37,681 nt of DNA from Deltaproteobacteria bacterium HGW-Deltaproteobacteria-19 (GTDB taxonomy: Bacteria > Desulfobacterota > Syntrophia > Syntrophales > PHBD01). The notes beneath the pieces are model-generated. The model did no database searches, was not told the origin of the DNA, and saw only the letters and a list, made by a program, of their open reading frames with translations. The position numbers and the translations under genes are program-made. Each line of letters opens with the position of its first letter. The first letter of the stretch is position 1. The DNA lies in assembly GCA_002841865.1 (NCBI GenBank), contig PHBD01000029.1, positions 1 to 37,681 of the forward strand, given 5' to 3'. This document shows, piece by piece, positions 1 to 37,681 of this stretch.

Positions 1-282
1 CTCGTCAGTGCGGCGTACAGGGAGTACGCCTCCCTCCTCGGCCCGGGCTCGCCTTGCCTGCGGTCATTTTGCGAGGCCTCTGGCGGTAGAGGATGGGGGA
101 CGGCCTCGGAAAATGCCCGGATGCTGCGTTGCGCCTCGGTCCTCGTCGGTGCGGCGTACAGGGAGTACGCCTCCCTCCTCGGCCCGGGCGCGCCTTGCCT
201 GCGGTCATTTTGCGAGGCCTCTGGCGGTAGAGGATGGAGGGCGGCCTTGGAAAATGACCGGATGCTGAGTTGTGCCTCGGCC
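1..282. repeat. 141-bp GC-rich unit in two tandem copies
   Basis: Copy 1 spans 1-141 and copy 2 spans 142-282. By eye they differ at about nine positions, and copy 1 may continue left of the window. Each copy carries two hairpins: GGCGTAC-AGGGA-GTACGCC (12-30 and 153-171) and CCTCT-N6-AGAGG (77-92 and 218-233). A further fragment of the unit, the core TTGCCTGCGGTCAT, recurs at 511-524 just before mtnA. Short reading frames cross the repeat on both strands, but they are repetitive and carry no recognisable domain, so I read it as a non-coding interspersed repeat rather than a gene. It has no CRISPR-like spacing. Confidence 0.8.
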
Positions 283-540
283 CTCACCCCAGTGGCTGGG
301 GGGTGTGGTTGGGGGCGCGGGGGCTGTCACGGGGGCTTCCGCCGTCGCGGAAGCTTTCCCGCGCCAGGCATTCATGGATTGGACGGCTGGAGGGATGGGA
401 AAGCTTCCTGAATGCTCCTCTGGAAACCCCCGGCCGCGCCCCCGCGGATGCAAGGCAGATGTGATCCCCGAAGTGCAGGATAACGGATTTCGTATCCGCT
501 GATGCGCGCCTTGCCTGCGGTCATGCAGAGGGGCCGGGCA
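283..540. other. Intergenic region upstream of mtnA with hairpins, no gene
   Basis: No supportable gene is visible. The stretch holds CCCCAG-TGG-CTGGGG (287-301) and a perfect 8-bp stem GCTTCCGC-CGTC-GCGGAAGC (335-354), which is followed by only three T and so is a weak terminator candidate. It also holds a small CGGAT-TTCGT-ATCCG hairpin (484-498) and the 21-bp fragment of the tandem repeat at 504-524. The mtnA ribosome-binding site AGAGGGG lies at 527-533. Confidence 0.5.
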
Positions 541-1665
541 GTGAAATTCCCGAACGATGATGAACTGGCCATGAAAGATAAATGTATGATCCGGACGGTT
601 TTCTGGCAGGACGGTGCGGTCGGGATGATCGACCAGAAAGCGCTCCCCCTGGAGGAGCGGTACCTGACTCTCGATCGGTGGGAGGACGTCGCGGAGGCCA
701 TCCGGGACCTCACCGTCCGGGGCGCCCCGGCCATCGGCGTGGCCGCCGCCCTGGGCATCGCCCTGGGCATCCGGAACACCCCTGCCGCCACGGAGGAGGA
801 ACTCCGGGCGTCTTTTGAGGGAATCTGCAAAACCTTTGCGAAAACCCGCCCGACGGCGGTCAATCTTTTCTGGGCCATCGAGCGGATGAAGAGGCGTTTC
901 CACGCCGCCCTGGCCGAAGACCCCGATGTTTCGGGACCGGACCGCTTCGCGGTCATCCGGGAGGCTCTCATCCGGGAGGCCGTCGCCATTCATGACGAGG
1001 ACATTGCCGCGAACCGGGCCATGGGCCTCCACGGCCGGGTTTTCCTGGAAGACGGGGATGGCGTCTTGACCCACTGCAATGCCGGGGCCCTGGCGACGGC
1101 CGGATACGGGACCGCCCTGGGGGTGATCCGGGCGGCCCACGAGGAGGGGAAAAGGCTGACCGTTTACGTGGACGAGACGCGGCCCGTCCTGCAGGGAGCG
1201 AGGCTCACCGCCTGGGAATTGATGAAAGAGGGCATCCCCGCCGTTCTGATCACCGACAACATGGCGGCATTCCTGATGAAGCAGGGAAAGATCCGGAAAA
1301 TCATCACCGGGGCCGACCGCATCGCCGCCAACGGAGACGCCGCCAACAAGATCGGCACTTACGGCGTAGCCGTCCTGGCGGCGGCCCACGGGATCCCCTT
1401 TTATATTGCGGCCCCCCTCTCCACGGTCGATCTCTCCACGCCCGCAGGGGACGCCATTCCCATCGAGGAGCGGGATCCCTCGGAAGTGACCTCGCTCGCC
1501 GGAAAAAGAATCGCCCCGGAGGGCATCGCCGCCTACAACCCAGCCTTCGATGTAACGCCTGCCCGCCTGATCGCCGCGATTGTCACCGAGGCCGGCATTG
1601 CCCGACCGCCGTACGAAAAATCGCTGGCGGCGCTCGGCGCATCGAAGGCTGAAATGTCCCGGTGA
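541..1665 (+). CDS. mtnA: S-methyl-5-thioribose-1-phosphate isomerase (MtnA)
   Basis: The product isomerises methylthioribose-1-phosphate to methylthioribulose-1-phosphate in methionine salvage. Members of this family also act in 5-deoxyribose disposal shunts. It is a cytoplasmic enzyme with the aIF2B/eIF2B-like fold. Seen in the sequence: [11 protein letters not shown] near residue 60, the catalytic-cysteine block [10 protein letters not shown] (C179), [17 protein letters not shown], and the GADRI block with the catalytic Asp (D259), then [11 protein letters not shown] chose the GTG at 541 because AGAGGGG ends 7 nt upstream; ATG 571 or 586 would give the more usual N-terminus ([10 protein letters not shown]) but lacks a clear ribosome-binding site. 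It is about 374 aa, slightly longer than the family because of this leader. No other methionine-salvage gene is adjacent, so the pathway context is open. Confidence 0.93.
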
Positions 1666-1784
1666 TCGGTGGAATGATTGCTTTCACGCGGAAGAAGTGG
1701 TAGTGCAGCGCCTGCTTCTCGGCCTTTTCTTTTCCGATTGAAACCTCTGAGCCCGCGGCTGCGGGATACATGGAGACCTCCCCG

Positions 1785-2762
1785 ATGCTATGCGGATGCT
1801 ACCGGTTCCACGGAACACTCCTGGACGATGCCGTCCTTCCCGAATCCAAGGGATCGATCTTCCGAAACACGTTCGGCCTGGCACTCAGGCACGTCGTCTG
1901 TGCCATGAAACAAAAGGACTGCGCCGGCTGCATCCTTGACCGGCGCTGTCTTTACCCTCTCCTGTTCTTGAGCCCGCCTCCGGCGAATCACCATCTTCTG
2001 CCCCCGTTCCCCAAGGGAAAGATCCGCTCCACGACCATCCCTTCCCCCTTCGTCATCGAACCGCCGGAAACAACCGGGACCTCGTTCCGGCGCGAGGACC
2101 CTTTCGATTTCGGATTAATCCTCTTCGGGAGAAGCAACGAGCACATTCTCCATTTCATCCAGACCTTCGAGGAGATGGGACGGCTGGGAATCGGCCGCCG
2201 AATGGAGAAAGGACGCTCGCGTTTTGTCGTCGCTTCCGTCATGGCAGGCGACGAAATCATCTGGCAAGGCCGCGAGCGCAGTCTCCGGGAAGGCGATTTC
2301 GCCGAAGACCTGCGGGCGGGACTCCTGGCAGATAAGGAAAAGGCATCGTCTTCCCCGGTTTCCGCCATCACTCTGCACCTGGTGTCACCGCTCGTCGGCG
2401 TTGCCGGGCCGAACAGGGAGGAGGCCCTGCCCTTTCCTGTCCTGATGCAGTCTATCCTGGGCCGGATCCTCACGCTCAACAGGACCTACGGGAAAGGACA
2501 GCTGGTCCTCGACGCACCCGGGCTCATCTCCAGGGCAGCCGCCGTCCGGGTCACGGAGTCGAGTCTCCGGCGGAGGGGGGAGGCACGTGCGGACCGCCGG
2601 TCCGATTCATCCGCGCATTCCGGAAAGATTGTCGGCGAAGTGGCTTATGAGGGCCCTCTCGGCGAGTTCCTGCCTTACATTCGTTTTTGCGAGCGGACCC
2701 ACCTGGGCCGAGAGACATCCTGGGGATCGGGGAAGATCCGGGTCCATTCCGTACAGCCCTGA
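1785..2762 (+). CDS. Cas6-like RAMP-fold protein without a CRISPR array
   Basis: The protein is about 325 aa and matches the pattern of the CRISPR-associated Cas6 C-terminal family (PF10040 type). Its N-terminal region has the PESKGSIFRNTFGLALR block and then four cysteines (C39, C46, C49, C55), a likely zinc-binding cluster. Its C-terminus has the glycine-rich RAMP loop HLGRETSWGSGKIRV. Cas6 proteins cleave precursor crRNA, but no repeat-spacer array or other cas gene is in this window, so the target RNA is unknown. I chose ATG 1785 because GGAG (1772-1775) sits 9 nt upstream and homologues start close to the YRF strand; ATG 1770 is the in-frame alternative. It follows mtnA by 119 bp with no terminator visible. 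Family assignment is fairly secure; a role in crRNA maturation is not. Confidence 0.75.
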   Translation: MLCGCYRFHGTLLDDAVLPESKGSIFRNTFGLALRHVVCAMKQKDCAGCILDRRCLYPLLFLSPPPANHHLLPPFPKGKIRSTTIPSPFVIEPPETTGTSFRREDPFDFGLILFGRSNEHILHFIQTFEEMGRLGIGRRMEKGRSRFVVASVMAGDEIIWQGRERSLREGDFAEDLRAGLLADKEKASSSPVSAITLHLVSPLVGVAGPNREEALPFPVLMQSILGRILTLNRTYGKGQLVLDAPGLISRAAAVRVTESSLRRRGEARADRRSDSSAHSGKIVGEVAYEGPLGEFLPYIRFCERTHLGRETSWGSGKIRVHSVQP

Positions 2763-2843
2763 CTCGCCAGGCCGGATCGGCGGCCCCGGTCCGTTTTCCC
2801 GCACACCGGCCGCAGCCTCGGACAGTGAAAAGGAGAAGATTCC

Positions 2844-4451
2844 ATGGAAGTGTGGATGTCCCCGGTTTTCCTGGCCGCCGGCGTTCTGATCGGGGCGGTG
2901 ATCGCCCGGATGATCCTGGGGAAGCAGACCTCCGCCGATGCGGATTCGGCGGCCGTCTGGGAGAGCGAAAAGGCCGTCCTTACGGAGCGCCTGGCGGCGA
3001 AAGATTTCCAGATCCGGGATCTGAAGGAAGCCGCCGAGCGGTCGGGAGAATTCCTGGCTCGGATCCGGGACGAGCAAAAAGCCGAATCGAACGCCCGGGC
3101 CGCCGCCGAGGAGAGAAACGCCCGCATCCCGCAGTTGGAGGAGGTTCTCCGGACAAGAGAGGCCGAGGCGGACCGCCTCCGGAAAGAAATGGCCGCCCTG
3201 CAGGCGCGGATCGCCGAGGTTGAAGCCCGTTCCGAGGAGGAGCGGAAAGGAGCGGCCGAGAAAATCGCCCTCCTGGACGATGCGCGCCGTAAGCTTGGTG
3301 ACGCCTTCCAGGCCCTGTCGGCGGAAGCGCTCAAGAGCAACAACCAGTCATTCCTGGAGTTGGCAAAGGCCTCCCTGGAAAAATACCAGGAGGCGGCCCG
3401 CGGCGACCTTGATGCCAGGCGGCAGGCCGTCGAGACCCTGGTGAATCCCATCCGGGAATCCCTGGAGAAGGTGGACGTCAAGATCCGGGAAATCGAGAAG
3501 GAGCGGACGTCAGCCTACTCGGGCCTCCAGGAGCAGATCCGCTCGATGTCCTCCGCCCAGTCGCAGCTCACGGCGGAGACGGCGAACCTCGTGAAGGCCC
3601 TCCGGGCACCGGCCGTCCGGGGCCGCTGGGGGGAAATCCAGCTCCAGCGGGTCGTCGAAATGGCGGGCATGGTGGAACACTGCGATTTCAACCAGCAGGA
3701 AACCTTTGCGACTGAAGACGGTTCGGCCCGTCCCGACCTGATCGTCCGCCTTTCGGGCAACCGGAGCATCGTCGTCGATTCGAAAGCACCCCTCCAGGCG
3801 TATCTGGATGCGCTGGAGGCGAAGGATGAAGTGGTCCGGGTCGAACGGCTGAAGGCCCATGCCCAGCAGATCCGTGTCCACCTGACCAAGCTTTCCGCCA
3901 AGACCTATGCCGCCCACGTCTCCCCATCGCCGGAGTTCGTTGTCCTTTTCCTTCCCGGGGAAACATTTTTCAGTGCCGCCCTCGAACAGGATCCGTCCCT
4001 GATCGAGTTCGGGGTCGATCAGGGGGTGATCCTGGCGACACCGACCACCCTGATCGCACTCCTCCGGGCTGTCGCCTACGGGTGGAGGCAGGAGCGGATC
4101 GCCGAGAACGCCCAGGCCATCAGCGACCTGGGGAAAACGCTCTACGACCGGCTGCTCACGCTGGCCGGCCACTTCGACGGCCTCCGGTCGGGGCTGGAGC
4201 GGGCCGTGGGTGCCTACAACGAGGCTGTCGGCTCCCTGGAGAGCCGCGTTCTCGTGAGCGCGCGGAGGTTCAAGGAGTTTGGAGCAGCGACGGGAAAGGA
4301 CCTGCCTGAGGTCAACACGGTCGATCGCGCAACCCGTACCCTTAAGTACGCCGCCGATGCTGAAAACGGGAGGTTGGTGCGGAACGGAGAGGAGAATGAG
4401 GCCGGGGAGGCGGCGGACGAACGACCTCCGTCTCCGGCAGGCAGCGCATAG
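2844..4451 (+). CDS. rmuC: DNA recombination protein RmuC
   Basis: This is an RmuC-family protein of 535 aa, linked in E. coli to limiting inversion-type rearrangements and thought to be a nuclease-fold protein. Seen: one N-terminal membrane segment (about residues 4-24), then a long charged coiled coil (about 30-230) rich in Ala/Glu/Arg. The conserved core follows, with [19 protein letters not shown] and the nuclease-like block [16 protein letters not shown] (D312, K314). The C-terminal tail is Glu-rich. AGGAG lies 9 nt upstream of the ATG. It is followed after 82 bp by the TIGR01777 epimerase gene, in the same direction and without a terminator. Confidence 0.93.
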
Positions 4452-4533
4452 GCCCGTGCCGGAGGGCGAGGGCGGAACCGGAGTCCATTCCTGAAGGAGA
4501 ATGTGAACAGGGCAGGCTGGGGAGGGACCCACC

Positions 4534-5451
4534 ATGATGGTCTTTGTGACGGGAGGTACGGGATTCGTCGGGACGAACCTGACAAAGGCCCTTACGGCGA
4601 AGGGGCACGAGGTCACGATTCTCACGCGTCCGGGGGAGGGAAGGCCGCCGCTGCCGGCGGGAGCCCGATACCTGGAGGGGGACCCGACCCGTCCCGGCCC
4701 CTGGCAGGAACGGGCAGCGGCCCACGAGATATTCATCAACCTGGCGGGGGCCTCGATCTTCAGCCGCTGGACGGAGCGGCGCAAGCAGGCGATTCGCGAG
4801 AGCCGCATCCTCACCACCCGGAACCTCGTGGACGCCCTCCTCGGCCACCGCGGGAAACAAGCCTGCCTGATCAGCACCTCTGCTGTCGGGTATTACGGAT
4901 TCCACGACGAGGGCGAACTGTATGAAGACAACGGTCCGGGTGAGGATTTCCTGGCCCGGCTGGGTGTAGACTGGGAGGCAGAGGCCGTGCGAGCCCGGGA
5001 AACAGGCGCCCGCGTGGTGATATGCCGCTTTGGCATCATCCTGGGGAGGGGCGGCGGTGCCCTGGCGCCCCTGGCGCAACTGTTTCGCTTCTATGCCGGG
5101 AGCCCCGTGGGAAGTGGAAAACAGTGGTTCTCATGGATTCACGAAGCGGATCTGGCCCGCATCTTTCTCTACCTGATGGAGCGGACCGATCTCGACGGAC
5201 CGTTCAACTGCACCGCCCCCGGCCCGGTGCGGAACGCCGAGTTTACACGTGTTCTGGCGGGTGTCCTGGGTGTGCCCGCTTTTCTTCCCTCCGTGCCCGG
5301 CTTCCTGATGCGCCTGGTCCTGGGTGAGTTCGGCGGGGTGATTCTGAAGGGCCAGAAGGTCATGCCGGGACGGCTCCTGAGGGAGGGCTTCCACTTCCGG
5401 TTTCCCGATCTTCCGTCGGCGCTGGAAGACCTGCTGCTTTCCCGTCCATAA
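4534..5451 (+). CDS. TIGR01777 family NAD(P)-dependent epimerase/SDR protein (YfcH-like)
   Basis: This is an extended short-chain dehydrogenase/reductase-like protein of 305 aa. The N-terminal Rossmann motif VTGGTGFVGTNL (about residues 5-16), ISTSAVGYYG (about 110-119) and the C-terminal DUF1731-type tail (FLMRLVLGEFGGVILKGQKV) mark the TIGR01777/YfcH group. These proteins are annotated as nucleotide-sugar epimerase-like, but their substrate is generally unknown, so no reaction is assigned. GGAGGG (4521-4526) lies 7 nt before ATG 4534; ATG 4537 is a near-equal alternative. It follows rmuC and may be cotranscribed with it. Confidence 0.9.
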   Translation: MMVFVTGGTGFVGTNLTKALTAKGHEVTILTRPGEGRPPLPAGARYLEGDPTRPGPWQERAAAHEIFINLAGASIFSRWTERRKQAIRESRILTTRNLVDALLGHRGKQACLISTSAVGYYGFHDEGELYEDNGPGEDFLARLGVDWEAEAVRARETGARVVICRFGIILGRGGGALAPLAQLFRFYAGSPVGSGKQWFSWIHEADLARIFLYLMERTDLDGPFNCTAPGPVRNAEFTRVLAGVLGVPAFLPSVPGFLMRLVLGEFGGVILKGQKVMPGRLLREGFHFRFPDLPSALEDLLLSRP

Positions 5452-5531
5452 TGCGAAAGCCGGGGAGTTCGGGTGTGAATCCCGCGTTTAGCCGTCATCG
5501 GTGGAACGGGAAAGATTCCCCCGTCCTTTGC

Positions 5532-5560
5532 TTGCGTTCGGCGGATACTCCGGCTATAGA
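5532..5560 (+). promoter_or_regulatory. Candidate sigma70 promoter for the HAD hydrolase gene
   Basis: TTGCGT at 5532-5537 and TATAGA at 5555-5560 are separated by 17 bp, about 86 bp before the ATG at 5647. The rest of the 195-bp gap after the epimerase gene has no other feature I can support. This is motif reading only. Confidence 0.4.
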
Positions 5561-5646
5561 GACAAACCTCCGCCGGAAACGCTGCCCGATCCTTCCTTCC
5601 CTCGGCGACGACCGGCGCAAGAAAACCGGATGGAGTATGCCGACCG

Positions 5647-6258
5647 ATGAAGATGTTCCTTTTCGATTTTGACGGTGTGATCGCCGATTCGCTGGAGACC
5701 TACGAATGGACGGTCCGGGAGTGCCTGAACCGGATCGGCCAGCCCATCGTGAAAACCCGTGCTGATTTCCTGGAGCTGTTCGAGGGGAACTTCTACGAGG
5801 AAATCACCCGCCGGGGGGTGAACCTGGAGGCGTTCCTGAAGGCTTCGCCCGGCGTCCTTGCGGAGGTCGACTTCTCCGGGATGCGGCTCTTCCCTTTTCT
5901 GCTGCCCGTTCTGGAAAAACTCAGCGAGGGGAATGTCCTCCTGATCATCTCCTCCAGCGGTTCCCGGTCCATCCGAAAGACCCTTGAGAGCAACCACTTC
6001 AACGGCTGTTTCCGGGCCATCCTGGGGTCAGACTTCATGCTCAGCAAGACCGCCAAGATCGCCCACGCCATGGAGTCCTACGACGTCGACGCGGAACATA
6101 CCTATTACATCGGGGACACAGCGGGAGACATACGCGAGGCAAGACAGGCGGGGGTGAAGGCGGTGGCCGTCACCTGGGGCTGGCACAGCCGTGAGACCCT
6201 GGAAGCGGCGGCGCCCCATTTCATTGCCCGGACTCCGGATGATCTGCTGAAAATCTGA
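5647..6258 (+). CDS. HAD-superfamily hydrolase, phosphoglycolate phosphatase-like
   Basis: The product is a 203-aa HAD phosphatase. Motif I is FDFDGVIADS (nucleophile D7, acid D9), motif II is IISSSGS, the motif III lysine falls in the SKTAKI segment, and motif IV is YIGDTAGDIREAR. An alpha-helical cap lies between motifs I and II, as in the phosphoglycolate phosphatase/beta-phosphoglucomutase (subfamily IA) group. The substrate cannot be read from sequence. GGAG lies 11 nt before the ATG. The stop codon is only 2 bp from the stop of the convergent FmdB-like gene, leaving no room for a conventional terminator between them. Confidence 0.88.
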   Translation: MKMFLFDFDGVIADSLETYEWTVRECLNRIGQPIVKTRADFLELFEGNFYEEITRRGVNLEAFLKASPGVLAEVDFSGMRLFPFLLPVLEKLSEGNVLLIISSSGSRSIRKTLESNHFNGCFRAILGSDFMLSKTAKIAHAMESYDVDAEHTYYIGDTAGDIREARQAGVKAVAVTWGWHSRETLEAAAPHFIARTPDDLLKI

Positions 6259-6260
6259 GT

Positions 6261-6764
6261 TTACAGGTCGTAGAGGGTCTCGTCCACCCGCGGCCGGGGT
6301 TTCTTCCCTCCCTTGACGCCAGGTCCTTTCCCGTCGAGCAGGAACGGTTCCTCCGCCTCCAGGAGATCGCCCAGCTCCTCCTCGATCCGGTCCGGATCTT
6401 CTCCCCGCTCCAGCCTGCGCAGGGCCTCTTCCATTCCGGGGCCGAGGTTCAGGCCTGTGGCGTCGGAGAGCTTGCGCATCAGGGCGGCGGCCTGCCGGGG
6501 ATCGTCCTCGCTGATCCGGTCCGCCTCGCCGGCGAGCATAGCCATGGCCTTCTCCATCCGGTCCTCGTCGATGGGGGGCATATCCGCCGCCGCGTTGGTT
6601 CCCTCCTCCCTCATTCCAGAAACCTTTGCAAAAACGGACATCTGGCGTTTCAGCCGAACCCGTTTGCAGTGCGGGCAGAAGGGAACCTTGTCCGTGTTGG
6701 CCGTCCTGGAGAAAAAATTAAAGACGGTGTTGCATTTGTGGCAGTAGAACTCATAAACGGGCAT
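6261..6764 (-). CDS. FmdB-type zinc-ribbon protein with long acidic C-terminus
   Basis: This is a 167-aa protein. The N-terminus MPVYEFYCHKC resembles the FmdB/CxxC zinc-ribbon family (PF09723 type): C8-x2-C11 and C30-x2-C33 probably bind one zinc. After residue about 50 the protein becomes acidic and helical (DEDRMEKAM, LERGEDPDRIEEEL), then ends in a basic/proline stretch. The family is called regulatory because of FmdB in methylotrophs, but no function is established for this architecture. The reading frame stays open upstream to 7433. I place the start at 6764 because the zinc ribbon begins there and AGGA lies 8 nt upstream. It may be a small regulator or a ribosome/RNA-associated protein; the role is unknown. 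Confidence 0.85.
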   Translation of the reverse strand: MPVYEFYCHKCNTVFNFFSRTANTDKVPFCPHCKRVRLKRQMSVFAKVSGMREEGTNAAADMPPIDEDRMEKAMAMLAGEADRISEDDPRQAAALMRKLSDATGLNLGPGMEEALRRLERGEDPDRIEEELGDLLEAEEPFLLDGKGPGVKGGKKPRPRVDETLYDL

Positions 6765-6816
6765 CTTTTCTTTCCTGTCCGGCCTGTCCGGCCTTTCCGG
6801 GCGCTTTCCGTGGCGT

Positions 6817-6844
6817 AATGTACCGGATTTGCCGGAAAGATCAA
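6817..6844 (-). promoter_or_regulatory. Candidate sigma70 promoter for the FmdB-like gene
   Basis: On the minus strand TTGATC (6844-6839) and TACATT (6822-6817) are 16 bp apart, giving a leader of about 45 nt before the ATG at 6764. It lies in the divergent gap shared with the MBL-fold gene. Confidence 0.4.
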
Positions 6845-7025
6845 GTCTCCTTTTCCGATCCGCAGATTGCCGGGCCGCCGGTACAGGACCCGGCTGCCAT
6901 TGCATTCTTGACAATATGCATCCGATGGGACACAAACAGCGGGGCGCCTTCCCGGCGCAGGTATTCCGACATCTTTCCATTTCCGGGTCCCGTTCGGGGA
7001 CGCGCTTCAGGAGATTGATTCGACC

Positions 7026-7991
7026 ATGCAGGAAATCGCAGACCACTTCTACCGCATAACGCTTCCCATGCCCTTCCGGCTGCAGCACGTTCACATCTAC
7101 GCCATTCTTCACGAAGGACGGATTACCCTCTTCGATACGGGAATGAACTCTCCCGAGGCCTTCGCCAAACTGGAGCGTTCCCTGGAGGAACTTGGCTGTT
7201 CCGTCCGGGACGTCGAGCGCATCTATATTACCCATCACCACACCGACCACGTGGGCATGGCGGGGCGGATCAGCCGGGAGTCGGGAGCGGAAATTCTTTT
7301 TTCCGAGGCCAGCCGGCTTTACATCCGGGAGAACGCGAACCAGGAAAAGCTCGCCCATGTGCTCCGGGATTTCTATGCCGGCCACGGCCTGCCGGAAAAG
7401 GCCCTCGCCATCATGTCGAAGCTCCTGGTTCACTTCCGCAACTCCCAGGTGCCCTTCGATCCCGATTCATGCCCTGCCCTGCAGGAAAACCACATGGTGT
7501 ACGGTCGACCGGTCCGTGTCTACCAGACGCCGGGGCATACCCGGGGACACGTGGTCTTTTTCTTTCCGGAAGAGGGAATCCTGCTTTCCGGCGACCATGT
7601 CCTGCCGGACATCACGCCCAACCTGAGCCCCGACCTGTTCGATCCGGACTTCCGGGTCCTCCGGAGTTTCCTGGCCTCCCTCAGGGAGATCTCCACCCTG
7701 CCGGTCAAACGGATCTGGTCGGCCCACGGAGAGCCATTCAACGACCTGCCAAAGCGGGTGGCGGAGATCCTTCTTCACCACGACGAGCGAAAGGCCCTTG
7801 TCCTGGCGTCGGTACGGAAGGGGGCCCGGCAGGCCGTGACGGTATCGGCGGACCTGTTCGGCGATGTCTTGCCCGATTTCGACCAGTTCCTGGCCCTCAA
7901 CGAGACGTATGTGCACCTGGTGGAACTGGTGGACGAAGGGCTGGTCGGGGAGACGAGGAAAGGGGACCAGTTGGTTTACGAGGCGCTCTGA
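7026..7991 (+). CDS. MBL-fold metallo-hydrolase
   Basis: This is a metallo-beta-lactamase-fold hydrolase of 321 aa. The zinc-binding motif is ITHHHTDHVG (H70, H72, D74, H75), followed by TPGHTRGHVVFF (third metal His), SGDHVLPDITPN (bridging Asp) and SAHGEP near the active-site end. After about residue 245 a helical tail resembles the winged-helix-like C-terminal domain of LACTB2/glyoxalase-II-like hydrolases. The substrate is probably a thioester or similar small molecule but is not determined by sequence. AGGAG lies 12 nt before the ATG. The gene diverges from the FmdB-like gene and precedes the flavodoxin by 109 bp. Confidence 0.9.
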   Translation: MQEIADHFYRITLPMPFRLQHVHIYAILHEGRITLFDTGMNSPEAFAKLERSLEELGCSVRDVERIYITHHHTDHVGMAGRISRESGAEILFSEASRLYIRENANQEKLAHVLRDFYAGHGLPEKALAIMSKLLVHFRNSQVPFDPDSCPALQENHMVYGRPVRVYQTPGHTRGHVVFFFPEEGILLSGDHVLPDITPNLSPDLFDPDFRVLRSFLASLREISTLPVKRIWSAHGEPFNDLPKRVAEILLHHDERKALVLASVRKGARQAVTVSADLFGDVLPDFDQFLALNETYVHLVELVDEGLVGETRKGDQLVYEAL

Positions 7992-8056
7992 GGATCTCCC
8001 GGGCGACGGGGAGCCTGCAACGATCCAGGGCGTGAGGCGATGCTTGCAATCCTGTG

Positions 8057-8086
8057 AAGAATCCCGTATTAACGGGACAAATTCTT
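8057..8086 (+). promoter_or_regulatory. Hairpin in the flavodoxin leader
   Basis: AAGAAT-CCCGT, loop ATTA, ACGGG, four unpaired bases (ACAA), then ATTCTT form a two-part stem ending 4 nt before the GGAGG ribosome-binding site (8091-8095). It could affect translation or be a protein site; there is no T run, so it is not a terminator. Confidence 0.4.
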
Positions 8087-8100
8087 GTATGGAGGTCGGA

Positions 8101-8595
8101 ATGAAGGCGCTGGTGACGTATTTCTCCTTAAGCGGCAACACGGAAAAAGTGGCCCGGGCCATCTTCGAGGCCATCGACGTGGATAAAGAAATCAAAGCCA
8201 TTCAGGATGTCCGGAGTACCGACGGGTATGACATCCTTTTCATCGGCTTTCCCGTTCAGGCGCACAGCGTTCCTGAAGCTGCACAGCCGATCATCCGGGA
8301 TCTCAAGGCAGGACAGAAGGTGGCCTTCTTTTCCACCCACGGTTCGCTCCGGGGTGGCCAGCTTGCCCGGCAGGCCTTCGAGGATGCCCTCGGGCTGGCG
8401 GCGAAGGCCAAGGTACTGGGGCACTTCGGCTGCCGGGGAAAGGTGGATCCCCGGATCATCGAGATGCTGCTGAAAAAGCCGGAGCACAAGGCCTGGGGGG
8501 AGGAAGCGAAAGGTGCCGACAGCCATCCCGACGCGGCGGACCTGGCGGACGCGAAGGCGTTCGCGCTGGAGATGATGGCCAGGGCCAAACAATAG
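8101..8595 (+). CDS. Flavodoxin family protein
   Basis: This 164-aa protein opens with MKALVTYFSLSGNTEKVA, the flavodoxin phosphate-binding loop (S-x-S-G-N-T) that holds FMN. PVQAHSVPE and the FFSTHGSLRG block would flank the flavin. It ends with the SHPDAADLADAKAFA pattern typical of the flavodoxin_4-like or single-domain flavodoxin group. It is likely a cytoplasmic electron carrier; the partner is unknown. The frame is open further upstream, but the start is fixed by GGAGG (8091-8095) 5 nt before ATG 8101. The gene ends in a strong terminator shared with alaS. Confidence 0.9.
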   Translation: MKALVTYFSLSGNTEKVARAIFEAIDVDKEIKAIQDVRSTDGYDILFIGFPVQAHSVPEAAQPIIRDLKAGQKVAFFSTHGSLRGGQLARQAFEDALGLAAKAKVLGHFGCRGKVDPRIIEMLLKKPEHKAWGEEAKGADSHPDAADLADAKAFALEMMARAKQ

Positions 8596-8647
8596 CCCAC
8601 GGTCCGATGCGGTGCCCGCTGGGCATCGACAGCCGGTCCTGTTCATG

Positions 8648-8685
8648 AAAAAGGGGTGAGATCCCGTCGGGTCTCACCCCTTTTT
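8648..8685. terminator. Bidirectional rho-independent terminator between the flavodoxin gene and alaS
   Basis: AAAAAGGGGTGAGA and TCTCACCCCTTTTT form a long stem with a GC core around CCC-GTC-GGG and one bulged T. The A/T runs at the two ends give a U-tract on either strand, as expected for two convergent genes. Confidence 0.9.
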
Positions 8686-8703
8686 CCGCCTTTCAACGAC
8701 CAT

Positions 8704-11334
8704 TTACAGCAGGTCGGCGATTTTCTCCAACGCCTGAGGAATGCTTTCCGGCTTCTGACCACCCGCCTGGGCCATGTCGGGCCGTCCGCCGCCGCTTCCT
8801 CCCACGACGGGGGCCAGTTCCTTGATGATGTTTCCGGCATGGTACTTTCCGGCCAGGTCCTTCGTCACCATGCAAAGGAGCATTGCCTTGTCGCCGACGC
8901 GGCTGCCCAGGAGGACGATCCCCGATCCCATCTTGTCCCGGACCTTGTCCCCGAAATCGCGGAGGGTCTTCACGTCCGGGGCGTCCACCTGCGCCGCCAG
9001 GACCCGGACACCCTTGATCTCCCGAGCCCGGTCCATCAGGTCCGCCGAGTCCTTCGCCGCCAGTTTGCCCTTCAGGGCCTCGATCTCCTTTTCCATGTCG
9101 CGCTGATGCTTCAGGAGCTTCTCCACCCGGTCGGACACCTCGGTCTGCCCGGTCCTGAGGAGCTCCGCCGTCTTCTTCAACTCGTCCTCGACGGCCTTGA
9201 CGTACTTCACCGCCTCCCGGCCTGCCACGGCCTCGATGCGCCGCACGCCCGCGGCCACGGAGGACTCGCCGACGACCTTCAGGAGACCGATGTCGCCCGT
9301 CCGGAGGACATGGGTGCCGCCGCAGAGTTCGGCGCTCCTGCCGCCCATCTGAACAACCCGCACCTGGTCTCCGTACTTTTCGTCAAAGACCGCCGCCGCC
9401 CCCGTCTTCATGGCCTCCTCCTTGGGGAGGACCGCCGTCACGACGGGATAATTGCCGCGGATGATGTCGTTGGCGATCGTCTCGATTCGCTGCATCTCGT
9501 CTTCTTCGATCCGTGAGAAGTGGGTGAAGTCGAAGCGGAGGCGCTCCGGGTTCACCAGCGAGCCCGACTGCTTCACATGGTCGCCCAGGACCGTCCGGAG
9601 GGCCGCGTTCAGGACATGGGTCCCCGAGTGGTGGGCCTCCGTGGCCCGCCGGGTCTCCACATCCACTTTGAGCGTGACCTCGTCGCCCACCCGGATGCGG
9701 CCTTTCTTCAGCTTGCCGATGTGGGTGAGGACGTCCTCCACCGGGGTCTGGGTGTCCCACACCTCGAAGAGGAAGCCCGGTCCCTCGATGATGCCCGTGT
9801 CCCCGATCTGGCCGCCCTTCTCGCCGTAGAAGGGCGTCTGGGCCACGAAGATCTCTCCGTTTTCCCCCTCCTCCAGGACATCGACCTTGTCGTCCTTCTT
9901 CAGAATGGCGGTCACGTAGGAGACGGCCTCAATGACCGCCTCCCAGCCGATGAAGTTCGTCGTGATGCCGTCGATGGCGAGGCGCTTGTAGACGTCCGCC
10001 ACGGCCTGCTCGCCGCTGCCCTTCCAGGATTCCCGGGCCTTCTCCCGCTGGGCCTCCATGGCCTGCTCGAAGCCCTCCGTGTCCAGGGTCAGGCCGTCCT
10101 TGCGGACGATGTCCGCCGTCAGGTCCACGGGGAAGCCGAAAGTGTCGTAGAGCTTGAAGACCACGGCCCCTGGAACGACGGTCCCGCCGGTTTTTTTGAG
10201 GGCCGTCACCTCGTCGCCCAGGATCTTCAGGCCCGAGTCGAGGGTGTCGATGAACCGCTGCTCCTCGTTGATGATGACTTTCCGGATATAGGACTCTTTC
10301 GTAACCAGGTCGTCGTAGGGATCCTTCATGAGGTTCACGATGACCGGGACGATATCGTTCAGGAAGGGCTTGTCCAGCCCCAGCAGCTTCCCGTGGCGGG
10401 CGGCCCGGCGGAGGATGCGCCGGAGAACGTAGCCCCGGCCCTCGTTGCTGGGGAGGCAGCCGTCGCCGATGAGAAAGGTCACGGCCCGGCTGTGGTCGGC
10501 GATGACCCGCAGGGATACGTCGCTGTCGGGGTTGCTGCCGTAGGGTTTGCCGCAAAGCTTTGCCACGAACTGGATGATGGGCTGGAAGAGGTCCGTGTCG
10601 TAGTTGTTCAGCTTCCCCTGGACGACCGCGGCGAGGCGTTCCAGGCCCATGCCGGTGTCGATGTTCGGATTCGGCAGGGGGGTGTAGTTGCCGTCCTTGT
10701 CCCGATCGAACTGGGTGAACACGTGGTTCCAGATCTCCAGGTGGCGGTCGCAGTCGCACTCCACGCTGCACTCGGGACGGCCACAGCCGACGGAGGGTCC
10801 CTGGTCGTAGAGGATCTCGGAACAGGGCCCGCAGGGCCCGGTTTCGCCCATCATCCAGAAATTGCTTTCCATCCCCATCCGGACGATCCGCTCCGCCGGA
10901 ACGCCCATCTGCTTGTTCCAGATCTCGAAGGCCTCGTCGTCCTCCTGGTAGATGGTGATCCAGAGCTTGTCCTTCGGGAGTCCCATGACCCGGGTCAGGA
11001 AGTCCCAGCCCCAGAAGATGGACTCCTTCTTGAAATAATCGCCGAAGGAGAAATTCCCGAGCATCTCGAAGAACGTATGGTGGCGGGCCGTATAGCCCAC
11101 GTTTTCCAGGTCGTTGTGCTTGCCTCCTGCCCGGACGGACTTCTGGGAGCTGGTCGCCCGCGTGTAGCCCCGATCCTCCAGACCCAGGAAGCAGTTTTTG
11201 AACTGGACCATTCCCGAGTTGGTGAACAGGAGCGTCGGGTCATCCTTGGGGATCAGGGATGAACTGGGTACGATGGTGTGCCCGTGCTCCTCGAAATATT
11301 TTAGAAATTTCGTCCGGATTTCGGCTGCCGTCAT
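8704..11334 (-). CDS. alaS: Alanine--tRNA ligase
   Basis: This is a full-length class II alanyl-tRNA synthetase of 876 aa, which charges tRNA-Ala and edits mischarged Ser/Gly. Seen: the N-terminal class II core (FLKYFEEHGHTIVPSSSLIP, then FTNSGMVQFKNCFLG), a cysteine-containing segment CGRPECSVECDCD, and the editing-domain zinc/His sets HSGTH (about 568) and CGGTH (about 671). A coiled region is followed by the DHHA1-type C-terminal domain with GSGGGRPDMAQAGG. The start codon overlaps the recX stop as ATGA, so translation is probably coupled to recX. It is the last gene of the pgpA-cinA-thpR-recA-recX-alaS run and ends at the 8648-8685 terminator. Confidence 0.97.
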   Translation of the reverse strand: MTAAEIRTKFLKYFEEHGHTIVPSSSLIPKDDPTLLFTNSGMVQFKNCFLGLEDRGYTRATSSQKSVRAGGKHNDLENVGYTARHHTFFEMLGNFSFGDYFKKESIFWGWDFLTRVMGLPKDKLWITIYQEDDEAFEIWNKQMGVPAERIVRMGMESNFWMMGETGPCGPCSEILYDQGPSVGCGRPECSVECDCDRHLEIWNHVFTQFDRDKDGNYTPLPNPNIDTGMGLERLAAVVQGKLNNYDTDLFQPIIQFVAKLCGKPYGSNPDSDVSLRVIADHSRAVTFLIGDGCLPSNEGRGYVLRRILRRAARHGKLLGLDKPFLNDIVPVIVNLMKDPYDDLVTKESYIRKVIINEEQRFIDTLDSGLKILGDEVTALKKTGGTVVPGAVVFKLYDTFGFPVDLTADIVRKDGLTLDTEGFEQAMEAQREKARESWKGSGEQAVADVYKRLAIDGITTNFIGWEAVIEAVSYVTAILKKDDKVDVLEEGENGEIFVAQTPFYGEKGGQIGDTGIIEGPGFLFEVWDTQTPVEDVLTHIGKLKKGRIRVGDEVTLKVDVETRRATEAHHSGTHVLNAALRTVLGDHVKQSGSLVNPERLRFDFTHFSRIEEDEMQRIETIANDIIRGNYPVVTAVLPKEEAMKTGAAAVFDEKYGDQVRVVQMGGRSAELCGGTHVLRTGDIGLLKVVGESSVAAGVRRIEAVAGREAVKYVKAVEDELKKTAELLRTGQTEVSDRVEKLLKHQRDMEKEIEALKGKLAAKDSADLMDRAREIKGVRVLAAQVDAPDVKTLRDFGDKVRDKMGSGIVLLGSRVGDKAMLLCMVTKDLAGKYHAGNIIKELAPVVGGSGGGRPDMAQAGGQKPESIPQALEKIADLL

Positions 11335-11822
11335 GGAATGTCTTCCTCCTCGTTCCCGATTTCTCTGATATTGTCGAAGACCGCCTCGGGGGGAAACCCC
11401 AGCCCCATCAGGCGGCGGACCATTTTCTGGCGTTCCTTCGTGCCGGCCGGAAGCGGCGTCCGGCCTATCTCCCTGCGCAGGATCTTTCGGACCGCTGCCG
11501 CTTCGGATATTTCCCGTCGGACTTCCTCCAGCGATGCCCGGATGACTTCCCGGTCCAACCCCCTGTCCGACAGGCGAACCCCGATCCGGCGGTCGCTCAT
11601 CAGCCGCTCCACCGCCAGGTTTCGCACCCAGCGCCGGGCGACGGCGACATCATCCAGGTACCCGAGTTCATAAAGCCTTTTGACGACGCTGTCAACGGTT
11701 GCGTCGTCAAACTTCCCCGTTTTCAGGCGAGTCCGGATCTCCCGCTCGCTCCGATCCCGGGCGGCAAGGGCGCGGAACGCCTTCTGCAATGCCTGGGCGT
11801 AGGACGGCTCTTCTTCGGTCAT
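11331..11822 (-). CDS. recX: Regulatory protein RecX
   Basis: RecX binds RecA filaments and limits RecA activity. The product is 163 aa, the normal size, with the helical three-domain pattern: [27 protein letters not shown], then [16 protein letters not shown], then [13 protein letters not shown]. Its ATG overlaps the recA stop (ATGA at 11822-11819) and its stop overlaps the alaS start, so recA, recX and alaS form a tightly coupled unit. Placing the inhibitor right after recA is the common bacterial arrangement. Confidence 0.93.
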
Positions 11823-12892
11823 GTCCGGGGCGTTTTTTCCGGCTTTCCAGGGTGTTTCTCACTTTTTGCCGCGGAATCGGACGCCTTCGGAGCGATCCTG
11901 ATCCCGAATTTCTCCCGCACGAGGTCTTCGATTTCACGAAGCATGGCGGAATTTTCCTTCAGCATGTTCCGGGTGTTATCACGACCCTGCCCCAGGCGCT
12001 CCCCCTTGTAGGAATACCAGGCACCGCTCTTCTCGACGATGCCGCTCTCCGCGGCCAGGTCGAGGATGTCGCCCTCCCTGGAGATGCCCACGCCGAAGAG
12101 GATGTCGAACTCGGTCTCGCGGAAAGGCGGTGCCACCTTGTTTTTGACCACCTTCACTTTCGTCCGCATGCCGACGACCTCCTGTCCTTCCTTGATGGAC
12201 GTCACCTTCCGGATGTCGAGCCGCTGGGAGGCGTAGAACTTCAGGGCGTTCCCTCCGGTCGTTGTCTCGGGGTTGCCGAAAAAGACGCCGATCTTCATCC
12301 GGAGCTGGTTGATGAAGATGACCGTTGTCTTCGACTTGCTGATGCTCCCCGTCAGTTTACGGAGGGCCTGTGACATCAGCCGGGCCTGAAGTCCCATCTG
12401 GGCGTCTCCCATGTCCCCTTCCAGCTCTGCCTTGGGGACGAGGGCCGCAACCGAGTCCACCACCAGGACATCCAGGGCGCCGCTGCGGACGAGGGTCTCG
12501 GCGATCTCCAGGGCCTGCTCTCCCGAGTCGGGCTGGGAGATGAGGAGGTCGTCGGTGTCCACGCCGATCTTCCGGGCGTAGGTGACGTCCAGGGCATGCT
12601 CCGCGTCGATGAAGGCGGCCAGGCCGTTCTGTTTCTGGGCTTCCGCCACGATGTGGAGGGCCAGGGTGGTCTTTCCGCCCGATTCGGGGCCGAAGATCTC
12701 AATGATCCGCCCCCTGGGGACGCCGCCCACGCCCAGCGCGATGTCCAGGCTCAGGGATCCCGTGGGGATGGCCGGCACGTCCGCCGGAGGTTCGCCGCCA
12801 CCGAGGCGCATGATCGCACCCTTTCCGAACTGACGCTCGATCTGGCTGATGGCCAGGTCCACCGCTTTCTCCCGATTGAAGTCCGATGTCAT
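11819..12892 (-). CDS. recA: Recombinase RecA
   Basis: This is the homologous recombination and SOS co-protease, 357 aa. Walker A is GPESGGKTT (68-76; the usual second Ser is Gly here), Walker B is [10 protein letters not shown] (about 141-150). The conserved [22 protein letters not shown]-binding loop 2 region and the acidic, lysine-rich C-tail are present. The frame is open to 12910, but ATG 12892 has GGAGG exactly 5 nt upstream and begins the usual RecA N-terminus. A CGGCA-N3-TGCCG palindrome lies 28-40 bp upstream, in the 71-bp gap after thpR, and may be an operator. Confidence 0.97.
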
Positions 12893-12919
12893 CGTTTCCT
12901 CCCTCATCAATGTTTAATT

Positions 12920-12932
12920 CGGCAACGTGCCG
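12920..12932. promoter_or_regulatory. CGGCA-N3-TGCCG palindrome upstream of recA
   Basis: The 13-bp inverted repeat CGGCAACGTGCCG lies 28 bp before the recA ATG. A near-identical palindrome is found upstream of tpsB at 21424-21438. Its placement suggests a regulator site, possibly SOS-related, but I know of no matching LexA motif to cite, so the regulator is unassigned. Confidence 0.4.
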
Positions 12933-12963
12933 CGATTTTTCATGCAATCCGTCTCCCGGGGGA

Positions 12964-13566
12964 TCAGGAATCGTCCCGCCGGCGCTCCTTCCCGAAGGGA
13001 TAGGAGGCGAGCTTCGTATATACGGCGCCCTGGGGCAAGAGGTCGCTCTTGAAAAGGCAGAGCTCCCGGGCGATGAACCCTCCCGCCGCCCAGTCGGCCG
13101 CTTCCTCCATTGCCTTGGCCAGGCCGATGAGTCCCCTGGGCGTCTTGATCCGTCCCAGAGTGAGATGCGGCCGGAACGGGCGGGCCTCCCGGGGGAATCC
13201 CTGCACCTCCAGGGCACCTTCGACCGATTTCTGCAGGACCGTGAGGTGATGGATGTCCCCCTCCATGCCCACCCAGAGGACCCGGGGCCGGTTGGAGTCG
13301 GGAAAGACGCCCATCTTCCGGACCTCGATATGAATCGGGGATGTCCCGTCGGCAAGGGGCTCCACCACACGGGAGATCCGTTCCACGTCGGACGGTGCAA
13401 TATCCCCGAAAAACTTCAGGGTCAGGTGGATTCCCCGGGGACGTACCCAGGAGATTACGCCCTGGATCCTGCGCTTCAGGAGATCCTGGTGGGTGCCGAT
13501 CTGCCGGAGGACCTCTTCCGGCGGGTCGATGGCCAGGAAGGCCCGGATGTTCTTCTCGTCAGGCAT
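12964..13566 (-). CDS. thpR: RNA 2',3'-cyclic phosphodiesterase (ThpR, 2'-5' RNA ligase family)
   Basis: The 200-aa product belongs to the 2H phosphoesterase superfamily. Two HxTx motifs form the catalytic pair: HLTLKFFGD (H47, T49) and HLTLGRIK (H134, T136). The family hydrolyses 2',3'-cyclic phosphate ends and can ligate 2'-5' RNA in vitro; the physiological role is unclear. It starts 8 nt inside the end of cinA, so the two are translationally linked, and it precedes recA by 71 bp. Confidence 0.93.
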   Translation of the reverse strand: MPDEKNIRAFLAIDPPEEVLRQIGTHQDLLKRRIQGVISWVRPRGIHLTLKFFGDIAPSDVERISRVVEPLADGTSPIHIEVRKMGVFPDSNRPRVLWVGMEGDIHHLTVLQKSVEGALEVQGFPREARPFRPHLTLGRIKTPRGLIGLAKAMEEAADWAAGGFIARELCLFKSDLLPQGAVYTKLASYPFGKERRRDDS

Positions 13567-14815
13567 CGTCCGGCTCTCCTTTCAGGTAGCGCAGCAGAAG
13601 GATCAGGGCCGTCTGGGCCGTCATGACCTTGTTCCGCCGGCGGGTCCATCGGAAGCCGTAACGGCGGCAAAGGGTCTCCCGGCCGTCGGCCAGGGCGATG
13701 AAGACCGTCCCCACGGGCTTGTCCTCCGTTCCTCCCGTGGGACCGGCGATGCCCGTGGAGGCCAGTCCCAGGTCCGTTCCCGAAATCCGCCGCACCCCCT
13801 CCGCCATGAGGCGGGCGGTCTCCTCGCTCACGGCGCCGTGCCGCAGGAGGATGTCGTCCGGCACGTCCAGAAGATCCCTTTTGGCGACGTTGCTGTAGGT
13901 CACGAGGCCGCGCTCGAAATAGACGGAGCTGCCGGGGACATCGGTGAGACGGTCGGCGATCAGCCCGCCCGTGCAGGATTCCGCCACGGCGATGGTCTTA
14001 TTCTGCTCCGCCAGGAGAGCCCCTGCGACTCCCTCGAGGGTCTCATCGTCCCGGGCGAAGATGTGCCGGGCGAGCCGGCTTTCGACGTCCCGTGTCGCTG
14101 CCTCCAGGAGATTGTCCGCTTCTTCCTTCCGTTCGTGCCGGACGGTCAGCGCGATGTGGTTCTCTGGAAAATTCGGATAGAAGCCGACATCGACTCCGCG
14201 GGCCGCAAAATCCAGGTCGGCCAGGGCCTGATCCACGGCCGCTTCCGAGAGACCGAAGGCCTTGAGGGTCCTGCTCCTGACGAACGGATCGCTGCCGGGA
14301 AAGGCTTTTGCGAGGAGAGGCAGGACTCCCTCCGGGAGCATCCGCTGGACCTCAGCGGGAACGCCCGGAATCACGGCCACGATCTTCCCGTCCGTCCGGA
14401 CGGCGAAACCGGCGGCCGTCCCGGTCGGATTCGGAATCACCTCCGCCCCGGCGGGGAAGACGGCCTGCTTCGCGTTGTTCTCCGTCCATTTCAGGCGGTA
14501 TTTCTCGAATATTCCCCGGACATGGGCCAGGACCGCCTCATCGGTGAAAAGGTCGAGGCCGAAGGCCTGCGCCACGGCCGCCGTCGTAATGTCGTCCGCC
14601 GTGGGGCCGAGCCCGCCGGTGACGATCACGGCGTCGGCCAGGGAAAGCACGTGCTTCAGGGCGCCCCCGATGGCTTCCGCCCGGTCGCCCACGCTCATCA
14701 TGACCGGGACCTGCCAGCCCCGGGCCTTGGCGGTCCGGGCGATCAGGGCGGCGTTGGCGTCCTGGATCCGTCCGCCTGTCAGTTCGTTTCCGATGGTAAG
14801 TATGGCAATCTTCAT
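13559..14815 (-). CDS. cinA: CinA family protein (competence/damage-inducible, NMN amidohydrolase fusion)
   Basis: The 418-aa protein has two domains. The N-terminal MoCF/MoeA-like domain has ILTIGNELTGGRIQDANAA and VTGGLGPTADDIT, typical of the ADP-ribose pyrophosphatase half of CinA. The C-terminal PncC-type domain has AVAESCTGGLIADRLTD and STGIAGPTGGTEDKPVGTV, which deamidates nicotinamide mononucleotide in NAD recycling. It lies between pgpA and thpR; cinA directly upstream of recA is a long-known association in many bacteria, here with thpR in between. AAGG sits close before the ATG. Confidence 0.94.
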   Translation of the reverse strand: MKIAILTIGNELTGGRIQDANAALIARTAKARGWQVPVMMSVGDRAEAIGGALKHVLSLADAVIVTGGLGPTADDITTAAVAQAFGLDLFTDEAVLAHVRGIFEKYRLKWTENNAKQAVFPAGAEVIPNPTGTAAGFAVRTDGKIVAVIPGVPAEVQRMLPEGVLPLLAKAFPGSDPFVRSRTLKAFGLSEAAVDQALADLDFAARGVDVGFYPNFPENHIALTVRHERKEEADNLLEAATRDVESRLARHIFARDDETLEGVAGALLAEQNKTIAVAESCTGGLIADRLTDVPGSSVYFERGLVTYSNVAKRDLLDVPDDILLRHGAVSEETARLMAEGVRRISGTDLGLASTGIAGPTGGTEDKPVGTVFIALADGRETLCRRYGFRWTRRRNKVMTAQTALILLLRYLKGEPDDA

Positions 14816-14865
14816 GACCTTGACGATCCGGAACCGCCGGGTCGGGGCAATGGAGGTTGCGGGGG

Positions 14866-15360
14866 CTACAGCCCGAACACCCCTATCGCCAGGTGAAGGA
14901 GGATATTTCCATAGATGCCCGCCGCCACGTCGTCCAGAACGACTCCGTATCCGCCGGGCGCCTTTCGCTGAAGGAGGCCGGCGGGAAAGGGCTTCGTAAT
15001 GTCAAGGAGGCGGAAGAGCAAAAACCCCGCTGCCAGGTGAGCCGGCGTGGGGGAAATGAAACTCATGGTCCACAGGAAACCGACGATTTCATCGAGGACG
15101 ATCTTCTGGGAATCCTTCTCCTGAAAGACCCTTTCCGCCCGTCCGGTGATCCAGAAGGCCCCCCAGGTGCACCCGAAAAGGACCGCCAGGAAAATCGGTG
15201 GGGACAGGGGAGAAAAGACCAGGAACAGGGGGATGCCCAGGAGGGTCCCCGCCGTTCCGGGCGCAACCGGGAAATATCCCAGGCCGAGGCCCGTCGCCGC
15301 CGCCTTGATCAGTTTCTTGACCAGAAATCCGCCTTCAGGGGAAACAGGATGGGTCTGCAC
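14866..15360 (-). CDS. pgpA: Phosphatidylglycerophosphatase A (PgpA family)
   Basis: This is a membrane enzyme that dephosphorylates phosphatidylglycerophosphate to phosphatidylglycerol. It is 164 aa with several hydrophobic segments. Seen: GYFPVAPGTAGTLLGIPL near the N-terminus, the acidic DEIVGFLWTM helix, FRLLDITKPFP, and the GGYGVVLDDVAAGIYGN signature near the C-terminus. The start is GTG at 15360 with AAGG about 9 nt upstream; no better ATG is in frame. It begins 63 bp after the feoAB stop and leads the cinA-thpR-recA set. Confidence 0.92.
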   Translation of the reverse strand: MQTHPVSPEGGFLVKKLIKAAATGLGLGYFPVAPGTAGTLLGIPLFLVFSPLSPPIFLAVLFGCTWGAFWITGRAERVFQEKDSQKIVLDEIVGFLWTMSFISPTPAHLAAGFLLFRLLDITKPFPAGLLQRKAPGGYGVVLDDVAAGIYGNILLHLAIGVFGL

Positions 15361-15423
15361 CGTGATTAGCCTTTTTCCCGGAGCCTGTCAATGACGAGAA
15401 TCGGCCGTGACGGGCCTCCCGGA

Positions 15424-17697
15424 TCACAGCCCGAGCACCCGGGCCAAATGGAAGGAAGCGATCCCCGCTACAATGGAAAGGACAAGCATGGCGGCGAACG
15501 AGGCGGAGAACCAGCGCCCGCTGTCCATCTCCCGGCGCAGCACCGCCAGGGTGGCTGCGCAGGGCACGAAAAGCATCAGGACCACCAGGAAGGCCAGGGC
15601 GGAGGCCGGGGCAAGGACCTGAGGCAGGACGTTGACCAGCCCGGCGTCGCCGACGCCGTAGAGGACGCCCAGGGTGGCGATGGCGTTCTCCTTGGCCACG
15701 ATGCTCGTCAGGAGGGCAACGATCAGCTTCCAGTCGAGTCCCAGGGGGCTGCCCAACGGCTCCAGCAGCCGCCCGATCCAGGCGAGGGCGCTCTCCTCCA
15801 CGGTTGCGCCCGGCCAGTGGGAAAGAATCCACACCGCCACGGAGACGGCCAGGATGATCGTTCCGGCCTTCCGGATGAAGGCGGCCATCCTGAACCACAC
15901 GACGGCGAAGATCGTCCGCAGGTTCGGCTTGTGGTAGAGGGGCAGCTCCATGATGAAGGGCATCGGTTCCCCTTTGAGGAAAAACCGGCTGGCCGTCATG
16001 CCCACGATCCCCAGAAGGAGGATGTTGACCGTGAGGACGGACCAGGCGACCAGGGCGGCCCGGGTTCCGAAGACGGCGGCGGAGACGAAGGTCAGGACCG
16101 CCAGCCTTGCCGTGCAGGGAACGAAGGGGGAGAGGAACATGGTCAGGAGCCTCTCCTTCCGGGATTCGATGATCCGGGCCCCCAGCACCGCGGGGACATT
16201 ACAGCCGAAGCCGAGGCACAGGGGAATGAAGCTCTTCCCGTGGAGGCCGATCAGGTGCATGAACCGGTCCATGACGAAGGCCGCCCGGGCCATGTATCCC
16301 ACGTCCTCCAAGACGGCAAGGAACAGGAAGAAAATCAACAGGATCGGGACAAAGGTCAGGACCGATCCCACTCCGCCGAACACTCCCTCGATCAGGATGC
16401 CCTTCAGCCAGGGGTGGGCGCCGCCCATCCAGGCCCCCAGTGATTGCGCCGCGGAGGAGAACAATTCCTCCAGAAGTTTTTGAAGGGGAAACCCGATCAG
16501 GTAGGTGGCGCCGAAAATCAGCCCGAAGGCCCCCAGCAGAATCGGAATGCCGAAGACGGGCCGGGTCAGGATGTGGTCGATGCGGTCCGTCAGGACGACC
16601 TCGCCCATGCGGAACCGGGAGATGGCCGCCCGGGTGACCTCTTCAATCCAGTCGTAGCGGCCCCCGACGACGGCATGGAGGGCGTCCTCATGCTGGATCA
16701 GGAGCGTCTGGATCCGGCTCCGGATGTCGGTGGGGATCTCCGCCTCCACAAGGCGGGTGATCTCCGGGTCCCCCTCCATCAGCTTGATGGCCACCCACTG
16801 GGCATTGTACCCGCAGGTGTTTGCGGGGAGTGACTCGGGAAAGTGCTTGCTCACCAGATCGGCGATCTCCCGGTAGATGGCGCGATGGTCCCTGGAGACG
16901 CCAGGGATGCTGGGGTGGTAGGGGACCTCCCCCTTCTGCAGGGCGATCACCTTGGTTACCAACTCCCGGACGCCGCGGTTCTTCACGGCCACCATGGGGA
17001 CCACGGGGATTCCCAGGGAGTCCTGGAGGGCCTTGGTATCGATGGAGATCCCCTGGTCTTCCGCCACGTCCAGCATGTTCAGGGCGATGACGACGGGGGG
17101 GCCGAGAAGCAGGACCTCCGTCAGGAGGTAAAGGCTCCGCTCGAGCGCCGCAGCATTGACCAGGAGGACGATCACGTCGGGGCTCTCGTGGATGATGAAG
17201 TCCCGGGCGACCTTTTCCTCCTCGGAGCAGGCCGTGAGGCTGTAGGTGCCGGGCAGGTCCACGATCCGCATCTCCACCTCGCCGGAGCGGTGGATTCCTT
17301 CCTTCTTTTCCACCGTTTTCCCCGGCCAGTTTCCCACATGCTGGGACAGTCCGGTGAGGATGTTGAAGATGGTGGATTTGCCAATGTTGGGCTGGCCAGC
17401 CAGGGCAACGAGAAGCCGCCGGCTTTCCTCCTTTTCCGGAGGGGGCTCTTCAGGAGGTCCCGGAATGACATGGACGAGGATCTTGTCCGCCTCCCCCGTT
17501 CCCAGGGCGACCCGGCCGTCCCCGACCTGGACGATGATCGGTCCGCCTCCGCCGTGGCGGAAGACTTTCAGCCGTGTCGCCTGTGCGATTCCCATGGAGG
17601 CGAGACGCGACACAAAGGCGTTTCCTCCGGTGAGGGCGTGGACGTACGCGGCGTCTCCTTCTTTGAGGGTCGAGAGAGGAACCCCTTCTTCCTTCAT
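15424..17697 (-). CDS. feoB: Fused FeoA-FeoB ferrous iron transporter
   Basis: This is a 757-aa inner-membrane Fe(II) transporter in which the small FeoA (SH3-like) domain is joined to the N-terminus of FeoB. FeoA spans about residues 6-80 (LSTLKEGDAAYV ... RLKVFRHGGGGPIIVQVGDG). It is followed by a Pro/Glu linker and the G domain: G1 GQPNIGKST (101-109), GNWPGKTVEKKEG, G3 DLPGT (147-151), G4 NMLD (207-210). About eight hydrophobic segments follow, with two Gate-type repeats (GLIFGATYLIG ..., FIPLCLGFGCNVPAV, VPCTARLAVLTF). Canonical FeoB usually has Asn at the second residue of G1 (GNPN); here it is Gln. The ATG has AAGG 9 nt upstream. A promoter-like pair overlaps the end of the MFS gene. 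Confidence 0.93.
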   Translation of the reverse strand: MKEEGVPLSTLKEGDAAYVHALTGGNAFVSRLASMGIAQATRLKVFRHGGGGPIIVQVGDGRVALGTGEADKILVHVIPGPPEEPPPEKEESRRLLVALAGQPNIGKSTIFNILTGLSQHVGNWPGKTVEKKEGIHRSGEVEMRIVDLPGTYSLTACSEEEKVARDFIIHESPDVIVLLVNAAALERSLYLLTEVLLLGPPVVIALNMLDVAEDQGISIDTKALQDSLGIPVVPMVAVKNRGVRELVTKVIALQKGEVPYHPSIPGVSRDHRAIYREIADLVSKHFPESLPANTCGYNAQWVAIKLMEGDPEITRLVEAEIPTDIRSRIQTLLIQHEDALHAVVGGRYDWIEEVTRAAISRFRMGEVVLTDRIDHILTRPVFGIPILLGAFGLIFGATYLIGFPLQKLLEELFSSAAQSLGAWMGGAHPWLKGILIEGVFGGVGSVLTFVPILLIFFLFLAVLEDVGYMARAAFVMDRFMHLIGLHGKSFIPLCLGFGCNVPAVLGARIIESRKERLLTMFLSPFVPCTARLAVLTFVSAAVFGTRAALVAWSVLTVNILLLGIVGMTASRFFLKGEPMPFIMELPLYHKPNLRTIFAVVWFRMAAFIRKAGTIILAVSVAVWILSHWPGATVEESALAWIGRLLEPLGSPLGLDWKLIVALLTSIVAKENAIATLGVLYGVGDAGLVNVLPQVLAPASALAFLVVLMLFVPCAATLAVLRREMDSGRWFSASFAAMLVLSIVAGIASFHLARVLGL

Positions 17698-17757
17698 GCG
17701 TCAGGGCCTTTTTGCAGAATCGATGATCCGGGACGTCTTTGCTCGGAAGCCCGGGAA

Positions 17758-17770
17758 AATGTTTGACATT
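17758..17770. promoter_or_regulatory. Small palindrome in the feoAB leader
   Basis: AATGT-TTG-ACATT lies about 10 bp downstream of the candidate -10 element, where a repressor could block transcription. Its outer bases (GAAA/TTC) partly extend the symmetry. It does not match the classic Fur box, so no regulator is named. Confidence 0.3.
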
Positions 17771-17780
17771 CTTCTGGGCA

Positions 17781-17808
17781 AATATATGAAGGTCTTCCCG
17801 CGGGTCAA
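17781..17808 (-). promoter_or_regulatory. Candidate sigma70 promoter for feoAB
   Basis: On the minus strand TTGACC (17808-17803) and TATATT (17786-17781) are 16 bp apart. The -35 overlaps the MFS stop codon. The leader would be about 75 nt. Confidence 0.5.
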
Positions 17809-19058
17809 GGTTTATTCGTCTTCAGGTGCGACGGTTTCAGGGTAGCCACCAGGACCGCGGCCATCAACAGAAGGGTCAGGTCCATCCACCAGGCGGCGGT
17901 GTATGATCCGAAGCGGTCGTAGATCATGCCGCTTATGATGGCCCCCGCGCTGCCGCCGATGCCGGCGACGAAAAAGGTCAACAGACCATAGGAGGCGCCG
18001 AGAACGAGGCTGCCGAAGCGATCCGCCAGAAGATACGGCATCAGAGGGGCGATGCACCCATAGCCGAAGCCGAAGAAGAGGGCATATGTGACCATGTGGT
18101 TCATGTTGGCGGCCACGAGGAGGACAGCCACGCCGGCGGCCATGAAGACAAAGCCCAGGCAGGCGGCATATTTCGCATCCGGGAGCCGATCCGAAAGCCA
18201 GCCGAAGAAGAAGCGCCCTCCGATGCTGGCCAGCCCGATGTACCCGGGCAGGAGTGCTGCCTGCATCAGGTCGATGTTGAGTTCCACGGCGAAGGCCGTC
18301 TGGTGGACGAAGGCCGAAATCTGAGCCACCAGGGCGAAGGTGAAGCACAGGCTGAGAATCCAGTACTGCGAGTCTCGGAGAAGCTGCTTCATCGGGACAC
18401 CGGGGGCCGTAGTCGGTGGGGGGGGCTGTTCAGGGTGCGAAGGAGGCGCCTCCCCATCGGGATACATGCCGTAGTCTTCCGGGCGCGTTTTTCCCATCAG
18501 GGTCTGCGCCGTGACGACCCCGAGCACGAGGACGAGGCCGCCGAGGATCCAGAACCCCCAGGGCCAACCCCAGTTTTTTACGGCATAGCCGACCAGCGGG
18601 GCAAGAATCATGCTGCCGATCCCGATTCCGATGGAGGCGATGCCGATGGCGAGGCCCCGTTTCCGCTGGAACCATTTCCCCACCGTGGAACTGCCGACGA
18701 CCGCTCCCAGGCAGGAGGTGCCGATCCCGCCGAGGAGTCCGTACGTGAGGTACAGGTGCCAGGGTTCCCGGACGAATCCCGTCAGAATGAGGGCCGCGGA
18801 GAGGGTCACGGCGCCAAAGGTCATAACCCAGCGTGGGGCGATGCGATCCAGGAGGCGGCCGGAGAAAATCCCGCCGATTCCGTAAACGATCATCGTGATG
18901 GACGGGGCGAAGGAGATGGCCGACCGGGACCAGGACAGGTCCGTCGTGATGGGCTTGACGAAGATGGTGAAACAGTAGGTTGTGCCGTGGTTGAGGCCCA
19001 TCAGGACAAAGGCCCCGAAGACCACGTACCAGCCCCAGTAGATTGCTTTCCGTTGCAT
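17805..19058 (-). CDS. MFS transporter, oxalate/formate antiporter-like (OFA) family
   Basis: This inner-membrane permease has 417 aa and about 12 hydrophobic segments. The N-terminal AIYWGWYVVFGAFVLMGLNHG, the DLSWSRSAISFA segment in loop 1, and the central hydrophilic loop with KTRPEDYGMYPDG are characteristic of the oxalate:formate antiporter/monocarboxylate group. The substrate is probably a small organic anion, which would suit a fermenting or syntrophic anaerobe, but the sequence does not define it. The frame is open to 19103; ATG 19058 is preferred because AAGGA lies 4 nt upstream and the first helix follows at once. It diverges from the helicase gene. Confidence 0.88.
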   Translation of the reverse strand: MQRKAIYWGWYVVFGAFVLMGLNHGTTYCFTIFVKPITTDLSWSRSAISFAPSITMIVYGIGGIFSGRLLDRIAPRWVMTFGAVTLSAALILTGFVREPWHLYLTYGLLGGIGTSCLGAVVGSSTVGKWFQRKRGLAIGIASIGIGIGSMILAPLVGYAVKNWGWPWGFWILGGLVLVLGVVTAQTLMGKTRPEDYGMYPDGEAPPSHPEQPPPPTTAPGVPMKQLLRDSQYWILSLCFTFALVAQISAFVHQTAFAVELNIDLMQAALLPGYIGLASIGGRFFFGWLSDRLPDAKYAACLGFVFMAAGVAVLLVAANMNHMVTYALFFGFGYGCIAPLMPYLLADRFGSLVLGASYGLLTFFVAGIGGSAGAIISGMIYDRFGSYTAAWWMDLTLLLMAAVLVATLKPSHLKTNKP

Positions 19059-19159
19059 GTGTTTCCTTGACCGTATGCGGAATTCAGCGGCAGCCCGATG
19101 CATTCATTGTGAGTTCAACACGACGGTTGCACAGCCGGCGCTTTTCGCCGATGCCGCAA

Positions 19160-19188
19160 CACTTAGGCGGAAAAGGAGTTCCTGTCAA
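19160..19188 (-). promoter_or_regulatory. Candidate promoter for the MFS transporter
   Basis: On the minus strand TTGACA (19188-19183) and TAAGTG (19165-19160) are 17 bp apart, in the divergent gap with the helicase gene. The same pair of hexamers with the same spacing precedes the tRNA-Gln gene, which slightly raises the likelihood. Confidence 0.4.
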
Positions 19189-19263
19189 CCTATGGTTGCC
19201 GTCGTTCCTTTACGGCATGCCCCTTCTGTGGTATGGCCATCACCGGATAAACATTGGAGGAAT

Positions 19264-21327
19264 ATGCAATCTTCTCTTTTACGATCAAAGAGGCGCAGGG
19301 GGGGGCGCCCCGGTGGACCCCAGAGAACGCCCCTTCGCATGAAGCCCGATGCGGACCCGCTTCTCCGGAGCGTTTTTTCCCGCATCGGCCGCCCTCCGGA
19401 AGCCACGTTCGTCCCCGATCCCTTCCAACTGGAGTCGCTGGAGGCGGTCCGGCAGTCCGACTGCCTCGTCACGGCGCCCACGGGATCCGGCAAGACCTGG
19501 ATCGCCGAGGAGGCTATCGAGGACGTGTTCCGCCGCGGAGGCCGGGCCTGGTATGCGTCGCCCCTCAAGGCCCTGACGAACGCAAAATGGGTTGAGTTCG
19601 GGCAGCGCTTCGGGGCCGACCGTGTCGGGATCCTGACGGGAGACACAAAAGAAAATCCGGATGCGCCGATCATCGTCGGTACGACGGAGATCCTCAGGAA
19701 TCAGCTCTACGACGCGATGCACCAGGGAAAGGATCTGCCCTGCGATCTGGTGATTCTCGACGAGGCTCACTATCTGGGGGATCCGGACCGGGGGGTCGTC
19801 TGGGAGGAGATCATGATCTACCTGCCGGCGCGGATCAACCTCCTGCTCCTCTCCGCCACGATCGGGAACGCCGAGGAGATCGCCTCCTGGCTCTCGTCCC
19901 TGCGGGAAAAGCCCTGCCGGGTCGTCCGGGAGACGAGTCGTCCCGTTCCCCTTTACCCTCTCTTTCTGCACCCCTCCGGCCGGGTCATGCCGTTTCTCGA
20001 CCAGCGGCGCCTCTACGGGAAAGTGGCCGAGTTCGTCGGTGGCGGAAGCTCTCCGGCGAGCCGCGGCCGTCCGCCCCATTTTGGCGACATCCTCCGGGTG
20101 CTCCGGGAATACAACCTCCTGCCGGCGATCTTCTTTCTCAAGTCCCGGTCCGAGTGCGATGGCGCTCTCAAGACCTGCCGGAGCGGCCCGGGCGTTCATG
20201 CAGGCGAGGCTTTCCGGGAGGATCTGCAGGACCTTTTTGCCCGCTTCCCTTACCTGGAGCAGCATCGGCAGCTTCATGACCTCCAGCGCTGGCGTGTGGC
20301 CGCCCATCACGGCGGACAGCTGCCGGCCTGGAAGTTTCTCGTCGAGCGGATGATGAAACAGGGCCACCTGGAGGCCATCTTCGCCACCTCCACAGTTGCT
20401 GCAGGGGTGAATTTTCCCGCCCGGACCATCGTCCTTTTCAACTCGGACATCTTCGATGGACACTCCTTCAATCCCCTGACGGGCACGGCATTTCACCAGA
20501 TGACCGGCCGGGCCGGCCGCCGGGGGCAGGACAAGATCGGCTTCCTGGCCCTCGTTCCGGGGCGTTTCCTGGACGTCTCCCACGTCCGGCGGCTCCTCTT
20601 CCGGGAGCCGGAACCCATCGAAAGCCGGATCCGCAACGACTTCTCCATGGTCCTGAACCTGCTCCTGTCCCAGACGCCGGAGGATGTGAGGATCATCTTC
20701 GAGCGGTCCTTTGCCGCCTTCCAGGCCGCCGCCAAGGGGAAAAAACCGGGCCGGGGACTCTGGGAAGGCTTCCTCCGGCATGTCGATTTTCTGAAGGCGG
20801 AGGGGTTCGTGGGGCGGGACGACCGGCTCACGGAGAACGGCCTGTGGGCCTCGAAGCTGCGGCTGGACCACCCGCTCCTGATTGCCGAGGGGCTCCGGAG
20901 CAATGCATTTCCGGCGGATGACGAACAACTGTTTGCGGCTGCCATCGCCCCGTTCGTCTACGACGGTGACCAGGATGTGACATTCGAGTCGAAGAAGATC
21001 CCCCGGAAGTTCCGGGAGGCCGTCGGCAAGGTCGCCTCGGTTCTCAAGCCCCTGCTGGACCGGATGAAGGCAGCCGGATTCCCCGTTCATCCTCTCCACC
21101 TGTGGCCGGCACTGGTCGTATACGACTGGGCCCGTGGTGTGCCCTGGGATGACATCATCCGCCTGACCGGGATCAACGACGGGGACCTGGCCATGCTGAT
21201 CCTCCGCACGGCGGACAATCTCCGGCAGATCATGTCGCTCCGCGAGAGCCATCCGGAGACGGCGGCGCTGGCGGCTAGGAGTCGGGAGGCCATCCTTCGG
21301 GAGCCTGTCGTGTTCGAGTGGGAATAA
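19264..21327 (+). CDS. Ski2-like DEAD/DEAH-box helicase
   Basis: This is a superfamily 2 helicase of about 687 aa. Walker A is APTGSGKT (71-78), motif II is DEAH (166-169), motif III is LSATIGN, the STVAAGVNFPA block is motif V-like, and motif VI is QMTGRAGRRGQD (412-423). The GVNFPA and TGRAGRRG spelling places it with Ski2/Mtr4/HelY-type enzymes acting on RNA or structured nucleic acid, with a C-terminal helical region (residues about 480-680). I chose ATG 19264 for the GGAGG 3 nt upstream; this spacing is tight, and ATG 19339 (MKPDADPLLRSVF) is a real alternative that removes a very basic 25-aa leader. The substrate is unknown. Confidence 0.88.
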   Translation: MQSSLLRSKRRRGGRPGGPQRTPLRMKPDADPLLRSVFSRIGRPPEATFVPDPFQLESLEAVRQSDCLVTAPTGSGKTWIAEEAIEDVFRRGGRAWYASPLKALTNAKWVEFGQRFGADRVGILTGDTKENPDAPIIVGTTEILRNQLYDAMHQGKDLPCDLVILDEAHYLGDPDRGVVWEEIMIYLPARINLLLLSATIGNAEEIASWLSSLREKPCRVVRETSRPVPLYPLFLHPSGRVMPFLDQRRLYGKVAEFVGGGSSPASRGRPPHFGDILRVLREYNLLPAIFFLKSRSECDGALKTCRSGPGVHAGEAFREDLQDLFARFPYLEQHRQLHDLQRWRVAAHHGGQLPAWKFLVERMMKQGHLEAIFATSTVAAGVNFPARTIVLFNSDIFDGHSFNPLTGTAFHQMTGRAGRRGQDKIGFLALVPGRFLDVSHVRRLLFREPEPIESRIRNDFSMVLNLLLSQTPEDVRIIFERSFAAFQAAAKGKKPGRGLWEGFLRHVDFLKAEGFVGRDDRLTENGLWASKLRLDHPLLIAEGLRSNAFPADDEQLFAAAIAPFVYDGDQDVTFESKKIPRKFREAVGKVASVLKPLLDRMKAAGFPVHPLHLWPALVVYDWARGVPWDDIIRLTGINDGDLAMLILRTADNLRQIMSLRESHPETAALAARSREAILREPVVFEWE

Positions 21328-21423
21328 AATAAAGGATCCGGGGAAAGCCCCCTTTCTGCATCACAATCGTCAAAAGTAAACCCCCCACCTGACTCAAACA
21401 CCTATTGACACATCAGCAAAATT

Positions 21424-21438
21424 TCGGCAATGTGCCGA
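21424..21438. promoter_or_regulatory. TCGGCA-N3-TGCCGA palindrome upstream of tpsB
   Basis: This perfect 6-bp inverted repeat with a 3-bp spacer is almost the same as the site before recA. It sits just before AT-rich DNA with a possible -10 (TAATAT, 21446-21451) and about 90 bp before the tpsB ATG. A TTGACA is at 21405-21410, without a good -10 at 17 bp. The remainder of the gap 21328-21529 shows no gene. Confidence 0.4.
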
Positions 21439-21529
21439 TGTTTGTTAATATTTGTAAATCATCTGAACCAATCGCTTCTTCGCACGATCGAAAGCGACAT
21501 GAGCGCAAATCAACGTAACCGGAGCTCTC

Positions 21530-23125
21530 ATGATACGAATGATTAGGTATTTTTCATGGGTGATGGTCCTTCTCCTTCCTCTGGCTTCCCTTGCCGCCGA
21601 TGATTCCGGAACAGCCGTCCCCCGCTTCGATATCCGGAATTATCAGGTAGAGGGGAATACGATCCTTCCGCAGGACCGGCTGGAAGCAATCCTGGCCCCC
21701 TTCACCGGCAAGGACCGGGACTTCGGAACCGTTCAGGAGGCGGTGGAGACGCTGGAAAAGGCTTATCGCAGCGGCGGATTCAACATGGTGGCCGTCGTTC
21801 TGCCGGAGCAGGAGATGCAGAACGGCGTCATTCGCCTGAACGTCATCGAGTACCGCATCGGAAAAATCGCAATACAGGGGAACCGGTTTTTTGGTGAGCA
21901 GAACATCCTGAGAAGCCTCCCTGCCTTGCTTCCTGGCAAAACGCCCAATGTCGACGACTTGTCCCGGAGCCTGAAACTGGCGAACGAGAATCCTGCCAAG
22001 AAGACGGATTTAAAATTCAAGAGCGGCGATGCGCAGGATGTGGACGCGACCGTCACCGTGAAGGACGAGAAATCCTGGAGGGCAGGCGTGTCCTTGGATA
22101 ACTCCGGGGACAAACACTCCGGCCGATCGCGCATGGGGTTCCTTCTGCAGCACGCCAACATCGCGAATCTGGATCATGTCCTGACGCTTCAATATATTAC
22201 CTCACCTGAAAACCTGAAAGATGTCAATATCTTCGGTCTCGGATACCACATCCCCCTCTATTCGCTGGGATCCTCCATAGACCTGGTTGCCGCACATTCA
22301 AACGTGGATTCCGGCAATGTAAACGTTTCGTCCTACAACATGGGCATCAGCGGCAAGGGGACCGTACTGGCGCTTCGGTACAACCAGAATCTCACCCGGA
22401 TCGGCGATTACGAGCACAAGCTGATCCTTGGACTGGACTACAAGGCGTTTGAGAATGACGTGGAATTTCTCGGATATCAACTGGGCCACAACATTACGGT
22501 GCATCCCCTGAGTCTTACCTACACCGGGATGCTGGACCGGATAAATTATTCCGCCGGTTTCTACCTGACGGGCGTTCAGAATCTGGCGAGCAGCTGGGAC
22601 GGCCGGGACGGGGAATCCAACTTCGAGAACGCCCGCGCAGGGTCCTCCATGGAATACACGATCCTCCGGTACGGTGCGAATTTCATGCTCATGCCGGGCG
22701 GAGACTGGCGCCTGCGGGCGGTCGTCAACGGGCAATATACTGAAAATGCTCTCGTGGCGGGAGAGCAGTACGGGATCGGGGGAGCGAACACGGTCCGCGG
22801 CTTCCTGGAGCGGGAGTACGCCAACGATTACGGGTATTCCGGGAGCCTCGAAGTATATTCGCCGGATCTGCTTCGACTCGTCGGCGTCTCCGCCCTCCAG
22901 TCGCGCCTGCTGGTTTTTTATGACCGCGGCCAGGTCCGACGCAACAAGCCGCTGGCAGGTGAAACGGTCGGCGTTGAGATGGCGAGCATCGGTCCCGGAC
23001 TGCGCATAACCGACGGCAAGCATTTTTCCATTTCCGTGGATTACGGCATCGTCATCGATCCCCCGGAGGACGGCACGACCCGGTGGAGCGGCATGTGGCA
23101 CCTGTCGGCGAGCTATCTGTTCTGA
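21530..23125 (+). CDS. ShlB/FhaC/HecB family two-partner-secretion transporter (TpsB)
   Basis: This 531-aa outer-membrane transporter would export the TpsA protein encoded next. Seen: a signal peptide (about 1-22, MVLLLPLASLA), POTRA-type segments (FDIRNYQVEGNTILP, then IGKIAIQGNRFFGEQNI), and a C-terminal 16-strand barrel region. The L6 hairpin motif GGANTVRGFLEREY (VRGF about 422-425) is present, and the last residues are ASYLF, ending in the Phe typical of BAM-inserted barrels. GGAG lies 5 nt before ATG 21530. The tpsA ATG is 26 bp after the stop, so the pair is cotranscribed. Base composition is lower in GC than the recA-side genes. Confidence 0.93.
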   Translation: MIRMIRYFSWVMVLLLPLASLAADDSGTAVPRFDIRNYQVEGNTILPQDRLEAILAPFTGKDRDFGTVQEAVETLEKAYRSGGFNMVAVVLPEQEMQNGVIRLNVIEYRIGKIAIQGNRFFGEQNILRSLPALLPGKTPNVDDLSRSLKLANENPAKKTDLKFKSGDAQDVDATVTVKDEKSWRAGVSLDNSGDKHSGRSRMGFLLQHANIANLDHVLTLQYITSPENLKDVNIFGLGYHIPLYSLGSSIDLVAAHSNVDSGNVNVSSYNMGISGKGTVLALRYNQNLTRIGDYEHKLILGLDYKAFENDVEFLGYQLGHNITVHPLSLTYTGMLDRINYSAGFYLTGVQNLASSWDGRDGESNFENARAGSSMEYTILRYGANFMLMPGGDWRLRAVVNGQYTENALVAGEQYGIGGANTVRGFLEREYANDYGYSGSLEVYSPDLLRLVGVSALQSRLLVFYDRGQVRRNKPLAGETVGVEMASIGPGLRITDGKHFSISVDYGIVIDPPEDGTTRWSGMWHLSASYLF

Positions 23126-23151
23126 AGGGTGGATGGGGCAAGGAGTCTGAT

Positions 23152-25935
23152 ATGAAAACGGATCGCTGCAAAAAACGGGGAATTGCCCGGATGGCCGGCA
23201 GCCTTTTTTTCATGGCAATGACGCTTTTCGTGAGTGCGGATACCCTGATGGCGTTCCCCTCCGGGCCGCAGGTTGTAAACGGGCAGGTCGGTTTCTCCTC
23301 GCAGGGAAACACTCTGACGATCACAAACAGCCCGAGCTCGATCATCAACTGGCAGGCGTTTTCCATCGGCGCCGGCGAGGCCGTTCGGTTTGTTCAGCAG
23401 AGCAGCAACAGCGCCGTCCTGAACCGGGTCATCGGACAGAACGCCTCCCTGATCCTGGGCCTCCTGCAGTCCAACGGCACCGTCTTTCTCATCAACCCCA
23501 ACGGCATCCTCATCGGCCCGGGGGCGCGGATCGACGTGAACGGATTCATTGCCTCGACCCTGGGCATCAGCGATCAGGATTTTCTCGCGGGGAAATACAA
23601 CTTCACCGCCGGCGCCACGGCCGCAGGCATTCAGAATCAGGGCACCATTTCGACGCCCGCCGGCGGGAAGGTCTTCCTGATCGCGCCGAATGTTGAAAAC
23701 AGCGGGCTGATCTATTCACCCGAAGGAGACGTCATGCTGGCGGCGGGGCAAAGCGTTCAGATGGTCGACTCCCTCAAATCCGACATCGCCGTTGTCGTGA
23801 GCGCTCCGGCGGACACGGCACTGAACCTGGGACAGATCATCGCGGGGAGCGGCAAGGCCGGGATCTATGGCGGACTGATCGCCCAGAAGGGCCTGGTCAG
23901 CGCGGATAGCGCCACAGTCGGAGAGGGCGGCAGGATTGTTTTCCGAGCCACGAGCGGGATCACCCTGGATGCCGGGAGCGTTACGACCGCCAACGGTGCT
24001 GAGGGCGGGCAGATTGAAATTCAGAGTGAGGACGGAACTACCGTGGTCTCGGGTTCCGTTACGGCGACCGGGACGGACGGCAGGGGCGGTGATATCGCAA
24101 TCCTGGGCGATCATGTCGAACTGACCGGTCAGGCCCTTGTGGACGCCTCGGGTGGAAGCGGCGGCGGCGCCGTCCTGATCGGCGGCGATTACCAGGGCGC
24201 GAACGCGGCCGTCCAGAATGCAAAGACAACCTATATCGGGAGCGACGTCGCCATCCGGGCGGATGCCCTGGAGGCGGGAGACGGCGGCAAGGTGGTGCTC
24301 TGGTCCGACGAGACGACGTCGTTTTACGGTTCCATCAGTGCCCGGGGAGGTGCGAGCGGCGGTGACGGTGGCAGCGTCGAGGTGTCGGGCAAGCAGACGC
24401 TCGTATATAAAGGTCTGACGGATGTCCGGGCTCCGCTGGGAACGACCGGGACACTGCTCCTGGACCCGACCAACTACTTGATTTGGTCCGTCGGCGGCGA
24501 CATCACGGGAGCCGACCTGGGTGCGCAGCTCGAATTGGCGAATGTCACCATTCAGACCGCCACCGGGGGGGTGCAGGTCGGGTACATCGCCGTTGACGAC
24601 GCCGTGACCTGGACCAGCGGGAACAAGCTCACCCTGAGCGCCCATAGCGACATATTGGTGAACAACGTCATCACCAACAGCGGCGGCGGCAGCCTCGTGC
24701 TCAGGGCCGACTCGGACGGCAGCGGCGCGGGGGACGTTCTTTTTGACGGGATCGGCCATGTGAACATGACGGGCGGCGGTCTTGTGTCGATTTTCTACAA
24801 CCCGCCCGCCGGTTACGGCACGCCGACGGACTATACGGCCAAAGTTACCGGCGTCACACCGACAGCCTACATGCTGGTCAACAACGTGACGCAGCTCCAG
24901 GAAATCAATAACAATCTAGCAGGCACCTACGCCCTCGGTACGGACATCGACGCCGCCGCCACGACCGGCTGGAACGCAGGGGCGGGTTTTCTGCCCCTGG
25001 GCGATGACAGCCTGATCGAGGCACAGTCATTCCGGGGAATCTTCGACGGACAGGGCCACACGATCACCGGTCTCTTCATCAACCGGCCCGCGTCGAACTA
25101 CATCGGTCTCTTCGGCGGCTGCACTGCAGCGGCGGTTATCCGGAATGTCGGAATGGAAAACGTGAATATCACCGGCAATTTCCAAGTGGCCGGCCTAGTG
25201 GCGCATACCGGCGGCAGCATCGACAATTGCTATGTGACCGGATCGGTAACGGCAATGGACAATACCGTCGGCGGATTGGTGGCTTTGACCACCGGCAGCG
25301 TCACCAACTCCTACAGCGCCGCCGATGTAACCGGAGTTTCTTATGTCGGAGGGCTGATCGGGTCCGTCTATTATGCGACCGGAACGGTCACCAACAGTTA
25401 CAGTGTCGGCGTCGTGAGCGGTTCCGGGACCAACGTGGGTGGACTGATCGGACACAACGCCGACGCCACCCGCGGCAATGTCACAAGCAGTTACTGGAAC
25501 ACGGACATATATGGAGGGACCAGCGCCGGCGGCACGGGGAAGACCACCGCGGAGATGCAGACCCAGGCGACGTTTGTCGGCTGGGACTTCACGAACACGT
25601 GGGAACTCAGCGCGGGCCTGTACCCGAAGATTGTGGGGCTTGCCAGCGGGACGGCGACGCCGGCGACGCCGACGCCGACTGCCGGCACAACGACAACATC
25701 CTCCGCCACAACCCTGGCCGATGCGGCGGCCGCCGGCAGTATTTCTGCCGCAAGCAATACCGTCACGGCACTCACAATGGTAACGGAAACGGTCGGCTCG
25801 ATGGAGGGACAAGGTGGCGGAGGCGCTTCGGGAGAGGGTGAAGAGAACCGCAAGGAAGGTGATGAACGTGGAGAAGGAACTCAAAAAACCGGCGATGGGG
25901 CAGGGGATAAAAAGGGCGCGGTTTATTGCAATTAG
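23152..25935 (+). CDS. Two-partner-secretion exoprotein (TpsA) with GLUG repeats
   Basis: This is a secreted surface protein of 927 aa. Signal peptide about 1-34, then the filamentous-haemagglutinin N-terminal secretion domain (about 35-150) with NRVIG (91-95) and NPNG (115-118), as recognised by TpsB. A Gly/Asn/Thr-rich beta-helix follows, with GLUG-type repeats at about 679-783. Then come a Thr/Ala/Pro linker and a short charged tail ending in AVYCN, with a single terminal-region cysteine. It is small for an adhesin of this type. AGGAG lies 6 nt before ATG 23152; the frame is open further upstream but overlaps tpsB there. The last 74 nt overlap the fecR-like gene in another frame. Confidence 0.92.
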   Translation: MKTDRCKKRGIARMAGSLFFMAMTLFVSADTLMAFPSGPQVVNGQVGFSSQGNTLTITNSPSSIINWQAFSIGAGEAVRFVQQSSNSAVLNRVIGQNASLILGLLQSNGTVFLINPNGILIGPGARIDVNGFIASTLGISDQDFLAGKYNFTAGATAAGIQNQGTISTPAGGKVFLIAPNVENSGLIYSPEGDVMLAAGQSVQMVDSLKSDIAVVVSAPADTALNLGQIIAGSGKAGIYGGLIAQKGLVSADSATVGEGGRIVFRATSGITLDAGSVTTANGAEGGQIEIQSEDGTTVVSGSVTATGTDGRGGDIAILGDHVELTGQALVDASGGSGGGAVLIGGDYQGANAAVQNAKTTYIGSDVAIRADALEAGDGGKVVLWSDETTSFYGSISARGGASGGDGGSVEVSGKQTLVYKGLTDVRAPLGTTGTLLLDPTNYLIWSVGGDITGADLGAQLELANVTIQTATGGVQVGYIAVDDAVTWTSGNKLTLSAHSDILVNNVITNSGGGSLVLRADSDGSGAGDVLFDGIGHVNMTGGGLVSIFYNPPAGYGTPTDYTAKVTGVTPTAYMLVNNVTQLQEINNNLAGTYALGTDIDAAATTGWNAGAGFLPLGDDSLIEAQSFRGIFDGQGHTITGLFINRPASNYIGLFGGCTAAAVIRNVGMENVNITGNFQVAGLVAHTGGSIDNCYVTGSVTAMDNTVGGLVALTTGSVTNSYSAADVTGVSYVGGLIGSVYYATGTVTNSYSVGVVSGSGTNVGGLIGHNADATRGNVTSSYWNTDIYGGTSAGGTGKTTAEMQTQATFVGWDFTNTWELSAGLYPKIVGLASGTATPATPTPTAGTTTTSSATTLADAAAAGSISAASNTVTALTMVTETVGSMEGQGGGGASGEGEENRKEGDERGEGTQKTGDGAGDKKGAVYCN
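25186..25500 (+). repeat. GLUG-type tandem protein repeats in tpsA
   Basis: Within tpsA the translated stretch shows four related units that start with VAGLVAH, VGGLVAL, VGGLIGS and VGGLIGH and contain (S/V)(T/D)N(S/C)Y repeats. The pattern is that of the GLUG motif found in bacterial surface beta-helices. The DNA copies are diverged, so this is a protein-level repeat. Confidence 0.8.
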
Positions 25936-26614
25936 CCTGATTGCACTGTCCTTTGTCCTGCTTCCGTGCACGGCTTCCTTTGCCGGCGAGAAGGCGGGGA
26001 CGGTGACGCACCTGAGCGGCCCCCTGTTCGCAAAAAAGGTGGACGGGAAAACCTGGTCCCTGTCGGTCCATTCGATCGTCGAACAGGGGGATACCCTGGT
26101 GACCGGGAAAAAGACCCATGCCCGGATCCGCTTTCTCGACAATGCCGAGATTACGCTCCGTCCCAATAGCCAGATGAAGATTTCGCGATTCTACTTCGAA
26201 CAGGCCGCGCCGCAAAAAGACGCCGCCTTTTTCGATTTGGTCAAGGGAGGAGCCCGCTCTGTCGTGGGTTTGATCGGCCGGAGAGGCAGCCAGAACAGTT
26301 ACCGGATGGTGACGGAAAATGCCACGGCCGGGGTGAGAGGCACGATTTACGATTGCCGGGTCTGCAAGGGAGACTGTGGATCGATTCCGGACGGAACCTA
26401 TTTCTTTGTCGTCGAGGGAACGATTGCCGTCAGCAACGAAGCGGGCTCGAAGGACGTCGGTGCCGGTCAGTATGCATATGTGCGGAATGCCGAAACGCCG
26501 CCGGTGATTCTGCCTGAAAACCCGGGCCTTGATTTCTCTCTTCCCTCTTCCATCGGAGGACCGGCGGGAAGCGGTGACCCAGGGAGCGTGGGGGGCGGCT
26601 GCACGGTGCGCTGA
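25862..26614 (+). CDS. Exported FecR-domain protein
   Basis: This is a 250-aa exported protein. The N-terminal signal peptide (about 18-41, FIAISLIALSFVLLPCTASFA) is followed by a FecR domain (GKTWSLSVHSIVEQGDTLVTG, ARIRFLDNAEITLRPNSQMKI, then ATAGVRGTIYDC). A cysteine cluster C-x2-C-x3-C (CRVCKGDC) lies in the domain, and the C-terminus is glycine-rich with a last cysteine (GGGCTVR). It lacks the anti-sigma membrane segment of classical FecR, so it is more likely periplasmic or surface-attached, perhaps assisting TpsA. The start ATG 25862 with AAGGA upstream lies 74 nt inside tpsA; the frame is open upstream but only within tpsA. Confidence 0.88.
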   Translation: MNVEKELKKPAMGQGIKRARFIAISLIALSFVLLPCTASFAGEKAGTVTHLSGPLFAKKVDGKTWSLSVHSIVEQGDTLVTGKKTHARIRFLDNAEITLRPNSQMKISRFYFEQAAPQKDAAFFDLVKGGARSVVGLIGRRGSQNSYRMVTENATAGVRGTIYDCRVCKGDCGSIPDGTYFFVVEGTIAVSNEAGSKDVGAGQYAYVRNAETPPVILPENPGLDFSLPSSIGGPAGSGDPGSVGGGCTVR

Positions 26615-26744
26615 CCGGAACCGGGGTCTTTCAATTTCTCCGGATGCGGTCATCGGGTTCCATGAACTTCTCCGGGAACTATACGACCAATGCGCGGCGA
26701 TGAAGATATGATGCCACGCAGAGAGCGAAGCGCGGGAACGAGGG

Positions 26745-26773
26745 GGCCAACCGGAAGGTTGGTCTTTTTTTTT
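26745..26773 (+). terminator. Rho-independent terminator after the tps-fecR operon
   Basis: GGCCAACC-GGAA-GGTTGGTC is followed by nine T. It ends the tpsB-tpsA-fecR transcript. A 27-bp stretch covering it (26738-26764) recurs with two changes at 28087-28113, after the cyclase-like gene. Confidence 0.85.
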
Positions 26774-26845
26774 ACTGTAGTGCCATATGCTTATAATGTC
26801 TCAATATTTCCAGGTAGTTAAAAAAGATTATGCCATTTATGTAAT

Positions 26846-26874
26846 ATTGACAATGTGAATGGCGTTTCGTAATC
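26846..26874 (+). promoter_or_regulatory. Candidate promoter for the cyclase-like gene
   Basis: TTGACA at 26846-26851 and TAATCT at 26869-26874 are 17 bp apart. The transcript would begin near 26881, so the 26908-26930 hairpin would lie in its leader. Confidence 0.4.
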
Positions 26875-26907
26875 TGAATACAAATCATCCTGCCATGTAT
26901 TTAGTAG

Positions 26908-26930
26908 GTCAAGAAGGGGTCCTTCTTGAC
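26908..26930 (+). promoter_or_regulatory. Perfect 10-bp hairpin in the cyclase gene leader
   Basis: GTCAAGAAGG-GGT-CCTTCTTGAC, followed by TGACCC and not by a T run. It could be an operator or an RNA control element. It ends 50 bp before the ATG. Confidence 0.6.
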
Positions 26931-26980
26931 TGACCCTTGGACTTTATGGGCCAGCCCCAACGAAGCGAAAGGATCTCTCC

Positions 26981-27985
26981 ATGACAGCCTTGCTATCGCC
27001 GTCTTACCTTCTGAGCTTTTCAATGTCTGTCACATCACGGGTTGCCGGTTGGGGAATGCTCATCATCCTTGTTCTCGTCGCCTTCTCCATGGCCTCTCCC
27101 TATGTGAAAGTCGGAAAAGAGCAGGAACGCTATGTCAAAGCCGTTTTATCCTTTGAACAAAAGATCACCAAGCCAGTCCGCACAACCCTTCCTATCAAGA
27201 TCGACGGCCACGATGTGACAGGCTGGATCATTCTCGTCGGCACGCTCGGTCTCAGCCTCTGGTTCAACGGCCTGTCCTACCGCTTTCAGAATCAAGCGGA
27301 ATACCTTCAATACAAGCGGAGCATGGAGGAGATACAGAAGCAGAAACACGTCTCCGAATTCGCAATACAATCTTCTTCAATCGGCGAGAAACTGGATCAG
27401 CTCAAGACAGCAACGAAAAAAGACCGGGAACAGATCATCCGGGAGTTTGCTGAGACGAAGCGCAAGCTCGATGAAATGGGCCGGGACCTTGCGTTTCTGG
27501 CCATTGACATCGTCGATTCGACGGGCATGAAGGTGGACGAGGAGAAGGCCGTCGTTCAGCACGATTTCATGCAATACAGGAATTTCGTCAGCCAGATCCT
27601 GGCCGATCACGAGTGCCTGAAGTCAACCTGGACGCCTGACGGTGTCATGACCTGCTTCCCGACGGTTGACGGAGCCGTTCAGACCGCAACAGCCGTGATC
27701 GGCGGCCTGGAGGAATTCAACCGGGACGTCAAGCAGATGAAGCGTGATTTTATGGTCCGTTGTGGTGTAAACGCGGGCTTCGTCATTTTCGATGAGTCTA
27801 TGCCGCTGGAGATGATCAGTGACCGTGCCATCGATATCGCCGGTCACATGCAGAAGTATGCCGAACCCAACACGGTGAATATTGCAAAACCCGCCATTGA
27901 GCCGCTCATGGAGCGTGGAGGCTTCTCAGCGTCGGGTAAGGTGGTCGACGGCTACGAAGTTTATGCATGGAAAAAGGCTAGCTGA
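26981..27985 (+). CDS. Membrane protein with degenerate class III adenylate/guanylate cyclase domain
   Basis: The protein is 334 aa with two N-terminal hydrophobic segments (about 21-40 and 80-98), a coiled coil (about 105-168), and a cytoplasmic cyclase-homology domain (about 169-330). The metal-binding Asp residues appear kept: D176 in LAIDIVDST and D220 in TPDGVMTCF. RCGVNAG (260-266) matches the RxGxxxG strand. The usual VNxAxRL pair is IDIAGHM, so the transition-state Asn and Arg are D285 and H289. This suggests weak or no cyclase activity, perhaps a sensory or regulatory role. AAAGGA lies 7 nt before ATG 26981. CHASE2/FecR/cyclase genes often neighbour TPS genes in related bacteria; here the CHASE2 domain is absent. 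Confidence 0.82.
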   Translation: MTALLSPSYLLSFSMSVTSRVAGWGMLIILVLVAFSMASPYVKVGKEQERYVKAVLSFEQKITKPVRTTLPIKIDGHDVTGWIILVGTLGLSLWFNGLSYRFQNQAEYLQYKRSMEEIQKQKHVSEFAIQSSSIGEKLDQLKTATKKDREQIIREFAETKRKLDEMGRDLAFLAIDIVDSTGMKVDEEKAVVQHDFMQYRNFVSQILADHECLKSTWTPDGVMTCFPTVDGAVQTATAVIGGLEEFNRDVKQMKRDFMVRCGVNAGFVIFDESMPLEMISDRAIDIAGHMQKYAEPNTVNIAKPAIEPLMERGGFSASGKVVDGYEVYAWKKAS

Positions 27986-28090
27986 TCAGGCCCAACCATG
28001 TATTCCAAAGCATGAGGGCAATGCTGCCTGTAACGAAGAGGTGTCCTGCGGTCTTCCCGCCTGAAGGTTGTGGGGATAAAATTGTGACGA

Positions 28091-28122
28091 GGGGGCCAGC
28101 CGAAAGGTTGGTCCTCTTTTTT
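28091..28122 (+). terminator. Rho-independent terminator after the cyclase-like gene
   Basis: GGCCAGCC-GAAA-GGTTGGTC, extended by GGG/CTC pairing, ends in six T. It is nearly a copy of the hairpin at 26745-26773. The gap 27986-28090 before it holds no gene. Confidence 0.85.
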
Positions 28123-28165
28123 GTGCTGATTGTGGGGAATACTATGGGGAGCAACGGGCTGAAGC

Positions 28166-28205
28166 AAAACAAGGGGCTGCGGCAATCGCCGCAACCCCTT
28201 GTTTT
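28166..28205 (-). terminator. Terminator of the tRNA transcription unit
   Basis: AAAACAAGGGG and TGCGGC pair with GCCGCA and CCCCTTGTTTT around an AATC loop, with one unpaired base on each side. On the minus strand it follows tRNA-Glu and ends in TTGTTTT. It is symmetrical enough to act on both strands. Confidence 0.85.
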
Positions 28206-28209
28206 GTAT

Positions 28210-28284
28210 TGGTAGTCCCACGGGGAGTTGAACCCCGGCTTCCGGCGTGAGAGGCCAGCGTCCTAACCACTAGACGATGGGACC
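28210..28284 (-). tRNA. tRNA-Glu (anticodon CTC)
   Basis: A cloverleaf can be folded on the minus strand: acceptor GGTCCCA with TGGGACT, D-arm with GTCTAGTGGTTAGGAC, anticodon stem CTGGC/GCCGG with loop CTCTCAC (anticodon CTC, reads GAG), and T-arm CGGGG-TTCAACT-CCCCG. CCA is encoded (28212-28210). The first pair is G1-T72, a wobble pair, which is slightly unusual. Confidence 0.95.
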
Positions 28285-28287
28285 ATA

Positions 28288-28361
28288 TGGCTGGGGGACA
28301 AGGATTCGAACCTCGGTAGCAAGATCCAGAATCTTGTGTCCTACCACTAGACGATCCCCCA
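28288..28361 (-). tRNA. tRNA-Gln (anticodon CTG)
   Basis: A cloverleaf on the minus strand: acceptor TGGGGGA with TCCCCCA, anticodon stem CAAGA/TCTTG with loop TTCTGGA (anticodon CTG, reads CAG), T-loop TTCGAAT, discriminator G and encoded CCA. The T-first acceptor base is usual for tRNA-Gln. It ends three bases before tRNA-Glu, so both come from one precursor. Confidence 0.96.
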
Positions 28362-28383
28362 GCAAGTACTCTGGGGAAAGAGC

Positions 28384-28412
28384 CACTTATTGAAAAAACA
28401 ACCCCTTGTCAA
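28384..28412 (-). promoter_or_regulatory. Candidate promoter of the tRNA-Gln/tRNA-Glu unit
   Basis: On the minus strand TTGACA (28412-28407) and TAAGTG (28389-28384) are 17 bp apart. Transcription would begin about 15 bp before tRNA-Gln. The rest of the gap up to the rsmB stop has no gene. Confidence 0.5.
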
Positions 28413-28534
28413 GGCGAAATTCAGGCTACTTGCTGCTGAAGCCGGGTGCCTTTTGGGTCTCTCGGACATGTCCGCCGGGGGAAGATTTTAATTGCTCGCT
28501 GCCGGGAAGCCATCGCCGGCGCCGGCCGGTGGAC

Positions 28535-29884
28535 TCAGTGCATTGCTTTCAGGAAAACCGCGGCGAAGAAACCGTCCGTTCCGTGATGGTGAGGAAGGGT
28601 GCGAAAGAAACCTTGTCGGTCCAGAAGCTCCTGAGGAATATCAACGGCTTCCCGAACATGCTGGAAATCACCGTGCCGGCGCAGGAAATCCACGACGACG
28701 TCCTCGTTTTCCTGCTTCAGGAGTGTGCAGGTGCTGTAGACGAGGATCCCGCCGCGCGATACGCAACAGGCGCCCCGATCCAGGAGCTTTCCCTGAAGAA
28801 TGCTCAGCGGAGGGACATCCGAGACGCCGAGACGCCACTTGATTTCAGGATTCCTGCGCAGCGTGCCCAGGCCCGAACAGGGAGCGTCCACCAGGACGCG
28901 GTGGAACGACTCATGGAAGTCATTTCCCAGGTCAGCGGTGGCGTCCGCCAGTCGCGTCCGGATTGACCGGACCCCCAGGCGGGCGGCATTCACGTCAAGT
29001 TCCCTGAGTTTCTCCGGGCTGGAATCCACGGCCAGAATCACCGCTTCGTCGCCCGTCAACTCCGCCAGGTGAGTTGCTTTTCCTCCCGCACCGGCGCAAA
29101 GGTCGAGGATCTGTTCCCCCGGCCGCGGGGCGACAAGGCGGGAAATCAGCTGGGAGGCCTCGTCCTGGATGGTGATCCGTCCCGTCTTCCAACAGGAAAG
29201 TTCCCGGATCGACTGGCCCGTATGGGGCAGGATCAGCCCGTCGGGCGACCAGGGCGTTTCCTCCGCTTCGATGGCTTCCGCTGCCAGCTCTTCGCGGACT
29301 TCCCGCCGGTTTGTTTTCAATGCGTTCACCCGGGCTGCAAGCGGGGGGATTTCGTTTCCGGCCCTGCAGAGATCCACGGTTTCCTCCAGGCCGTAATGGC
29401 TGATCCACTGCTTGACGAGCCACAGCGGATGGGAATGGACAATGGAAACCCATCGGGCGGGGTCTTTGGTCCCGGATGGCAGGCGGACCTCGTCCTTCCG
29501 GCGAACCGCGTTCCGAAGCAGGCCGTTCACAAAGGGCACCGTGCGCGGATCCATTTGCTTCGCCAGCCGAACGGCCTCGTTCACCGCTGCGTAGTCGGGA
29601 ATTCGGTCCGTGAAGTGGATCTGAAACAGCGCTGTCCGCAGGATGTTTCTGACCGGCGTAGAGACGGCGGGAGCTCGTTTCTCGCATAGCGACCGGATCA
29701 CCCAGTCCAGGTAGCCCCGCATCCGCAGGGTTCCATAGACGATCTGGGTCAGGAGGGCCCGATCGGCCGGCGTGTCAAAGGTTTGGCCTGAGAGGACCTG
29801 GTCGAGAAGCGGTTCCGCGAAGGCACCGGTGGTGTCGACGCGGGTGAGGATCTCGACGGCGGCCCGGCGGGGTGAGGATTTCAT
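28535..29884 (-). CDS. rsmB: 16S rRNA (cytosine(967)-C(5))-methyltransferase RsmB
   Basis: The product methylates C967 of 16S rRNA. It is 449 aa: an N-terminal NusB-like RNA-binding domain (about 1-140) and a C-terminal SAM-dependent domain with the nucleotide-binding motif LDLCAGAGGKATHLAE (about 260-275). The catalytic cysteines are in DAPCSGLGTLRRNPEIKWR (C336) and VYSTCTL (C386). The ATG at 29884 shares bases with the fmt stop (TGATG), so translation is probably coupled to fmt; GTG 29887 is also possible. The fmt-rsmB neighbourhood is widely conserved. Confidence 0.96.
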   Translation of the reverse strand: MKSSPRRAAVEILTRVDTTGAFAEPLLDQVLSGQTFDTPADRALLTQIVYGTLRMRGYLDWVIRSLCEKRAPAVSTPVRNILRTALFQIHFTDRIPDYAAVNEAVRLAKQMDPRTVPFVNGLLRNAVRRKDEVRLPSGTKDPARWVSIVHSHPLWLVKQWISHYGLEETVDLCRAGNEIPPLAARVNALKTNRREVREELAAEAIEAEETPWSPDGLILPHTGQSIRELSCWKTGRITIQDEASQLISRLVAPRPGEQILDLCAGAGGKATHLAELTGDEAVILAVDSSPEKLRELDVNAARLGVRSIRTRLADATADLGNDFHESFHRVLVDAPCSGLGTLRRNPEIKWRLGVSDVPPLSILQGKLLDRGACCVSRGGILVYSTCTLLKQENEDVVVDFLRRHGDFQHVREAVDIPQELLDRQGFFRTLPHHHGTDGFFAAVFLKAMH

Positions 29885-30843
29885 CACGAAATCCGCGCTG
29901 TCGGGGAATCCGTCAAAAATCCGCTCCGGGGGCGATAGCCCCGGAAGAACTCCCGGACGGACATGCGTTTCTTGCTCTCCATCTGGATGTCCTTGAGCAG
30001 AACAATGCCGTCCCCAGTGGAAACGACAAGCCCGACGTCGAGAAGGGTGCCGATTTTACCGGGTGGTTCCGTGACGGGTTGCTCCTGTGCGGACGCGGAG
30101 AAAATCTTCACCTGCTTCCCGTCCAGCCAGGTGTAGGCGCAGGGTGCAGGGGCGAGGCCGCGGATCAGGTTGGTGATTTCGGAGCCCCGCCGCTCCCAGT
30201 GGATAAGGCCGTCATCTTTTGACAATCGCGGTGCAAGGGTGGAGAGGCTCGATTCCTGGGGGCGCCGGTGGATCGTCCCTGCCAGAAGACCTTCAATTGT
30301 CCGGACGAGCAGAGCGGCGCCACTGATAGCCAGGCGGTCGTGGAGTTCCCCGGCGTTCTCCTCCGGTCCGATGGGGGTCTCTTCCTGGAGAAGGATGTCT
30401 CCCGTGTCCATCCCCTCGTCCATGAACATGATGGTAACGCCGGTAATCCGCTCACCCCGGATCAGGGTCCAGTTGATCGGCGCCGCCCCCCGGAACTTCG
30501 GGAGCAGCGAGGGATGAACATTGAGGCAGCCCAGCAGAGGGGCTTCCAGAACGGCCTTGGGCAGGATCTGTCCGAAGGCGGCCACAGCCACCAGGTCCGG
30601 GCGGAGGCGGTGGAGCGTCTCCAGAAAGGCCGCGTCCCGGACCCTTTCGGGTTGGAAAACCTCGATGCCCAGTTCTTCCGCTCTCACTTTCGCCGGCGGG
30701 GGGGCAAGGTGTTTGCCCCTGCCTTTGGGGCGGTCCGGCTGTGTCACGACTCCGACGACCGGGTATCCGGCCTGGACCAGCGCCTCCAGGGATGGAACGG
30801 CAAATTCGGGGGTGCCCATGAACAGGATGGCGGGTTTGGCCAT
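29884..30843 (-). CDS. fmt: Methionyl-tRNA formyltransferase
   Basis: The product formylates initiator Met-tRNA using 10-formyl-THF. It is 319 aa. Seen: MGTPEFAVPSLEAL at the N-terminus, the active-site set N108, H110 and D146 (LNVHPSLLPKFRGAAPINW, MDEGMDTGDIL), the signature SLLPKFRG (112-119), and a C-terminal OB-like domain. I chose ATG 30843 because AGAGGG lies 8 nt upstream; ATG 30849 would sit only 2 nt from it. It follows tlpA by 12 bp and overlaps rsmB. No def gene is seen in this window. Confidence 0.96.
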   Translation of the reverse strand: MAKPAILFMGTPEFAVPSLEALVQAGYPVVGVVTQPDRPKGRGKHLAPPPAKVRAEELGIEVFQPERVRDAAFLETLHRLRPDLVAVAAFGQILPKAVLEAPLLGCLNVHPSLLPKFRGAAPINWTLIRGERITGVTIMFMDEGMDTGDILLQEETPIGPEENAGELHDRLAISGAALLVRTIEGLLAGTIHRRPQESSLSTLAPRLSKDDGLIHWERRGSEITNLIRGLAPAPCAYTWLDGKQVKIFSASAQEQPVTEPPGKIGTLLDVGLVVSTGDGIVLLKDIQMESKKRMSVREFFRGYRPRSGFLTDSPTARIS

Positions 30844-30855
30844 TATCATATCCCT

Positions 30856-31389
30856 CTAAAGTTTCCCCATCAGGGAGGCCAGGGTTTCCTCCGGATTCCG
30901 GCAGGGCATGCAGGCCAATACGCCATCGGGTCCGATGATCGCAAGGGAGGGAACTCCCCGGACGCCGAATGCCTCCGACACTTGTCCGGTCTCATCCAGG
31001 AGGGTCCGATAGGGAAGCTGGTACTGGGCGGCGAAGCGGGACACCTTATCTCTCGACTCGAGAATATCGATGCTGACCATGACCAGGCCCTTTGGCTGCA
31101 ACCGGGCATAAAGCTCTTTGAAATAGGGGATTTCGGACCGGCAAGTGGAGCACCAGGTCGTGGAAAAGACGATCAGGGTCGTTTTCCCCTGCTGGTCACG
31201 GAGGCGGAATTCCCGGCCGTCGATGTCCGGGAGTGAGAAATCCGGGGCCTGTCCCGCTGCAGGTCGAGGCCCTGTCCGGGCGGGCGGAGCCGGGGTATCG
31301 CAGGCAGCAAGGAGAAGAATCCCCGCCAGCAGGAACAGCAGAAAAGGAGTTCGCATCCTCCTGTTATATTTATAGAGCTGTCTCATCAT
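30856..31389 (-). CDS. TlpA-like thioredoxin-fold lipoprotein
   Basis: This 177-aa lipoprotein starts with a basic segment, a hydrophobic stretch and a lipobox LLAAC (C30), so it is probably anchored outside the inner membrane. The thioredoxin-like redoxin/AhpC-TSA-type domain has VFSTTWCSTCRSE (C80-x2-C83), VSIDILESRDKV and the cis-Pro loop VRGVPSLAIIG. A second CxxC-like pair, ACMPC, is near the C-terminus. It would exchange thiols with the CcdA-type membrane protein encoded just upstream, e.g. for cytochrome c maturation. The frame is open to 31494, but AAGGA 5 nt before ATG 31389 decides the start. Confidence 0.9.
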   Translation of the reverse strand: MMRQLYKYNRRMRTPFLLFLLAGILLLAACDTPAPPARTGPRPAAGQAPDFSLPDIDGREFRLRDQQGKTTLIVFSTTWCSTCRSEIPYFKELYARLQPKGLVMVSIDILESRDKVSRFAAQYQLPYRTLLDETGQVSEAFGVRGVPSLAIIGPDGVLACMPCRNPEETLASLMGKL

Positions 31390-31403
31390 GCTTCCTTTAA
31401 CCC

Positions 31404-32120
31404 CTAACCCCAGAGGATACCGGCCTGGATCAGGAAATACTCCCCGCTTCCGATGAGTATCCACCCAAGAAGCCGGCGAATCCTCTCCATCCAAAGCCCG
31501 GACTTCGGCAACCCCGCCAGCAGGGCCGAGAACGTTCCCAGTATAATCAGCAGGGTTCCCATGCCGAAAGAGAAAACGAAGAGCAGGCTCATGCCGAAGG
31601 GGACATTCTGCTGCGCCGCAACGTAGCCGAGCAGAACGGCCAGGATCGGCGCCGTGCAGGGACCGACAATGAAACCGGCCGTTACGCCCATCAGGAGGCC
31701 TCCTGTCATTCCCTTGAGCCGCTCGCTGATCCGGAGCTTTCCGACCCAGTCGGGGGTCTGGACAGGAAGCGCGAAGACATCCAGCATGGAGAGCCCCATC
31801 AGCAGGCAGAGATTGCCGACAGCGAAGGAAACCCAGGGACTGGACTGAAACTGGCCGAATAGACGGCCTGACAGGGCCGCCATAGCGCCAAACCCGCTGT
31901 ATGTCAAGGACATGCCTGTAACATAGATGACGGACAGGAGCAGTGCCCGGCGACGCGATCCGGTCCCCTGGTTCCCGATGTAGGCGATCGTGATGGGGAT
32001 GACAGGATAAACACAGGGTGTAAAGCTGACCAGGACACCACCCAGATAGGCGACGAGGAACGGAACCAGGATGGACCCCTGCAGGGAGGCTGACAGCCAG
32101 TCGGACAGGTATAGTTCCAT
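31404..32120 (-). CDS. ccdA: CcdA-type thiol:disulfide transmembrane protein
   Basis: This inner-membrane protein has 238 aa and six hydrophobic segments, and belongs to the CcdA/DsbD-core family. The two redox cysteines are in FTPCVYPVIPITIAY (C36) and GPCTAPILAVLLGY (C155). It carries reducing equivalents from cytoplasmic thioredoxin to extracytoplasmic acceptors; the TlpA-like lipoprotein 14 bp downstream is the evident partner. AAGGAG is 13 nt before the ATG, a long spacing across a GC-rich stretch, but no alternative start is in frame nearby. A TATAAG at about 32185-32190 on the minus strand may be its -10. It leads the ccdA-tlpA-fmt-rsmB set. Confidence 0.9.
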   Translation of the reverse strand: MELYLSDWLSASLQGSILVPFLVAYLGGVLVSFTPCVYPVIPITIAYIGNQGTGSRRRALLLSVIYVTGMSLTYSGFGAMAALSGRLFGQFQSSPWVSFAVGNLCLLMGLSMLDVFALPVQTPDWVGKLRISERLKGMTGGLLMGVTAGFIVGPCTAPILAVLLGYVAAQQNVPFGMSLLFVFSFGMGTLLIILGTFSALLAGLPKSGLWMERIRRLLGWILIGSGEYFLIQAGILWG

Positions 32121-32508
32121 TACAGGGCGGCGGCTCCTTTCGGTTCGTTCGGGACCCTCTTCCCGGGAAGAAGAGTTGCCTGCCTTATACTTTTTCGCGA
32201 GTCAAAGGGAAAGCGGTTCCTTGGGGATCCTCGCTCAAGTGTCTGTAACTATCCGATATTGTTGATTGTTTTGTTATGTGTGCCAATTTGTTGACAAAAA
32301 AGCGCATCTCATCTCCTGAGATTCTGTCATAATATTAATACTTGACAGAACGTACAAAACCCTTTACGTAGGCAAACCATAAGCATTGTTTACGATATCA
32401 CCAAGTATTTTTCCTTTTGCTCATATTTTTTGTGTTGACACGGTTCGGAAGGTCGGGTAGCTTCAAACCATCGGATCGCTATTTATTTGAGGAGATCAGC
32501 ACTTCTTT
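32121..32508. other. AT-rich divergent control region between ccdA and the pilus operon
   Basis: No gene is visible in 388 bp that are AT-rich compared with the neighbours. It contains three TTGACA elements (32291-32296, 32343-32348, 32435-32440); only the last has an acceptable -10. ATCTC-CT-GAGAT (32311-32322), preceded by another ATCTC at 32306-32310, is a small inverted repeat that could be an operator. The region serves ccdA leftwards and the HTH-pilus genes rightwards. Confidence 0.5.
32435..32463 (+). promoter_or_regulatory. Candidate promoter for the HTH gene and pilus operon
   Basis: TTGACA at 32435-32440 and TAGCTT at 32458-32463 are 17 bp apart. The -10 matches consensus at only three positions. 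The HTH gene starts about 40 bp downstream of the expected transcript start. Confidence 0.35.
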
Positions 32509-32745
32509 ATGGTCATCATCAATGGCCAAGCCTTCAACACGGTGGTGGATGCGGCAGAAGCCCTAGGTGTTTCAGCCAAGACGGTTGGAGATTATATCCG
32601 TAAAGGCATCATCCCTCCACCCCCTGAGATTCAGTACGGAGTCCGCGTCTTGAGGCACTATCCCCGGGAATATCTGCGTGATGCCAGAGAGCTTCTCGAG
32701 GGGTACCGGAAAGACAGAATTGCGCGATTTGGCCCCCATTCCTGA
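32509..32745 (+). CDS. Small MerR-like helix-turn-helix protein
   Basis: This 78-aa protein is mostly a winged-HTH: FNTVVDAAEALGVSAKTVGDYIRKGIIPPPP reads as helix-turn-helix plus the wing seen in MerR/excisionase-type domains, followed by HYPREYLRDARELLEGYRKD as a C-terminal helix. No effector domain is present. GGAG (32491-32494) is 14 nt before the ATG, a long spacing, with no nearer start in frame. It precedes the pilus genes by 65 bp in the same direction, so it may regulate that operon or itself. Not a named family that I recognise with certainty. Confidence 0.75.
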   Translation: MVIINGQAFNTVVDAAEALGVSAKTVGDYIRKGIIPPPPEIQYGVRVLRHYPREYLRDARELLEGYRKDRIARFGPHS

Positions 32746-32810
32746 CGGGGAGCCTTCGATAAACCATCCACTAAAGGGCGGTATGGCGCCCGGATTCAGG
32801 AGGGCATCCC

Positions 32811-34712
32811 TTGGCCCGGAACGACGATATCACCTCCACGGAAAAACTCCTCGACGTCATCAGGAATAAGAAAGACGAGGCGCCGTCTCCACCCCCTCTC
32901 TCGGTTCAGGCGCCAAAGCCGAAAAAGAACATTGTAGCATTCACCCCCCCCAAGGCAGGATCCCGCACCATGAACGTCGGCATTGACACCGGTCATGAAT
33001 TTGTCCGGTTCGTCAAGACGGTGCGAACGGCCGACGGGAAATGGAAGCTTCTCGATGTCCGCAAACTGCCCTATCCGGTTGGTGTGACAAAAGGCACCCT
33101 TGAATTCGCCACCTTCCTGCGGGAGGAACTGACAAAATTCGGCTGTTCGGCGAAAGATAACTGCGGCGTGTGGCTTATCATGTCCGCCGCCGAGGTTGAG
33201 GTCCGCCATATCCGAATCCCCAAGGTCGCGAAGAAGCAGATTGCAAATGCCGTCTACTGGGGCATGCGCAAGGAATGCTCTTTCGACGAAAAGGAGTGCA
33301 TCTTCGATTTTGAGGTCCAGGGAGAGGTCGTCGACCAGGGCATTCCGAAGCTTGCCGTAATGGCCTATACGGCTCCGAAGAAAGAGGTTGAAGATACGCA
33401 AAGGCAGTTTGCCCAGGTCGGGATTCCCCTCGAAGGCTTGGTCATCACTCCGTTTGCCATCCAGAACATCTTCCGCACAGGATGGATGGGCACCGCGAAA
33501 GAAACCGTTGCCAGCCTCTTCATCGGCAACGAATTTTCCCGCATCGACGTTTATTCCAGGGGAAACCTGGTCATGTCCCGGGGCATCAAGGCGGGTGTCC
33601 GGAGCATGGTTGAGGCGCTCATGGAAACCTATAACGACGAGCGGCGCCCGGATCCGGATGCCCCCACGGGCCGTCGGGTCATGACCTTCGATGACGCCCG
33701 CCGGATCGTGTTCGGATTGAGCCCCGAAGCGCCATCGCAGGAGGACAGGGAACGCGCGGGATTGACCGAGCAGGAAGTGCTCAAAATGCTCGAGCCGGCG
33801 CTGGAACGGCTGGCCCGCCAGGCGGAACGGACGTTTGAGCATTTCATGACGAACGTCAGCAATGAACGGGTCGAGCAGATTTTCGTATCCAGCGTCATGA
33901 ATGTCTACCGGCCGATGCTGGACTATGTGGGAGAGCAGCTCGCCATCGAGCGGAACGTCTTCGATCCCCTGGATCCGAAAGTCGCTGACATCCCCACCAG
34001 CCTGAACCTGTCCCCTTCCGAGCGAATTGCCTTCATGCCGGCCCTTGGGGTTGCGCTTTCCGATAACACCTACACGCCCAACGTCATCTTCACGTATCGA
34101 CAAAAAGATGATGCGGAGCAGGTGCAGAAGATCAACCGTAATATTTTAGGGGGTTTCATCGCCTGCCTCGCCGTATGCGCCCTCGTCCTGGGTTACCAGT
34201 TTCTGCAGATGAGCCAGAAAAAGGAAGCCGTGGCCAAACTGGAGACGAGACTCGCCCAGTTCTCTCCACAGGTCAGCCAGTCGATGATCAAGGATCTTCT
34301 TGCGAGTTTGAAACAGCGCCGAGAGGCTCTCCACGACTATTCGGTACGATACCTCGGCATGGCTGTGCTCGGGGAGCTTGCGGCCCTGACACCGGCGGAT
34401 ATCCGGCTCCTTTCCGTGAAGTCCGGATTGGACTACCCTGTCATCGCAATACCGGCAGCCGGGCAGCAGGCCCAGGCGCCGGCCAGCCCGCCACCACCGA
34501 AGGCTGGTGCGGCAGGAACCCCGGAGAAAGAGATGGCGCTGGAGGGGTTGGTTTTCGGCGACCCTGCAACGTTTGAATCGCAGTTGTTCCGTTATCGAGT
34601 GGCCCTTGAAAGCTCCCTGCTCTTCAAGAATGTTACGGTCAAGAAACAGGATCTCGAGCCTTTCCGGAAAGGGCGGGTCCTCCACTTTATCATCAGCATG
34701 CAGATCGGGTGA
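32811..34712 (+). CDS. PilM-PilN fusion pilus assembly protein (MshI/GspL-like architecture)
   Basis: This 633-aa inner-membrane platform protein has an N-terminal cytoplasmic PilM-type actin-like domain (about 54-430; MNVGIDTGHEFVRFVK, then SLFIGNEFSRIDVYSRGNLVMSRG). It is joined through a membrane segment (about 445-467, GGFIACLAVCALVLGYQFL) to a PilN-like coiled-coil/ferredoxin-fold periplasmic part. Classical pilus operons encode these separately; the fused form resembles MshI and GspL. A Pro/Lys-rich leader (about 15-50) precedes the first domain. The start is TTG, supported by the strong AGGAGGG at 32798-32804, 6 nt away; the next ATG would trim the leader. The PilO-like gene starts 4 bp after the stop. 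Confidence 0.88.
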   Translation: MARNDDITSTEKLLDVIRNKKDEAPSPPPLSVQAPKPKKNIVAFTPPKAGSRTMNVGIDTGHEFVRFVKTVRTADGKWKLLDVRKLPYPVGVTKGTLEFATFLREELTKFGCSAKDNCGVWLIMSAAEVEVRHIRIPKVAKKQIANAVYWGMRKECSFDEKECIFDFEVQGEVVDQGIPKLAVMAYTAPKKEVEDTQRQFAQVGIPLEGLVITPFAIQNIFRTGWMGTAKETVASLFIGNEFSRIDVYSRGNLVMSRGIKAGVRSMVEALMETYNDERRPDPDAPTGRRVMTFDDARRIVFGLSPEAPSQEDRERAGLTEQEVLKMLEPALERLARQAERTFEHFMTNVSNERVEQIFVSSVMNVYRPMLDYVGEQLAIERNVFDPLDPKVADIPTSLNLSPSERIAFMPALGVALSDNTYTPNVIFTYRQKDDAEQVQKINRNILGGFIACLAVCALVLGYQFLQMSQKKEAVAKLETRLAQFSPQVSQSMIKDLLASLKQRREALHDYSVRYLGMAVLGELAALTPADIRLLSVKSGLDYPVIAIPAAGQQAQAPASPPPPKAGAAGTPEKEMALEGLVFGDPATFESQLFRYRVALESSLLFKNVTVKKQDLEPFRKGRVLHFIISMQIG

Positions 34713-34716
34713 CGGC

Positions 34717-35259
34717 ATGGAAGAATCCAAGAAAACCTTTCAGATGCCCAAAAGCAGCATCAGGTATTTGTTGATTTGCCTGGGTGGGGTTGCACTCGTC
34801 ATCCTCATCGGCATCCTGCCGATGTTGTATGCCCTGACCTCGCTGGACAAGCAGGAGAAGGACCTGGCGCTCAGGATCGAAGAGCAGGAGCAGCTGGCAC
34901 CGCTTTACCAGGTGCTTCAGAAGAAGGTATCGGACAGGAAGGTCTCTGTCTCCCTGCCCATGCCGGCCCGGACCAGGGTCTTAAAGGATCAGGTCGATCA
35001 GGTGTCAGTAACCGTGAAGGGCTTGGCCCGGGCCGCTCAACTGGAGGTCATGTCCGTCAAGCCGGAGCTGGGTTCCGTCGGGGGGGACGCGAAGATGGCG
35101 CCGGTGGTGGTCATCGTGCGCGGCGGGATGCCCCAGTTTCGAAACTTTATCACGGCCCTCGGAGGGCTGTCCTACGTTGAACGATTCGATGCGATTGAGG
35201 TTCGGCCGTCCCAGACTGGTCTCGAGCTGAAAATGAACCTCATGGTTGCGTTGAGCTGA
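34717..35259 (+). CDS. PilO/MshJ-like pilus assembly protein
   Basis: This 180-aa bitopic protein has a short cytoplasmic N-terminus, a membrane helix (about 16-38, YLLICLGGVALVILIGILPML), a coiled coil (about 40-75) and a periplasmic ferredoxin-like domain. The layout is that of PilO/GspM, which pairs with the PilN-like part of the preceding protein. Sequence identity alone would not settle PilO versus MshJ; size and gene order favour MshJ. The frame is open further upstream but lies in the previous gene; ATG 34717 follows its stop by 4 bp. Confidence 0.82.
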   Translation: MEESKKTFQMPKSSIRYLLICLGGVALVILIGILPMLYALTSLDKQEKDLALRIEEQEQLAPLYQVLQKKVSDRKVSVSLPMPARTRVLKDQVDQVSVTVKGLARAAQLEVMSVKPELGSVGGDAKMAPVVVIVRGGMPQFRNFITALGGLSYVERFDAIEVRPSQTGLELKMNLMVALS

Positions 35260-35298
35260 CAACCCTTACAACCCTTTAAGGAAGCGAGCAGGCGGACG

Positions 35299-35817
35299 AT
35301 GCCAAAACTGAACACAAGACAGATCGTTATCCTGGCCCTCATGGTTGTTGCCATACTTTATGGCGCTTACGAACTCCTTGCGCCCAGGTTGGGTACGAAG
35401 AAAGGTCCTTCCAACGCAGCCGAACAGTCAGTGGACGTCAAGAAGTTCGTGGCTGATGTGACACCCGGCATAAGCGCGGAAACAGCCGGAGAGTTCGAAA
35501 TCTACGCCGCCATCCGGGCCGATACGCCGTGGGGAAGGGATCCCTTCTTTGAACGGGCGGGCTATGTTGAATATGCCGCGCTTCAGGAAGGGTATATGAA
35601 GGCCAAGGCGGCGGAGAGTGGTAAAGCAATTGCCTTTGCCTATACCGGATACCTGGACTCGGGCAGGAGGCGGGTGGCCATCATCAATGGGGTTGAATAT
35701 GTTGCGGGTGAACCGCTGGTGGAAGAAGGGTATGTATTGAGGGCAATCGACAAGTCTAAAGTGGTCATCGAAAAAAAACTGGAAGGAGTGAAGTTTGATG
35801 TTCTCATACAGGAATGA
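35299..35817 (+). CDS. PilP/MshK-like pilus assembly protein
   Basis: This 172-aa protein has an N-terminal membrane segment (about 8-27, QIVILALMVVAILYGAYELL) and a periplasmic part. The motif WGRDPFFERA and the C-terminal strand set (FAYTGYLDSGRRRVAIINGVEYVAGEPLVEEGYVLRAID written in parts: AYTGYLDSGRRRVAI, then GEPLVEEGYVL) resemble the PilP/GspC homology region that links the inner-membrane complex to the secretin. The secretin gene starts inside its last 20 nt. Assignment rests on context as well as this motif. Confidence 0.8.
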   Translation: MPKLNTRQIVILALMVVAILYGAYELLAPRLGTKKGPSNAAEQSVDVKKFVADVTPGISAETAGEFEIYAAIRADTPWGRDPFFERAGYVEYAALQEGYMKAKAAESGKAIAFAYTGYLDSGRRRVAIINGVEYVAGEPLVEEGYVLRAIDKSKVVIEKKLEGVKFDVLIQE

Positions 35818-37501
35818 TCGGATCGCGGAAAAAGCTCCGAGGAGCCTGGCTCCCGGGATGAGAAGCTCCTTATTCGGGTTCGCCTTCATCCTGCTTTTTG
35901 TTTTCGCCCAGACGGGCTGCTCAAAACCTCTGAACGTCAAGCAGGACCCCTTCTTCGACAAGTGGCAGACCCTATCGGAGAAGTCGGCAGGAAGTTCTCC
36001 AACGCCGAGAGCACGCGAGTTCAACCTCGATGAACTCGTGGCCAAGGAAGAGGCGCGCCTGGCGGACGAAAAGGTGCGCTCGACGGCGGGCCGCCATCTC
36101 CCGACGATGAAGGTCAACCTGAAGATGCGCCAGGCGGAGGTCAAGGCGGTGATCCGCTCGCTTGCCAAAGCGGCGAACCGGAACATCCTGGTGAAGAATG
36201 ACATCAAGGGCGACATCACCGTCGATTTTCACAACACCCCCTGGAACCAGGCCTTCGAAAGCATTCTCAACACCCAGGGATTGACCTATGTCTGGGAAGG
36301 CGACGTCATCCGGGTCATGACCGAAGCGGACAAGGAGCAGGACCTTAAGCGCAAGACGCAGGAAAGCGACATCCGGCGGGTAGAGCCACTCCTGAACGTG
36401 GTTGTGGCGGTCGACTATGCCTCCCCGAAGGACTTGAGAGAAAATCTCGAGACCTTCCTGACGAAGGAAAAAGACGGCAAAACATATCGTGGTTCCGTGA
36501 AGGTCGACAGCCATACGAATTCCCTGATCATCCAGGCAATTCGCGACGACCTGACAAAGATGATCCCCATCATCAAGAAGCTCGACAGGCCGACCCCGCA
36601 GATCCTGATCAAGGCCCACATCGTTGAGGCGACGAAAGATGTGGCGCGGCGGTTGGGTGTTCAGTGGGGCGGCGGCTATCAGAACACTTTTGGTAAAGAA
36701 AGTTACTGGGTAACCCCCGGCGGAACCAATACAGTGGGCACGTTGCCGACAAACCCCACCGCCGGAGGGTATAATCCTCTCGGGACGGGCGGAGCCGGCG
36801 GCGACATCGGAAGCTACGGGCTTTCCGGACAGGGGACAGGTTTGAATTTCCCGGGTTCGGCCCTTACGAATGCCGCTTCGAGTTTCGGTGCCTTGGGGCT
36901 CATGTACGGAACCATCGGCGGCAATATCCTGGAACTCCAGCTCAATGCACTACAGACGGACGGCAAGGTCAACATCCTTTCGAGTCCGTCGATCACCACT
37001 TTGGACAACCAGAAGGCCTACACGGAAAGTGGCGAGCGCGTCCCTTACGAAACCACCAGCACAACGGGCGGTACCTCGAGCACCACGGTCAACTGGGAAG
37101 ATGCAGTCCTGCGGCTTGAGATTACGCCTCATGTAATCGACGACATTCATTTGAAGATGTCCATCAACGTCAAGAAAAACGAAGTGGATCTTACCCGTAC
37201 GACAAAGTCCGGTTACCCGTTCATCATAAAGAAGCAGACAGAGACGAATCTGATCGTCCGCAATGAAGAAACGATCGTCATTTCCGGCTTGAGCAAACAG
37301 AGAGTGGACAATCGGGATACAGGGCTTCCGTGGGTGAAAGACGTTCCTGTCCTTGGATGGCTAGTCAAGAGCGATAACAAGAGCGACTCCATGGAAGAAC
37401 TGCTCGTTTTTGTCACTCCGAAGATTCTGCCCCAGTACAAAACGGCCTCTAACGGGGAGACCGAGAAGGTGGAAGCGAAAGATTCAAAACCGGTCAAGTA
37501 G
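35798..37501 (+). CDS. PilQ/MshL-type secretin lipoprotein
   Basis: This 567-aa outer-membrane secretin forms the pilus exit channel. Seen: a 20-aa leader, a hydrophobic stretch and a lipobox-like AQTGC (C41), a secretin/TonB N-terminal (STN) domain (about 100-165, MKVNLKMRQAEVKAVIRSLA), and an N1-type domain (about 200-275). A Gly/Thr-rich insertion (about 290-365) precedes the C-terminal secretin core, which has SSPSITTLDNQKAY, ETNLIVRNEETIVISGL and VPVLGWLVKSDNKSDSMEELLVFVTPKI. There is no AMIN domain as in classical PilQ, and the length fits MshL. AAGGAG is 9 nt before ATG 35798; the gene overlaps the PilP-like gene by 20 nt. Confidence 0.92.
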   Translation: MFSYRNDRIAEKAPRSLAPGMRSSLFGFAFILLFVFAQTGCSKPLNVKQDPFFDKWQTLSEKSAGSSPTPRAREFNLDELVAKEEARLADEKVRSTAGRHLPTMKVNLKMRQAEVKAVIRSLAKAANRNILVKNDIKGDITVDFHNTPWNQAFESILNTQGLTYVWEGDVIRVMTEADKEQDLKRKTQESDIRRVEPLLNVVVAVDYASPKDLRENLETFLTKEKDGKTYRGSVKVDSHTNSLIIQAIRDDLTKMIPIIKKLDRPTPQILIKAHIVEATKDVARRLGVQWGGGYQNTFGKESYWVTPGGTNTVGTLPTNPTAGGYNPLGTGGAGGDIGSYGLSGQGTGLNFPGSALTNAASSFGALGLMYGTIGGNILELQLNALQTDGKVNILSSPSITTLDNQKAYTESGERVPYETTSTTGGTSSTTVNWEDAVLRLEITPHVIDDIHLKMSINVKKNEVDLTRTTKSGYPFIIKKQTETNLIVRNEETIVISGLSKQRVDNRDTGLPWVKDVPVLGWLVKSDNKSDSMEELLVFVTPKILPQYKTASNGETEKVEAKDSKPVK

Positions 37502-37536
37502 GAAACAGTCTCATTCATCGGGATATCAACCACGGG

Positions 37537-37562
37537 CCGCTCGTACACGGATGTACGGGCGG
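37537..37562 (+). promoter_or_regulatory. Hairpin between the secretin and ATPase genes
   Basis: CCGCTCGTAC-ACGGAT-GTACGGGCGG forms a 10-bp stem with one G-T pair, ending 9 nt before the ATPase ATG. There is no T run. The 3' arm contains the only purine-rich stretch that could serve as ribosome-binding site, so it may lower translation of the next gene. Confidence 0.5.
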
Positions 37563-37571
37563 TAGTGCGCT

Positions 37572-37681
37572 ATGGACTACTTCAGGATACTTCATCTCAA
37601 GAGAGAGCCTTTTTCCAATTCGCCGGAGCCGGATTTTTTTTTCGAGTCCGACCAGCACCTGGGGTGCCTCCAGCGGCTGGA
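37572..37681 (+). CDS. ExeA/GspA/MshM-type AAA ATPase, N-terminal fragment
   Basis: The window ends inside this gene; 36 residues are visible. The start MDYFRILHLKREPFSNSPEP followed by DFFFESDQHLGCLQRL is the typical N-terminus of ExeA/GspA-like ATPases (LKxxPFxxxPDPxF, then S/x-H-x-x-x-L-x-x-L). In MSHA loci such an ATPase, MshM, directly follows the secretin gene. No convincing ribosome-binding site is seen apart from the hairpin arm. The nucleotide-binding motifs lie outside the window. Confidence 0.75.
   Translation, partial: MDYFRILHLKREPFSNSPEPDFFFESDQHLGCLQRL

Follow-up and report, generated by a model that had tools for sequence, protein, structure and literature searches.

What does a FecR-domain protein do in a two-partner secretion (TPS) operon, and does the cyclase-like gene next to it belong to the same unit? 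The question is raised by four adjacent genes on a 37,681-nucleotide stretch of DNA, hereafter the window, which is one contig (C77) of the 3.98-Mb genome of Deltaproteobacteria bacterium HGW-Deltaproteobacteria-19 (G000). A first-pass annotation had read these genes as a possible surface-signalling module, in which the FecR-like protein would sense or anchor the exported TpsA and a membrane cyclase-like protein would carry a signal inward. The FecR domain is best known from anti-sigma regulators.

Results

The tpsB-tpsA-fecR operon

The TPS pair lies where the first-pass annotation had placed it. Pfam searches matched TpsB to POTRA_2 (PF08479, 1.2e-16) and ShlB (PF03865, 7.5e-24), and TpsA, whose gene adjoins tpsB at a spacing of 26 nt, was matched to the TPS domain (PF05860, 1.3e-31; TIGR01901, 1.3e-23) and to GLUG (Table 1). 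The window TpsB contains no cysteines. The tail of TpsA is hydrophilic and ends in VYCN. The ATG at 23152 is more likely to be the tpsA start than the GTG at 23083, as it aligns with the start in a congener (G001). Against the congener, dN/dS was 0.17 for tpsB and 0.19 for tpsA.

The third gene also agrees with the annotation's description of an exported FecR-domain protein overlapping the 3' end of tpsA. FecR (PF04773, 7.9e-9; 36.6 bits against a cut-off of 24) is the sole Pfam domain in the protein, the N-terminus is a hydrophobic Sec signal peptide, and a second membrane segment is absent from the hydropathy profile. The most likely fecR start is the ATG at 25895, the only one kept in the congener, which gives a spacing of -41 nt between tpsA and fecR. 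The congener and G262, a distant member of the phylum, both keep this start and an overlap with tpsA. The cyclase-like gene begins 366 nt beyond fecR, with a hairpin between.

Escherichia coli FecR itself reaches the cytoplasm. With a signal peptide and no further membrane segment, the window FecR cannot do so by itself, and neither the cytoplasmic sigma-binding part nor the transmembrane helix of anti-sigma regulators was found in it by Pfam or hydropathy. A role as a canonical anti-sigma factor was ruled out by the lack of a cytoplasmic part.

Elsewhere in the window, positions 1770-2759 (+) encode a stand-alone Cas6-like protein (PF10040, E 1.6e-8), located between an IF-2B-family gene and rmuC.

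Table 1. Positions and features of the tpsB-tpsA-fecR locus and of the adjacent cyclase-like gene in the window
Feature	Position	Strand	Description	Basis
tpsB	21530..23125	+	Outer-membrane ShlB/FhaC-type transporter, 531 aa	Pfam POTRA_2 and ShlB
tpsA	23152..25935	+	Secreted TPS-domain protein with GLUG motif, 927 aa	Pfam
fecR	25895..26614	+	Exported FecR-domain protein, 239 aa	Pfam FecR, hydropathy, conserved start
tpsA/fecR overlap	25895..25935	+	41 nt; also 41 nt in G001 and 32 nt in G262	
TpsA C-terminal Y-C-N codons	25924..25932	+	Common to 6/6 TpsAs of fecR-bearing loci	
FecR C-terminal C-T-V-R codons	26600..26611	+	C-x-V-R end of all FecRs of these operons	
Terminator-like hairpin	26740..26769	+	Upstream copy of the direct repeat flanking the cyclase-like gene	
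Cyclase-like gene	26981..27985	+	N-terminal membrane segment, class III cyclase fold at residues 165-334; judged outside the tps-fecR unit	
Terminator-like hairpin of cyclase-like gene	28089..28118	+	Downstream repeat copy	

Recurrence of the three-gene unit

The congener carries tpsB-tpsA-fecR with amino acid identities of 85, 84 and 77%, respectively, but at another locus (C11) that has different flanking genes and no cyclase gene. In the distant member of the phylum, G262, the gene order is CHASE2 cyclase, tpsB, tpsA, fecR and a second tpsA; its FecR is 44-47% identical, and fecR overlaps tpsA by 32 nt. The upstream cyclase of G262 is a canonical CHASE2 cyclase of a family other than that of the window's cyclase-like protein. 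When about 56 further TPS places across 40 genomes of the phylum were surveyed, this was the one cluster found to have a FecR at a distance of no more than 10 kb.

Plasmids were searched too, using FecR as the sole query, and three records were retrieved, two from Variovorax and one from Methyloprofundus. The two Variovorax plasmids are annotated ShlB - FHA - FecR and, having been retrieved by the FecR query alone, were not selected for TPS. Their tps-linked FecR is split into two open reading frames (L112:11908-12728 and L114:11908-12728), each with a signal peptide, and the C-terminal piece keeps a DCEVR end. On the Methyloprofundus plasmid (L113:230-4344), fecR precedes an overlapping gene for a CHASE2 cyclase, a divergent CRP gene is present, and an adjacent TPS is absent. 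No FecR relatives were found in viral contigs, and a search of the available papers found none joining FecR, TPS and CHASE2.

The occurrences in the congener, G262 and Variovorax indicate that the operon is real: it recurs in three lineages, yet it is uncommon. We are highly confident that tpsB-tpsA-fecR is a genuine three-gene unit, and its FecR is probably a dedicated periplasmic partner of TpsA.

A membrane protein with a class III cyclase fold

The cyclase-like protein had no Pfam match at 1e-3, and phmmer matched it to the class III cyclase 3mr7 (E 0.002). An AlphaFold2 model built from 13 homologues had a mean pLDDT of 80, exceeding 90 in most of residues 171-260, and aligned with class III cyclases over residues 165-334 by Foldseek (E about 1e-9) and 166-333 by VIA-align (Z about 22). 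A weak match to PF00211 occurred in 8 of the 13 family members, and a CHASE2 match in none of them. The metal-binding aspartates D176 and D220 are invariant in the family. The transition-state Asn/Arg pair is lost, being Asp285/His289 in the 3mr7 alignment and Ala/Gln in the hhalign register, and the base-specifying Lys position is occupied by Thr or Ala. Fold, domain search and alignment thus bear out a class III cyclase-like membrane protein that lacks CHASE2 and has substituted catalytic residues, as first annotated. These substitutions are family-wide and so do not reflect decay of the window copy. A decayed pseudogene was ruled out, the gene being intact, its family conserved across phyla and dN/dS 0.31 against the paralogue on contig C46; assignment to DUF2652 was rejected for want of a match.

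Two paralogues occur in the same genome. The C46 copy is 56% identical, intact and syntenic with the sole copy in the congener; a CRP gene lies at a distance of about 3 kb from it. The C35 copy is 86% identical over its C-terminal half and has an internal deletion; a phylogenetic tree groups it with the window copy (90/90). The C35 copy (L015:8000-8660) has lost its start; an apparent tRNA-Leu, identified by eye, lies on one side of it, and on the other is a hairpin with homology to the terminators in the window.

Outside the genus, relatives of the cyclase-like gene were found in Rhodopseudomonas, Reyranella, Bradyrhizobium, Nitrospirae, Legionellales and Elusimicrobia, and none were found on plasmids. 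No TpsB, TpsA or FecR relative was detected by tblastn in the outside loci (up to 20 kb each, 12 genomes), and a TPS-domain protein was absent from 10 of the 12 genomes altogether. In a Nitrospirae MAG (L046:2012-6797), the family member is clustered with a CHASE2 cyclase, a class II cAMP phosphodiesterase and a CRP regulator. A Legionellales MAG (L049:27-3134) has the gene 4 nt 5' of one for a SulP transporter that carries STAS and cNMP-binding domains. The neighbours in four alphaproteobacterial loci (L044, L045, L047 and L048; about 6.8-13.7 kb; Reyranella and Bradyrhizobium) are polysaccharide genes, namely glycosyltransferase, sugar transferase and UDP-GlcNAc 2-epimerase. Our best guess is that the family has a putative role in cyclic-nucleotide signalling that is independent of tps-fecR.

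A hairpin repeat that flanks the cyclase-like gene

A 36-bp direct repeat with a GNRA-type loop brackets the cyclase-like gene, its copies at 26738-26773 and 28087-28122 being 89% identical (E 2.8e-10). Across the whole genome, the motif occurs elsewhere only after the broken C35 copy, apart from one weak match, and in the congener it does not follow fecR. Flanking the cyclase-like gene, following its C35 copy and missing from the congener operon, the repeat belongs with the cyclase unit. The annotation had the first three genes ending at one terminator: a hairpin does follow fecR, but as a repeat copy that travels with the cyclase gene rather than with the tps operon. We infer that the cyclase-like gene and its terminator form a unit that came to adjoin the operon. 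When the window flanks were traced in the congener by DNA, only tps-fecR, the cyclase, a tRNA and two short matches were recovered, too few to define an empty site.

Paired C-terminal cysteine motifs

TpsAs of fecR-bearing loci share a C-terminal [YF]CN in all six cases, spanning three lineages: GAVYCN in the window, GTTFCN in the congener, KKNYCN and KNNYCN in G262, and KKMYCN in both Variovorax plasmids. The second TpsA of G262 (TpsA2) has the motif even though fecR is not directly 3' of its gene. As a control, 51 TPS places with no fecR beside them were collected, of which 38 had a complete TpsA C-terminus; none of the 38 ends in CN or has a cysteine in the last six residues. A CN end was likewise absent from four more plasmid TpsAs, one of which has a cysteine at -5, and the motif was absent from TpsAs lacking fecR within the same genomes (C25 in our genome; C1:43821 in G262). 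Fisher's test at the level of the three lineages gave p about 9e-5 for [YF]CN against fecR, a value that describes association and is not proof of independence, since the lineages share ancestry.

The partner FecRs carry a matching end (CTVR, CTVR, CIVR, CEVR and CEVR), and C-x-V-R was found in none of nine other complete FecRs. The YCN codons vary between TAT TGC AAT TAG and TAC TGC AAC TGA, and the motif is kept where the fecR start does not overlap (Variovorax and TpsA2 of G262). The differing codons, and the motif's presence without an overlapping fecR frame, indicate that the protein sequence is conserved and point to selection at the protein level; on the same grounds we rejected the idea that YCN arises from the overlapping frame. 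The window FecR has an internal cysteine pair (157/161), kept in G262, plus its lone terminal cysteine. The window TpsA has a single cysteine in its tail, the remaining ones lying at least 230 residues upstream, and an HMW1/HxuA-type pair of C-terminal cysteines, capable of a disulfide loop, is not present.

Model of the FecR protein

The FecR domain was modelled with a pLDDT of 86-91 over residues 31-80, whereas the C-terminal third was of low confidence and the C-terminus disordered. The top PDB match was 5ix9, described as 'Cell surface anchoring domain' (probability 1.00, rmsd 0.9 over 63 residues), at a marginal E of 1e-3. The window FecR scored 28.2 bits against the retention_LapA model, under the cut-off of 50. 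FecRs unlinked to TPS reach scores close to this, so the likeness may reflect the general FecR fold, and LapA-module similarity was dropped as specific evidence.

Discussion

Anchoring of TpsA by FecR, one half of the first-pass proposal, is plausible given the terminal cysteines and the match to an anchoring-domain fold; relay of a signal inward through the cyclase-like neighbour did not hold up. In HMW1 and HxuA, a C-terminal disulfide loop keeps the TpsA end periplasmic and locked to its TpsB (PMC5422565, PMC8151025). The HMW1A/HMW1B and HxuA/HxuB systems resemble the window operon in that TpsB exports TpsA and the cysteine-bearing TpsA C-terminus is expected to be periplasmic (PMC5422565). 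They differ in that the window TpsA has one terminal cysteine within YCN in place of an intramolecular loop, and is accompanied by an extra FecR-domain protein with a terminal cysteine of its own.

We propose that TpsB carries TpsA across the outer membrane with the TpsA N-terminus leading, and that the last residues of TpsA would remain in the periplasm. There, the lone TpsA cysteine at -2 ([YF]CN-COOH) could pair with the lone terminal cysteine of the exported FecR (C-x-V-R-COOH). The folded FecR domain would then be a plug holding TpsA on the cell and would correspond, in trans, to the HMW1/HxuA C-terminal disulfide anchor. In G262, where a CHASE2 cyclase is in the operon, the FecR-TpsA link could also pass a signal inward.

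A tpsB-tpsA-fecR operon with FecR as a disulfide plug for TpsA, beside an independent cyclase-like gene, is the reading we adopt, tentatively and at slightly under even confidence. We infer both the TpsA-FecR bond and the plug function from sequence, and regard them as possible rather than probable. Somewhat more doubtful is the general form of the proposal, in which FecR is a third TPS partner, a covalent and removable periplasmic plug acting through paired cysteine motifs, and a sensor where a CHASE2 cyclase is present. The motif pair was seen in only three lineages, and so could have been inherited with the operon for some other reason. The rarity of fecR beside tps genes in the phylum also counts against this reading.

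The four-gene module of the first-pass annotation, in which the cyclase-like protein would relay a TpsA/FecR signal inward in this strain, is very improbable. The genes are indeed adjacent and on the same strand in this genome, and a TPS-FecR locus with a CHASE2 cyclase provides a precedent, the CHASE2 cyclase having perhaps been functionally replaced here. Nevertheless, 366 bp and a terminator-like hairpin separate fecR from the cyclase-like gene, which forms a repeat-flanked unit of its own, and the congener operon does without it. The gene-order comparison proposed in the annotation was carried out: outside the window, no relative of the cyclase-like gene adjoins tps-fecR, and most host genomes (10/12) have no TPS at all. 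The module was therefore rejected by gene order in the congener and in the 12 outside loci, and it is very likely that the cyclase-like gene is not part of the tps-fecR unit.

Two further explanations concern FecR itself. It might be a periplasmic sensor of TpsA export or binding, signalling to an inner-membrane cyclase, canonically of the CHASE2 type, encoded nearby or elsewhere (here perhaps on C48). A CHASE2 cyclase gene lies directly 5' of tpsB-tpsA-fecR in G262, and FecR adjoins such a cyclase on C48 of our genome and, beside CRP, on the Methyloprofundus plasmid. We nonetheless consider a sensor unlikely: no CHASE2 cyclase is near the operon in our genome, the congener or Variovorax, the C48 FecR lacks C-x-V-R, and the window FecR has no cytoplasmic domain through which a signal could be relayed. 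Slightly less likely again is that FecR acts in the periplasm as a chaperone of TpsA or in its quality control, with the terminal cysteines engaged in a short-lived mixed disulfide or in a dimer. The terminal cysteines are compatible with a mixed disulfide, and stoichiometric synthesis is suggested by the export signal, the translational overlap and the constant place of fecR behind tpsA; yet most TpsAs, many of them larger, manage without a FecR, and the fold match is to an anchoring domain, not a chaperone.

Several known systems share parts of this arrangement. FecR/PupR anti-sigma regulators, including the TPS-regulating PUMA3/VreR (PMC2729926), have in common with the window FecR an extracytoplasmic PF04773 domain and a link to outer-membrane traffic, whereas the window protein is exported by a signal peptide and lacks the cytoplasmic anti-sigma part. 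The N-terminal retention module of LapA-type RTX adhesins (5ix9) shares a beta-rich fold and the idea of outer-membrane retention; the window FecR, in contrast, is a separate polypeptide serving a TPS protein rather than the N-terminal domain of an RTX adhesin, and its score is below the cut-off. With CHASE2-cyclase/FecR modules, the cyclase-FecR-TPS neighbourhood is shared in G262, but the window's cyclase-like protein lacks CHASE2 and belongs to another family. The uncharacterised cyclase-like DUF2652 proteins (PMC4886424) likewise have a class III fold that is divergent and catalytic residues that are substituted; the window protein differs in being membrane-anchored and in its residue pattern.

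Conclusions

The cyclase-like protein represents a family of membrane proteins with a cyclase fold that is undescribed and patchy in distribution; its members retain both metal aspartates, have other residues in place of the Asn/Arg pair throughout, and in two loci lie beside cyclic-nucleotide genes. For TpsAs that lack an anchor of their own, a third gene that recurs, and whose product has a terminal cysteine to match, offers a simple hypothesis of surface retention, and the proposal would tie the FecR domain to adhesin retention.
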